Origin: Anaerococcus vaginalis ATCC 51170
Lineage (GTDB): Bacteria; Bacillota; Clostridia; Tissierellales; Peptoniphilaceae
Assembly (NCBI RefSeq): GCF_000163295.1
Contig: NZ_GG700527.1
Span: 653,022 to 704,646 of the forward strand
Reading direction: 5' to 3'
DNA length: 51,625 nucleotides
Shown here piece by piece: positions 1-51,625 of the stretch (its first letter is position 1; each line of letters starts with the position of its first letter). The position numbers and the translations under genes are program-made. The notes beneath the pieces are model-generated. The model was not told the DNA's origin, did not search any database, and saw only the letters and a program-made list of their open reading frames with translations.

Positions 1-21
1 ATTTCTTTTTCTATTATCCAT
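1..21 (-). CDS. 5' end of an unidentified minus-strand gene
   Basis: Only the first seven codons (MDNRKRN) lie in the window. The start is supported by AAGGAG at 29-34 on the minus strand, seven bases before the ATG at 21-19. The gene diverges from the tetR-type gene at 370, so the 350 bases between are a shared regulatory region. The product cannot be named. Confidence 0.5.
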
Positions 22-53
22 AGTATATCTCCTTATTATAAATTATTGGGGTC

Positions 54-69
54 TTAGGGTTCTCCCTAA
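54..69. other. Small hairpin in the leader of the minus-strand gene
   Basis: TTAGGG and CCCTAA flank a four-base loop, a perfect 6-bp stem. It lies about 20 bases upstream of the ribosome site of the minus-strand gene, so it would be in that gene's 5' leader. Function unknown. Confidence 0.3.
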
Positions 70-84
70 CAAGGTAAAATTGAT

Positions 85-125
85 AAAAAAAGAAGCAGTC
101 CATAAAGGTTCTGCTTCATCAATTT
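85..125 (-). terminator. Terminator-like hairpin in the divergent intergenic region
   Basis: GAAGCAG (92-98) pairs with CTGCTTC (111-117). Read on the minus strand the stem is followed directly by seven T. On the plus strand a weaker ATTTTT follows. Since the minus-strand gene starts at 21, this hairpin would sit in its leader and could be an attenuator. It could equally be the leftover terminator of a lost gene. Confidence 0.45.
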
Positions 126-128
126 TTC

Positions 129-148
129 GTAAGTGGGTACTCACTTAC
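129..148. promoter_or_regulatory. 20-bp near-perfect palindrome, candidate operator
   Basis: GTAAGTG and CACTTAC flank a central GGTACT, giving a 20-bp palindrome with one mismatched pair. Its size and symmetry are typical of TetR-family operators. It lies between the divergent tetR-type gene and the minus-strand gene, so the regulator at 370 may bind here. No direct evidence links the two. Confidence 0.45.
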
Positions 149-293
149 TGTGCTTGCTATTAAAGTTATAAGCGTCAAGCGTGTATTAAGTTTTATTAAT
201 TATACCGCATTTAAAGAAATTAATAAAGAAGTATAAAGGGCGTTCAAGCAAATATCTTAAATAAGATTACTAAATTTTAAAATACTTCATGTA

Positions 294-342
294 TTGAAAT
301 TAATTATCAAATGAGTTACAATAAAACTGACGGTAGCGTCGG
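294..342 (+). promoter_or_regulatory. Promoter of the tetR-type gene with operator-like palindrome at the start point
   Basis: TTGAAA (294-299) and TACAAT (317-322) are separated by exactly 17 bases, a good housekeeping promoter. The imperfect palindrome CTGACG-GTAG-CGTCGG (327-342) begins five bases after the -10 box, where a repressor would block the polymerase. This fits autorepression by the TetR-type protein encoded just downstream. The promoter is seen in sequence; the operator role is inference. Confidence 0.55.
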
Positions 343-369
343 AATTATTTATTGACAGGAGATAAAGTT

Positions 370-963
370 TTGAATGATAAAAAATTGAAAGTAGGAGAAA
401 AAAGGAAGTTAGAAATTCTGGAAGCGGCAAAGACATGTTTTTTAGAAAAGGGTTTCCAAAATACAACTATGGAAGATGTTATAGAAAAAGTAAGTTTAAG
501 TAAAGGTGGTGTTTACTATCATTATGGATCAACCTACGAAATGATTTATGATTTTATGAAATTAGGTATCAAATATAGAGGAGAAAAAAGCAAAACTATC
601 GGCACATCTAAGTTAACGAGTTTAGACGCAATTACTGAGATGATGATGGAAAGAATTTATGATGAAAATGAATTTAAAAGCATCTATGCAATTTTTTTGA
701 AACTACAAAATGAAGATAAAAGATTGTGTGAAATGTTTAAAAATTTAAAAGAAACAAACACAGAAATTTTATCGTCTGCATTTCCTCCAAACGATAAGCT
801 CTCATCTATTTTTGAAGATGAGTTTTTAGTGACCTTTGTAAATACTTTGATTTTAGGATATGAAAGTTTAAATCAAAAAGAAATTTTTATTGAAAATAAA
901 GAAACAATCAAAAAGATGTTAGAAGAATATTTGAAAAATAAATTTCCTGAATTATTAGGCTGA
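370..963 (+). CDS. TetR/AcrR-family transcriptional regulator
   Basis: A 197-aa one-component repressor that probably controls the transporter operon starting 20 bases downstream. The N-terminal helix-turn-helix is clear: the TTMEDVIEKVSLSKGGVYYHY stretch is the TetR signature, followed by a variable all-helical ligand-binding half. I chose the TTG at 370 because AGGAG at 357-361 lies eight bases before it; a TTG at 352 has no ribosome site. The last residues run into the permease leader without a terminator, so regulator and transporter are probably cotranscribed. The ligand is unknown; a metal or metallophore is a guess from context. Confidence 0.88.
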   Translation: MNDKKLKVGEKRKLEILEAAKTCFLEKGFQNTTMEDVIEKVSLSKGGVYYHYGSTYEMIYDFMKLGIKYRGEKSKTIGTSKLTSLDAITEMMMERIYDENEFKSIYAIFLKLQNEDKRLCEMFKNLKETNTEILSSAFPPNDKLSSIFEDEFLVTFVNTLILGYESLNQKEIFIENKETIKKMLEEYLKNKFPELLG

Positions 964-983
964 TCTTAAATTGTGGTATAAAA

Positions 984-1916
984 ATGAATACAAAAAAGAC
1001 ATTTTTAAAAAAATTTTATGAGCTAATAATGACATTATTAATTGTTAGTATTTTATCATTTGTTTTAATGAAATTATCTCCCGTAGATCCAGCCACTGCA
1101 TATGCTAAAAGACATATAGGAAGTCCATCACCTGAGCAAATTGAAGAAGTAAGAATAAGATTTGGTTTTGACAAACCTGTATATAAGCAATATTTTAACT
1201 GGATTAAAAATCTTTTTTCTCTAGACTTAGGACAGTCTTTAAGTAATGGTAAACCAGTCTGGGATAATATAATGTTGGCTTTGCCAAAAACTTTATCTGT
1301 TGTTTTCTTTTCCGCAATATTGCAGGTAATTTTAGTATTGTCTTTGGGATGTATTACTTTCTTATGGAAGAACAAGATAATCAATAAGCTTATAAATCTT
1401 TTATGCCTTATTGGTGTTTCAATTCCTAGCTTTTATATTGCTATTATCTTACTTGATATATTTGCAGTAAAGTGGGATTTGCTATCAGTAGCAGGTAATA
1501 TTGGCATTACAAACTATCTACTTCCTGCAATAACTTTAGGGATATTTGGGGCTTCTTTTTATTATCCACTATTTAAAGATGCTTTAGACAAAGAGAATGG
1601 TGAATATTATATTATGTTTTTTAGAGCAAATGGTCTAAAGGAATTTACTTTGTTCGTGAAACATATATTGCCAAACTCGATAGTAAAGTTAATTCCAAAT
1701 TTCTTTCAGAGTATTGGACTTATGATTGCAAACGTGGCAATAGTTGAGGGAGTTTTTTCTATTCCAGGATTTGGATATTTGATTGTAAATTCTGTAATAA
1801 ATCGTGATGCAACGATGATTCATGGGTTGGTTTTCTTTTTAGCATTATTTATTGCACTTGCTAATATAATATCAGATTTGATAAACGATCTTTTGATAAA
1901 GGAAAGGGGAGATTAA
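984..1916 (+). CDS. ABC transporter permease, NikB/DppB type
   Basis: A 310-aa integral membrane subunit of a nickel/peptide-type ABC importer. An N-terminal membrane helix is followed by the family's periplasmic-type loop (SPVDPATAYAK, then the FGFDKPVYKQY segment) and five further hydrophobic segments. The ATPase-contact EAA-like loop lies around residues 205-230 (LKEFTLFVKHILPNSIV). Length is normal for NikB/DppB. The stop overlaps the next start (TAATG at 1914-1918), so the two permeases are translationally coupled. The ribosome site is weak, consistent with readthrough from the tetR-type gene. Substrate cannot be decided from this subunit. Confidence 0.88.
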   Translation: MNTKKTFLKKFYELIMTLLIVSILSFVLMKLSPVDPATAYAKRHIGSPSPEQIEEVRIRFGFDKPVYKQYFNWIKNLFSLDLGQSLSNGKPVWDNIMLALPKTLSVVFFSAILQVILVLSLGCITFLWKNKIINKLINLLCLIGVSIPSFYIAIILLDIFAVKWDLLSVAGNIGITNYLLPAITLGIFGASFYYPLFKDALDKENGEYYIMFFRANGLKEFTLFVKHILPNSIVKLIPNFFQSIGLMIANVAIVEGVFSIPGFGYLIVNSVINRDATMIHGLVFFLALFIALANIISDLINDLLIKERGD

Positions 1917-2701
1917 TGAAAATAAACAAAAGGATATTATTTCCTTTCCTAGTGATTTTATTTATATTTTTTGGAAGTTTTTTTGCCCCTAATGATCCCT
2001 TAGAAGTTAATCTTCCCCTTAGATTTGCAAATCCAAGTTCTAAGTATCTTTTGGGAAATGATAGCATGGGCAGGTGCGTTTTATCGAGAATACTGTACGG
2101 GGGAAAAACTACATTATTTATGGTTATGACGGCATCAATTATTGTTTTTACTTTAGGTTTGCTTTTAGGAACACTAACGTCAAAAGTTACCATGAAAAAG
2201 AATGTAATAGTAGATTCGATTATTAATGCTGTAACGGCTATACCACCAATTGCTTATTTAATCATATTTATAGCATCTTGGGGAAATGGAATAAAAACTA
2301 CATTAATCGCTTTGGTTGTTTCATATATATTGAGATTTTTAAGACTTGTTAGAACTCAAATAAATATTGAATATGATAAAGCTTATTGCACTTGTATGAT
2401 TTCACTTGGTGCTTCAAAGACTAGGTTGGTTCTAGTTCATATACTACCAAATATATTATTAGATTTAGTTCATTATATTTGTTTGTCCTGTGCGGATATG
2501 ATTTTAGCAATTACTGGTTTTTCATTTATAGGAATTGGACTTGGAGAAAATGTTGTGGAGTGGGGTTCTATGATTTTAGAAGCGAGAGATTCAATATTTA
2601 TTAAGCCAGAACTCATAATTTACCCTATTTTTGCAGTTTTTATTACTACAATGTCTTTTAATATTATTGCAAAAGAAGCGAATAGTAAGGTGAAGATATG
2701 A
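1916..2701 (+). CDS. ABC transporter permease, NikC/DppC type
   Basis: A 261-aa partner of the preceding permease. It has the NikC/DppC layout: an N-terminal helix, the conserved loop FANPSSKYLLGNDSMGRCVLSRI, then four to five membrane helices with the EAA-like loop ISLGASKTRLVLVHILPNI near residues 160-180. It overlaps the upstream permease by one base and the downstream ATPase by four (ATGA at 2698). The DSMGRCVLSR stretch corresponds to the D-x-x-GRD-x-x-SR motif of the family, with Cys in place of the usual Asp, a small oddity. Membrane-embedded half of the importer channel. Confidence 0.87.
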   Translation: MKINKRILFPFLVILFIFFGSFFAPNDPLEVNLPLRFANPSSKYLLGNDSMGRCVLSRILYGGKTTLFMVMTASIIVFTLGLLLGTLTSKVTMKKNVIVDSIINAVTAIPPIAYLIIFIASWGNGIKTTLIALVVSYILRFLRLVRTQINIEYDKAYCTCMISLGASKTRLVLVHILPNILLDLVHYICLSCADMILAITGFSFIGIGLGENVVEWGSMILEARDSIFIKPELIIYPIFAVFITTMSFNIIAKEANSKVKI

Positions 2702-3480
2702 TTTTGGTTAATCAATTACAAGTTAAAGATAAAAAAGGAAACAATCTTTTAAATAATATTTCTCTTAGAATCCCTATGGGAAAAATTATTGGTCTCACTG
2801 GACCCAGTGGTGCTGGGAAGACTACATTAGTAAACACAATACTTGGGATTTTATCAGAGGATTTAAAAGTAAGTTCTGGAACTATTACTATAGATGATTT
2901 CGATATATTGGAAAAAGATAATATCAATAACAACAATAGAAACATCGCTTTTATTCCTCAACTTCCCATGATTTCTTTTGACAAAAGAAAAAAGATAAAA
3001 AGTCAAATGGTTGAAACATATATTGCTAATCTTAATATAAATAAATCAGAAGCATTAAGTATAGCAAAAGATAAGCTCAAAAGCGTCAATCTTGAATATG
3101 AAAGAGTTTTAGATTCATATCCAACTGAACTCTCTGGTGGCATGATTCAGCGTGTGATTTTAGCGATATCTATGGGACTAAATACTGATTATATAATTGC
3201 TGATGAACCAACATCAGCCTTAGACAATTATAACTCATCATTATTTTTTGAATTGATTAAAGCAAATTTCAAAGGCAAAGGAATTTTGTTAATAACACAC
3301 GAGGCTGATATTCTTAAAAAATATAGCGATTGCATCTATGTGATAGAAAATGGATGCCTTATAGAAAAGGGGAGTAGTGAAGATATATTTGAAAGCCCTA
3401 AAGAAGAATGGACAAGAAAATTTGTTATCTGTAGTCAGAAAATATTAGATTCTGGAGGTGAATGGAAATGGACGAAATAG
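2698..3480 (+). CDS. ABC transporter ATP-binding protein, NikD type
   Basis: A 260-aa cytoplasmic ATPase driving the importer. Walker A is GPSGAGKTT (about residues 35-43), the signature is LSGGMIQRV (about 147), Walker B is IIADEPTSALD, and the switch histidine is in LLITHE. All catalytic motifs are intact. Its start overlaps the upstream permease stop, and its end overlaps the next ATPase. NikD- and NikE-like ATPases normally pair as a heterodimer, as expected here. Confidence 0.88.
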   Translation: MILVNQLQVKDKKGNNLLNNISLRIPMGKIIGLTGPSGAGKTTLVNTILGILSEDLKVSSGTITIDDFDILEKDNINNNNRNIAFIPQLPMISFDKRKKIKSQMVETYIANLNINKSEALSIAKDKLKSVNLEYERVLDSYPTELSGGMIQRVILAISMGLNTDYIIADEPTSALDNYNSSLFFELIKANFKGKGILLITHEADILKKYSDCIYVIENGCLIEKGSSEDIFESPKEEWTRKFVICSQKILDSGGEWKWTK

Positions 3481-4172
3481 CTATGAGTAATGTTAGCCTT
3501 TCTTTTGAAACAGTAAAAGGGACATTTAAAGCTCTAGATCAAATTTCCTTTTCACTAAAAAGGGGAGATAACTTAAGTTTAATTGGTGAAAGTGGATCTG
3601 GTAAAAGCACCATTGCAAAAGCATTAATAGGATTAGAAAGAATAGATGAAGGATCTATACTCTATGATTCTGTAGATATCTCAAAATTAAAATTAAAAAA
3701 AATAAGGAAATATAGAAAAAATATCCAGTCTGTTTTCCAGGATACATCTGGTACTTTAAATCCTGGTATAAGCACTTTTAAAAATTTGGAAGAAGGGCTT
3801 ATTAATTTAACAAACTTGTCGAAAAAGGAAAGAAAGGAAAAGGTATTATTATTTTGCGAGGATTTACATTTAAAAAAGGAAATATTAGATGTGCCCGTTC
3901 ACCAACTATCTGGAGGTGAGCAAAGAAGATTGTCGCTAATAAGAGCCCTTATGGTTAATCCTGATTTTTTAATACTAGATGAGGTTACAGCTGGGCTTGA
4001 CTTACTGACGATTGAAAAAGTATTAAACTTACTTTTTTATTATCAATCTAAGCATAGTATTTCTTATATTTTTATCACTCATGATATAAATCAAGCAAAA
4101 CAGATTTCAGATTATATCATAGAGATAAAGAAAGGAAAAATATTGAGAGAAGGAAAATTGCAAAGGAGATAG
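3468..4172 (+). CDS. ABC transporter ATP-binding protein, NikE type
   Basis: A 234-aa second ATPase of the importer. Walker A GESGSGKST (about residues 37-45), signature LSGGEQRRL, Walker B FLILDEVTAGLD and switch His in FITHD are present. It lacks the C-terminal oligopeptide-binding extension of OppD/OppF proteins, as NikE-type ATPases do. The ATG at 3468 is preferred over 3462 because GGAGGTG (3454-3460) is seven bases upstream. It overlaps the NikD-like gene and ends two bases before the binding-protein gene. Confidence 0.87.
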   Translation: MDEIAMSNVSLSFETVKGTFKALDQISFSLKRGDNLSLIGESGSGKSTIAKALIGLERIDEGSILYDSVDISKLKLKKIRKYRKNIQSVFQDTSGTLNPGISTFKNLEEGLINLTNLSKKERKEKVLLFCEDLHLKKEILDVPVHQLSGGEQRRLSLIRALMVNPDFLILDEVTAGLDLLTIEKVLNLLFYYQSKHSISYIFITHDINQAKQISDYIIEIKKGKILREGKLQRR

Positions 4173-4174
4173 AA

Positions 4175-5809
4175 ATGATCAAACTTAGAAAAAATATGAT
4201 GGTTTTATTGGCACTTGTATTTAGTTTTTCAATTTTACTAGGAGGTTGCCAAAAGAATCAAGAAAAAGCACAAGAAAATTCAAATGTAGCAAGTGAAAAC
4301 ACAAAAGATGAAAGCAAGAAGGTTTTAACCTTATGTACTGCTAAAGAACTGACAAACCTTACGACTTTAACAATGAATAAGGAAAATAATATGGCTTGTG
4401 GTTTAATTTACGAAACCCTAGTAGCTTATGAAAATGGTGAAATTGTACCAAAACTTGCTGAAAGCTTTGAATATAAAGATGATGGCAAAACTTTAGTCTT
4501 TAAATTAAAGGATGGGGTAAAGTTTTCAGATGGTGAAGATTTTAATGCTGATGCAGTAAAAAAGATATTAGATTTTGATAAGTCAAACCCTAATTTTGCA
4601 GGCATTAGAGCTGTTGCAGAGATAAAATCAACAGAAGTTATTGATGATAATACAATTGCTATTCACTATGAAAATCCGTCTAAATTTTATATAAATGGCT
4701 TTTGTTTCCAAAATGTATTGGGGATGCCATCTCCAAAATCATTTACTGAGGGAAACTTTGAGACATTTAACGAAAATATAGGAACAGGTCCTTATGTATA
4801 TGAAGAATTTAAATCTGGAGAATATACAAAATTTGTTAGAAATGAAAAATATCATGGGGAAAAACCTTATTACGATGAAGTTATTGTCAAATATATTCCC
4901 GATGCTTCCTCAAGACTTCAAGCCTTAAATAAGGGGGAAATAGATTTAATTTATGGAGCAGATTTAATAAATTATGATGACTTCAAAAAAGGTTCTGAAA
5001 TTAAGGATGTTACTGGAGAAGTAAATAAAAATAGGACTTTGACTAAAAATCTAATTTTAAATCCAAGTAAAAAAGAATTAGAAGATTTAAAAGTTCGTCA
5101 AGCAATTAATTATGCAATTAACAAAAAAGACATTGTCGACAGTTTAACATACTCATACGAAGATGTAGCTGAAACTTTATTCCCTAAAGATGTAGCTTAT
5201 TGTGATGCAAATTATCCAACTAATTATAGTTATGCTCCTGAAAAAGCAAATAGCTTGCTAGATGAAGCGGGTTGGAAACTCAATAAAGATACAGGAATTA
5301 GAGAAAAGGACGGAAGTCCATTAAAGCTTCAATATGTTTACTGGTCAGATTTAGTACTTGCTAAGGAAACTGCACTTGCAATAAAGACGCAATTAAAAGA
5401 AGTAGGTATAGATGTTGACCTAGTTGAAAAAGATCAAATGTCATGGTGGACAGATGGTATAAAGGGAGAATTCCATTTGACAACCTGGAATACAGAGGGT
5501 TCTTATACTGAACCTCATAAGTTCTTACAAGAATCAATCACTGAAATGGATCCACATTTGATGCCGTTAAAAGCACTTTCTGATTCAAACATATATATTG
5601 ATGCAATAAAGAAAGCTTCCACTTCTACAAACGAAGGGGAGATTAAAGATAATATACAAAAAGCTATAGTATATTCAAACGAAAACGCTATGGATTTGCC
5701 TCTTTCTTATTCAAAAGAAATGATTTTGTATAGAAATGACAAAATTGGTGGATATGAATTTACAAGTACACCACAATTTTTCAATATTTATAGTGTAAAA
5801 GCTAAATGA
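4175..5809 (+). CDS. Extracellular solute-binding lipoprotein, NikA/DppA family (SBP_bac_5)
   Basis: A 544-aa substrate-binding protein anchored outside the membrane. A signal peptide ends in the lipobox LLGGC (Cys25), followed by a Lys/Glu/Asn-rich linker. The family 5 core includes LAESFEYKDDGKTLVFKLK, the GTGPYVYEEF segment and VRQAINYAINKKDIV. The segment FHLTTWNTEG with PHKFL resembles NikA-type proteins more than plain peptide binders. AAAGGAG precedes the start. Nickel, another metal, or a metal-chelate is therefore the likely cargo, but di- or oligopeptides cannot be excluded. It is followed by a hairpin at 5839, so the exporter-fold pair may be transcribed at a different level. Confidence 0.87.
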   Translation: MIKLRKNMMVLLALVFSFSILLGGCQKNQEKAQENSNVASENTKDESKKVLTLCTAKELTNLTTLTMNKENNMACGLIYETLVAYENGEIVPKLAESFEYKDDGKTLVFKLKDGVKFSDGEDFNADAVKKILDFDKSNPNFAGIRAVAEIKSTEVIDDNTIAIHYENPSKFYINGFCFQNVLGMPSPKSFTEGNFETFNENIGTGPYVYEEFKSGEYTKFVRNEKYHGEKPYYDEVIVKYIPDASSRLQALNKGEIDLIYGADLINYDDFKKGSEIKDVTGEVNKNRTLTKNLILNPSKKELEDLKVRQAINYAINKKDIVDSLTYSYEDVAETLFPKDVAYCDANYPTNYSYAPEKANSLLDEAGWKLNKDTGIREKDGSPLKLQYVYWSDLVLAKETALAIKTQLKEVGIDVDLVEKDQMSWWTDGIKGEFHLTTWNTEGSYTEPHKFLQESITEMDPHLMPLKALSDSNIYIDAIKKASTSTNEGEIKDNIQKAIVYSNENAMDLPLSYSKEMILYRNDKIGGYEFTSTPQFFNIYSVKAK

Positions 5810-5836
5810 GAATAGGTTAATAAATTGAATTTAAGG

Positions 5837-5880
5837 CAGGTCTATCTATAAAGTAGTGAATGGATAGACCTATCTTATTA
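5837..5880 (+). terminator. Intercistronic hairpin between binding protein and ABC exporter pair
   Basis: GGTCTATC (5839-5846) pairs with GATAGACC (5863-5870), extended by two more pairs. It is followed by TATCTTATTATTA, a poor T-tract. It is probably a weak terminator or mRNA-stabilising stem that sets the ratio of importer to the following ABC pair. Confidence 0.55.
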
Positions 5881-5909
5881 TTACGAAGTTTTATTAAGGA
5901 GGGGATTTG

Positions 5910-7631
5910 ATGGATCTAATAAAACAATATGTAAAAAAGAGAAAAGGCTCATATTTTATATCAATCTTACTGGCAATAATTGGAGTAGTGGCTGGGCTTT
6001 TTTCTTATATATACATGGCAAAAATCATTGTAAATTTGATTAATGGTGCAAATGATATGAGTTTATATACTCCACTATGCATAAATATTTTAATAACATT
6101 TGTTATTAAAGAAGTGGCAGCAGGAATATCAACAAGTATTTCCCATACCGCAACTTTTAACTCATTAGGAGAAATCAGAAATGATATTTCTAAGAAACTT
6201 TTTAAGATGCCACTGGGAGATGTTCTTTCAAGATCTTCAGGGGAATTTAAAAATATAATTGTTGAGCAAGTTGATTCTATGGAAACTTCTCTTGCCCACC
6301 TTGTGCCAGAATTTACGGCAAACTTAGTAGGACCTATTCTATTGTTTATTTACATGTTTACATTAGATTGGCGATTGACCTTGCTATCACTAATTCCATT
6401 TGTGGTGGGAATGGCTACTATGATGTCTGTTATGAATGCTCATTATAAGGAAATGTTTGGAAAGTCAGTTGCCATTGGTCAACACATGAATAATTCTATT
6501 GTTGAGTATATAAATGGGATAGAAGTAATAAAGACATTTAATCAAAGCGAATCATCTTATAAAAAATATGCTGATGCAGTTTATGACAATGCAAGCTTTT
6601 ATTATAACTGGATGGGTGAATCTATGAATAGGGTTGCCATAGGTAGATTACTTTCTCCTATGGGGATTATTACAATCATACCCTTTGGGATTTTATTTTA
6701 TACAAATGGAAGTATTGATTTAGGAAATTTAATTACCTTAATCGTCTTATCCTTTGCTACAGTTTCTAGCATTTTAAAAATCATGAACTATATGGATGAT
6801 ATGTCAAGAATATCAACTATAACTTCTGAAATAGGAAAGATTTTAGATTCAAGAGAGTTAGAAAATATTGACAAGGGAGAAAAAATAGAATCCTATAATA
6901 TAGAACTTCAAGACGTAGACTTTTCTTATGATGGAAAAAATAAGGTTATAGATAATCTTTCTATGGAAATAAAAGAATCTAATGTTTCAGCACTCGTTGG
7001 TCCTTCTGGGTCAGGCAAGTCCACAATAGCAAAACTTATTGCTGGATTTTGGAATGTAGATAAGGGATCTATTAAAATTGGCGGAGTAGAAACAAAAGAT
7101 GTGTCGCTCGAAAACTTGTCTTCACTTATTTCTTTTGTATCCCAAGACAATTTCCTTTTTGATATGACTATAAAGGAAAATATTAGGCTTGGAAATAAGA
7201 ATGCCTCTGACGAAGAAATCATAGAGGTATGTAAAAAATCTGCCTGCCATGATTTTATTATGAATCTATCTAATGGTTATGATACAAGAGTTGGAGAAGG
7301 TGGAGGTCATCTGTCTGGCGGAGAAAGACAAAGGATATCTATTGCTCGTGCCATGCTAAAAAATGCACCAATCGTAATTTTAGATGAAGCAACTTCTTAT
7401 ATAGATCCCGAAAATGAAGCTCTGATACAAAATGCCTTGGCAAATCTAGTTAAGGGTAAAACTTTAATCATAATCGCTCATAGGTTAAAGACAATTGTTG
7501 ATGCCGATAGGATATTTGTTATTAAAGATGGTAAATTAAACTCCTATGGAACTCATGAGGACTTATTAAAGTCATCAGAGCTTTATAAGGAAATGTATGC
7601 TGCAAATTTAAGGGGTGATGAAAATGCTTAA
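5910..7631 (+). CDS. ABC transporter with fused membrane and ATPase domains (subunit 1 of a heterodimer)
   Basis: A 573-aa half-transporter. Six membrane helices span roughly residues 1-310, and the ATPase domain follows from about 335. Walker A is GPSGSGKST, signature HLSGGERQR, Walker B VILDEATSYIDPE and switch His in AHRLK. The ATG at 5910 follows AAGGAGGGG. It overlaps the next half-transporter by eight bases. The D-loop ending DPENEALIQ is shared with the YbtPQ/IrtAB type, exporter-fold proteins that import metal-loaded siderophores. Together with a NikA-like system this suggests metallophore traffic; drug or peptide export remains possible. Confidence 0.83.
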   Translation: MDLIKQYVKKRKGSYFISILLAIIGVVAGLFSYIYMAKIIVNLINGANDMSLYTPLCINILITFVIKEVAAGISTSISHTATFNSLGEIRNDISKKLFKMPLGDVLSRSSGEFKNIIVEQVDSMETSLAHLVPEFTANLVGPILLFIYMFTLDWRLTLLSLIPFVVGMATMMSVMNAHYKEMFGKSVAIGQHMNNSIVEYINGIEVIKTFNQSESSYKKYADAVYDNASFYYNWMGESMNRVAIGRLLSPMGIITIIPFGILFYTNGSIDLGNLITLIVLSFATVSSILKIMNYMDDMSRISTITSEIGKILDSRELENIDKGEKIESYNIELQDVDFSYDGKNKVIDNLSMEIKESNVSALVGPSGSGKSTIAKLIAGFWNVDKGSIKIGGVETKDVSLENLSSLISFVSQDNFLFDMTIKENIRLGNKNASDEEIIEVCKKSACHDFIMNLSNGYDTRVGEGGGHLSGGERQRISIARAMLKNAPIVILDEATSYIDPENEALIQNALANLVKGKTLIIIAHRLKTIVDADRIFVIKDGKLNSYGTHEDLLKSSELYKEMYAANLRGDENA

Positions 7632-9360
7632 TGTGTTTAAAAAGATATGGAATTTTTCAAAAGAAGAACAGATATATATTAAGAAATCTATTCTCGCTGG
7701 ATTTTTGCATGCAGTATTTAATGCCCTTGAGTTTGGAGCAATTTACTATATGCTAGCAAATATATTTTCTAAAACTTTAGGCTATAAGGCTATCTTTGTT
7801 TGTCTTGGAATATTAGTTATATCCCTTGTTGGAAAGATAATGACACAAAAATCATCACAAATGGCACAAACACACGCTGGATATTTTATGGCAGCCCATA
7901 AGAGGATAGAAATAGGAGAAAAAATAAAAAGAGTTCCTATGGGTTTCTTTTCAAGCTTTTCACTAGGAAGATTAACTACTATTGCTACATCTTCACTTTC
8001 CCAAGCAGAAATGTGGGTGCCTATGCTTTTGGTTCTTGTACTTGGTGGGATTTTAAATACTTTAGTTTTTGTCCTTGGAACTTTAATTTTTAACGTAAAG
8101 GTAGGACTGGTTGCTGTAGCAGGTGTGGTAGTATTTTTCATCGTTACATCAATGATGGAGAAAAAATCATCAGCTAATGCAGACAAAATGACAGAAACAC
8201 AAACAAGACTTACAAAAGAAGTATTAGCAAGTTTACAAGGTATGCAGGCTATAAAATCCTATAATCTTGGTGGAGAAAATAACAGAGCTTTGAGAAAGTC
8301 TATAAAAGATACATCAAATATACTTTTAGATTTAGAAATATCTGTAGCACCTTACACAGTTATCCAAAGAATTGTAATGGGAATAACAACAGTAGCTATG
8401 GTCTATGTATCATTAAAATTAAATTTATCTGGTGAACTTCCGCTTGCTGAAACAATTCTTATGATTATGGCATCCTTTATTATCTTTGAAGGATTAATCG
8501 GGGCAGGATCAAACATGGCAATCCTAAGAGCTTGCGAAAATGCCATAGATTCTGTGGGTTTTATCGACTCTATGCCTGATATGAGAGAAGGAAGTATTAC
8601 AGAGCCTATAAAAAATCATGATATTGTCTTTAAAAATGTCAGCTTTTCTTATGATGACAGACCAATTTTAAAAAATGTATCAGCAGAGATAAAAGAAAAT
8701 ACTATGACTGCCATAGTTGGTCCATCTGGATCTGGTAAAACAACATTTTGTAATCTAATAGCGAGATTTTGGGATGTAAATTCTGGTGAAATATTAATAG
8801 GTGGAAAAAATATAAAAGACTATAAGATAGAAAACTTAATGAATTCTATTTCCATGGTATTTCAAGATGTATATCTATTTGAGGATACAATTGAAAACAA
8901 TATAAAATTTGGAAAACAAAACGCAAGCCATGAAGAAGTAGTTCAAGCTGCAAAAAAAGCAAGATGTCATGAATTTATAGAAGCTTTACCAGAAGGATAT
9001 GAAACTATTATTGGGGAAGGTGGAGCAAGCCTATCTGGTGGAGAAAAACAAAGAATCTCCATAGCCAGAGCCATGCTAAAAGATGCGGACATCATAATCT
9101 TTGATGAAGCCACAGCAAGTATAGATCCAGAAAATGAAGATAAACTTAAAGAAGCAATAGAATCATTAACAAAAAACAAAACAGTAATTATGATTGCCCA
9201 CAGATTAAAAACCATAAGAAATGCAGATCAAATCTTAGTCTTAAAAGATGGAGAAATAGTAGAACGTGGAAATCACGAAGAACTGATTAAAAATAATGGA
9301 CTTTATTCTGACCTTATAAATGCAAAAGCTAAGGCGGAATCATGGAAATTAAATAATTAA
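7624..9360 (+). CDS. ABC transporter with fused membrane and ATPase domains (subunit 2 of a heterodimer)
   Basis: A 578-aa partner of the preceding half-transporter. Transmembrane domain roughly residues 15-320, ATPase domain from about 335. Walker A GPSGSGKTT, signature SLSGGEKQR, Walker B IIFDEATASIDPE and switch His in AHRLK are intact, so both ATP sites of the heterodimer look active. The ATG at 7624 was chosen because AGGGGTG (7611-7617) is six bases upstream; 7618 is also possible. It is the last gene of the locus, with a strong terminator 43 bases after its stop. DPENE after Walker B again matches the YbtPQ/IrtAB group. Confidence 0.83.
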   Translation: MLNVFKKIWNFSKEEQIYIKKSILAGFLHAVFNALEFGAIYYMLANIFSKTLGYKAIFVCLGILVISLVGKIMTQKSSQMAQTHAGYFMAAHKRIEIGEKIKRVPMGFFSSFSLGRLTTIATSSLSQAEMWVPMLLVLVLGGILNTLVFVLGTLIFNVKVGLVAVAGVVVFFIVTSMMEKKSSANADKMTETQTRLTKEVLASLQGMQAIKSYNLGGENNRALRKSIKDTSNILLDLEISVAPYTVIQRIVMGITTVAMVYVSLKLNLSGELPLAETILMIMASFIIFEGLIGAGSNMAILRACENAIDSVGFIDSMPDMREGSITEPIKNHDIVFKNVSFSYDDRPILKNVSAEIKENTMTAIVGPSGSGKTTFCNLIARFWDVNSGEILIGGKNIKDYKIENLMNSISMVFQDVYLFEDTIENNIKFGKQNASHEEVVQAAKKARCHEFIEALPEGYETIIGEGGASLSGGEKQRISIARAMLKDADIIIFDEATASIDPENEDKLKEAIESLTKNKTVIMIAHRLKTIRNADQILVLKDGEIVERGNHEELIKNNGLYSDLINAKAKAESWKLNN

Positions 9361-9402
9361 TAGAAGAAATATTAAAGTTTTTGAACAGGAAAATTTAGAA
9401 AA

Positions 9403-9442
9403 GAGGATTTATGCCTAATAGCATAAGTCCTCATTTTTTATT
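9403..9442 (+). terminator. Rho-independent terminator closing the transporter locus
   Basis: A 12-bp stem (9403-9414 with 9421-9432, one G-U pair) with a six-base loop is followed by ATTTTTTATTT. It ends transcription of the ABC genes and marks the probable right edge of the backbone before the integrated element. Confidence 0.9.
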
Positions 9443-9669
9443 TATGCTCAAATTAATCATTAAAACTCAAAAATACTATAAAAAATAAAAATTCAGGTTA
9501 CCGAAGAGGGCAAATTTCACTTTATAAAGTGAGGGGTGTTTTATCATCTTTCTATAAAAATCAAAATACTTTGAAGTGTGAATATTCTTGAAATTGATTA
9601 TGTGAGATTAGCATATTTCAAATTTAATCCACTTATCAAGGTAAAAAAATAATTTACATAGGAGGTAAA
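9443..9669. other. Intergenic region at the left edge of the integrated element
   Basis: No gene seen. It contains the perfect 16-bp palindrome TCACTTTATAAAGTGA (9517-9532) followed by GGGGTGTTTT. The attachment site for the serine recombinase at 9863 may lie here, since serine integrase sites often lie next to the gene; no matching core was found elsewhere by eye. Confidence 0.35.
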
Positions 9670-9807
9670 ATGCAAGCAATAAAGATTTATAGCATGAGAG
9701 TTGCTATGTTATGTAGACTTTATGATCTTAAATTAATTAATGATAAGGAATATACAAAAATAAAAAATAGAATAGAAAATGATTATAAGAAGAGAGATAG
9801 AAAGTAG
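9670..9807 (+). CDS. Small SHOCT-like protein upstream of the serine recombinase
   Basis: A 45-aa product with AGGAGG four bases upstream of its ATG, so clearly translated. The half KLINDKEYTKIKNRIENDYKK resembles the short helical SHOCT motif found at protein ends and in small proteins beside large serine recombinases. The ribosome site and spacing (AGGAGGTAAAATG) are identical to those of the recombinase 190 bases on. It could be a recombination directionality or accessory factor; that is inference from position and size only. Confidence 0.6.
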   Translation: MQAIKIYSMRVAMLCRLYDLKLINDKEYTKIKNRIENDYKKRDRK

Positions 9808-9817
9808 TTAATTTTGT

Positions 9818-9858
9818 GATATAATAACACTGTAGAAAGATACAAAATGGGAAGGAGG
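9818..9858 (+). promoter_or_regulatory. Extended -10 promoter and ribosome site of the recombinase gene
   Basis: TGATATAAT (TG at 9817-9818, TATAAT at 9820-9825) is an extended -10 element without a good -35 box. AAGGAGG (9852-9858) sits four bases before the recombinase ATG. Confidence 0.5.
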
Positions 9859-9862
9859 TAAA

Positions 9863-11650
9863 ATGAATACTAGAGTAAAATTAATAAAAGCTTCAAATAC
9901 AGGAGCAAGAAATAGAAATGCACTAGATTTAGAATTAAAACGTGTTGCAGTCTATTGTAGAGTAAGCACTGATAGTAAAGACCAACTTGAATCATATAAA
10001 TCGCAAGTTGATTATTACACAAATCTAATAAAAAATAATATGAACTGGACTCTGGCTGGTATATACGCAGATGAAGCAACCACAGGAACAACTGCAACTA
10101 AAAGAGCTGATTTCATGAGACTAATAAGCGATTGTCAAAATGGAGATATAGACATGATAATTACTAAATCTATATCAAGATTTGCTAGAAATACATTAGA
10201 TACCTTAAAGTATGTAAGACTATTAAAGGAAAACAATGTTGGTGTAGTATTTGAAGAAGAAAATATAGATACTTTGACAATGGATGGAGAGCTATTATTA
10301 ACAATATTAAGTTCAGTAGCTCAACAAGAAGTAGAAAATACCTCAGCCCATGTGAAAAAAGGACTAAAAATGAAAATGGAAAAGGGGGAGCTTATTGGTT
10401 TTCAAGGTTGTCTTGGATACGACTATGACCCTATAACAAAAAGTATCTCTATAAATGAAGAAGAAGCCACAATTGTCAGATACATCTTTAAAAGATATTT
10501 AGAGGGCAATGGTGGCTCAGTCATTGGCAGGGAACTAGAAGAACAAGGATATCTCACCCCTAGAGGTAAAGCAAAATGGTCTGATACTACAGTGTTAGGA
10601 ATAATTAAAAATGAAAAGTATATTGGAGATATACTAATGGGAAAGACCTTCACAGTTGATCCCATAACAAAAAGAAGACTAGCTAATTTTGGTGAATCTG
10701 ATAAATATCACATTGAAAATCATCACGAGCCAATTATATCAAGAGAAGACTTTGAAAAGGCACAAGAGATTAGACTCAGGAGAGCACAAAACAGAAACAC
10801 TATTGCTAACAAGGATAGAAAAAGAGAAAAACTATCAAGACAATACGCTTTTTCAAGTATGCTGGAATGTGGATTTTGTGGTGAAATACTTTCAAGAAGA
10901 ACATGGCACACAAGTTCAATTTACAAAAAAATTAACTGGCAATGTGTAAGGTCAACAAAAAAAGGTAAAAAATATTGCCCTCATTCAAAAGGAATACAAG
11001 AAGCGGCAATAGAAAAAGCTTTTGTTGAAAGCTATAGGCAATTATGCCATGCAGATTCAACAGTAATAGATGACTTTTTAAAAATTGTAGAAGAAGAAAT
11101 AAATGATAATACTTTAGTCAAAGATTTGAAAAAGTTAGAAAACCAATTAAACAGAATCATTAGTCAAGAAAGAAAGTTAGTTGATCTTCATTTAGAAGAT
11201 AGTATAGACGAAGAAGTTTATGCTAAAAAGTATAAAAAACTGACAAAACAAAAAGAAGAATTACTTGATGAAAAGAAAACACTGGAACTAACAATAAAAG
11301 ATGAAAATTCTATTAAAGAAAGACTAAAGCAATTTAAAAAGGTCTTAGAAAATAGAGAAATTATAGAGGAATTTAACAGAACAGTATTTGAAAGCATAGT
11401 TGATAAAGTTGTGGTGGGAAGAATTGATAAAGACGGAACGGTTCATCCATATGACCTGACATTATATTTCAAAACAGGAATTGAAGATAGTCAAAATTCT
11501 AATAATTTCAAAGATAAAAGAAAAAATGCCAAAGACAATGACAGTGATAAATTGTGCTCCCACAAGAATGACGAGGATAAAAAATTATGTTCCCAAGCAA
11601 AAGACAATGAATGTGGAGACTGTAGTATTGATGTCAAGAAAATAAGATGA
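9863..11650 (+). CDS. Large serine recombinase (site-specific integrase)
   Basis: A 595-aa recombinase that cuts and joins DNA through a serine-phosphate link to integrate or excise the element. The resolvase domain begins with YCRVSTDSKDQ (catalytic Ser35), with IITKSISRFARN and the helix-E region to about residue 165. A recombinase domain follows (residues about 175-300), then a zinc ribbon (CGFCGEIL with CVRS and YC, about 335-375) and a long coiled coil (about 410-500). The Cys-containing tail has two KLCS repeats. All expected domains are present, so it may still be active even though the element is mostly dead. It is preceded by a SHOCT-like small gene and followed by a terminator. Confidence 0.93.
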   Translation: MNTRVKLIKASNTGARNRNALDLELKRVAVYCRVSTDSKDQLESYKSQVDYYTNLIKNNMNWTLAGIYADEATTGTTATKRADFMRLISDCQNGDIDMIITKSISRFARNTLDTLKYVRLLKENNVGVVFEEENIDTLTMDGELLLTILSSVAQQEVENTSAHVKKGLKMKMEKGELIGFQGCLGYDYDPITKSISINEEEATIVRYIFKRYLEGNGGSVIGRELEEQGYLTPRGKAKWSDTTVLGIIKNEKYIGDILMGKTFTVDPITKRRLANFGESDKYHIENHHEPIISREDFEKAQEIRLRRAQNRNTIANKDRKREKLSRQYAFSSMLECGFCGEILSRRTWHTSSIYKKINWQCVRSTKKGKKYCPHSKGIQEAAIEKAFVESYRQLCHADSTVIDDFLKIVEEEINDNTLVKDLKKLENQLNRIISQERKLVDLHLEDSIDEEVYAKKYKKLTKQKEELLDEKKTLELTIKDENSIKERLKQFKKVLENREIIEEFNRTVFESIVDKVVVGRIDKDGTVHPYDLTLYFKTGIEDSQNSNNFKDKRKNAKDNDSDKLCSHKNDEDKKLCSQAKDNECGDCSIDVKKIR

Positions 11651-11673
11651 CAGGCTATAAAAGTGTTGAAATC

Positions 11674-11722
11674 AATGGCTTTTAGGATTTTAAAAGAAAT
11701 TCTAAAAGCCATTTTTCTTTTT
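11674..11722 (+). terminator. Terminator of the serine recombinase gene
   Basis: A perfect 12-bp stem (11674-11685 with 11702-11713) is followed by TTTCTTTTTG. It lies 24 bases after the recombinase stop. Confidence 0.88.
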
Positions 11723-12349
11723 GTAAAATACCTTGTGGGAACATATCATTATCAAGAATTATAGAGGCATGTAGACAGTATAGATGTTTTTAGGGAGAGT
11801 GGACAGAATAGATGAGATATTCTAACTTACCCAGGATATTTAATTTTTAGTATCACCAAAGCTAATTTATCAAAACTAAATTTAAGATAATGGCTAGATC
11901 AATCTCACTAAGACATATCTTGCTATGCAAACTTTAATATAATACAAGAATGAGGACTATATAAGAAGGTTTACATATAGAAAATTATTAGATGTATATA
12001 TACCTACAACTATTTTCTAGTAGATTGCTAAAAATAATTTTATATTGGAAAATATATGAGATAATTTTGTATACTTATTCTCATAGATTCAGAATGACAA
12101 AGATATAGAGTGCTGAATGGAAATTCTAATAATTTGTTAATAAGGGATGAATTGTCTAAATAATATCCAAGAATATCTTTAAGATATAAATACCGATATA
12201 TGTTTTATGGAATTAGTGGTCTATGTCAAGCTTAATTTTACAAATAAAAAGATCTATTGCCGCAATAAGAAATAATGTAAGTGGGGAAAAAAAGGAGGTG
12301 TTTAAGAAGTACATTCATGAAGTAAATGTTATTACTGACTCATTAAAAG
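11723..12349. other. Degenerate non-coding stretch
   Basis: No reading frame of note. CTTGTGGGAACATA at 11732-11745 is inverted relative to two similar motifs inside the recombinase 3' end. The segment 12247-12349 encodes a phage-like peptide (about SIAAIRNNVSGEKKEVF) without a start and is probably part of a lost early phage gene. Confidence 0.4.
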
Positions 12350-13383
12350 ATAAGCAGGTGGATTAGTTTGATTGAACACTTGAATAAACCTAGCTTATCA
12401 AGTAGCTGGATGTTCTTGTTTCAATACCACTATCATCTTTTAAGTCTAATAGGTCAAAGAGGTTTAAATCCTTGATTAAAGTAAGACCAAGGATGAAAAG
12501 AATAGTTGGTCTTACTGGAACTCAATCATCAAATGGTCTAATGGATTTATGGGCTGAGTTTAGACTGCTTGATATGGGAGAGAGACTTGGAAGATTCATT
12601 GGCCAGTACAGGGAAATCTACTTCAAAACAGATAAGAGAAATGGATCAATATTTTATTCTTATAAACCACTGCCTTTTGCTGAAGATGCCATCTATGAAA
12701 AAATATCAGATATAACAGTTTCTATGAAAGCTGAAGATTATCTAAAAATGCTAAAGAATATAAATAATGAAGTCTTGTAAATCTATCAGATAAAGAAAGA
12801 GATATCTTAGAGACCTTAAAAAAGACTTGGTTGTTAGTATTAAGGAAAAAGATATAGATGCAGTTAATTCTGCAGCCCTTTCTAATAAGTTACTGCAAAT
12901 GGCATCAGGCTCAGTTTATGATGAAGATAAAAATATGATCCGTATTCATGATAGAAAAATTGATGCTTTAGAAAATTTAATAGAGGGTGCAAATGGAAAA
13001 CCTGTTCCGATAGCCTATTGGTATAAGTCAGACTTAAAAAGAATAAAGATAGGTTTGATGTAAGGGATCTTAAAACAAGTAAGGACTTTAAAGAATGGAA
13101 TCAGTATATAGTCCCATTATCTATTATTAATCCAGCATCAGTAGGTCATAGACTTAACCTTCAAGTAGGTGTATAAATATTAATTTGGTTTTCTTTTATT
13201 TTGTCCTTAGAATTATATGAGCAAACCAATGTTAGACATTATATGCAGGGGCAGAAAGAAACAGTTGTAATTCATCACATCTTAGAAAAGGATACAATTG
13301 ATGAAAACGTGAAGAAAGCATTAGAAAGAAAAAATAAAACGCAAGCTACATTAATCGATTCAGTAAAAGAAAATCTAAAATGA
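12350..13383 (+). pseudogene. Broken phage SNF2-family helicase
   Basis: Remnant of the SNF2-type DNA helicase common in Clostridia phage replication modules. Recognisable pieces in order are the segment before motif III (VSIPLSSFKS, where VIDELSSFKS is usual), KRIVGLTGT with NGLMDLWAEFRLLDMGERLG, then LSNKLLQMASGSVYDED, a piece ending IAYWYKSDLKRI, and the C-terminal HHILEKDTIDENVKKALERKNK. The last corresponds to the QxxR-x-x-RxGQ end of the fold. Several frameshifts and stops separate them (about 12360, 12780, 13060, 13175), and the N-terminal Walker A part is missing. Intact pieces were spotted at 12472-12780, 12827-13063 and 13201-13383. Confidence 0.8.
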
Positions 13384-13430
13384 GTAGAAGTTATATGGAT
13401 AACTTACCTCAAAACTTATGGAGGTAAGAA

Positions 13431-13832
13431 ATGAATATAAAAGAATATTTAAAGCAAGCTTTTTATTTAGACAAGATGATAAATTCAATGTTGGAACTTG
13501 CAGAAACCTTAGATACACTATTGATAAAAGCAACGGTGGTATTTTCATATATACCAAGTAATACTAGTATAATATCTAAACATGAAGAATTGATATGTAA
13601 AATATTAGATTTAGAAAAAGACATTAATAATGATATCAATAAACTTATGTAGTTAAAATCTAATATTTACAGTTTAATAAATGATATTAATGATGAAGAG
13701 TTAAAATTGCTACTTGAGAAAAGATATCTAAACTATAATACATAAGAAAAAATTGCACAGAATATGAATTATAATGTTAGACATATATAGGCTATACAAA
13801 ATCGATTTAGACAAATTAGAAAAGATATATAA
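13431..13832 (+). pseudogene. Broken DUF1492/ArpU-like phage late regulator
   Basis: One continuous frame of 134 codons with three internal stops (TAG 13650, TAA 13743, TAG 13788) and no indels. The start MNIKEYLKQAFYLDKMINS and the C-terminal part EKIAQNMNYNVRHI plus AIQNRFRQIRKDI match DUF1492, a phage regulator with a sigma region 4-like helix-turn-helix. It is preceded by GGAGG and follows the helicase as in intact prophages. The TAA replaces the usual Trp and one TAG probably a Gln, consistent with slow AT-biased decay by substitution. Confidence 0.75.
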
Positions 13833-13854
13833 TTAAATATTCTTTTTGAAAACG

Positions 13855-13927
13855 TTGACATTAGTGATTGAATATGTTACATTTAAATAAAGATTATAAC
13901 GTTATAACATTATTATATTTAGGAGGT
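13855..13927 (+). promoter_or_regulatory. Promoter and palindromic operator of the PTS/ADP-ribosylglycohydrolase operon
   Basis: TTGACA (13855-13860) and TACATT (13878-13883) are 17 bases apart. Eleven bases later lies the perfect 14-bp palindrome TTATAACGTTATAA (13894-13907), ideally placed to block transcription. GntR/HutC-type proteins bind AT-rich palindromes of this kind, and such a regulator is the third gene of this operon. AGGAGG (13921-13926) is the ribosome site of the first gene. Confidence 0.7.
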
Positions 13928-13931
13928 ATCT

Positions 13932-15326
13932 ATGAATTCTCTAGGTAAAAAAATACTTGATTTAATGGGCGGAGAAAATAACATAATCAAATTAACATAC
14001 TGCGCAACAAGGCTTAGGCCTACTTTTAAATCATATGATTTGGTTAAAGTTGATGAAATAAAGAAATTAGATGGTGTAGTTGGAGTCGTTGATGATAAGA
14101 ATAGATTTCAAATAATAATTGGAACCAATGTAGAAAGTATATATAATCAAATTATAGACAACTCAAATATTAATTCAGAGAAGAAAGTTGATATATTGAT
14201 AGAGGATGATTTGAAATTAGAGGAATCAAAACAAGGTATATTAGATAGATTCATATCGTTTGTTGTGAGTGTTTTTCGTCCTTTATTACCATTATTTGCT
14301 GGTTCTGGTTTGATAAGAGGTTTTACTATTTTAGCTATTGAATTAGGAATATTAGAAAGAGGAAGTACTACTGATATTATTTTGACATCAGCAGCAACAT
14401 CAGTTTTTAGTATTTTATCAATTTTAGTAGCTATGTCAACTGCTAAACAACTTAAATGTAGTATGCCAATTGCAGCAGCAATTATGGCTGCAGTATCAAT
14501 GCCAGGATTTCTGAATTTAATGAATGGCAATCCAGGTACAGTTGTTTCACTATTTGGTTTACCGGTGACAGTATTTGAATATTCTGGTCAAGTGATCCCA
14601 CCAATACTATTAGTATTTGTTCAGAGTAAAATTGAGAATAAGTTGAAAAAGGTTTTACCAAGTAGTTTACATCTTGTAGCAATCCCAACTATATTAATAA
14701 TCACAATGATTCCTTTATTAACAGTAGTTATAGGACCTGTTGGAAATTATATAAGTATTGGAATTGCAAAATTTGTAGAAGTAATTACATCTTGGAATAA
14801 CATAATTACAGGCGCAATTGTTGGTGGTATATGGAATATTTTAATAATGTTTGGTGTACATTGGGCACCTAATACAACAGTTATAATACCACAAATTTCA
14901 ACTACTGGATCTTCTTCATTGATAGCATATGGGGCTACAGCTAATTTTGGTATGGCAGGGGCAGCTTTTGCAATCTTTCTAAAAAGTAAAGACAAAAAAT
15001 TAAAGAATTTCTCAGTTTCATCAATAATGTCGGTATTCTTATCTGGAATTGTAGAGCCAGCAATCTATGGATTAGGAGTACCTTTTAAAACACCATTAAT
15101 TGCTGGTTGTTTAGGAGCAGCGATGGGTGGAGCTTTTATGGGAGCATTCAATGTAGTAGGATATGCCTTTGTTTTCGGAGGTTTAACTACAATACCTGCA
15201 TTTGCTGGACCAACTTTGTGGGCTTATTGTGTTGGATTAGCTATAGCTTTCTTTGGTGGCATGATATTGACATTATTATTAGGTTGGAAAGAAGAAAATA
15301 AAGTTAAAGGAGAAATAGATGAGTAA
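13932..15326 (+). CDS. PTS sugar transporter subunit IIBC, glucose/sucrose/beta-glucoside superfamily
   Basis: A 464-aa membrane permease that phosphorylates its sugar during uptake. The IIB domain occupies residues 1-75, with the phosphorylated cysteine in TYCATRLRP (Cys24). A linker follows, then the IIC domain from about residue 100 with about ten hydrophobic segments and the GVHWAPNT, GATANFGMAGAAFA and EPAIYGLGVPFKTP motifs of this superfamily. There is no IIA domain, so it must borrow IIA from elsewhere. It overlaps the next gene by eight bases. The substrate is unknown; the linked hydrolase suggests a ribosyl compound rather than an ordinary glucoside. Confidence 0.87.
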   Translation: MNSLGKKILDLMGGENNIIKLTYCATRLRPTFKSYDLVKVDEIKKLDGVVGVVDDKNRFQIIIGTNVESIYNQIIDNSNINSEKKVDILIEDDLKLEESKQGILDRFISFVVSVFRPLLPLFAGSGLIRGFTILAIELGILERGSTTDIILTSAATSVFSILSILVAMSTAKQLKCSMPIAAAIMAAVSMPGFLNLMNGNPGTVVSLFGLPVTVFEYSGQVIPPILLVFVQSKIENKLKKVLPSSLHLVAIPTILIITMIPLLTVVIGPVGNYISIGIAKFVEVITSWNNIITGAIVGGIWNILIMFGVHWAPNTTVIIPQISTTGSSSLIAYGATANFGMAGAAFAIFLKSKDKKLKNFSVSSIMSVFLSGIVEPAIYGLGVPFKTPLIAGCLGAAMGGAFMGAFNVVGYAFVFGGLTTIPAFAGPTLWAYCVGLAIAFFGGMILTLLLGWKEENKVKGEIDE

Positions 15327-16338
15327 AATATTAAATAGCTTAGCATATGGGGCAATAGGCGATGCGATGGGTGCTGCAACTGAAAATTTATCTTTTAATC
15401 AAATAAGAAAAAAATTTAATGGCAAAGTTCAAGAATTTTTAAAACCAGATGAAGCAAATTTTGCGCTAGGAAATGAAGCTGGACAAGTTACAGATGATTT
15501 TTCTCAAACTTATTTATTGTGCAGAAAAATCTTAGAAAATAACGGTGTTATAAATGAAAAAATTGTAAAATTAGCAATTTTGGAATGGTCAGATATGCCT
15601 CAATATTTTGATAGGTTTGCAGGCCCAACAACTAGAAGTGCAGTAAAAATGTTTAAAACAGGTGCTAAGGAATTAGAGAAAGCACCTGGAGCTGTAACTG
15701 TAGATTATGCTTCTAAAGCTACAAATGGATCAGCAATGAAAATTTCACCAGCTGGGCTTTTTAATCCGGGAAATCCAAATAAAGCTATTGAAGATGCCAT
15801 AAAAATAACTAGAGTTACGCATGATAATCATTTAGCGATTTCTGGAGCGTGTGCTGTAGCGTCTGCTATTAGCACTGGGCTTAAAGAAAATTCTAACATT
15901 AATGATATAATAAAGTCAGGTATAGAAGGCTCTATAATAGGAGAAGAGAAAGGAATACTATTATCAAGAGAAGTTGGTGGCGCTAGTGTGACTGAAAGAA
16001 TAAAGTTAGCAATAAAAATTGCATCACAATCTAAAGATAAAGATTCAATTATGAAGGATTTATATGATATAATAGGAAGTGGCTTGCATGTTTCAGAAGC
16101 AGTACCTATTTCCTTTGGCATATTAAAGGCTAATGAAAATAATCCTTTTGAAGCAGTTATTGATGCTGTAAATATTGGTTATGATACTGATACTGTGGCT
16201 ATAATAACAGGGACTATGGCTGGTTCAATATGTTATGAAATCAATGACAAAATTGAGAATATGATTGATATTTTAGAAGAAAAAAATAAAATGAGAATTA
16301 GAGAACTAGCGAGAGAAATAGAAAAAATAAATCTATAA
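15319..16338 (+). CDS. ADP-ribosylglycohydrolase family protein
   Basis: A 339-aa all-helical hydrolase of the ARH/DraG family, which uses two Mg ions to cleave N- or O-glycosidic bonds to ADP-ribose or related ribosyl groups. N-terminal SLAYGAIGDAMGAATE is the family start. GQVTDDFSQ (TDD at residues 58-60) and DTDTVAIITG (about 289-298) are the metal-binding motifs, both intact. ATGAGTAA places its start inside the end of the PTS gene, so the two are translated together. Acting on the PTS product, it would split an imported phosphorylated N- or O-riboside. That role is inference; removal of ADP-ribose from a protein is the main alternative. Confidence 0.85.
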   Translation: MSKILNSLAYGAIGDAMGAATENLSFNQIRKKFNGKVQEFLKPDEANFALGNEAGQVTDDFSQTYLLCRKILENNGVINEKIVKLAILEWSDMPQYFDRFAGPTTRSAVKMFKTGAKELEKAPGAVTVDYASKATNGSAMKISPAGLFNPGNPNKAIEDAIKITRVTHDNHLAISGACAVASAISTGLKENSNINDIIKSGIEGSIIGEEKGILLSREVGGASVTERIKLAIKIASQSKDKDSIMKDLYDIIGSGLHVSEAVPISFGILKANENNPFEAVIDAVNIGYDTDTVAIITGTMAGSICYEINDKIENMIDILEEKNKMRIRELAREIEKINL

Positions 16339-16351
16339 AAATAGGAGTATT

Positions 16352-17056
16352 ATGTCTTTATACAATAATATTTTCAAAGATCTTCGTGAAATGATACTAT
16401 CTAAAAAGTTTTACGAAGGTGACGTATTTTATTCAGAAAAAGAAATAATGGAGAATTATGGAGTTAGTAGAATAACTGCACGAAAAGCCATGGATAGACT
16501 TGAAAATGAAGGATTAATAAAAAAGTCCTCGGGAAAGCCAACAATTGTGAAATCAAATAAGGAAATACTTCAGATTAAAGTTTATGGAGGCTTTAGTAGG
16601 GATAATTTTTATCATAATGTAACCTCTAAGTTAATAGATTTAAGTATAATTATACCAAATGAAAAGATAAAATCAGAATTGAATTTAAATAATGATGATA
16701 AAGTTTATAAGTTAGTTAGACAGAGATTTATAAAGGGGGAGATTTATGGGCTAAACATAGCTTATATACCTTTAAAATTTATCAGACTAAAGAAAGATGA
16801 TTTTTATGACCGATATTCCTCTTTATATAAGATTTTTGAAAAAAATGGGATTATCGTAAACAATGCAAAAGAAAGTATAGAGGCAATAAAATCAGACAAA
16901 GATACAGCTCTAATATTGAGTATTGAAGAAGATTCTCCTTTATTGTATATTGAAAGAATAACAAGGGATAGAAAAAATAATATTGTAGAATATGTTGAAA
17001 TATTCTATAAATCTGACAAATATAAATACGAAGTTAATTTAAGCGAGATTAATTAA
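16352..17056 (+). CDS. GntR-family regulator, HutC type
   Basis: A 234-aa one-component regulator. The winged helix-turn-helix (residues about 5-70) contains YSEKEIMENYGVSRITARKAMDRLENEGLI. A UTRA ligand-binding domain follows (about 90-230), ending with the typical YIERI.RD.....VEYVEIFYKSDKY pattern. It is 13 bases after the hydrolase gene and probably cotranscribed. It most likely senses the imported sugar or its hydrolysis product and controls the operon through the palindrome at 13894. Confidence 0.88.
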   Translation: MSLYNNIFKDLREMILSKKFYEGDVFYSEKEIMENYGVSRITARKAMDRLENEGLIKKSSGKPTIVKSNKEILQIKVYGGFSRDNFYHNVTSKLIDLSIIIPNEKIKSELNLNNDDKVYKLVRQRFIKGEIYGLNIAYIPLKFIRLKKDDFYDRYSSLYKIFEKNGIIVNNAKESIEAIKSDKDTALILSIEEDSPLLYIERITRDRKNNIVEYVEIFYKSDKYKYEVNLSEIN

Positions 17057-17125
17057 CAATCTAATAGAATATATCATTGAAAGTCAGTATAAAAATGTAG
17101 TATGTTTATAGTAGAAAATAATTCC

Positions 17126-17158
17126 AAGCCTTGGAGATTCTATCTCCAGGGCTTTTTC
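17126..17158 (+). terminator. Terminator of the PTS/ADP-ribosylglycohydrolase/GntR operon
   Basis: A 13-bp stem (17126-17138 with 17142-17154, one G-U pair) with a three-base loop runs into CTTTTTC. It cleanly closes the cassette, and the ribosome site of the broken HNH gene begins right after it. Confidence 0.88.
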
Positions 17159-17172
17159 TATGGAGTGATAGA

Positions 17173-17571
17173 TTGTCAAGAAAACCTAAGAGACCATGTT
17201 CCCATAGGTTGTCCTGAATTAGTTTATAGAAGATACTGTAAAGAACATGATAAAGAATTTAACAGGAACTACGAACGATATAAAAGAAACCCAGAGACGC
17301 ATAAGCGTTATGATAAAGAATTTAGAATTATACATAAAATATATATAAGCAAACATCTTATTTGTGAAAGATGTTGAAAAGAAAATAGAAGACAAAAGCT
17401 GAACACATCCATCATATTAAACCTTTTTCAGTTGGTGGAAGTCATGAGAAAATTAATTTGATGAGTGTTTGTAAGTCTTGTCACTCTAAAATTCATGCAG
17501 AGATAGAGACAGATTTTATAATGAAAAGTATTGAGGGGAGGTGGAGTCAACTTCTATATAGCAAAATTTAA
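17173..17571 (+). pseudogene. Broken phage HNH endonuclease
   Basis: The frame from TTG 17173 (after GGAGTGAT) gives SRKPKRPCSH, then shifts near 17208 to GCPELVYRRYCKEHDKEFNRNYERYK. After a stop at 17375 it shifts again to AEHIHHIKPFSVGGSHEKINLMSVC, KSCHSKIHAE. The CxxC...CxxCH zinc pairs and the HHIKP catalytic His are recognisable, matching the HNH nuclease that precedes terminase genes in Clostridia phages. At least two frameshifts inactivate it. Confidence 0.8.
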
Positions 17572-17665
17572 CACCAATGGTTCCGCCCTCTCACTCACAA
17601 AAAAACGGGTTCAAAGGGGGTATTAAAGAATATCATCAGAAAAGTAAAATATTTATTCTAACCTA

Positions 17666-17730
17666 TTGACAATAAAACTTGTCATGATATAATATAAATA
17701 CCAAGTAAACTTGTCAAAAGAATAAAGGAG
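17666..17730 (+). promoter_or_regulatory. Promoter with repeated operator motifs for the small membrane protein/XRE pair
   Basis: TTGACA (17666-17671) and TATAAT (17688-17693) are 16 bases apart. AAACTTGTCA occurs at 17675-17684 and again at 17707-17716, 32 bases apart (about three helical turns). TTGACA itself forms an inverted repeat with the first TTGTCA. These are likely binding sites for the XRE protein encoded second in the operon. AAGGAG (17725-17730) is the ribosome site. Confidence 0.65.
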
Positions 17731-17737
17731 AATGAAT

Positions 17738-18055
17738 ATGAAGAGAGATGAAGTTTTAGCAAGAAGCCGTCAGGAGTATAAACATCACGATGAGATGATG
17801 GTTGATATTTTTAAAAAAGCAGGTGAGGTTTCCAGCCAAATCGGATTGGCAGTTGCTGCAACCTTATTTGGAATTGAAGCTTTTTTCTTCAATTCTTTTA
17901 ATTATGGAATACTAAGTATTTATTTTAGTATTGAAGCAACAAAAGAACTTGTAAAGTATGCAAAATTAAAAGAAAGAAAGCAATTGTTAATGGGGACGCT
18001 TATGGCAATTATAGGAATCGCCTTATTTGTAGCTAACCTTATAACATTGAAGTAG
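17738..18055 (+). CDS. Small membrane protein, DUF6442-like
   Basis: A 105-aa protein beginning MKRDEVLARSRQEYKHHDEM, the typical start of this small family. Three hydrophobic segments follow: residues about 34-52, 56-72 and 84-102. The ATG at 17738 is seven bases after AAGGAG; an earlier ATG at 17732 is too close. It is always seen next to a small XRE regulator, as here. Function unknown; it may be a membrane target or sensor of the regulator's circuit. The pair stands intact between two broken phage genes, so it is selected cargo. Confidence 0.72.
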   Translation: MKRDEVLARSRQEYKHHDEMMVDIFKKAGEVSSQIGLAVAATLFGIEAFFFNSFNYGILSIYFSIEATKELVKYAKLKERKQLLMGTLMAIIGIALFVANLITLK

Positions 18056-18064
18056 TGATTGATT

Positions 18065-18271
18065 ATGGATGATAAACTAGTTTTCAAAAATCATTTAAAA
18101 GAAGTCAGAAAAGAAAAAGGTTATTCACAACAACAGTTAGCTGATGAGGTGGGTGTTTCAAGAAATACAATCAGCTCAATTGAAACTGGTCAATTTAACC
18201 CCACTGCTAAATTAGCTTTGATACTTTGCATTGCTTTAGAAAAGAAATTTGAGGATCTTTTCTATTTTTAG
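18065..18271 (+). CDS. Small XRE-family transcriptional regulator
   Basis: A 68-aa protein that is almost entirely a lambda-repressor-like helix-turn-helix: RKEKGYSQQQLADEVGVSRN followed by TISSIETGQFNPT. It ends KKFEDLFYF, typical of stand-alone regulators of this size. It lies nine bases after the membrane protein gene (an upstream TTG at 18059 is possible). It probably represses its own operon through the AAACTTGTCA repeats. Confidence 0.88.
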   Translation: MDDKLVFKNHLKEVRKEKGYSQQQLADEVGVSRNTISSIETGQFNPTAKLALILCIALEKKFEDLFYF

Positions 18272-18288
18272 GCGAACATAGTTAAACT

Positions 18289-18338
18289 AAAATCTCCCTA
18301 CAGTAAACAATATTGTTTATTGAAGGGAGATTTTATAT
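18289..18338 (+). terminator. Long hairpin terminator after the XRE gene
   Basis: A 46-bp inverted repeat with almost no loop spans 18289-18334: an 11-bp outer arm AAAATCTCCCT/AGGGAGATTTT and an inner AAACAATATTGTTT palindrome. It works as a bidirectional terminator and marks the end of the cassette. Confidence 0.85.
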
Positions 18339-18465
18339 TTAAGTATTAGGAGGTGATACTATCGATAAAGACGGAACATACAGAGGTGGAAGACGAGTAA
18401 AAGCAGGAGGGAAACCACAGCCTGCTGCTGAAAAAATAGAAAAAGGTAAAAAATTTGAAATACTA

Positions 18466-18933
18466 ATGAATGATATTCCAACATTTACTCCAGAAGAAAT
18501 AGATGCAGTTGACTTACCAGACGGAGCAGTTCTTGATGGAACAGATATGCCTACACCTAGTGATTATCTATCTGCAAAACAAAAAAATTGTATACCACTT
18601 GGTGCTGATGAAATATATAAAGAGACATGGTCCTGGTTAAAACAGAGAAACTGTGAAAACTTAGTAAATCCAAGATTATTAGAATCCTACTCCCAGGCTT
18701 TTGCAAGATACATTCAATGTGAAGAAGCAATAAGTCAATTTGGACTATTGGGAAAGCATCCTACTACTGGAGGAGTTATTGCATCACCATTTGTACAGAT
18801 GTCTAGTCAGTTTCAAAAAACAGCTAATCTTCTATGGTATGAGATTTATGACATAGTCAAAGAAAACTGCACAGAAGTTTATGAAGACTATGGAGAAGAT
18901 ATGATGGAGAAATTACTAAGGCAAAGGAGGTAA
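18466..18933 (+). CDS. Phage terminase small subunit, P27 family (start codon lost)
   Basis: The product binds the phage genome and guides the large terminase to cut it. A 155-aa open frame covers the family core, with LNPRLLESYSQAFARYIQCEEA-like helices and YLSAKQKN. The frame extends without a stop back to 18361, where DKDGTYRGGRRVKAGGK gives the normal N-terminus. There AGGAGGTGATACT is followed by ATC instead of ATG, so the true start seems mutated. The protein may be made poorly from ATC or not at all. The large terminase gene is missing downstream, so it serves no packaging role now. Confidence 0.75.
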   Translation: MNDIPTFTPEEIDAVDLPDGAVLDGTDMPTPSDYLSAKQKNCIPLGADEIYKETWSWLKQRNCENLVNPRLLESYSQAFARYIQCEEAISQFGLLGKHPTTGGVIASPFVQMSSQFQKTANLLWYEIYDIVKENCTEVYEDYGEDMMEKLLRQRR

Positions 18934-19037
18934 TTATATTGCACCCTTCCGATGAAACAAGACGAAATCATAGATTTCTTTGTTTCTATCGTTGGGCACG
19001 AGTGCATTTTCATTGTTTAAAGAAAGAGAGAAAGAAA

Positions 19038-19116
19038 ATGTTTGAAAAAGTAAATCCAAATCATCCAGATAAAATAGCAGATTGCATTTCTGTGCAATTG
19101 TAGATTTAGCGTATAA
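19038..19116 (+). pseudogene. Truncated phage-type S-adenosylmethionine synthetase (metK-like)
   Basis: MFEKVNPNHPDKIADCI is the N-terminus of the MetK-like protein found after the small terminase gene in Clostridia phages. A frameshift near 19087 leads to AIVDLAYKNK, and the similarity stops at about 19114 where the tail of a serine recombinase begins. It is a deletion junction rather than an ordinary gene end. Confidence 0.65.
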
Positions 19117-19609
19117 AAATAAGCGGAGAATACTACAGACGCATCACTTGGAACAATATATGCAAGAAATCTAATGTATGTAGATGCTGCACCGGAGTAG
19201 ATAATGGGCTTGAAGCTTGCAATGCACCTACTGTAAAGGAAACGGAACTTCAGGAGGCAAAGATTAAAGCGCTCAATCTTTTGATTAGATGCTCATTAAT
19301 GAATGAGATTTTTATTGAGAACATTTCCAGAGCTCTAGCATATGACAATTCTGGAGAGTTCGAAGAAATTAATATTACACTTAATGTAAAGCAGAAGGAA
19401 CTGGTGAAACTTTTTCATGCGAAAAAAGACTATAACATCCTTGCTGACGAGATAGATGAGCTGATCGAATTTGCAATGAATCAGATATGAAACTAGCCGA
19501 ATACGATGAGAAGCTAGTAAGAAAATGCGTCAAGGAAATCCTAGTATATGATGATCCAGTTTAGGTAATTTTTAAAGCAGGAATTGATATTGATATTGCA
19601 AGAGAATAA
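19117..19609 (+). pseudogene. C-terminal remnant of a second large serine recombinase
   Basis: The frame starts inside the zinc ribbon (SGEYYRRITWNN, then a Cys-rich stretch and ACNAPTVKE). It continues through a coiled coil (QKELVKLFHAKKDYNILADEIDEL) and ends with the typical tail DEKLVRKCVKEILVYDDPV, VIFKAGIDIDI. There are frame changes near 19275 and 19490 and a TAG at about 19562. It shows that another element, possibly the carrier of the McrBC island, once abutted here. Confidence 0.72.
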
Positions 19610-19658
19610 ATGAAATTTGGAAGCAGGGCATAAACGCTCTACTTTTTTTCCTTTAACG

Positions 19659-19684
19659 ATGTGCAAACATTGCATGTTGCACAT
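19659..19684. promoter_or_regulatory. Inverted repeat, candidate operator
   Basis: ATGTGCAA and TTGCACAT are perfect 8-bp arms around a 10-base spacer that itself contains TTGCAT. It lies about 85 bases upstream of a decayed helix-turn-helix gene (19769), next to a TTTATAATATG -10-like sequence, so it was probably that regulator's operator. Confidence 0.45.
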
Positions 19685-19768
19685 TGAAAATATCAACCTT
19701 TTGGTTTATAATATGATTTAACGTTATTATGTTCTCAGAGAGTAAGTTTAGATAGATAAGATGGAATT

Positions 19769-19966
19769 ATGATTACGTCTAATTTAATTAAAAATCTATC
19801 TAAAGAAAAAGGAAAAAGTGTTGAAGATTTGGCACGTATAATCGGTTATACTACAAAGAATTTAAATAAAAATTTGAAACGATAAACAGTAAGCACAAAG
19901 GAGCTAATGTTAATTACAAATGAGATAGATGTAGTTTTTGAACAGTCACATATCCTGGGGAAATGG
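19769..19966 (+). pseudogene. Decayed helix-turn-helix regulator
   Basis: MITSNLIKNLSKEKGKSVEDLARIIGYTTKNLNK is an XRE-like N-terminus. A TAA at 19883 and a frame change follow, after which STKELMLITNEIDVVFEQSHI continues the fold. It is probably the former regulator of the restriction island. Confidence 0.5.
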
Positions 19967-20067
19967 TAAAAGTTGGCTGTTTTGAGTGAGTTAAAAAAAA
20001 ACGGATAGCAGACTTTTTAATATTAGTAAGAGAAATAAGGGGTTTGATGTGGATGGTCTAAAGTAAA

Positions 20068-20612
20068 AAAGAACGCTTCAAAGAGGCGATTAAAAAGTTC
20101 ATAGAGGAAAATCAAGAACAGCTGGAACCACGTTCATATTATCTGATCTATGAAGGGGAGAAATTTTTGTCTATTTATATTCGAGCTATGGCTTACTCAA
20201 TTGTTACCGGAGAAGAGTTTTATCTTTGCGGATTTGGCGGAGGAACATATACCATTATTTTTTTAAGAAATATTGATATACAGTTAAACAGGTAACTAAT
20301 GATGACACCGAGGATAAATACAGTGTTAATGATGTGGTCTTGATTGCTGCAGCGTTATTAGCTGCAGAACAGTATACTATAAATCAGAATTCAATATGTG
20401 AAGACATGTTCCTTAAGCAGTCAGATATAGTGAAAAAAGCTCAATCGTTGATAACATGTGAAGTTGATTCTACCAGAGTTTCGCGGTGGGTTAATGCTGA
20501 TAACGAAAAGCATACAAAAAATTATTTGAGAGCTGATTCGGCGGTTGATCCTACTGTAATACGACTCTCAATCATGGATGAGTTTTCTGACAAATCATAT
20601 CCTATAGGATGA
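20068..20612 (+). pseudogene. Decayed gene of unknown function before mcrB
   Basis: A first piece (KERFKEAIKKFIEENQEQLEPRSYYLIYEGEKFLSIYIRAM, 20068-20295) ends in stops and is followed in another frame by DDTEDKYSVNDVVLIAAALLAAEQY to about 20612. Base composition is richer in G and C than the flanking phage DNA, as in mcrBC. No family recognised. Confidence 0.4.
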
Positions 20613-20707
20613 AGCATTTTAGATGAATTTGATATAAACGGTCTCCAGATGACAATGAAAGAATTATTCTTCTTTGTTAAGGACAATACCCAGAGGTGAT
20701 AAAGAAA

Positions 20708-23665
20708 ATGACAACTATTAATATCGATTACAAAGGAGTATTAGATTACTTGGATAATAACCAGGAAATTCCATACTCTAATCCAGAGGAAGCCGGTGTA
20801 GATCAAGTAGAAAAGGATAGACTTCTAAAGGTTAAAGAAAAGGGACAAGCAGCAGTTGCTGAAATGAAGAAGATGGCAGCGCGTTGCGAGCAATTGTTTG
20901 GCTTGGATAAATGCTTGCCTATTTCATGGCTCGATGGCTCAAATACGAAGACCAGAAAGTATCTCTGGGCGCAGATAAAATATAAGGATTACACAGCTAA
21001 TCCTGCTAGTATTTCTTTGTTTGTTGAGAAAAACAATGGCATGACAAGATACCGCATCAGTTTAGAAATAAAGAATGATGGTGCCAATAAGAAAACGATG
21101 GCATCATACCATTCTCATTTAGATATTCCTAAAGAAGATGGAATGGTTTACGTGTCTGGAAGTAACGAGTGGGGAAATCCAGCAATCATCACAGATTCAG
21201 TTGACCAGATTAAAGCAAAGATTGATTCAGGCGAAATTCGAAAGGTGCAGCTTTGTGTATATGTTGAGTCTGTAGAGGATAAAACAAACGAACAGTACGA
21301 TGCTGATGTAATGGCCGCAGTAAAAAAGATCATTCCATATTACGAACATGTTATTGGAAAAGCCTCAACACCATCAACTGGGCGTGCATGGCTGTTAACC
21401 TGGAATCATGCAAACTGGGATTGGGCAAACTACAAAGCATGGTGTAAAGATACAAAGCTTGGAAATAAATTTATTGAGCCTTGGGCTTGTGCAAGTAAGC
21501 AACCTGTTGTTGGTGATGAAATTTTCTTAATAAAGACAGGTTCCAAACCTAGAGGAATTCTTGCTCATGGATATGTGGCAAAGGGAGCTTATGAAGCAGA
21601 TCACTACGATCCTGAAAAAGCTGCAGCAGGAGTTAAAGCTAATCATATAGATGCAGAATACGACTGGATTCAAGATTATGATACAGAACCATTGTTGATG
21701 CAGGATGACCTTAAAATAAAATTTCCTGACCAGCAGTGGAGTCCAATGGGATCTGGTATTGAGATCAAATCAAGTGTTCTACCAGAGTTGAAAAAGATGT
21801 GGCTAGAACTAATTGGTAAGAAAGCCGAAGACGTTATATACTGGCCAAGCTTAGAAGAATATGATCCGGGAATCACAAAAGAAAAATGGATGGAATTGCT
21901 TAAGGATCCAAATGTTACAAATGAAGATAACCTAAGAATGTTTAAGATGATAATTGAACTAGGCGGTGAATCTACATGTATTAATCTATCTGAAATCTAT
22001 GGTGGCTCAGATGTTTCATATAATAACTGGGGCCGTAACTTTGGCGAGAGAGTACATAGAAAGACGAATTGCCCACTTTTGTCTGATGGCGATCGTCACC
22101 ACTATTATGCGATTCCGTATGTCGGAAGATATATAATTGAAAAGGATAAGACTAGATATTCTTGGAAATTAAGAAGTGAGTTGGAGGAGGCGTTAAAGGA
22201 AATGGATTTATCTCACATTGATCTTACATCGGAGGAAGAATCAGTAATTGCATATGATAAAAATATGATCCTGTATGGCCCTCCAGGAACAGGTAAAACA
22301 TACAGCGCTGCAATTTACGCTGTGGCTATCTGTGATCAGCTTGCTCTGGATATTGTAAAAGCTATGGATTATGGCGAAGTGATGCTTCGTTATCGCGAGT
22401 TGTTAGCAACGGGTCGAGTTGCGTTTACTACATTCCATCAGTCTTATGGATATGAAGAATTCATAGAAGGTATCAAACCGGTATTAGATGACGGTTCTGA
22501 TATTGGGTACACCATTGAAGATGGTGTGTTTAAAAAGTTCTGTGATGATGCTCGTATACCAGAGAATAATGATATTCAGTGTTTTGGAGATTTGTGGATA
22601 ATTAGAAATAGAGCTGGAGATTCAGACGTGTCTTTTGATTATGAAGATTATCTACTAAAGAATGGTGTAATCATGGTAGAAACAAACGATGAATACGATA
22701 AGAGTCATTGCAACATGATTTCAAAAATGAAAAAGGGAGATTGGGTTGTACTGGGAAGAGGCTATAAGATCGCAGCACTGGGTGTGATTGATGATGAAGA
22801 AGTATCAGAGATCGACTGTGAACCGTTCCATTGGAAACGTGAGGTCAACTGGTTAGTAACCGGGTTATCAGCTACTTTCTCTGATATTGGCATTGTTGGT
22901 GGATGTTTCTCCAATTATGCAATCGCAAAATCAAAATATAAAGTTCAGAACTTCTACAAACTGATTAATGCTGAAAATAAAAAAGCCAAACCCCATGTAT
23001 TTGTTATTGATGAAATCAACAGAGGTAATATTTCTAAGATACTTGGTGAACTTATTACCTTAATAGAGGATACAAAACGTGAAAGTATGGATGAGCAGGT
23101 AGCGGCGGTTCTTCCTTATTCTGGTGAGTCATTTAGTGTTCCATCTAATGTGTATATACTCGGAACAATGAATACCGCAGACCGTTCTATCGCATTGATG
23201 GATACTGCCCTTCGTAGAAGATTTCAGTTTGTGGAAATGATGCCTGATGCAGATGTCCTTAGAGATATCGGTGCAGATAAGGTAGACGATCTTGATGTTG
23301 CAGCTATGCTTGAAAAGATAAATGAACGTATTACCTTCCTTTATGATAGAGAGCACACAATTGGTCATGCATTCTTTACGAAGCTTGCAAAAGCTCCAAC
23401 AATTGAAACCTTAAAGGTAATCTTTGAAAAATCTGTTATTCCACTCCTTCAGGAATACTTCTATGAGGATTATCAGAAGATTCAATTGGTTCTTGGAGAT
23501 AACGGAAAGACAGATCCTTCAATAAAGTTCATTCTTGATGAAGAGGTTAAAGTAAAAAATATATTCAAGGGCAATGCAGATGATGTTATTGATCTTCCTG
23601 ACAAGAAATACACCATCAACACTGAGGCATTTGAAAACCTTGAAAGTTACAAACAGATTATTTAA
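20708..23665 (+). CDS. mcrB: McrB-like GTPase with EVE domain, modification-dependent restriction
   Basis: A 985-aa motor and recognition subunit of a type IV (McrBC) restriction system, which cuts DNA carrying modified cytosines. An N-terminal domain (about 20-215) resembles others found on McrB proteins. An EVE/PUA-like modified-base reader (about 226-360, AWLLTWNHANWDW) follows, and then a winged-helix-like stretch. The AAA+ domain has Walker A GPPGTGKT (about 524), Walker B VIDEINRGN (about 765, the McrB signature) and TMNTADRSI (about 820). A second PUA-like segment (about 627-720) is inserted between the Walker motifs. The ATG at 20708 follows AGAGGTG; a GTG at 20696 is the alternative. 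It is intact, with mcrC 15 bases downstream. Confidence 0.88.
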   Translation: MTTINIDYKGVLDYLDNNQEIPYSNPEEAGVDQVEKDRLLKVKEKGQAAVAEMKKMAARCEQLFGLDKCLPISWLDGSNTKTRKYLWAQIKYKDYTANPASISLFVEKNNGMTRYRISLEIKNDGANKKTMASYHSHLDIPKEDGMVYVSGSNEWGNPAIITDSVDQIKAKIDSGEIRKVQLCVYVESVEDKTNEQYDADVMAAVKKIIPYYEHVIGKASTPSTGRAWLLTWNHANWDWANYKAWCKDTKLGNKFIEPWACASKQPVVGDEIFLIKTGSKPRGILAHGYVAKGAYEADHYDPEKAAAGVKANHIDAEYDWIQDYDTEPLLMQDDLKIKFPDQQWSPMGSGIEIKSSVLPELKKMWLELIGKKAEDVIYWPSLEEYDPGITKEKWMELLKDPNVTNEDNLRMFKMIIELGGESTCINLSEIYGGSDVSYNNWGRNFGERVHRKTNCPLLSDGDRHHYYAIPYVGRYIIEKDKTRYSWKLRSELEEALKEMDLSHIDLTSEEESVIAYDKNMILYGPPGTGKTYSAAIYAVAICDQLALDIVKAMDYGEVMLRYRELLATGRVAFTTFHQSYGYEEFIEGIKPVLDDGSDIGYTIEDGVFKKFCDDARIPENNDIQCFGDLWIIRNRAGDSDVSFDYEDYLLKNGVIMVETNDEYDKSHCNMISKMKKGDWVVLGRGYKIAALGVIDDEEVSEIDCEPFHWKREVNWLVTGLSATFSDIGIVGGCFSNYAIAKSKYKVQNFYKLINAENKKAKPHVFVIDEINRGNISKILGELITLIEDTKRESMDEQVAAVLPYSGESFSVPSNVYILGTMNTADRSIALMDTALRRRFQFVEMMPDADVLRDIGADKVDDLDVAAMLEKINERITFLYDREHTIGHAFFTKLAKAPTIETLKVIFEKSVIPLLQEYFYEDYQKIQLVLGDNGKTDPSIKFILDEEVKVKNIFKGNADDVIDLPDKKYTINTEAFENLESYKQII

Positions 23666-23680
23666 ATCGTGGTGAAATAA

Positions 23681-25009
23681 ATGGATAAATTGCTAGAGGT
23701 GCGAGAGTTCGATACAATTACTGGAAATGCTGATTTTGAAAATAATGAAAAATATAAATATCTTGATGTAGTGATATTCCATGACCTTGTGGAATTTATC
23801 CATGAATTCTCTGGAGATGAAGAAGATGCTGATGCATTGGATTTCATGCGCATTTCCTATAAACGTAATGTTGGTGATGTCATAACTATCAAGAATTACG
23901 TAGGCCTGATTCAGATGAATAATGGTTACCAGGTACATGTGCTTCCTAAGATTAGTTTTGATTCTGGCGAAGACGCCGGTAATAAGGAAACAAAAAGAAT
24001 CTTCATGAAGATGCTAAAAAGTATGAAGGATTTTCCTAGTAAGGTATTTAACTACGGCAACTTAAAAGTGGATCGCATGAATCTCTACGAGATTTTTATA
24101 AACATGTATCTACAGGAAGTACGACAGCTAGTTAAGCGTGGCATTAAATTTGCATATGTTGTACAAGAAGATAACCTCAAATTCTATAAAGGGAAGCTTC
24201 TTACATGTCAGCATATAAAAACAAACATTGCGCATAAGGAAAGATTCTATGTAGCCTATGATGAATTCCATCCTAATAGATCAGAGAACAAACTAGTGAA
24301 AGCGACATTGCTTAAATTACAGAAGTTGACAACGAGTGCTGAAAACTCAAAAGAGATTAGACAGTTGTTAACAGCGTTTGAAATGGTGGAACCCTCAACG
24401 AATCATATGAAGGATTTTTCACAGGTGAAAATTGATAGAAATACGAAAGACTATGAAATGCTTTTGCAATGGTCTAAGGTATTTCTGATGAATAAATCAT
24501 TTACAACATTTTCCGGCAAGAATACATCAAGAGCTCTGTTATTCCCAATGGAGAGTGTATACGAAAGCTATGTTGCGCAGCAGATGAAGAATGTGTTAAG
24601 ACCGGCAGGGTGGGATGTGTCAAGCCAGGACAAAGGATACTATTTGTTTATGGAGCCAAGACGTCAGTTTGCACTTAGGCCAGATATAGTTTGTAAGAGA
24701 GGTGATAGAACAGTAATCATGGATACAAAATGGAAAAGTCTCATTAATAGTGAGCGTGCCAATTATGGTATTTCTCATAGTGACATGTATCAGATGTACG
24801 CGTACTCTAAGAAATATGAAACATCAGAGATATGGCTTCTATATCCATTGAATGATGAGATGCGTGATCATTATGATATAGTATTTGAATCTGGTGATGG
24901 AACGACAGTTAGACTGTATTTTGTTGATCTGACACGTATGCCAGAAACGTTGGAAGAGTTGAGAGATAAGTTGGAGGTGACTGAGTTATTACAATCGAGG
25001 AAAAAGTAA
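23681..25009 (+). CDS. mcrC: McrC-like nuclease subunit of the McrBC restriction system
   Basis: A 442-aa partner that stimulates McrB GTP hydrolysis and cuts the DNA. The N-terminal half carries the McrC GLIQMNNGYQVHVLPKI segment. The C-terminal PD-(D/E)xK nuclease has RPDIV (about residue 333) and DTKWK (about 348), with the QMYAYS helix after it, so the active site is complete. It lies 15 bases after mcrB and overlaps the start of a decayed third gene. Codon choice is less AT-biased than in flanking genes, suggesting arrival from a higher-GC Firmicute. Confidence 0.88.
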   Translation: MDKLLEVREFDTITGNADFENNEKYKYLDVVIFHDLVEFIHEFSGDEEDADALDFMRISYKRNVGDVITIKNYVGLIQMNNGYQVHVLPKISFDSGEDAGNKETKRIFMKMLKSMKDFPSKVFNYGNLKVDRMNLYEIFINMYLQEVRQLVKRGIKFAYVVQEDNLKFYKGKLLTCQHIKTNIAHKERFYVAYDEFHPNRSENKLVKATLLKLQKLTTSAENSKEIRQLLTAFEMVEPSTNHMKDFSQVKIDRNTKDYEMLLQWSKVFLMNKSFTTFSGKNTSRALLFPMESVYESYVAQQMKNVLRPAGWDVSSQDKGYYLFMEPRRQFALRPDIVCKRGDRTVIMDTKWKSLINSERANYGISHSDMYQMYAYSKKYETSEIWLLYPLNDEMRDHYDIVFESGDGTTVRLYFVDLTRMPETLEELRDKLEVTELLQSRKK

Positions 25010-26103
25010 CAGAGGTAATTAATGACTATGTCAGCTCAAACGTAACTGTATCGAAAATGATGCCTGATCAATTGTATAGTCTTGTAACTGCTACATATCC
25101 TATGATCAGAAATGGTTTTTCCAGCAGATTATTGCTACAACAGAACTAATGAAGGCATAGATTTTGAAAAGCACTCACATCTTTTTGAAAAAGATGATGA
25201 TGGAAGCTATGTCGTTTTATCAATATTCTGGTCCTGTATATTGCAGATGTAGATGTGAAACAGAAGGCAGTATAAGTGGATTATGGACAAATGGTTTATA
25301 TGAATAAGGGGCTGCAGTTGTAGATATTACAGCACTTCGTCATAGTGATTTATTTGAGGGCATTAAAAGTGCGCTTAAGATAACACCAGTAAACGTATCG
25401 ATAGAGAAGAATGAGGTTACGATACGTTTACAAGAGTTGTTATTTTGCAGAATTAGTGTCGAGGAAAAAGTATATAAAATATCCAATGCGACGACAGAGT
25501 GGTCTCAAAAGACTTCGTATCATTGTAAACCAGCATCAGATGATACGTGGTTCTACCATTTGGAGACAATTGAATAGAGTATTTGTGAAGTTAAACGTCT
25601 TTGTATCATTTAAAATTCAAAAACTTGGCAAGTCTGCAAAAGCTACTAACCATACAAGTGAATTGAGTCAGGTGGTTTCTGCTAAGGCTTTTGAAAATGC
25701 ATATACACATTTTATTGAGCAGGCAGATAGAAATACAGAATCAAAGAAGGCACAAGGATCGAAGGTCCCATACGGTTTTAAAGAGAGACCAAATTGCGAT
25801 GGACCATATTTTAAAGCTCAGTATGGTCAAGGTACTCCAAGTGCAGCACCTCATATGAATTAGTGGGTTGTATCGATATACTACCTTCCTGAGAATGGAA
25901 ATATTATCTTGGGTATTCAGGAGGGTAGATATACTCATTTAAAGGATATTAAAATCAAACCATTCCGATATGACCAGGTTGGAAATAATAAGGTGAGCAC
26001 TGCGGTATTCTATGCAGCACATAAAAATTATGTGAATTATGGGGAGCTATATGAGATATTTCTCCAGGTTTGCGAAGAGATAATGCTGCTAGGCTTAAAG
26101 TAG
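25010..26103 (+). pseudogene. Decayed gene of the McrBC island, unknown family
   Basis: Several in-order pieces in shifting frames: EEKVTEVINDYVSSNVTVSKM (from about 24995), DFEKHSHLFEKDDDGSYVV, DLFEGIKSALKITPVNVS, then ELSQVVSAKAFENAYTHFIEQ with SKKAQGSKVPYGFK. The last piece includes WWVVSIYYLPENGNIILGIQ and ends AVFYAAHKNYVNYGELYE, IFLQVCEEIMLLGLK. The tail resembles N-terminal domains associated with modification-dependent restriction proteins, but I cannot name it. At least six frame changes or stops inactivate it. Confidence 0.45.
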
Positions 26104-26118
26104 AGGAGATTCACGTCT

Positions 26119-26394
26119 ATGATGATTAGCCCGGAAATGTATGTGAAATATTTTAAATACACATCTTATCAAGAAATGATAAAAGAGCGTGATAGTATGA
26201 TTCGATACATTCGCAAACATGAAAAACTTAAAAAAGCAGGAGATCGTTCAAGTGAATAGTGGATGATTCATCCGCAGCCGGATGTGAGATATTAGACGTA
26301 TATGGATTATTTGGACGCACTACTTTTATTTATTATAAAGAAATATAACGAAGAATATGACTGGGTAGATAAGAAACTTTCAGAGTCAGAGTAA
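26119..26394 (+). pseudogene. Small decayed gene with two in-frame TAG codons
   Basis: A single 92-codon frame begins MMISPEMYVKYFKYTSYQEM after AGAGGAGA, with stops only at two TAG codons (after RSSE and after DVRY) before a TAA at 26392. It resembles small proteins starting ISPEMYY that occur beside phage and restriction genes; function unknown. Decay is by substitution only. Confidence 0.4.
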
Positions 26395-26403
26395 GAAAGC
26401 TAT

Positions 26404-27134
26404 ATGTTTAATCCTGGATTAAGTATTGGAGAGATATTAAAAAACTCAGATATTATAGACACCTTCAAATGTGGCAATATGGGTGGGATGCGTCGTTCAA
26501 AAACGACTAATACACTGGTTTTGATATCTGATATACTAAGAGTATTTATTATGATAAATGAATAGGTGGTGTCCTCTTCACTATACAGGTATGTGTATGA
26601 ATGGTGATCAGGATATTCATTGGTCCCAGAACACGACACTTACTGGTTATGGTTGTAATGGCGTTGATATTCATCTGTTTGAGGTTATGGATGCCGGTGA
26701 ATACATTTATTGTGGAAGAATTGAATTGGTATCGAAATCGTAAATGGATATTTATCCAGATGAAGATGGTAATGACTGTAAGGTTTGGATGTTTTATATC
26801 CGTCCGATTCCCGATAATGATGTAAAAGACCTACCATGCTTGTCTTTAAGGATATATAAGATTATAAGGCGCACGGAAAGAATGTAGATGCTGAGTATAC
26901 AAAAATGATGGCGGAAGAAAAAAGAAAGGTATTAAGAACTTAGTCTTTGTAGTTCACATAGTTAAAAAACCGGAAACAAAGCCTCAAGTTGTGATTCCAG
27001 CAGATATTGTTGAAAATCAGGTGAAACATAAAACATTCGATATTGGAGTTATCTCTGCCATCGAAGGAACTTCAATTGCGGTACAGTTTGATAAGGTAGG
27101 TATAAAGAAGATGGGATATGAATTCCGCATGTAA
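26404..27134 (+). pseudogene. Broken SRA-like modification-dependent restriction gene
   Basis: Pieces in order are MFNPGLSIGEILKN with FKCGNMGGMRRSKTTNTLVLIS, then (frame shift) HYTGMCMNGDQDIHWSQNTTL, GVDIHLFEVMDAGEYIYCGRIEL, IRPIPDND, KNVDAEYTKMMAEEK, and KHKTFDIGVISAIEGTSIAVQF. GxxHYTGxGxxGDQ..QN plus HLFE is the pattern of SRA-like 5-methylcytosine readers in ScoMcrA-type enzymes. At least four frameshifts or stops. Together with McrBC it shows that the island targeted modified DNA by more than one reader. Confidence 0.6.
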
Positions 27135-27664
27135 AAGAAACTGTTGGAGTTTATTTAATTTACGGGTATCACAATGAATAAAAAAAGCAAACTATTCTTA
27201 GATTATGTTTGTATAAATGAATACACCATCTTAGAGATGCCTTGGAGACAACGACGATGGATTTTCTGTAGCTATTTATTCCGATGGAAGGCTAGTCTAT
27301 AAAACATATATTTTTGATGAAATAGAGAAAACAAACAGAAAATTCAAAATAGATTCAAATTCTGCAGAGAGCATATTAGAAGTTTTCTCTACTATTAATT
27401 AGACATTAATGCGTTTGATGAACACATAGATAATGGTTCTTGTGATGGGGATAAAAACCTTTTTTATCTTTAATGGAAAGAGAATAATTATATAGAATAT
27501 TGACTATTCGAATAAAGATGAAATAAATAAAGTAAAACTTGAATGTTTCTAAGCATATCTTCCAGTAATAAAGCAATAGAACTTAATGATTGAGATTTTT
27601 GCTAAGGTGTCTGAGATTCTTGAAACACAGGTGATTTATTTTCTAATTTACGAGGCTAACTTTA
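27135..27664. other. Degenerate stretch
   Basis: A fragment from 27174 reads MNKKSKLFLDYVCI and then NDDGFSVAIYSDGRLVYKTYIFDEIEKT, both in short frames full of stops. No family recognised. Composition returns to strongly AT-rich here, suggesting the right edge of the imported McrBC segment. Confidence 0.35.
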
Positions 27665-27954
27665 GTGAAGATAATTAGAGTTGTTTCTGCGGTTATCTGC
27701 AGTAAAGATAAGATATTTTCAACGGATAAAGACTATAATGAGAACTATGATAATTTGATTTGTGAAATAGATTTTGTACTAGAATTTGAAAAAAGAACAA
27801 TTAATAAATTTACACTCGATCTTGCACAAATTAGAAGAGCCTTATAAAGAAGTGTTTACGCTAGGAAATTTTGCAGAATTATCTTTTAAAAAAATTGGAG
27901 AAATATTTGGAAAATCAGATGAGTAGCAAGAGTAGTATTTTATGGGTCTATAAT
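27665..27954 (+). pseudogene. Decayed sigma-70-like factor, interrupted by the ISL3-family element
   Basis: From about 27813 the frame reads HKLEEPYKEVFTLGNFAELS, FKKIGEIFGKSDE, a sigma region 4 helix-turn-helix. A TAG stands where such proteins have Trp, followed by an ARVVFY-like piece. The end continues past the insertion at 29397. The upstream part (27668-27840, KIIRVVSAVICSKDKIFST) is in another frame and looks more like the start of a Nudix protein. The pair with the anti-sigma fragment at 29445 supports the call. Confidence 0.55.
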
Positions 27955-28004
27955 AAATCGTGTTGGTGAAAGTAAATGATACTTTTACTAATACGATTTT
28001 TTTT
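27955..28004. terminator. Terminator hairpin formed by the left end of the ISL3-family element
   Basis: Bases 27955-27974, which include the terminal repeat, pair with 27980-27999 (20 bp with three G-U pairs) around a five-base loop. Eight T follow. The hairpin would stop transcription entering the element from the left. Confidence 0.7.
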
Positions 28005-28076
28005 GTAAAAATAAAAGACATATTTAATCATTTACCTTACAATTAAATTAAGTAAAATCTAGAAAGGAGATTAAAT

Positions 28077-29318
28077 ATGTCTATAAACTATTTTATTACA
28101 AATTTACTAAATATTAAAGATGATAACTTAACTTTTTTGGATGGTATACATCATAAACTTATTAAGGGCGTTAATTATTCTGTTGTTAATGCTAAACTCA
28201 AGTATTCAAATGAGCCTTGTCCTCATTGTGGTTGTAAGGATGAGTCTTTGATTATTAAATATGGTTTTAAGTTATCTCATGTTAGATTCTCTAAGGTAGG
28301 TGATTATCCTCTTATCATTGATTTAAAGAAACAAAAGATGTTTTGCAAGAAGTGTGGGCATTATTTTCTTGTATTTCTAATCAACTTAAAAAATCTATTT
28401 TTAGTGATCTTACTAGGAAACTTTCTATGAAAGACATTGCTTTTGATAATTTTGTTTCTTCTAATACTGTTGCTAGAATACTTGCTAAGTTTGATAATTC
28501 TTTTAATGTTGATTTTAATCTTTTACCTAAGCATTTGTGTTTTGATGAGTTTAAATCTACTCGTGATGCTAAGGGGGCTATGAGTTTCATTTTTTGTGAT
28601 GCTGATAATCATAAGATTATTGATATTGTTGAAAACAGGCAGCTTCTTTTTTTAAAGAGATATTTTTATTCTTTTAATAAGTCGGTTAGGGATAAGGTTG
28701 AATCTATTTGTATTGATATCTACAGCCCTTATATTTCTTTGATTAAAGACTTATTTGTTAATTAAGATTATTATTGATAGGTTTCATATTGTTAATCTCT
28801 TTACTAGGTCTTTTAATCATACTAGGATTAATACTATGAACAGTTTTTCTACTTATTCTTTTGAATACAAAAGACTTAAGAGATATTGGAAATGCTTTTT
28901 AAAACCTTTTAGGTTACTTGATCCTATTCATTTTTTAAAACAGGTTCATTTTCCTGATAGGATGGTTTCTAGTGTGGATATTGTTGAAGAAAGTATTGGG
29001 TGTAATGAGATTTTAAAGTGTTCTTATGATTGTTATCAGTTAATTAGGGAAGATATTGAAAAGAGAGATTTTGATTTTTTTAAAAATCATTTGGAGTATT
29101 TCAAGGATATGGTTAGTGACATAATGAAAGTTTCTATTGATACTTGTTTTAAATATATTGATTTAATCGAAAATTCTTTCAAATATGAGTATTCTAATGG
29201 AGTTATTGAGGGTATTAACAACTTCATAAAGGCTTTAAAGCGAATTTCTTTTGGTTTTAAGAGATTTGTGAATTTTAGGACTAGAATTTTTATTACTAGG
29301 AATTTATTGAGTAGATAA
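28077..29318 (+). pseudogene. ISL3-family transposase, frameshifted twice
   Basis: The N-terminal zinc finger (CPHCGC, CKKCGH) and following DDE domain are recognisable over about 413 codons. At about 28374 one T appears lost from a T-run, shifting HYF to SCISNQL. At about 28762 LFVN shifts to KIIIDRFHIV, as if two bases were missing. The catalytic regions CFDEFKSTRD, IDRFHIV and the C-terminal SNGVIEGINNFIKALKR are otherwise well kept, so inactivation is recent compared with the surrounding pseudogenes. Confidence 0.85.
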
Positions 29319-29327
29319 TTTAGAAAA

Positions 29328-29363
29328 ATTTATCAGGGGTAGAAATTTCTACCCCTGATAAAT
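29328..29363. terminator. 36-bp perfect palindrome near the right end of the ISL3-family element
   Basis: The sequence around the centre AGAAATTTCT is self-complementary over 36 bases with no mismatch. It lies 10 bases after the transposase stop and 33 before the right terminal repeat. It probably acts as the transposase terminator; it lacks a long T-tract. Confidence 0.6.
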
Positions 29364-29396
29364 GAATTTGTTAATTATTGTTTACCAACACGATTT

Positions 29397-29860
29397 GACA
29401 AAGAGCATATTTTATAGGGAAAAAAAAGTTAATGGAGGAATATCATGAAAATTTCTTTTAAAATTATTGAAGATCTTCTTCCCCTATATATAGATGATGT
29501 ATGTAGCTAAGAAAGTAAGGCAATGATAGAAGAACATTTGTCTGAATGTATCAATGTGTACTGAAAAATTCAATTAAATTAAATCTGTCTATATCCCTAA
29601 TGAAAATATATAGATGAATTTAAAAGAAGCAGAGCCATTAGAAATCTATCTAGAGAATGAAATAAATAACTACTTGGCTCATCAATGCTTAAAGAGCTAT
29701 ATTCACATTTTAAATTACGTCTGCAATACTTTTAATAGATTATATATTTGTGGGATTTAAAATAAGTTAATAATATTGGGTATTCATATAAAATTTAAAA
29801 GTAAGAATGAAATATTCTATTATTTATATTATTCATATTTGTAGTAAGTTTTGTTGCGAT
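29397..29860 (+). pseudogene. Decayed anti-sigma factor (zinc-finger type)
   Basis: After the last residues of the sigma gene (about 29397-29444), MKISFKIIEDLLPLYIDDVC starts at 29445 with GGAGG upstream. A TAA breaks it, then ESKAMIEEHLSECIN follows with the HxxxC part of the zf-HC2 motif. Later pieces (LKEAEPLEIYLENEINNYLAHQ) are also broken. The order sigma then anti-sigma is the usual one. Confidence 0.55.
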
Positions 29861-29891
29861 CAAAACTATGTAGGAAGAAAGAGGTGTACTC

Positions 29892-29987
29892 ATGTATAGA
29901 ATGATGGTTAAGAATGTTACAAAAAAATATATGAATAATTAGATTTTAGAAAACGTACCTTTTTGTATGGAAACCTGCTAGGAAAAA
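29892..29987 (+). pseudogene. N-terminal fragment of an ABC transporter ATPase
   Basis: MYRMMVKNVTKKYMNN, a TAG, then ILENVPF resemble the first 30 residues of ABC ATPases (VKNLTKKYGNKEILKNVSF). It is cut at 29987 by the left end of the IS256-family element, and no remainder is seen to its right. Confidence 0.45.
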
Positions 29988-31479
29988 GAGTATGTGTAAA
30001 ATTATGTGTATATAACCTCCTGGTTAGGGTAAAGAAAAACTAATCAGGAGGAATTTTTATGCCAAGAAAAAGACCAGAAACAAGAAGAAGCAAAATAGCA
30101 AAAATATTAATTGAAGAATATCAGCCTCAAAATGCACAAGATATACAAGAAGCTTTAAAAGACCTTTTAGGCGATACAATGGAAGAACTTTTAAAAGCAG
30201 AATTAGATGAGCATTTAGACTATGAATACGGTGAAAAGCCACTATCCCTAAATACAAGAAATGGCTCAAGCAAGAAAACTGTAAGATCATCATATGGCAA
30301 CATAGATTTAAACATACCAAGAGATAGAGAAGCAACATTTGAACCACAATCATTAAAGAAATATGAAAAAGACATATCAAAAATAGAAAACCAAATAATA
30401 TCAATGTATGGCAAAGGAATGACAACAAGAGACATATCAAGTCACATCAAAGATATTTATGGCTTTGGCATATCAGAAACAATGGTAAGTAAAATAACCA
30501 ATAAAATCCTACCAACAATAGAAGAGTGGCAAAATAGACCTCTAGAAAAAATCTATCCTATGGTCTTCCTACGCCATACACTATCACGTAAGAGAAAACA
30601 ACATAGTAGTAAAAAAAGCAGTATACATTGCCCTAGGCTACAACTTAGAAGGTTTTAAAGAAATCCTAGGCATGTGGGTAGGCGAAAATGAATCAAGCAA
30701 ATATTGGCTCTTAGTATTAAACGGTCTAAAAGAAAGAGGATTAGAAGATGTATTAATATTCTCAACAGACAATCTACCAGGATTTAGTGAGGCTATAGAA
30801 GCAGTATATCCAAGAGCAGAAATCCACCCAAAAAGCGTTGGCAAAATCATGCATAATCCACCAAATAAGAAACTCAACAAAATTTGTATCCTACAAAGAC
30901 ATAAAGAATTAATGAAAGACCTAAAAGCAGTATACAAAGCATCAACAGAAGACTTAGCCTTAACAAATCTAGGAATCTTTGAAGAAAAATGGAGTGAAAA
31001 ATATCCAATGTGTGTAAGCTCATGGAAAAACAACTGGACAGAACTATCCACATATTTTAAATATCCAGAAGGAATAAGAAAACTAATATATACAACAAAT
31101 GCAATGGAAAACTTCAATAGGCAACTAAGAAAAGTTACTAAAAACAAGACAATATTTCCAAATGACTATGCCCTACAAAAAAGCTTGTACCTTGCAATGG
31201 TAGATGCCTCAAGTAAATGGACAAGTAGAATACGTGGTTGGGATCAAATCCTATCCCAATTATTAATATTTTTTGAAGGGAGGTTCTAAAAATTAAAACA
31301 GAAAAATCATGTAAAATCAGCTGCAAATTTTCATAAAAATTTGACAGTTTATTAAGCCAAAGTAAAATTAAGACAAGGTCTATTCCTTAGGAATGGACAA
31401 ACATTGATACATAAAAAACGTATCAACCCTTACCCTTTTATCAGGATTTAGGTTGATACACAAAATTATTTACAGACCC
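29988..31479 (+). mobile_element. IS256-family insertion sequence (inactive)
   Basis: Imperfect terminal repeats: GAGTATGTGTAAAATTATGT at 29988 and, inverted, GGGTCTGTAAATAATTTTGT ending at 31479, both with TGTGTAT-x-x-AACC near the inner end. 1492 bp with a single frameshifted transposase. No target duplication is visible. It truncates an ABC ATPase gene on the left and abuts a terminator on the right. Confidence 0.85.
30059..31289 (+). pseudogene. IS256-family (mutator-type) transposase, frameshifted at the catalytic Asp
   Basis: The first part (30059 to about 30571) has the family N-terminus and ends IYPMVFL. The second resumes at about 30574 as AIHYHVRENN and continues through LIFSTDNLPGF and YTTNAMENFNRQLRK to 31289. 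Between them CTACGCC should read CTA-GAC-GCC: two bases are missing exactly in the codon for the first catalytic Asp of the DDE triad. The rest is intact, so this is a recent knock-out. AGGAGG at 30047-30052 is the ribosome site. Confidence 0.88.
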
Positions 31480-31480
31480 A

Positions 31481-31525
31481 AATTCCCAAACACTGAAAAA
31501 AACTCAGTGTTTGGGAATTTTTTTG
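31481..31525 (+). terminator. Strong terminator abutting the IS256-family element
   Basis: A perfect 16-bp stem (31481-31496 with 31504-31519) and seven-base loop are followed by TTTTTT. It starts one base after the right IS end, so it is probably the original terminator of the operon the element landed in. Confidence 0.9.
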
Positions 31526-33079
31526 TACCTATACATATCATTTCAACACTTACCTTGAGTTCTGATTTTAACTCAATAGTACAGTAGTCATGGTAAATTA
31601 TAATATGTTTAAACCATCACCTTACTAGTATTTTATCAAATTCTTTAAGATAAGTATCCTTTTTTTAATAAAGTATTGCGGTTCAGTTATGAGGTTTAGC
31701 TGTTTATTACCTTGTACCGTATTCATTGAAGCTTGCTGGAGTTTTTATCTGAGTGCAAAAATCTGGTTTGCAATGTCATCGTAAGATTACTTATCGTTAT
31801 CCTTTTTTAATAAGCTCGCGCTGAAATTACATAAGCTTCTTATAAATATCATCAGTGAATATGGTAGCAGAAATTTTGATGACTGATGCAATGTTTTGCT
31901 GTAACTGTTTTTGATATTTTGTTTTATCACTAAGAAGTTCACTCAAATATATAAGTATAATTAATTTCAGGTCAAGCTCATTGATAATTCTAGCATTGTA
32001 TTTAGGGCTGTAGGATTCTAGACTGCTGATTCAGTTCCAAACGATGTGGTAGCTAGTATTAATATCTGATCTAAACAGTTTAATATCTTGCCAAGGGAAT
32101 GCTATATTCTTCATTGAATCAGTAATAAAAAAATATTTTGCATTCGTAAATAATTTATAAGCGTTAACTTGTAAAATATTGAAAAACGCGAAAAAGTGTG
32201 TTATACTTTAAAAAATCTATTTTAACTCTTTTAAGTATGATTCAATTATGGAAAATCTGATATTTTTAAGTTTGACTGTGAGTAACTGTTGTTTGACAAA
32301 AAATGTTAAAGGGGGTGGACAGTATATTTTCATTAGATAGCTGGAAAATTAAAGACTTATATATCACTGTCAGAACGCGGTGGGATTTTTGTTTTGCAGC
32401 TTGTTGGAGACACATTATATGACCTGATGACTGACGGAGAAGAAAAAATGTATGTGAGTGATAAGTTCAATCAAGTAACTAAATTGTTCTTAAATATGCA
32501 ATACCAAATTTTTAAAGGCAAAAAGTATATTTTAAAGAACAGGGATGGATTGATTTGTAGTAGGTACGATGAGGCTGATTTTGCTGAAGAAATATAGGAT
32601 ATTTACAATTTAGATAAAGATCATTTACAAAGCTTTCTAGCTTGAAGATATATTACAGTTGAAATAGAGATGACCATGCAAGATATTATTAATCAGATTT
32701 TTCGTCGCTTATCCAAAGGTATATATGATGTCGATATTCAGATTAATATTTATGAGACGAATCCTAGTCTAAATAACCTTGCTGAAATAGAATATACTTT
32801 GAAGATGGAAAACTTATCATTGATTGGGAAACTATTGAGTTTTATATAAATTTAAGGCTATTTAAGGTATGTCTAATACGGGTAAAACTTTGACGCTAAG
32901 ATATGTTTATTATTTATTTAGCTTTGATAAGAATAAGTTTTTATTTTTGACAAGTTATCGTGAAGAGGATCGAATTAAAGAGGATACATTGAAGAATGGA
33001 TTATATTAATAATTTATCATTCATAAAGGTTGACTACATATTATGGTGAGTATAGGCACGTTTAAGTATTTAATTCAAT
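31526..33079. other. Gene-poor region with decayed fragments
   Basis: No intact gene. On the minus strand about 32130-31640 encodes a broken piece (NARIINELDLKLIILIYLSE, then DKTKYQKQLQQNIASVIKIS). On the plus strand a promoter-like TTGAAA (32179-32184), 17 bases, TATACT (32202-32207) precedes broken frames. One (32394-32597) reads LVGDTLYDLMTDGEEKMYVS. Another (about 32870-33009) contains GMSNTGKTLTLRYVYYLF, a P-loop, and ends TSYREEDRIKEDTLKNGLY. None of these families could be named. Confidence 0.4.
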
Positions 33080-33109
33080 TTGGAGGAAATACCTCCCGAA
33101 GGAGATGGA

Positions 33110-33343
33110 ATGAAACTATCATATAAAAAATTATGGGTAAAACTTGTAGAAGAAGACATGAAGAAAACTGAGTTCGCAAAGAATGCAGGCATTAGTTCGG
33201 CTTCGTTGGCAAAACTAGGTAAAGGAGCTAATATAACAACGGATTTGCTCCTTAAAATATGCGAGTATTTAAAATGTGATATAGGAGATATTGTCGAAGT
33301 TGTTCCAGATGATACAACAGATGAATCAAAAGAGCCCAAATAA
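33110..33343 (+). CDS. XRE-family regulator of the type III restriction locus
   Basis: A 77-aa helix-turn-helix protein: MKLSYKKLWVKLVEEDMKKTEFAKNAGISSASLAKLGKG fits the small Cro-like regulators that head type III and type I restriction loci. The ATG at 33110 is five bases after AAGGAG (33099-33104). An in-frame TTG at 33080 is upstream but is overlapped by a GGAGG-AAATA-CCTCC hairpin (33082-33096). That hairpin may hide a decoy ribosome site. It probably controls the timing of the modification and restriction genes downstream. Confidence 0.82.
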   Translation: MKLSYKKLWVKLVEEDMKKTEFAKNAGISSASLAKLGKGANITTDLLLKICEYLKCDIGDIVEVVPDDTTDESKEPK

Positions 33344-33442
33344 ATGGATGTCTGAACGACTATAACAGAATGCGTGGCTGTGTAGACAGTCGAAAATATA
33401 AATTAGCCTGATTATTCATACTATTTAAAGAGGATGAAATCT

Positions 33443-33623
33443 ATGGAAGTAAAAGTATTTGATAACATTACGGAAATAGTACGTTGCACGAAATGAACAG
33501 AAGCAGGCGATTCAAAAGAAGATAGCAACACTTCAAAATAAAATTCGTAAAGAAAAACAGCTTAATAAAAAGATAGACTTAAATGCTAAAATTAAGAAAT
33601 TAAAAGAATTGGAGGGGGATTGA
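33443..33623 (+). pseudogene. Deletion scar joining a helicase start to a DUF4391 end
   Basis: The start MEVKVFDNITEIVR (33443-33484, after AGAGGATG) is that of the SNF2-type helicase usual in this locus type. At about 33486 it passes into another frame, ARNEQKQAIQKKIATLQNKI to KIKKLKELEGD (stop 33621-33623). That is the C-terminal coiled coil typical of DUF4391 proteins. So some 3-4 kb, most of both genes, seems deleted. The surviving stop overlaps the next start as TGATG, showing that translational coupling once existed. Confidence 0.6.
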
Positions 33624-34432
33624 TGTATAGACCGTCAATGTATGACAAGCATGATGAAACGATGCTAAAATTTGTAGAAAAATTTAATGGAAGTTTGGTT
33701 TGCAAAAATATAGAAATGCGCCCAAACAAAGTTGAAACTTACGATAACGATGGAATATTCATAGATATTTATACGAATCAATCAATAGGTTACGATTGGG
33801 AGTATCGAGACAGGTATTTCGAGCATTGTAAACTGGAATTCGATAGTTTAGGTCAATATGAAAGAAAACTCGAAAAAGAATCGATCCAGATATCACTACA
33901 GTGTGACTCGACTGAGACAGGAATTGCTGTTGGATGGCATGAAGATTGGCTTCAGGAAGAAAGAGAAAGAAGAGCATTAAGGACAGATTCTTCATGGAAG
34001 GAAAATGCTTCAATAAGGTATACTAATAAATTTAAAATATATAGTTTTTCTAAGATAGATTTATTCAAGAATATGGTTGCAAGTGCAATGAGAATTCAAG
34101 AATATTCATCTAAAATATTTAAAATAATGACTGAAACAGTAAATAGTGGGATAGTTGTTTCCACAACTAATATGCCTCAAACAAAACAGTTATCATCACC
34201 CGAAGCAAAATCAAAGGGTAATGCGAAGACACTTGTTGATTTTTTTAAGAGTAAAGGTCTTGAAATTATTGATAAAAGACCAAATGGAGGCTGTCTTTGG
34301 GTGATAGGCAATGAAAATGAGATAGGTTTAGTGGTAAGAGAAGCTTGCAGAAAGTTTCATGTGGGTGGAAATTATGGAACTGAAAAAGAAATATGTCAAA
34401 AACAAGGTTGGTTTACTAGAGCAAGAAAATAG
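33623..34432 (+). CDS. Unrecognised protein of the type III restriction locus
   Basis: A 269-aa intact protein. The N-terminal 150 residues are rich in acidic and aromatic residues (NDGIFIDIYTNQSIGYDWEYRDRYF) and resemble no family I can name. The last 70 residues (ADTLVDFFKSKGLEIIDKRP-like, GGCLWVIGNENE, FHVGGNYGTEKE) resemble a small domain appended to various nucleic-acid enzymes. ATG 33623 follows GGAGGGGG; its start overlaps the stop of the deleted DUF4391 gene, and it ends eight bases before mod. It may be an accessory or nuclease-like factor of the restriction system. Function is inferred from place only. Confidence 0.6.
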   Translation: MYRPSMYDKHDETMLKFVEKFNGSLVCKNIEMRPNKVETYDNDGIFIDIYTNQSIGYDWEYRDRYFEHCKLEFDSLGQYERKLEKESIQISLQCDSTETGIAVGWHEDWLQEERERRALRTDSSWKENASIRYTNKFKIYSFSKIDLFKNMVASAMRIQEYSSKIFKIMTETVNSGIVVSTTNMPQTKQLSSPEAKSKGNAKTLVDFFKSKGLEIIDKRPNGGCLWVIGNENEIGLVVREACRKFHVGGNYGTEKEICQKQGWFTRARK

Positions 34433-34440
34433 GGGGGATC

Positions 34441-36291
34441 ATGGAAAAAATGAATTTTGAAACCGTTTCAGGCGAAGAAAAAAATATAGCATTGCTTGCC
34501 AGATTATTTCCAAATTGTGTAACTGAAGGAATGGACCAAAGTGGAAATCTTGTAAAAAAAGTTAATTTCGAATTGCTTAAACAAATGTTATCTGCAGATA
34601 TGGAAGATTTTTCAGAGAGTTATGAATTTACATGGCCTGGAAAAAGAGGAGCCATTGTCGAAGCAAACAAACCAATAAGAATGACCTTGCGACCTTGTAT
34701 AGAAGATAGTAAAAATTGGAATGATACAGAAAATCTTTATATTGAAGGAGACAATCTATCGGTATTAAAACTTCTACAAGAAAGTTATCTTGGTAAAATC
34801 AAAATGATATATATAGATCCTCCATATAATACAGGAAGTGATTTGATATATATAGATGACTTTGTTGTCGATATTGAAGAATATAATGCATCTATTGGTT
34901 TACATGATGATGAAGGACTAAAATTATATAGAAACACTGAATCAAATGGAAGATTTCATTCATACTGGTGTTCAATGATATATTCTCGTCTTATGATAGC
35001 TAGGAATCTTCTAGCTTCGGATGGTGTAATTTTTATTTCTATTGATGATAACGAACAGGCTAATCTTAAGAAAATATGCGATGAAGTTTTTGGCGAGTCT
35101 AATAATGTGGGAGAAATCATTAGAAAAACAAAGTCAATGACAGCTGATAATGGTAGTGGTTTTAATTTGCAACATGAAGTTTTATTAGTATATGCTAAGG
35201 ATAAAAATCAGATTGTTCTTCAAGGTGAACCCAAGGCATTTGATAATTATTCTAATCCAGATAATGATCCGAATGGAGAATGGTGTGCGGGCGACCCAAG
35301 TGCTAAAAGCGGTGGATCATCTACTTATTTTGAGATTGAGAATCCATATACTCATAGAAAGGATTTTCCGCCTATGGGTAGATATTGGGCTTTCTCAAAA
35401 GAAACATTACAGCGATATATAAGTGATGGAAAAATCAAATTTAAGAAGAATTATCGAGAAAAAGAAAGAGGATTCATATTTAAGCGTTATAAGAAAGATG
35501 CCACTAGCTTATTTGAACCAGTTAATAGCTTGTTTGGCATTGAAAATGAGTATATGAATCAAGCGGCAACAGTTGAAGTAAAAAAGCTTTTCGGAAATGA
35601 TGTATTTAGCTATCCTAAACCAGTTGTTTTTATACAAAAATTGATAAAGTATGCAACAGACAAGGAATCTATTATATTGGATTTCTTCTCAGGAAGTGCT
35701 ACAACTGCTCAAGCTGTTATGGAGCAAAATGCTGCGGACGGAGGAAATAGAAAATTTATTATGGTGCAATTACAGGAACAAGTTGATGAGAAAAAAGGAG
35801 CTTATAAGGCTGGTTACGAAACGTTGTGTGATGTGGGGAGAAATAGAATAAGTTTAGTCGCTGAAACCATTAATAAAGATATTGATGATGGATACAGAAC
35901 ATTTATCCTCGATTCTACCAATATGAATGATGTTTACTACAGACCATCAGAATACAGCCAAGAAATACTCTCAATGCTTGAATCTAATGTTAAATCTGAC
36001 CGTAATGACCTTGATTTATTGTTTGGATGTCTTCTTGAGTGGGGACTTCCTTTATCGCTTCCATACAGCTCTGAGCATATTGATGGATGTACAGTTCATA
36101 ACTATAACGACGGCGACCTTATTGCTTGTTTTGATAAGAATGTTCCGGATAGTGTGATTAAGGAAATTGCAAGGAGACAGCCTCTTCGTGCAGTATTCCG
36201 TGACAGCAGTTTTGAAAACAGTCCTTCAAAGATTAATGTTGGAGAAATCTTTAAATTGATGGCACCTGACACAAGAGTAAAGGTTATTTAA
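34441..36291 (+). CDS. mod: Type III restriction-modification methyltransferase subunit (Mod)
   Basis: A 616-aa N6-adenine methyltransferase that recognises the target and, with Res, forms the restriction enzyme. The beta-class order is seen: DPPYNTGSD (Asp126-Tyr129, catalytic) comes before the AdoMet motif ILDFFSGSATTAQAV (about 418-432). The target-recognition region lies between them (about 230-390). ENLYIEGDNLSVLKLLQ before DPPY is typical of type III Mod. Length and motifs are complete, and I see no simple-sequence repeat that would make it phase-variable. GGGGGG precedes the ATG; res follows after 12 bases. Confidence 0.92.
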   Translation: MEKMNFETVSGEEKNIALLARLFPNCVTEGMDQSGNLVKKVNFELLKQMLSADMEDFSESYEFTWPGKRGAIVEANKPIRMTLRPCIEDSKNWNDTENLYIEGDNLSVLKLLQESYLGKIKMIYIDPPYNTGSDLIYIDDFVVDIEEYNASIGLHDDEGLKLYRNTESNGRFHSYWCSMIYSRLMIARNLLASDGVIFISIDDNEQANLKKICDEVFGESNNVGEIIRKTKSMTADNGSGFNLQHEVLLVYAKDKNQIVLQGEPKAFDNYSNPDNDPNGEWCAGDPSAKSGGSSTYFEIENPYTHRKDFPPMGRYWAFSKETLQRYISDGKIKFKKNYREKERGFIFKRYKKDATSLFEPVNSLFGIENEYMNQAATVEVKKLFGNDVFSYPKPVVFIQKLIKYATDKESIILDFFSGSATTAQAVMEQNAADGGNRKFIMVQLQEQVDEKKGAYKAGYETLCDVGRNRISLVAETINKDIDDGYRTFILDSTNMNDVYYRPSEYSQEILSMLESNVKSDRNDLDLLFGCLLEWGLPLSLPYSSEHIDGCTVHNYNDGDLIACFDKNVPDSVIKEIARRQPLRAVFRDSSFENSPSKINVGEIFKLMAPDTRVKVI

Positions 36292-36303
36292 GGAGATTCA
36301 GCT

Positions 36304-39300
36304 ATGAAACTACAATTTAGGCGTCAGAAATTCCAAGCAGATGCTGCAAAAGCTGTAGTTGATGTATTTGCTGGTCAGCCTTATTTGACTCCTTCTTATA
36401 TGATGGATAGAGGTTTAGGACATATCCAGCAATCATTAACAGATGAAGATGATTTCACTGGTTGGAGCAATCAAAAGATTGTACCAGAATTAAATGATAG
36501 ATTGATTCTGGAACATATAAATACAATTCAGAGAGCAAATCAGATTAAGCCTTCAGAGAAACTAGAAGGTAGATATAATCTGACAATTGAAATGGAAACT
36601 GGTGTTGGTAAGACCTATACTTACATTAAGACTATGTATGAGCTTAATCGTGCTTATGGCTGGAGTAAGTTTATAGTTGTTGTACCAAGCATCGCTATCC
36701 GTGAAGGTGTATATAAGTCATTTCAAGTGACACAAAATCATTTTGCTGAAGAGTATGGAAAAAAGATTCGTTTCTTTATATATAACTCTGCACAACTCAC
36801 CGAAATAGACCGCTTTGCATCAGATAGTTCTATTAACGTAATGATTATCAACTCACAGGCATTCAATGCAAGAGGAAAAGATGCAAGAAGAATTTATATG
36901 AAATTGGATGAGTTTCGTTCTCGTCGTCCAATTGATGTTATTGCAAAAACAAATCCTATCATAATCATTGATGAGCCGCAATCTGTAGAGGGTAAGAAAA
37001 CAAAAGAAAATTTAAAACAGTTTAATCCTTTAATGACTCTTCGTTATTCTGCAACTCACAAGTCAGATAGTATTTATAATATGATTTACCGTTTGGATGC
37101 TATGGAAGCCTACAACAAGCGTCTTGTTAAAAAAATTGCTGTTAAGGGGATTACAGAATCTGGTAGTAATGCAACTGAAAGTTATATTTACTTGGAAAGT
37201 ATAAATCTTTCAAAGGCTGCACCTACAGCGACAATACAGTTTGATTTTAAAGGTGCAACTAGCATTAGAAAGATTACTCGTATTGTTTCGGAGGGTTATA
37301 ACCTTTATGATAATTCTGGTCAGATGGAAGAGTACAAGCATGGATTTGTTGTTTCAAGAATTGATGGGCGTGATGATTCTGTAGAATTTATTAATGGTAT
37401 TAAACTTTATGCAGGTGACGTAATTGGTAAGGTATCAGAAGACCAGCTTCGCCGCATTCAAATTAGAGAAACAATCCTTTCTCATATTCAAAGGGAAAGA
37501 GAATTGTTCTATAAAGGCATTAAAGTGCTTTCACTGTTCTTTATTGATGAGGTTGCTAAGTATAAGCAGTATGATTCAACTGGTCAGCCGATAAATGGTA
37601 TTTATGCAGAGATGTTCGAAGAAGAATACAAGGATGTTATCAGTAATCTTCAAATTGGCATGGGAGAAGACGACTACATGAAGTATCTTTCTGCTATCTC
37701 TGAAGATAAGACACATGCTGGATATTTTTCTATCGATAAAAAAGGAAAGATGATTGATAGTAAGGCAAATGAAAAGCGAGAAAACTCTAAGGAAAAAATG
37801 TCGAATGACGTTGATGCTTACGACCTTATTATGAAAAACAAAGAGCTTCTTCTTGATAGAAATCCGAAGAAGTCTCCAGTGCGTTTTATCTTCTCCCATT
37901 CTGCACTTAGAGAAGGATGGGATAACCCTAATGTATTCCAGATTTGTACTTTGAAGCAGAGCAGTAGTGATGTTCGCAAACGTCAGGAAGTAGGACGTGG
38001 TCTCCGTCTTTGTGTTAATCAAGATGGTGAACGTATGGATACAAATGTGCTCGGCAATGATGTACATAGCGTAAATGTGCTTACTGTAATTGCCAGTGAA
38101 AGCTATGATAGCTTTGCTAAAGGTCTTCAGAATGAAATCGCAGAAGCAATTTCTGACAGACCAAAGGCAGTTACTACAGAATTGTTCATTGGTAAGGTAA
38201 TCAAGGACGACAAGGGTAATGAACGGGTTATTGATGGTGATATAGGTAGAGCAATCCATTTTGATCTTATTGTTAATGGCTACATTGATAGGAAGGGTGT
38301 TCTTACTGATAAATATTATGAGGATAAGGCTAATGGTGAATTGAAGGTTGCTGAAGAAGTAGCTGATTCTGCAGGATCTGTTATTGAAATTATTGATTCC
38401 ATTTATGACAGCAGAGCTATAAAGCCTGAAAATGCTCGTAGTAATAATATTGAACTTGAGGTTGATGAAAGTAAACTAGCTATGCCTGAGTTCAAGGCTT
38501 TGTGGGCAAAGATTAATTCTAAGTCTGTATATGTTGTTGATTTTGATACAGATGAATTGGTCAGAAAATCTATTGATTCATTAGATAGAAAACTTCGCGT
38601 TTCAAAGATTTATTTCAAGGTTGAAACCGGAGCTATGGAACAGATTAAATCAAAAGAAGACCTTGTGAGTGGTGAATCCTTTGTTAAGGAAAAATCTGCA
38701 AGCTACGGTAATGTTGTTGCTGCAAATTCTAATGTTAAATATGACTTGATTGGAAAGCTTGTAGATGAGACTGGACTTACAAGAAAAGCTGTAATCCAGA
38801 TTCTTCAGGGTATTCAGCTAGCAACCTTTAATCAGTTTAAGAACAATCCAGAAGAATTCATCATTAAGGCAGCAGCACTTATTAATGATGAAAAAGCAAC
38901 TGCTATAATTGAACATATTACTTACGATGTTATGGATGATAAATATGGAACTGACGTATTTACTGATCCTACAATCAAAGGTCGCTTAGGTGTAAATGCA
39001 ATGAAAGCAAAAAAGCATTTGTATGACCATATCGTTTATGATTCATCAAATGAGCAGGTGTTTGCTACTGAACTGGATACAAACACAAATGTAGCAGTAT
39101 ATGTTAAATTGCCAGACGGATTTTATATTTCAACTCCAGTTGGACATTATAATCCTGACTGGGCAATTGCATTTTATGAAGGAACCGTTAAGCACATTTA
39201 TTTTGTTGCAGAGACAAAAGGTTCCATGGATTCAATGCAGCTTCGTTTAATCGAAGAATCAAAGATTCACTGTGCAAGAGAACACTTTAAGGCAATTAGC

Positions 39301-39366
39301 AATGGTGAGGTTATTTACGATGTTGTTGATAGCTACAAGACACTCCTTGATATGGTAACGAAGTGA
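36304..39366 (+). CDS. res: Type III restriction enzyme, Res subunit
   Basis: A 1020-aa helicase-nuclease that moves along DNA from unmodified Mod sites and cuts. Walker A is METGVGKTYTY (about 97-107), motif II IIIIDEPQS (about 218-226), motif III RYSATHK, and motif VI VRKRQEVGRGLRL (about 557-569). The C-terminal PD-(D/E)xK nuclease has NPDWAI and FVAETKGS (about 952-980). All are intact. AAGGAG precedes the ATG, and it forms an operon with mod. A broken DUF262 gene follows directly. Confidence 0.92.
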   Translation: MKLQFRRQKFQADAAKAVVDVFAGQPYLTPSYMMDRGLGHIQQSLTDEDDFTGWSNQKIVPELNDRLILEHINTIQRANQIKPSEKLEGRYNLTIEMETGVGKTYTYIKTMYELNRAYGWSKFIVVVPSIAIREGVYKSFQVTQNHFAEEYGKKIRFFIYNSAQLTEIDRFASDSSINVMIINSQAFNARGKDARRIYMKLDEFRSRRPIDVIAKTNPIIIIDEPQSVEGKKTKENLKQFNPLMTLRYSATHKSDSIYNMIYRLDAMEAYNKRLVKKIAVKGITESGSNATESYIYLESINLSKAAPTATIQFDFKGATSIRKITRIVSEGYNLYDNSGQMEEYKHGFVVSRIDGRDDSVEFINGIKLYAGDVIGKVSEDQLRRIQIRETILSHIQRERELFYKGIKVLSLFFIDEVAKYKQYDSTGQPINGIYAEMFEEEYKDVISNLQIGMGEDDYMKYLSAISEDKTHAGYFSIDKKGKMIDSKANEKRENSKEKMSNDVDAYDLIMKNKELLLDRNPKKSPVRFIFSHSALREGWDNPNVFQICTLKQSSSDVRKRQEVGRGLRLCVNQDGERMDTNVLGNDVHSVNVLTVIASESYDSFAKGLQNEIAEAISDRPKAVTTELFIGKVIKDDKGNERVIDGDIGRAIHFDLIVNGYIDRKGVLTDKYYEDKANGELKVAEEVADSAGSVIEIIDSIYDSRAIKPENARSNNIELEVDESKLAMPEFKALWAKINSKSVYVVDFDTDELVRKSIDSLDRKLRVSKIYFKVETGAMEQIKSKEDLVSGESFVKEKSASYGNVVAANSNVKYDLIGKLVDETGLTRKAVIQILQGIQLATFNQFKNNPEEFIIKAAALINDEKATAIIEHITYDVMDDKYGTDVFTDPTIKGRLGVNAMKAKKHLYDHIVYDSSNEQVFATELDTNTNVAVYVKLPDGFYISTPVGHYNPDWAIAFYEGTVKHIYFVAETKGSMDSMQLRLIEESKIHCAREHFKAISNGEVIYDVVDSYKTLLDMVTK

Positions 39367-39368
39367 GG

Positions 39369-39780
39369 AAGACTATTTATTCCAACAAAAATAGAAGTTA
39401 ACAAACAAAGTGTGGAGGCATTACTTGGTAGTGGAAGAGTAAAACCCTTTGTTATTCCAGAATATCAACGCTCTTATGCTTGGACTGATGAACAGGTAGA
39501 AATGCTGTTTGAAGATTTATGAGAATTCATGGCTGCTAGTAGAGAAACTGAACGTGAACGTTCGTATTTCTTGGTAATATCGTTGCATATGAAAATAAAG
39601 ATTGTGAGCAAGAAATAATTGATGGTCAGCAGCGTATTACGTCTTTATTACTGTTGTTAAGAGCTACTTACACAAAATTAGTTGTTAGTCCTGTAGCGGA
39701 ACGTAATTAATCAGCAAGTATTGAGCTATGTCTAGACAGTAGCATTGGCTACTGTGATTTATATATTATTGTAACTGATT
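39369..39780 (+). pseudogene. Truncated DUF262 (GmrS/DndB-like) restriction gene
   Basis: The frame reads KIEVNKQSVEALLGSGRVKPFVIPEYQRSYAWTDEQVEML, then a TGA, and after a frame change EIIDGQQRITSLLLLLRATY. IPxYQRxYxW and DGQQR are the DUF262 nucleotide-binding motifs of GmrSD-type modification-dependent nucleases. It has a stop, at least one frameshift, and ends by about residue 130 of a much longer family. A small CAGTAGC/GCTACTG hairpin (39737-39754) follows. Confidence 0.7.
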
Positions 39781-39870
39781 ATGCTAATTATTAATATCAT
39801 CTTAATGTTATTATAATAGCTTCGTATAAAGTTATTATTTAAAAATCTAATTGTATTAGGAGGCGTATAT

Positions 39871-40677
39871 ATGGGGCAAATTATTGAGTTTCCAAATGAT
39901 AAAAAATCAAAGGATAAAATTCGAAAGCTTAAAAAAACTTTGGAAAATCTTGTTTTTGAAAGGGACAATCTTAAATATATAATTTGTGAAAATATAAAAA
40001 CTGAATATATGCTTATTTTTGGAAGTCTTGAGTACAAAATCTATAAAGCTTATTGTAAATATCTTCGTTTGAAAAGAAAAAAAGATATGATTCAAGCGAA
40101 AAAGAATCGTCAAGAAAAAATAAATATGGAAGTTATCGATAGAAAGTTAGACTTAGAATTTACAGAATATAAGAAAAAATTAAATGAAAAAATTGAAGAA
40201 ATTAATACTGCATTAAGGCGTTCAAAATCTGAAATATTATCTGATGATGATGAAAAACGCCTAAAAAAATTATATAAATATATTGTAAAGAAATTACACC
40301 CAGACATAAATTTATCGATAACAAATTCTGAAAAAGAGTTATTTTATAATGCTACTGAATTTTATAAAAATGGGGATCTCAAATCTTTACAAATTATTTT
40401 TGATATAGTTTGCAGTGAAGATATGAAAGATGATATAGGTTTGGCTGGTAAATCTTTGGAAGAAGAGGTAATAAGACTAACTGATTTAGTAAATCTAATT
40501 AAAAATGACATTGAGTTGATTAAATCTATGCCTCCTTATACTTGGAGTATTTACGTGGAAGATGAGAAGAAAAAGTTAGAGAGGTTAAGTCAGTTAGAAA
40601 AAGATTTAAAGAGTTTTGATGACGCATTACGAACGCAAGAAGAATATATAAATAATTTAATTAAGGATGAGATATGA
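39871..40677 (+). CDS. J-domain-like coiled-coil protein (first gene of a three-gene operon)
   Basis: A 268-aa cytoplasmic protein. Residues 10-115 are highly charged and predicted helical or coiled coil. Residues about 125-190 look like a J-domain: DEKRLKKLYKYIVKKLHPDINL with the key HPD at 143-145, followed by a helix. J-domains call Hsp70 chaperones to a client. A second coiled coil follows (200-268). AGGAGG (39859-39864) precedes the ATG. The stop overlaps the HIRAN gene start (ATGA). The operon sits directly behind the restriction genes, but composition matches the AT-rich backbone. Role unknown; a chaperone-recruiting defence or DNA-damage factor is a guess. Confidence 0.72.
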   Translation: MGQIIEFPNDKKSKDKIRKLKKTLENLVFERDNLKYIICENIKTEYMLIFGSLEYKIYKAYCKYLRLKRKKDMIQAKKNRQEKINMEVIDRKLDLEFTEYKKKLNEKIEEINTALRRSKSEILSDDDEKRLKKLYKYIVKKLHPDINLSITNSEKELFYNATEFYKNGDLKSLQIIFDIVCSEDMKDDIGLAGKSLEEEVIRLTDLVNLIKNDIELIKSMPPYTWSIYVEDEKKKLERLSQLEKDLKSFDDALRTQEEYINNLIKDEI

Positions 40678-41075
40678 ATAATTTAGAAAAAAAAGATCAG
40701 AGAGGAATAATTGAGTATCTTTTGAATAAGGAAGTAGGAATTGATTTACCAAAACCTTTTGAGCGTGATATTTATCTTTTTGATACTTATGTTGCTGGGA
40801 CAACACACATTAAAGGAATTGAAAATATTTTATCTTATATCAAAGATGGTGATAAACTAGTTTTTTATCGTGAGCCAGAAAATGAACATGATCCTCAAGC
40901 TATTAGAGTAGAAACATTGAAAAAAGATAAAATCGGCTATGTCCCTCGTCAAGATAATATTATTTTCTCTAGACTTATGGATGCTGGAAAAATTCTTTTT
41001 GCTAAAGTTATTGATAAAGAAATACGAGGTAAATGGCTTAAGATAAAAATCAAAATTTATCTTCATGAAAGTTAG
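40674..41075 (+). CDS. Stand-alone HIRAN-domain protein (second gene of the operon)
   Basis: A 133-aa protein. Residues about 30-130 form a HIRAN domain: FDTYVAGTTHIKGIENI, FYREPENEHDPQAIRVE and IGYVPRQDN are the family's conserved strands. HIRAN domains bind the 3' end of single-stranded DNA at damaged or stalled forks and occur fused to SWI2/SNF2 helicases and nucleases. Here it stands alone. It shares four bases with the J-domain-like gene and is 11 bases before the third gene, so the three are one operon. Confidence 0.8.
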   Translation: MNNLEKKDQRGIIEYLLNKEVGIDLPKPFERDIYLFDTYVAGTTHIKGIENILSYIKDGDKLVFYREPENEHDPQAIRVETLKKDKIGYVPRQDNIIFSRLMDAGKILFAKVIDKEIRGKWLKIKIKIYLHES

Positions 41076-41086
41076 GCTAATAAAGT

Positions 41087-41707
41087 ATGCACTATAAAAA
41101 TAAATGGATTTGCAATAATATATGTATAAGTGATATCAATGATATGAATTTTGAAATTTGCTCAGGAGAACACTGTTTTATTATTGGACATCATATAAAA
41201 GAAAAATATATATTAAAAGAGGCTATCAATAGACTTGTAACAGCAGGCTTTGATTATTTTAATATTTTTGGAGAACAAGCTGATTTATGGTCAGAAGTTA
41301 TAATTACGAAAGAAAACCAAAAAAGACAAATACAAGTAGAGGCAAGCAAAATTGATAGAATGAGTATGTCTTATAACCTTGCTATGTTGGCGACTTTGAA
41401 ACCGGAATCTACAAATTTTGTTATTTCTGATGATGAATATTTTACAGAGTATCTTATAGAAGATCTACATGATATATTCAGTGAAAAGTCTAAATTTACA
41501 CCATTTGATTGGAAAAAATTTAAAGATGGATATGAATTTATTTATCATAAAAAAGATGCTATTGTTAGTATATCAGGGGATATAGCAATTGGATTTCTAA
41601 AAAAAGAAAAAGTATTTAATAGCATAGATAAAGCGTTTAGATATAAACTTTTTGATGGTAAAAGTTTTAATGAGATTTGGGATGAGATTTCAAAAACATT
41701 ATATTAA
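41087..41707 (+). CDS. Unrecognised protein, third gene of the J-domain/HIRAN operon
   Basis: A 206-aa protein of unknown family. The stretch HCFIIGHHIKEKYILKEAI followed by GFDYFNIFGEQADLW looks like alternating strands and helices of a Rossmann-like fold. A second such unit (TNFVISDDEYFTEYLIEDL) follows about residue 115. No signal peptide or membrane helix. The ribosome site is weak, fitting translation coupled to the upstream gene. It ends before a bidirectional terminator. It may be the effector or regulator of the operon; I do not recognise it. Confidence 0.55.
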   Translation: MHYKNKWICNNICISDINDMNFEICSGEHCFIIGHHIKEKYILKEAINRLVTAGFDYFNIFGEQADLWSEVIITKENQKRQIQVEASKIDRMSMSYNLAMLATLKPESTNFVISDDEYFTEYLIEDLHDIFSEKSKFTPFDWKKFKDGYEFIYHKKDAIVSISGDIAIGFLKKEKVFNSIDKAFRYKLFDGKSFNEIWDEISKTLY

Positions 41708-41881
41708 AAAATAATACAAATTAATGGGATTTTATTACTATTTTCAATAATAAATCATAAACTATTTAAAACTAGAATATCTGATATTTAAAACTTAGCT
41801 TTATCATCTGAGAATGCTAAATAAGAAAATTATGAAAGGAAATTTATATTTTAATTATAAACGAGAAAAAAACTATTTATA

Positions 41882-41930
41882 AATTTCTACTTATAATATG
41901 ATTAAAAATCAAATTATAAGTAGAAATTGA
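41882..41930. terminator. Bidirectional terminator between convergent genes
   Basis: A perfect 16-bp stem (41882-41897 with 41913-41928) around a 15-base loop lies between the + operon ending at 41707 and the - gene ending at 41984. A-runs and T-runs on both sides suit termination in both directions. Confidence 0.8.
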
Positions 41931-41983
41931 ATAAAGAAATTATTTAAATATCTATAGAAAAAGATTTACATTTACTTACAAAA

Positions 41984-43015
41984 TTAATCAGCAATATTTC
42001 CTTTAAGCTCAGGAGTATAGTCTCTATCATCTTTATTTTCTATAAATTTTTGGTAAGAATCTTCATCAATGATACATTCTATATTTCCAATCCATTTTAT
42101 TATATTATTATTTGTAAATTTTCTTTTGAACCTATATAGACCATCGTTTATGTCTAATGATTTAACACCACCTAAATCATAATATCTTATATTGTTCTCA
42201 CAACAATATCTTATTTCTTCAGCATCTAGAAAGTAAGATTGACCTAAATCAATACTGAGATTATCTGCACCATATAGAGCCATTGCATAATCTTTGAATG
42301 TTATCAAAAAAGAACAAGATAAAAATTCATTTTTATACTTTACAAAAGTCATCCTTGCCTTATCTTTAAAATTATCATAAAGTCGATAATAATAATCTAT
42401 AGGTCTATAAGTAATACCTTTTCTTTTGCACATATCAGCAGTTATTTCATGAAAAATTTTAATATCATCTCTATTTCCAACATATAGCTCCAAGTCTTGT
42501 TTATAAGATTTCCTTACTTGTTTTCTTCCGTTTTTAGAAAAAGATTGGATAACATCTTCGAATTTTCTTCCATTAATATCTAACATCATTGAAAAAGGGA
42601 ATTGAACATAAGAATACATTTTGTGGCAAAATTCTATGCCATGTTTTTTATATTCATTTACAAGTTTTTCATCATATTCATAATTGGGATCAAATTTAAC
42701 AAGAAATCCATTATTTTTCTTTGCAAAATTCTTGATTTCATTAATTAATTCTATATTTGTTTCTATATCATAAAGATCTGATACTGGTCCACGAGGACAA
42801 TAGAATAGATTTTTTTTTGCTTCTGAATTGTATATAGATAAAACTTGTGCGACAGCAATTATTTCATTATTTTTTTCTATATAAAAATAGTCACTATTCC
42901 ATCCGTTTTTTATTAATGCCCAAATTTTATCTTGGTAAAAACTTGAAGATGGGTGATTATAAAAAAAATCCCAATATTTTTTTACTTTTTCTTTATCATT
43001 TACATTAAGGCGCAT
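41984..43015 (-). CDS. FemAB/MurM-family peptidoglycan interpeptide-bridge transferase
   Basis: A 343-aa cytoplasmic enzyme that would add amino acids from aminoacyl-tRNA to the peptide stem of lipid II. The double GNAT-like fold is recognisable: SSFYQDKIWALIKNGWNSDYFYIE, FYCPRGPV, then FSKNGRKQVRKSYKQDLEL (the FemX/MurM pattern). YDLGGVKSLDINDGLYRFKRKF is near the end (about 300). It lacks the long helical arm of some family members. The ATG at 43015 follows GGAGGA on the minus strand; an upstream ATG at 43075 has no site. It is the only minus-strand intact gene in the window. Confidence 0.82.
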   Translation of the reverse strand: MRLNVNDKEKVKKYWDFFYNHPSSSFYQDKIWALIKNGWNSDYFYIEKNNEIIAVAQVLSIYNSEAKKNLFYCPRGPVSDLYDIETNIELINEIKNFAKKNNGFLVKFDPNYEYDEKLVNEYKKHGIEFCHKMYSYVQFPFSMMLDINGRKFEDVIQSFSKNGRKQVRKSYKQDLELYVGNRDDIKIFHEITADMCKRKGITYRPIDYYYRLYDNFKDKARMTFVKYKNEFLSCSFLITFKDYAMALYGADNLSIDLGQSYFLDAEEIRYCCENNIRYYDLGGVKSLDINDGLYRFKRKFTNNNIIKWIGNIECIIDEDSYQKFIENKDDRDYTPELKGNIAD

Positions 43016-43075
43016 ATATCCTCCGTATATTAACTCATTATATATAATAATAGCAGACATAATGTTGTTTTGCAA

Positions 43076-43259
43076 TTGTAATTTATATTAATAATAAAAA
43101 TTAACACATAATTAATATAATAATTATCTTATATTTATATCTATAAATAATTTACTATATTAAGATTTATATGTAAAACTTACGTAATGAAATAATATTT
43201 GACAATATATATATATATAATTTTAATAGAATTATTATAGTCGAATAAGGGTGAAGTAA
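43076..43259. promoter_or_regulatory. Divergent promoter region
   Basis: Very AT-rich. On +, TTGACA (43200-43205) is followed by an alternating AT tract and TTTAAT about 17 bases later, upstream of the gene at 43260. AGGGTG is its ribosome site. The minus-strand promoter for the FemAB-like gene must also lie here but no clear boxes were picked. Confidence 0.4.
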
Positions 43260-43859
43260 ATGTTGAAAGATTTAGAAAAGATCGAATTTAAATATAATCC
43301 TCACAGAGGGATAAATATTGACATAGATGGATTAGAGGATAAAAAAATTTACCAGTTAATAGATTTGAAAGACTCGCTTACAACTAACCGCTTTTCTACA
43401 GATTTTTTTAAATATTTAGCTCTTTTGGATCAGAGTATTATTTTTAATAAAATTGAGTATGTTAAGAACAATAATTTTGAAAAAATTATTTCAATGCCAA
43501 TTGGTTTAAAAGATAAGCAAGTTAAAAGTTATATTGAATTAATCTCGACTATAGCAAATCTTAAACAACAAAATAAGGATTTAATATATTTATTATCTAC
43601 TATAAGAATAAATGAAAATTCTGATTATAATAAAGCTTGTGTTTTTGGTTCTTCATTCACTTATACTGATGATAAACTTTTAAAGACAACTTTCTACTTT
43701 AAACTTAGGAAATCTTCATTAATGGATGATAACTATGTATATGATAATCAGTATTTTTTAGATAAACTTTATAGTTTTAACATTCAAAATTTAAATTGTA
43801 TTTTAGATGATTTAAAAGAAGTTTTAGTTAATAACTATGTACCCGTGTTTTATGCTTAA
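43260..43859 (+). CDS. Hypothetical protein
   Basis: A 199-aa protein I do not recognise. It begins MLKDLEKIEFKYNPHRGINIDI, has no signal peptide or clear membrane segment, and shows alternating strand-like stretches (ACVFGSSFTYTDDKLLKTTFYFKLRK). It is preceded by a plausible promoter and AGGGTG, and followed by decayed Nudix DNA. It may be full length or the front part of a longer gene. Confidence 0.5.
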   Translation: MLKDLEKIEFKYNPHRGINIDIDGLEDKKIYQLIDLKDSLTTNRFSTDFFKYLALLDQSIIFNKIEYVKNNNFEKIISMPIGLKDKQVKSYIELISTIANLKQQNKDLIYLLSTIRINENSDYNKACVFGSSFTYTDDKLLKTTFYFKLRKSSLMDDNYVYDNQYFLDKLYSFNIQNLNCILDDLKEVLVNNYVPVFYA

Positions 43860-43893
43860 AGAGTTTTATGGATTTTATAATGATAATAGAGAA

Positions 43894-44304
43894 ATGACGA
43901 CACATAGTGAGAGTCACAGCTGTTATTATCAGAGATCAAGCATTGCTTACATACAAAGTAGAAAATCAAAATATCTAGTTGGTGGAGCATTAAATGTTGA
44001 GTAATCAAGCAAATGTGAAATAATTTGTGAAGTGAAAAATAATTAGGGTGGAATTTATATTAAAAGATTTGATGTTTGTTGTCTAGAATCGACTTTACTA
44101 TAAAGGGGAGCTACATTATATGATAGAATTTCATTATAGTATAGACGTGTTTGAAAAATTCCTAATTATATTTTAGATGGTATACCATATGAGTATAAAT
44201 GGATTTAGATTTATAAAATAAGTCAATTTGATATAATATCTAAATTTTTAAAGAATAAATTAGCAAAACGGCACGTATGTATTAAGTATATCGATATTGG
44301 ATAA
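43894..44304 (+). pseudogene. Broken Nudix hydrolase
   Basis: Frames together read VRVTAVIIRDQALLTYKVE, LVGGALNVE, SSKCEIICEVK, then YKGELHYMIEFHYSIDVFEKF-like and FKWIDL-like pieces ending YIDIG. That is the layout of a Nudix (NTP/NDP-sugar pyrophosphatase) protein. The Nudix box GGALNVE..........EV is recognisable, but TAA codons replace two residues and there are several frame shifts. Confidence 0.6.
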
Positions 44305-44429
44305 TAAAAGCAATCCTAGAAAATCTACAATCTGTGGATAAAATCGTGGAAATTTATGTAAAAAATAAAAACATCGATTTAGTATAAAAAAATAATTTGT
44401 AGATAAAATCTCAGATTTGTCATTTATAA

Positions 44430-44595
44430 TAAGCCATAAATAATGCTTCTCCTAAGTAAATCAATACGACACAATCAGAGCTGGAGTCGCAAAAGATGCA
44501 GTAAAATATGTCATCGAAAACAAAAAACTAGACAACTTTGAAAGCGTTCATTTTATTATAGAAGAATCAAAAAACATCATAGGAAACTAACAAAA
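44430..44595 (+). pseudogene. Fragment resembling a macro-domain protein C-terminus
   Basis: YDTIRAGVAKDAVKYVIENKKLDNFESVHFIIEESKN (44465-44575, given here only as position and pattern) resembles the last helix and strand of macro (ADP-ribose-binding) domains. The upstream part is lost in stops. This is a weak call based on pattern. Confidence 0.3.
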
Positions 44596-44846
44596 GAATA
44601 CTTAGGATTCATACTATTTTGTACACAACGAAAAGGAATGATTCTAAAGTCGTCTATGGAATAATAAAATCAATCACACAAAAATTCGTCTAAATATCCT
44701 GTGACATATCAACACTAGCATGATATTTGAAGATACAAACTAAAAACGATATCGAGATTGGATATATTAAATTGATAAATATGTTTGTTAAGATAACGAA
44801 TACAGAATCAATAGATTTGCTCGAAAGAATTTAATAAATAATTTAT
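44596..44846. other. Degenerate non-coding stretch
   Basis: Short frames full of stops; one (from about 44748) reads DIEIGYIKLINMFVKITNTE. No recognisable gene. It ends in the terminator at 44847. Confidence 0.35.
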
Positions 44847-44890
44847 AAGACTTTTAAGGTTTTAAAAGGAACTTTAGAAGTCTTTTTATG
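44847..44890 (+). terminator. Rho-independent terminator
   Basis: A stem of about 15 bp with two G-U pairs (outer arm AAGACTT with AAGTCTT) ends in TCTTTTTATG. It closes the decayed segment before the acetyltransferase gene. Confidence 0.75.
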
Positions 44891-45091
44891 TGAAAATTAT
44901 TTTTTTTCGATAATTAATTTAAATTTATAACATAAGGGATATTATTCTGATAAGTTGTATAAGCTATTGCTATTTGTAATAATGCTTTGATAAAATGATA
45001 TAATAAAAAATTAAAAGATTTTATGTATTATATTTAAGTGATTTATTAAATGTGTTTTAAAAATGATTTTTTATTTGAAGGAGTAAAATAA

Positions 45092-45559
45092 ATGGTTAAG
45101 ATTTATATTCCAAAATATGAAGACTTATGGTTTAGAGAAAGGCTACTATCTGATCCAGACACTATGTCTTATAATAATGCATGGGGAGGAACTATCGATT
45201 TTCCAGAATCCAAGTGGCAAAGATGGTATAATTATTGGATTGAAAAGCCAGATGGAAAAAGGCTTTATAGATATTTAATTGATGAAAATAATAATTTTGT
45301 TGGGGAGATAGCTTATCATTTAGATGAAATAGAGAATAAATATTTAGCAAATATAATTATATATTCAAAATATCGTGGAAATGGTTATGGACGTGAAGGT
45401 TTGAAACTGTTATGCTGTTTGGCAAAAAATAATGGATTAAGAAGTTTGTATGATAGTATAGCTTTGGATAATAGTGCTATAAAAATTTTTTTAGATTGTG
45501 GATTTACTGAAGATTACAGAACTAAAGATATAGTTATGCTTAAAAAAGATTTAGAGTAA
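45092..45559 (+). CDS. GNAT-family N-acetyltransferase
   Basis: A 155-aa acetyl-CoA-dependent acetyltransferase. The acetyl-CoA-binding motif A is IYSKYRGNGYGREGLKLL (about 93-110), followed by the family's SIALDNSAIKIFLDCGF (about 128-144). Substrate cannot be told. GAAGGAG precedes the ATG by six bases. It is a single gene with its own upstream AT-rich region, not obviously linked to neighbours. Confidence 0.85.
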   Translation: MVKIYIPKYEDLWFRERLLSDPDTMSYNNAWGGTIDFPESKWQRWYNYWIEKPDGKRLYRYLIDENNNFVGEIAYHLDEIENKYLANIIIYSKYRGNGYGREGLKLLCCLAKNNGLRSLYDSIALDNSAIKIFLDCGFTEDYRTKDIVMLKKDLE

Positions 45560-45984
45560 ATATATAGGAAGTTTTTGGGATTTATGTACAATTTTAATAA
45601 AATTCTACTCATTCTTAACTCTCAAGTCACTTATAAGATATACCATAACAAGATAGTAGATTATAAAAGTAATGAAAAATGATAATGATTATTCAAACAA
45701 TGGTTTCTAGTATAAATTCTAAACTGATGATATAATATAAAAAAGAGAAATATGACTATTGCTTATGCTAGATATTTAAATTTGCTTTTAGCAAAAAATT
45801 TATATATATAAGGAAAACCTTTCTTATAAAAATATCTTGCAAATGATGGAAATTTTTGTATACATAAAACAAATGAGGATTTCCAAATCAAATACAATTA
45901 AGATAGGTATAAGATAGATGTTATCGAAGATATAATAAAATATTTATTCTGTCATAGTATTATTAAGTACAAAAAGGAGTTTTT
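45560..45984. other. Intergenic region with decayed fragment
   Basis: No intact gene. A short frame at about 45752 reads MTIAYARYLNLLLAKNLYI before stops; other pieces are unreadable. A Fur-like palindrome lies at 45678-45694. The region ends with AAAAAGGAG at 45969-45977, the ribosome site of the next gene. Confidence 0.4.
45678..45694. promoter_or_regulatory. Fur/PerR-like palindrome
   Basis: AATGATAATGATTATTC contains the perfect 11-bp palindrome ATAATGATTAT and resembles the Fur box core GATAATGATAATCATTATC. No gene starts close by: the nearest, the lipoprotein, starts at 45985. It may have belonged to the decayed gene at 45752. Chance is possible in such AT-rich DNA. Confidence 0.3.
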
Positions 45985-46632
45985 ATGAAAAGAAAAATAC
46001 TAATAGTGCTAATTATATTATTAATTTTTTCTGCGTGTAATAAAAAAGACACAAAGGAAAATACAAAAGTTGATAATTCGAAAGTAGAAAGCAGCCAAAA
46101 ATCAGAAGAAACAAAGAAAGTAAAAAATATAAAAAAGGATGAGTATAAGAAAATATATGATGAGCTTGAGGGCAAAGAATTTTTCTATGCCTATCAAAGT
46201 CAAGAAGAAGCCATATATTTTTATAAAGATGGATATTTTGATGGAACATTTAGAAGTGGAGATTATAACCAAGGTAAAGTTTCACTTTATAATGGGAAAT
46301 TTGACATAAAAGAAAAACTTGATGAGACATCCTATCTTATAAGTTTAAGGAGGATAGATTATGAACTTCCTCTAGGAGAAAGTGAGATGAGAAATATTGA
46401 GGGTATGGACTTTACCCTAGAATATATAGAATCTAAAATGTATGAAAAAGATGACAAGGATAATTTATATATTCTTTATCTACCGCATAGAAAGCTTAAT
46501 GACATAAAAGATCATGAAAGAAGTATTGCAAAAATTGATGATAAACATATAAAAGATGGAGAACTTAAAGTTTTTGCCATAGGAAAAAAAGATGCGAGCG
46601 AAGAAAATTTTATGGTTGAATATGTAAGATAG
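45985..46632 (+). CDS. Hypothetical lipoprotein
   Basis: A 215-aa surface lipoprotein. A short signal peptide ends in the lipobox IFSAC (Cys18), followed by a Lys/Glu/Ser linker to about residue 50. The body starts YKKIYDELEGKEFFYAY, with GYFDGTFRSGDY and a late YILYLPHRKLND segment. The same pattern recurs in the next gene, so the two are related. Function unknown. AAGGAG is seven bases before the ATG. Confidence 0.72.
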   Translation: MKRKILIVLIILLIFSACNKKDTKENTKVDNSKVESSQKSEETKKVKNIKKDEYKKIYDELEGKEFFYAYQSQEEAIYFYKDGYFDGTFRSGDYNQGKVSLYNGKFDIKEKLDETSYLISLRRIDYELPLGESEMRNIEGMDFTLEYIESKMYEKDDKDNLYILYLPHRKLNDIKDHERSIAKIDDKHIKDGELKVFAIGKKDASEENFMVEYVR

Positions 46633-46641
46633 GAGTGACTT

Positions 46642-47355
46642 ATGACAAAGAAAAAACTTATAATATTATTTATTTTATGCCTTATATTTTTACCTATAAA
46701 AACTTATGGACAAGAAGATTTAATTTCTATAAAAGAAATAAGAGGCGAAAAAAATTATTTTTATGATAGAGTTTTTAAATCAAGATCTTCTATTGTAAGA
46801 GATTTTTCTAAAAGAAATAATAAGCCTACAGAAACTTATAGCAAAAATTTGGAAAATCAAGATCTTCTTAAAGATTTAATAGGTAAAGAACTTATTTTAC
46901 AAGAAGAAGGGGGTAATTGGTTTACAAAAATACACTTTAGAGAAGAAGCGGGAACCTTTGATTTATCTTATAAATACGAAGATGAAAGCACTATTTATTT
47001 GACAAATGGTTTGGGTAAATTTGAAGTTAGTCAAAAAATAGATGATTTAACTTATAGTTTAAAGCTTGTAGACTATCTGCATATAGGCAATGTACCATTT
47101 AGCGACAAAGATGAGAAGAAATATGAATCTGTTGAAGTTCCTTATGGCTTTCAAACAAATGATCCAACTGAAAATGAAATTTGTAGAGATTACACTCTTT
47201 ATCTTCCTTTTAAGAAAAGAAATCAAATGGAAAATGCTGTAAATGAATGGATAGGATTTCCAAGCAGGACAAAATATATTGATGAAGATGAATCTAGAGT
47301 ATATATTCTTGTAAATGATCAGTTGAAATTTCCTTTCATAGAAAATGTGGAATAA
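46642..47355 (+). CDS. Hypothetical exported protein, related to the upstream lipoprotein
   Basis: A 237-aa protein with an N-terminal signal sequence (MTKKKLIILFILCLIFLPIKTYG) but no lipobox Cys, so probably secreted or signal-anchored. LLKDLIGKELILQEEGGNW, GTFDLSYKYEDE, GLGKFEVSQKIDDLTYSLKL and YTLYLPFKKRNQ line up with GKEFFYAY, GTFRSGDYN, NGKFDIKEKLDETSYLISL and YILYLPHRKLND of the upstream protein. They are tandem diverged paralogues. It lies nine bases after the lipoprotein gene (AGGAGTG site), so one operon. Confidence 0.7.
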   Translation: MTKKKLIILFILCLIFLPIKTYGQEDLISIKEIRGEKNYFYDRVFKSRSSIVRDFSKRNNKPTETYSKNLENQDLLKDLIGKELILQEEGGNWFTKIHFREEAGTFDLSYKYEDESTIYLTNGLGKFEVSQKIDDLTYSLKLVDYLHIGNVPFSDKDEKKYESVEVPYGFQTNDPTENEICRDYTLYLPFKKRNQMENAVNEWIGFPSRTKYIDEDESRVYILVNDQLKFPFIENVE

Positions 47356-47407
47356 AATTAATTCATTTTTAAGATAATAGTAATATTTACTTTATTTATG
47401 TAAACGA

Positions 47408-47435
47408 TTGACAAAAATAAAATTTGTATTATAAT
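47408..47435 (+). promoter_or_regulatory. Promoter of the riboflavin operon
   Basis: TTGACA (47408-47413) and TATAAT (47430-47435) are both consensus, with a 16-base spacer. The start point would be about 47442, so the FMN riboswitch begins about 16 bases into the transcript. Confidence 0.85.
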
Positions 47436-47457
47436 AAAAGTGTAAATAAAATAACAC

Positions 47458-47565
47458 AATTCTTCAGGGCGGGGTGTGATTCCCCACCGGCGGTAAAGTC
47501 CGCGAGCTTTTTGCTGAATAGGTGAAATTCCTATACCGACAGTATAGTCTGGATGAGAGAAGATA
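47458..47565 (+). promoter_or_regulatory. FMN riboswitch (RFN element)
   Basis: The conserved core is plainly present: CAGGGCGGGGTG, CCCCACCGGCGGTAAA, AGTCCGCGAG, CCGACAGTATAGTCTGGATG and the closing GAGAAGA. FMN binding folds it so that the terminator at 47594 forms and the rib genes are shut down. Confidence 0.97.
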
Positions 47566-47593
47566 TTTTGATTTTTCTTTTTGAAATAATTAT

Positions 47594-47620
47594 AGTCCCT
47601 GAAATGGGACTTTTTCTTTT
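47594..47620 (+). terminator. Riboswitch-controlled terminator
   Basis: AGTCCC-TGAAAT-GGGACT is followed by TTTTCTTTT. It lies between the FMN aptamer and ribD and is the expression platform of the switch. Confidence 0.88.
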
Positions 47621-47644
47621 GCCTAGAATTGTGGAGGAGGCAAG

Positions 47645-48724
47645 ATGAATGATAAAGAATATATGAGAAAATGTTTTGAGCTTGCAAAAAAAGCGAGAGG
47701 AAAAACTTTAACTAATCCTCTTGTTGGTGCTGTGCTTGTAAAAGATAATAAAATTATTTCTACAGGTTTTCATCATGAGTATGGAAAAACTCATGCGGAA
47801 GTTGATTGTTTTAATAATTTAAAAAGTGATTGTGATGGAGCGATTTTGTATGTAAATTTGGAACCTTGTTCTCATTGGGGCAAACAAGGTCCTTGTACTT
47901 TGGAAATTATTAAAAGAAATATTAAAAAAGTTATAATTTCAAATATTGATACTAATCCAAAGGTCGATGGTCTTAAAGTTTTAAAAGATAACAATATTGA
48001 AGTTGTTACGGGTTTGCTTGAAGATGAAGGAAAAAAATTAAATGAAAAATTTTTCTTCAATGTAAAATATAACAGACCTCTTATTGCATTAAAATTTGCT
48101 CAAACTTTGGATGGGAAGATTTCTTCTAATATTAATGATTCTAAGTGGATTTCTAATGAATCATCAAGAGCTTATGTTCATGAACTAAGAAGTGATTATG
48201 ATGCAATAATTGTTGGAAAAAATACTTTGATTAAGGACAATCCATCTTTAAATTCAAGGATTGAAAACGGAGTTGATCCTGTAAGAATTATTGTGGACAC
48301 TAATCTTGAAATTGAAAAAGATTATATGTCCTACAAGATTTTTAATTTAAAAAGTGATAAAAAAACTTATATAGCAACTTGCAAGGACACTAATAATCCT
48401 AATTTAAATATAATTAAATGTAAAATGAAAAATAATCATGTAGACTTAAATGATTTGGCAAATAAACTTTACAAAATGAAAATCGGTTCAATTTTGGTTG
48501 AGGGTGGCTCAAGTCTTAATTATGGATTTTTGCAAGAAGGCTTGGTTGATAAAATTTATGAATTTATTTCGCCTAAAATAATTAGTGGTTTTGATTCTAA
48601 ATCTTCTTTTTATGGAAGGGGAGTAGATAAAATTAAGGATGCTTATGAGTTTGAGATTGAAGATGTGAAAAGATTTGATGATGATATTATGATTGAGGCT
48701 AAAAATGTTCACTGGAATATCTGA
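47645..48724 (+). CDS. ribD: Bifunctional diaminohydroxyphosphoribosylaminopyrimidine deaminase/reductase
   Basis: A 359-aa two-domain enzyme for the second and third steps of riboflavin synthesis. The deaminase (residues 1-145) has zinc ligands in HAEV (His50) and PCSHWGKQGPC (Cys75, Cys84). The NADPH-dependent reductase (about 150-355) has KFAQTLDGKI and ILVEGGSSLNY. Length is normal. First gene of the operon, 34 bases after the riboswitch terminator, with GGAGGAGG before its ATG. It overlaps ribE by 20 bases. Confidence 0.95.
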   Translation: MNDKEYMRKCFELAKKARGKTLTNPLVGAVLVKDNKIISTGFHHEYGKTHAEVDCFNNLKSDCDGAILYVNLEPCSHWGKQGPCTLEIIKRNIKKVIISNIDTNPKVDGLKVLKDNNIEVVTGLLEDEGKKLNEKFFFNVKYNRPLIALKFAQTLDGKISSNINDSKWISNESSRAYVHELRSDYDAIIVGKNTLIKDNPSLNSRIENGVDPVRIIVDTNLEIEKDYMSYKIFNLKSDKKTYIATCKDTNNPNLNIIKCKMKNNHVDLNDLANKLYKMKIGSILVEGGSSLNYGFLQEGLVDKIYEFISPKIISGFDSKSSFYGRGVDKIKDAYEFEIEDVKRFDDDIMIEAKNVHWNI

Positions 48725-49328
48725 GGAAATGGGCAAGGTTATTTCTTTTAAAAAAATTAATGACCATGTTCAAATTGAAGTTCAAGCTAGTATTGTTTTG
48801 GAAGATACAAAACTTGGAGATTCTATTATGACTGATGGGGTTTGCCTTACAGTGACAGAAATTACTGACAAAACTTACAAGGCAGATCTTATGAATGAAA
48901 GTTTAAAAATGACTAAGTTTGATAGGTCAATTGTAAATAAAAATGTAAATCTTGAAAGAGCTTTGAGACTTTCTGATAGGCTTGATGGCCATATTGTTCA
49001 AGGTCATGTCGATGGAGTTGGTAAAATAAAAAACATAAATAAAAATGTTTATACAATTTCAGCAAGTCCAGAAATTTGCTCTTTGATTGTGAAAAAAGGC
49101 TCAGTTGCTCTTGATGGAATTTCTCTTACTGTTTCTGATGATAAAATTACAAGTTTTGAGGTATCACTTATTCCAGAAACAATAGAAGGAACAAATTTTA
49201 AATACAAAAAAATTGGCGATGAAATAAATATTGAAACTGATATTATAAATAGATTTATCCAAAAATCTATGGCAAATAAAAAAGAAGAAAGGTTGGATAA
49301 AAACTTTTTATTGGAAAATGGTTTTTAA
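48705..49328 (+). CDS. ribE: Riboflavin synthase alpha chain
   Basis: A 207-aa enzyme that converts two lumazine molecules to riboflavin and the diaminouracil. It has the expected duplicated fold: MFTGISEEMGKV with CLTVTEI in the first half, HIVQGHVDGVGKI with GISLTVSD in the second. I start at ATG 48705 (MFTGI is the universal start); an in-frame ATG at 48693 lies deeper in ribD. It is overlapped by ribD and ends six bases before ribBA. Confidence 0.95.
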   Translation: MFTGISEEMGKVISFKKINDHVQIEVQASIVLEDTKLGDSIMTDGVCLTVTEITDKTYKADLMNESLKMTKFDRSIVNKNVNLERALRLSDRLDGHIVQGHVDGVGKIKNINKNVYTISASPEICSLIVKKGSVALDGISLTVSDDKITSFEVSLIPETIEGTNFKYKKIGDEINIETDIINRFIQKSMANKKEERLDKNFLLENGF

Positions 49329-49334
49329 AAAAGT

Positions 49335-50549
49335 ATGGAAGAGATAATAAAAGCATTACAAAATAATGAAATAATAATAGTAACTGATGACGAAGATAGG
49401 GAAAATGAAGCTGACATGATCTGTGCTGGAGAAAAAGTTACAGGCGAGATGATTAATATTATGGCAAAATATGCCAGAGGTTTGATTTGCACACCGATTG
49501 GCAAAAATATTGCTAGACAATTTGACCTAGAAATGATGGTTAAAAATAATACTGACAATCACGAAACAGCCTTTACAGTTTCAATTGACCATGTTGATAC
49601 AGAAACAGGAATTTCAGCATTTGAAAGAGCACAAACTATAAGGGCCCTTGCTGATAATAATACAAAAGCAAGTGATTTTAGAAGACCTGGCCATGTTTTT
49701 CCGCTTATTGCAAAAGATAGGGGAGTTTTGGTAAGAGAAGGCCACACAGAAGCTACAATTGATTTGATGAAAATTGCAAAATTAAAAGAAATTGGTTTAT
49801 GCTGTGAAATTATGGCAGATGATGGTCACATGCTAAGAGGAAAAGCAGTAGTTGAGCTTGCAGAAAAACTTGGAATGAAAATGACTAGTGTGTCTGAGAT
49901 AAAAAAATATATAAAAGAAAATAAGTTGGATTTTTCAAAAAATGAAGAAAATTTTTTGGAAAAAACAAATATTATCAATCTTCCAACTGATCATGGAAAA
50001 TTTAAAGCCATAAGTTTTTATGACAAAGTTGAAAAAAAAGAACACTTGGCTTTAATCAAAGGCAAGATTGATGGAGAAAATATTTTAACTAGAATTCACT
50101 CTGAATGTTTAACTGGAGATGTGTTTTCATCAAACAGGTGTGATTGTGGAAATCAACTTCACAAGGCAATGGAGATGATTGATGAAAAAGGAGAAGGAAT
50201 TATTTTATATTTAAGACAAGAAGGAAGAGGAATTGGATTATTTAATAAAATAAAAGCCTATCATCTTCAAGAAGAAGGTTACGATACGGTAGATGCAAAT
50301 ATAAAACTTGGTTTTGCACCAGACTTGAGAAATTATAAAATAGCTTGTCTAATGTTAAAAGAATTGGGTGTAAAATCAATTGACTTGCTCACAAATAATC
50401 CTGATAAAATCGAACAAGTGGAAAAATACGATATTAAAGTTAATAAAAGAGTTCCAATAGAAATTCATTCAAATCATATAGATAGGATTTATTTAAAAAC
50501 AAAAGCTGACAGAATGGGTCACGATTTAAGAGAATTTAAGGAGAATTAA
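49335..50549 (+). CDS. ribBA: Bifunctional DHBP synthase/GTP cyclohydrolase II
   Basis: A 404-aa fusion supplying both precursors. The N-terminal DHBP synthase (about 1-200) has VTDDEDRENEAD (Mg-binding Glu) and the RPGHVFPLIA loop. The C-terminal GTP cyclohydrolase II (about 205-400) has HSEC, then RCDCG (zinc Cys, about 257-270), and LRQEGRGIGL. All motifs are present in both halves. It ends one base before ribH starts. Confidence 0.96.
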   Translation: MEEIIKALQNNEIIIVTDDEDRENEADMICAGEKVTGEMINIMAKYARGLICTPIGKNIARQFDLEMMVKNNTDNHETAFTVSIDHVDTETGISAFERAQTIRALADNNTKASDFRRPGHVFPLIAKDRGVLVREGHTEATIDLMKIAKLKEIGLCCEIMADDGHMLRGKAVVELAEKLGMKMTSVSEIKKYIKENKLDFSKNEENFLEKTNIINLPTDHGKFKAISFYDKVEKKEHLALIKGKIDGENILTRIHSECLTGDVFSSNRCDCGNQLHKAMEMIDEKGEGIILYLRQEGRGIGLFNKIKAYHLQEEGYDTVDANIKLGFAPDLRNYKIACLMLKELGVKSIDLLTNNPDKIEQVEKYDIKVNKRVPIEIHSNHIDRIYLKTKADRMGHDLREFKEN

Positions 50550-51008
50550 ATGAAAGAATATAGTGCAAATTTAGTTTCAAATGGCAAAAAATATGCAATT
50601 GTTGTTGCAAGATTTAATCATTTTATAACAGATAGGCTTGTAGAAGGTTGTCTTGATACACTAAAAAGACATGAAGTAAAAGATGAAGAAATTGAGCTTG
50701 TAAGAGTTCCAGGAGCTTTTGAAATCCCTCTTGCAGCAAAAAAATTAGCTCACAAAGATTACGATGCTGTAATTTGTTTGGGAGCTGTTATAAGAGGAGA
50801 TACTTCTCATTATGATTATGTTTGCTCAGAAGTTTCAAAAGGAATTGCAAATGTATCACTTGAAAGCGGAAAGCCAATTATTTTTGGAGTTGTTACAACT
50901 GATACAATCGAGCAAGCTGTTCAAAGAGCAGGAACAAAAGCTGGAAATAAAGGAAGTGATGCAGCAATATCTGCAATTGAAATGGCAAATCTAATGGATC
51001 TTATATGA
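50550..51008 (+). CDS. ribH: 6,7-dimethyl-8-ribityllumazine synthase
   Basis: A 152-aa enzyme condensing the diaminouracil with DHBP to give lumazine; usually an icosahedral shell. Conserved elements: [24 protein letters not shown] and [14 protein letters not shown] (catalytic His). [10 protein letters not shown] follows near the end. Full length. AAGGAG precedes the start, and its TGA overlaps the start of the HAD gene (ATGA). Confidence 0.96.
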
Positions 51009-51610
51009 AAATAATTTTTGACTTTGATGGAACTATCCATAAAAGTGACGAAATTTATGAAAAAGCATTTTATGATACTTTAAAAAAATATAAAATAAAA
51101 AAACCAAATCTTGATCCAAAATCATATCTTGGAGATCCACCAAGAAAAATTTGGGGTGATTTTCTTGACGATTCCTATGATAAAGAAAAATTAATAGAAT
51201 CAACAGGGGATTTGATGATAGAAAATATGAAAGATTTTGGTAGTTTATATGAAGAAACAGAAAAAGTATTAAATTTCCTAAAAGAAAAACACGAACTTAT
51301 AATTTTATCTTCTTGTACAAAAAAATATATAGAAAATGCAAGAAAAATCTATGATCTTGATTTATATTTTAGTAAATATTTAGTAGGAGAAGATTACAAT
51401 TACAAATCAAAAGCAGAAATAATAAGAATAAATAAAATTAATAATTTTATAATGGTGGGAGATAGGCTATCCGATATAAAAGCTGGTTTTCTAAATAATA
51501 ATATATCCATTTTTGCAAAATACGGCTACGGTAAAGAAAGTGAGGGAGACCTATCAGATTATAAAATTGAAAAAATCAGTGATTTATTAAAAATAAAGGG
51601 ATTGTTGTAA
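51005..51610 (+). CDS. HAD-family hydrolase, candidate riboflavin-pathway phosphatase
   Basis: A 201-aa phosphatase of the haloacid dehalogenase superfamily. Motif I is [11 protein letters not shown] (Asp6 and Asp8), motif [11 protein letters not shown], motif III Lys in YKSKAEI, and motif [15 protein letters not shown] helical cap lies between about 18 and 80. It is translationally coupled to ribH (ATGA overlap). Bacteria need a phosphatase acting on 5-amino-6-ribitylaminouracil 5'-phosphate, and HAD enzymes such as B. subtilis YcsE and YwtE do this. Position makes this one a good candidate; the substrate is not shown by sequence alone. Confidence 0.85.
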
Positions 51611-51625
51611 AAATAGATCAGAGCG

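Follow-up and report, generated by a model that had tools for sequence, protein, structure and literature searches.

The window, by which we mean the whole 51,625-nt stretch of Anaerococcus vaginalis DNA analysed here, belongs to a genome of 1.89 Mb and carries three consecutive genes on its forward strand that had been described, in a preliminary inspection, as intact and tightly coupled. This held, as all three reading frames are open. Gene 1 (nt 39871–40677), preceded by the ribosome binding site AGGAGG (nt 39858–39863, read in the sequence), encodes a J-domain protein of 268 aa in which long helices surround an internal J domain. Gene 2 (nt 40674–41075, defined as an open reading frame and by Pfam) encodes a stand-alone HIRAN protein of 133 aa, and its start overlaps the stop of gene 1 in the sequence ATGA. 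After a gap of 11 nt comes gene 3 (nt 41087–41707), for an optional third protein of 206 aa. When the genes were compared with those of A. lactolyticus, dN/dS was 0.19 for gene 1, 0.11 for gene 2 and 0.25 for gene 3, and the three genes therefore look to be under purifying selection. Values of 0.17, 0.74 and 0.42, respectively, were obtained with Anaerococcus obesiensis, a very close pair with few substitutions. The latter species holds the closest named J-HIRAN relative (97% identity) in a tree of 71 J-HIRAN rows, in which the deep branches are weakly resolved and which was used for close pairs only.

The J-domain region of gene 1 comprises about residues 115–182 (nt 40213–40416), limits that we chose from an AlphaFold2 model and a profile. 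In the model, the J region is made of helices 125–142, 152–166 and 170–182, with the HPD motif (residues 143–145, nt 40297–40305, read in the sequence) between the first two, and it is flanked by the long helices 8–79 and 232–265. The initial description of a J-like domain that contains HPD and sits amid helices was thus confirmed, with a Pfam DnaJ match that is weak (E 0.014, 16 bits, below the curated cut-off of 27.8). A relative of gene 1 (L129) reached 29.7 bits, above this cut-off, and a profile of the gene 1 family (54 rows) matched J domains of solved structures in the PDB, with a best E of 1.6e-4. Foldseek and VIA-align searches with the J model returned helical look-alikes only. A PADLOC match to HEC-01B (E 0.0019, 16 bits) was dropped as an identity for gene 1, because it is probably a coiled-coil match. 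The J domains of DnaJ/Hsp40 proteins have the same HPD motif between two helices; unlike them, that of gene 1 lies inside long helices, and Pfam found no further DnaJ region in it. J domains that bear HPD stimulate Hsp70, and the DnaK-DnaJ machine is used by both cells and phages. The genome of the window has one full-length gene for Hsp70.

In gene 2, the HIRAN domain covers residues 34–131 of the 133 aa (nt 40773–41066) and was recognised by PF08797 with E 9.7e-21 (73.8 bits, for a gathering score of 24.7), in agreement with its first description as a stand-alone HIRAN protein. The core motif R..N..D..AI, common to HLTF, is kept. HLTF and Rad5 have the same domain as gene 2, but as part of eukaryotic Snf2 helicases, and the profile match between HLTF and gene 2 was weak (E about 0.01). 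HIRAN domains studied so far bind DNA (excerpts of PMC7804152 and PMC8262856). The property attributed to them at the outset, binding of ssDNA 3' ends, is not general, since the HIRAN domain of yeast Rad5 binds ssDNA without need for a 3'-hydroxyl (excerpts of PMC7804152). When PADLOC-DB 2.0.0 was searched, residues 30–116 of gene 2 matched positions 128–215 of the 250 of PDC-M03B (E 2.1e-13). The likeness is confined to the HIRAN part, and at E≤1 neither gene 1 nor gene 3 matched a PDC-M03 profile.

Inspection of related loci revealed that the core unit is the gene 1-gene 2 pair, which is near-invariant. With HIRAN as the bait, a J gene was located upstream of HIRAN in 80 of 80 loci on genome contigs (the best 80 of 411 relatives), the J gene being cut by a contig edge in two of them (L064, L090), separated by masked bases in one (L073) and in pieces in a few. 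A search of 199 related genomes, including the window's own, gave 42 HIRAN matches in 41 genomes, and J was adjacent in 38 of the 42; the four matches without J were weaker, and two of these contain stops. With J as the bait, matches came from 15 genomes out of the 291 searched in the class (own genome included), and HIRAN was adjacent in 13 of the 15. The same order was found on viral contigs, where a J homologue stood upstream of HIRAN in all six cases, one of them being a C-terminal piece of J only. One MAG contig (L079) carries an in-frame fusion of J with HIRAN. The named loci (L031–L110) and the numbered genomes overlap, as for L017 and L032, so that these counts are not independent.

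The HPD motif was kept in 79 of the 80 named loci and in 49 of 56 other loci, two sets that overlap. The departure in the named set (L047) and L023 were treated as one gene; L023 is among five J genes with an adjacent HIRAN that have lost the exact motif (HSD in L023, HTD in L028, HPS in L132, NPL in L164 and HPL in L165). Both J genes without HIRAN, which come from one genus, have HPE and not HPD. Several J relatives are extended. An ADP-ribosylglycohydrolase is fused to the N terminus in L092, L097 and L106, DUF6508 is found in L070, L097 and L106, and N-terminal additions that bear no Pfam name occur in L099, L129, L185 and L193.

Gene 3 behaved differently from the pair. Gene 3 or a remnant of it was detected in 12 of the 80 loci (again the best 80 of 411 HIRAN relatives); in a sample of 398 genomes of the phylum, it was detected in one, that of the window itself. 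Given this scarcity, the three-gene system was rejected as a unit: the suggestion that the trio recurs as such was borne out for J-HIRAN, in distant genomes, and was only partly right for the three genes together. The gene joins J-HIRAN in some Peptoniphilaceae, and wherever it was found it neighboured the pair (all 14 loci retrieved, and the window). It is broken or partial in three of these 14 (L025, L028, L030), and in L043 it is inserted between J and HIRAN.

The N-terminal domain of gene 3 (residues 1–135, nt 41087–41491) is Rossmann-like and may resemble the C-terminal domain of Mur ligases. The central ATP-binding ligase domain of Mur ligases is absent from gene 3, whose 206 aa are made up of the 135 Rossmann-like residues and a small C-terminal domain. 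The latter (residues 149–201, nt 41531–41689) is related to a 70-aa phage protein; it matched phrog_27650 with E 1.8e-8 and, by pairwise hhalign, the S. suis phage ORF phi891591_0021 with E 2.1e-11. Three S. suis phage records matched gene 3 at its C-terminal end only, over a quarter of the query. As for the remark that the third gene resembles nothing known, the Pfam search was indeed empty at E≤1. PADLOC-DB 2.0.0 gave no match, Foldseek gave none at E≤0.001 in the PDB or BFVD, and no homologue was found in the plasmids or viral contigs searched, while a sequence search of the PDB returned scattered weak matches, the best with E 0.0037 (a TNF-family protein). Gene 3 is most likely an optional accessory, with a Rossmann-like domain followed by a small C-terminal domain common to phage proteins.

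In the window, the pair is preceded on the same strand by restriction genes, which we regard as its surroundings and not as components of the module. A type III methyltransferase gene, Mod (nt 34441–36291), is followed by the gene for the restriction subunit, Res (nt 36304–39366). Both were considered remnants at first, and this was incorrect, as PADLOC found them full length (residues 1–616 on positions 2–621 of 621 for Mod, and 1–1019 on 1–987 of 989 for Res). Between Res and gene 1 lies a GmrSD (DUF262) remnant (about nt 39418–39782), recognised by PF03235 as two pieces with stops. The same strand also carries a McrB-like gene of 989 aa (nt 20696–23665; AAA_5, 1.7e-14, partial) and a McrC gene of 442 aa (nt 23681–25009; PF10117, 3.1e-89, over positions 2–318 of 318). 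The flanks had been depicted as full of pseudogenes, which is right for the broken GmrSD fragment, but not for the full-length type III genes, nor for McrB-like and McrC, which are long open frames. The ADP-ribosylglycohydrolase gene that was noticed in the window is about 24 kb from the pair, beside a PTS gene. No HipA-type kinase was present among the window genes scanned with Pfam.

The proximity of restriction genes was then quantified. HsdM (PF02384), Mod-type (PF01555), McrC (PF10117) and GmrSD (PF03235) genes were sought in 49 genomes, and the expected numbers were derived from random placement, with rounded genome sizes and contig ends ignored; four radii were compared. Of 46 J-HIRAN loci, 8 had an HsdM, Mod-type or McrC gene at a distance of at most 10 kb, versus 1.32 expected (P 3e-5), so that the anticipated enrichment near defence genes was observed for the pair. 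When GmrSD was counted too, 10 of the 46 loci had such a neighbour within 10 kb, versus 1.49 expected (P 2.5e-6). Leaving out the window's own genome and repeated sites, the numbers at 10 kb became 6 of 42 versus 1.14 (P 9e-4), and with GmrSD 7 of 42 versus 1.28 (P 2e-4). For this last, reduced set including GmrSD, a radius of 5 kb gave 3 versus 0.67 expected (P 0.03), one of 20 kb gave 7 versus 2.42 (P 0.008) and one of 50 kb gave 10 versus 5.55 (P 0.04). The excess near J-HIRAN loci thus varies with the radius, and this counts against a reading in terms of defence. So does the finding that 36 of 46 J-HIRAN loci lack every tested R-M and GmrSD family out to 10 kb, and that many lie amid ordinary metabolic genes.

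The families contributed unequally. Among 50 HIRAN loci, including four without J, McrC was found within 10 kb in 3 cases versus 0.07 expected, Mod-type genes in 5 versus 0.72 and GmrSD in 3 versus 0.20, whereas HsdM alone was not enriched (1 of 50 versus 0.66). Tyrosine integrases showed no excess at these 50 HIRAN loci (at least 1, versus at least 1.57 expected). At individual loci the neighbours were diverse. In genus g22, the same J-HIRAN site has McrB-McrC after HIRAN in one genome (G079) and GmrSD in another (G112). In L062, an HsdR-type gene stops 15 nt upstream of J; in L129, the restriction genes upstream were classified as REase_II by PADLOC; and in G094 J-HIRAN is succeeded, within a few kb, by genes for PDC-S06 and a type III Mod.

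The pair is accessory and mobile, and it has been recently transferred between genomes. Within the genus its presence is patchy, with HIRAN matches in 11 of 30 genomes. Lacrimispora amygdalina (L071) and Caproiciproducens galactitolivorans (L083), members of different families, have 9.8 kb in common at 96% identity and a further stretch of 4.4 kb at 97%. They share a row of genes on the same strand, consisting of HsdR, McrB, McrC, two genes, J and HIRAN (families named from L071). Among many other J-HIRAN loci the flanks vary, as judged by eye. A comparison of the L071 J protein with phage and plasmid records gave no match. J-HIRAN, which occurs in many anaerobes, is most likely a two-gene mobile module, belonging to the accessory genome of Bacillota and of a few other bacteria.

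What such a module may do was considered from its composition and surroundings. That the two genes are so strictly paired, that they are fused in one case and that HPD is kept suggests that HIRAN brings the J protein, and with it DnaK, to DNA. As a mobile pair that lies near restriction genes above chance, J-HIRAN would have complexes on foreign or restricted DNA as its likeliest targets. We infer the DNA binding of the pair, its recruitment of DnaK, its target and its role in defence, and our preferred reading, which we hold tentatively, is that J-HIRAN is an accessory, defence-linked module, whose HIRAN protein binds DNA, whose J protein recruits DnaK, and which adds to foreign-DNA defence. 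The HIRAN protein would bind DNA, probably single-stranded DNA or DNA ends, and its coiled-coil J partner, via HPD, would stimulate the host DnaK (Hsp70) at the HIRAN-bound DNA. DnaK could then dismantle protein complexes there, be they stalled enzymes or the complexes that replicate phage DNA or protect its ends. The module would travel with and beside type III, McrBC, GmrSD, HsdR and other restriction systems, and the outcome would most likely be a contribution to foreign-DNA defence, for example by action on the DNA ends that restriction makes. It counts against defence that the pair comes without a nuclease or an obvious effector. It is conceivable, although we would not bet on it, that the pair forms a novel class of bacterial immunity, in which HIRAN, as a DNA-end sensor, marks invading or restricted DNA, and DnaK, recruited by HPD, removes or inactivates the proteins on which the protection or replication of this DNA depends. 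J would then be a modular hub, and the phage-related C-terminal domain of gene 3 a possible decoy or sensor.

Two other explanations keep the pair on DNA and turn it towards the host. The HIRAN domains of HLTF and Rad5 work at replication forks (excerpts of PMC7804152), and 8 of the 80 loci, as a plain count, have members of a cluster recognised by eye as Y-family polymerases at a distance of up to about 10 kb. Both observations would fit a host cassette for DNA-damage tolerance, where HIRAN sits at stalled forks or gaps, J-DnaK remodels blocked replication or repair complexes, and R-M genes are fellow cargo of the island. Such a cassette is possible but rather unlikely, in view of the patchy presence of the pair (41 of the 199 related genomes have HIRAN, and 15 of the 291 of the class have J, own genome included in each) and of its enrichment near R-M genes but not near integrases. 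Alternatively, the pair could control restriction: it would sense breaks in the cell's own chromosome, and DnaK would remove the translocating restriction enzymes (restriction alleviation), making them safe to carry. Several neighbours, namely type III Res, McrB and HsdR, have or are what we take to be motor subunits, and the J gene placed 15 nt after an HsdR-type gene, as well as the row running from HsdR to J-HIRAN in two genomes, speak for this role; broken ends still bound by the enzyme would presumably be a natural signal for HIRAN. In most loci, however, none of the tested R-M genes lies closer than 10 kb, even if R-M systems elsewhere in the genome could serve, and we regard restriction control as unlikely.

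The remaining explanations seem to us less probable still. By analogy with the host systems that combine ADP-ribosylglycohydrolases with chaperones, and with the ARPP-HIRAN pairs, all predicted by Iyer et al. 2022 (excerpts of PMC9503650), the J protein might bring a chaperone to proteins that have been ADP-ribosylated, and misfolded, during phage attack. The three fusions to J relatives mentioned above, and the ADP-ribosylglycohydrolase genes seen by eye near the pair in L130 and L132, point in this direction; yet the fusion is rare, limited to three loci among all those checked for fusions, and the enzyme of the window is as distant from the pair as stated, so that this role is very doubtful. 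A toxin-antitoxin or abortive infection system, in which the toxin is gene 3 or the J protein, could be imagined from the analogy with HipA-HIRAN; for the HIRAN proteins of HipIN and HipL modules, roles as antitoxins and as sensors of phage DNA have been proposed (excerpts of PMC8262856). No kinase was recognised by eye among the neighbour clusters present in at least three loci, gene 2 is too small to include a HipS-like domain of about 100 aa, and gene 3 is missing from most loci, which makes such a system highly improbable. It would be equally surprising if J-HIRAN were an ordinary co-chaperone pair without a DNA role, HIRAN being a protein-binding fold: PCNA is also bound by the HIRAN domain of Rad5 (excerpts of PMC7804152), but the enrichment near R-M genes and the transfer with islands speak against it.

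If the preferred reading, that of a defence-linked module, is true, protein remodelling would be linked to restriction by means of a small two-gene cassette. Even if the role of the pair were repair or restriction control, a mobile pair that is so strictly kept would be worth naming. To our knowledge, no module for immunity or repair has at its centre a dedicated J protein that is coupled with a DNA-binding domain. No description of a J-HIRAN pair was found among the matches listed for the literature searched, although an earlier mention may exist, nor in excerpts of PMC11706625, PMC11090510, PMC12948488, PMC8262856, PMC5512222, PMC7804152 and PMC3482391.

Comparison with known HIRAN systems nevertheless revealed common traits. 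In the HipIN and HipL modules, as here, a bacterial HIRAN domain is encoded in a one- or two-gene operon, and it was proposed to recognise the DNA ends of phages or replication intermediates (excerpts of PMC8262856). In those modules, HIRAN is linked to a HipS-like domain and acts together with a HipA-type kinase, whereas here it stands alone with a J protein, with no HipA-type kinase gene and no HipS-like domain beside the HIRAN domain of gene 2 (same excerpts, for the Hip modules). The predicted ARPP-HIRAN pairs (excerpts of PMC9503650) form a two-gene HIRAN neighbourhood, as here. Compared by description, ARPP is a beta-sheet protein in which Cys and Gln are conserved (same excerpts), whereas gene 1 is all helical and gene 3 Rossmann-like. 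The ADP-ribosylglycohydrolase systems with peptide-binding chaperones, also predicted in the excerpts of PMC9503650, recall the J fusions of L092, L097 and L106; the main text of PMC9503650 contains no DnaJ, and neither does that of PMC11706625. In the latter, as far as its excerpts go, HIRAN-HipA clusters are located by diDNase genes, in islands near defence genes, as is the case here, with HipA and a dinuclease as partners, unlike the J protein found here. We therefore propose J-HIRAN, whose function we infer, as a candidate conflict module based on HIRAN, in which this domain has a J partner not seen in the HipA and ARPP reports.

Three loci encode proteins in which the J domain is fused to an ADP-ribosylglycohydrolase domain (PF03747; L092:8170-9996, L097:7-2307 and L106:7624-9996), and two of these three fusions additionally contain DUF6508. 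A separate ADP-ribosylglycohydrolase gene (PF03747, 4.6e-54) is present in the window, where it forms a row at 13932-17056 together with a PTS transporter gene and a gene read by eye as a GntR-like regulator.

Restriction genes were also found downstream of the J-HIRAN gene pair. At L182:11670-18919, a stretch beginning about 1.6 kb 3' of the pair comprises a candidate gene for PDC-S06, the Mod gene of a type III system and an ORF read as Res. In the window, the type III Mod gene is directly preceded by a 270-aa ORF (33620-34432), which had no match in Pfam and weakly matched the end of ZorC (E 2.5e-5).

In the mobile island common to Lacrimispora amygdalina (L071) and Caproiciproducens galactitolivorans (L083), the downstream half carries genes identified by eye as encoding XRE and ImmA/IrrE-like proteins and a Y-family polymerase. 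Sets of this type are also close to J-HIRAN in three other loci (L054, L055 and L059).

Phage-related sequences were encountered in several settings. The C-terminal domain of the operon's gene 3 has a relative in an S. suis phage: a small protein encoded at L163:3959-4171, beside the phage's terminase gene. On one viral contig, an ORF (L131:7229-7951) starts as a P27-like terminase small subunit, as read by eye, and continues in frame as the end of a J gene, after which comes the HIRAN gene. A similar terminase small subunit (PF05119) is encoded in the window at 18466-18933, some 21 kb away from the operon. On a second viral contig (L129:95-7990), two restriction genes, assigned to REase_II by PADLOC, lie upstream of a J-HIRAN pair in which J is extended at the N terminus, all on the same strand; we would call these restriction genes LlaJI-like.
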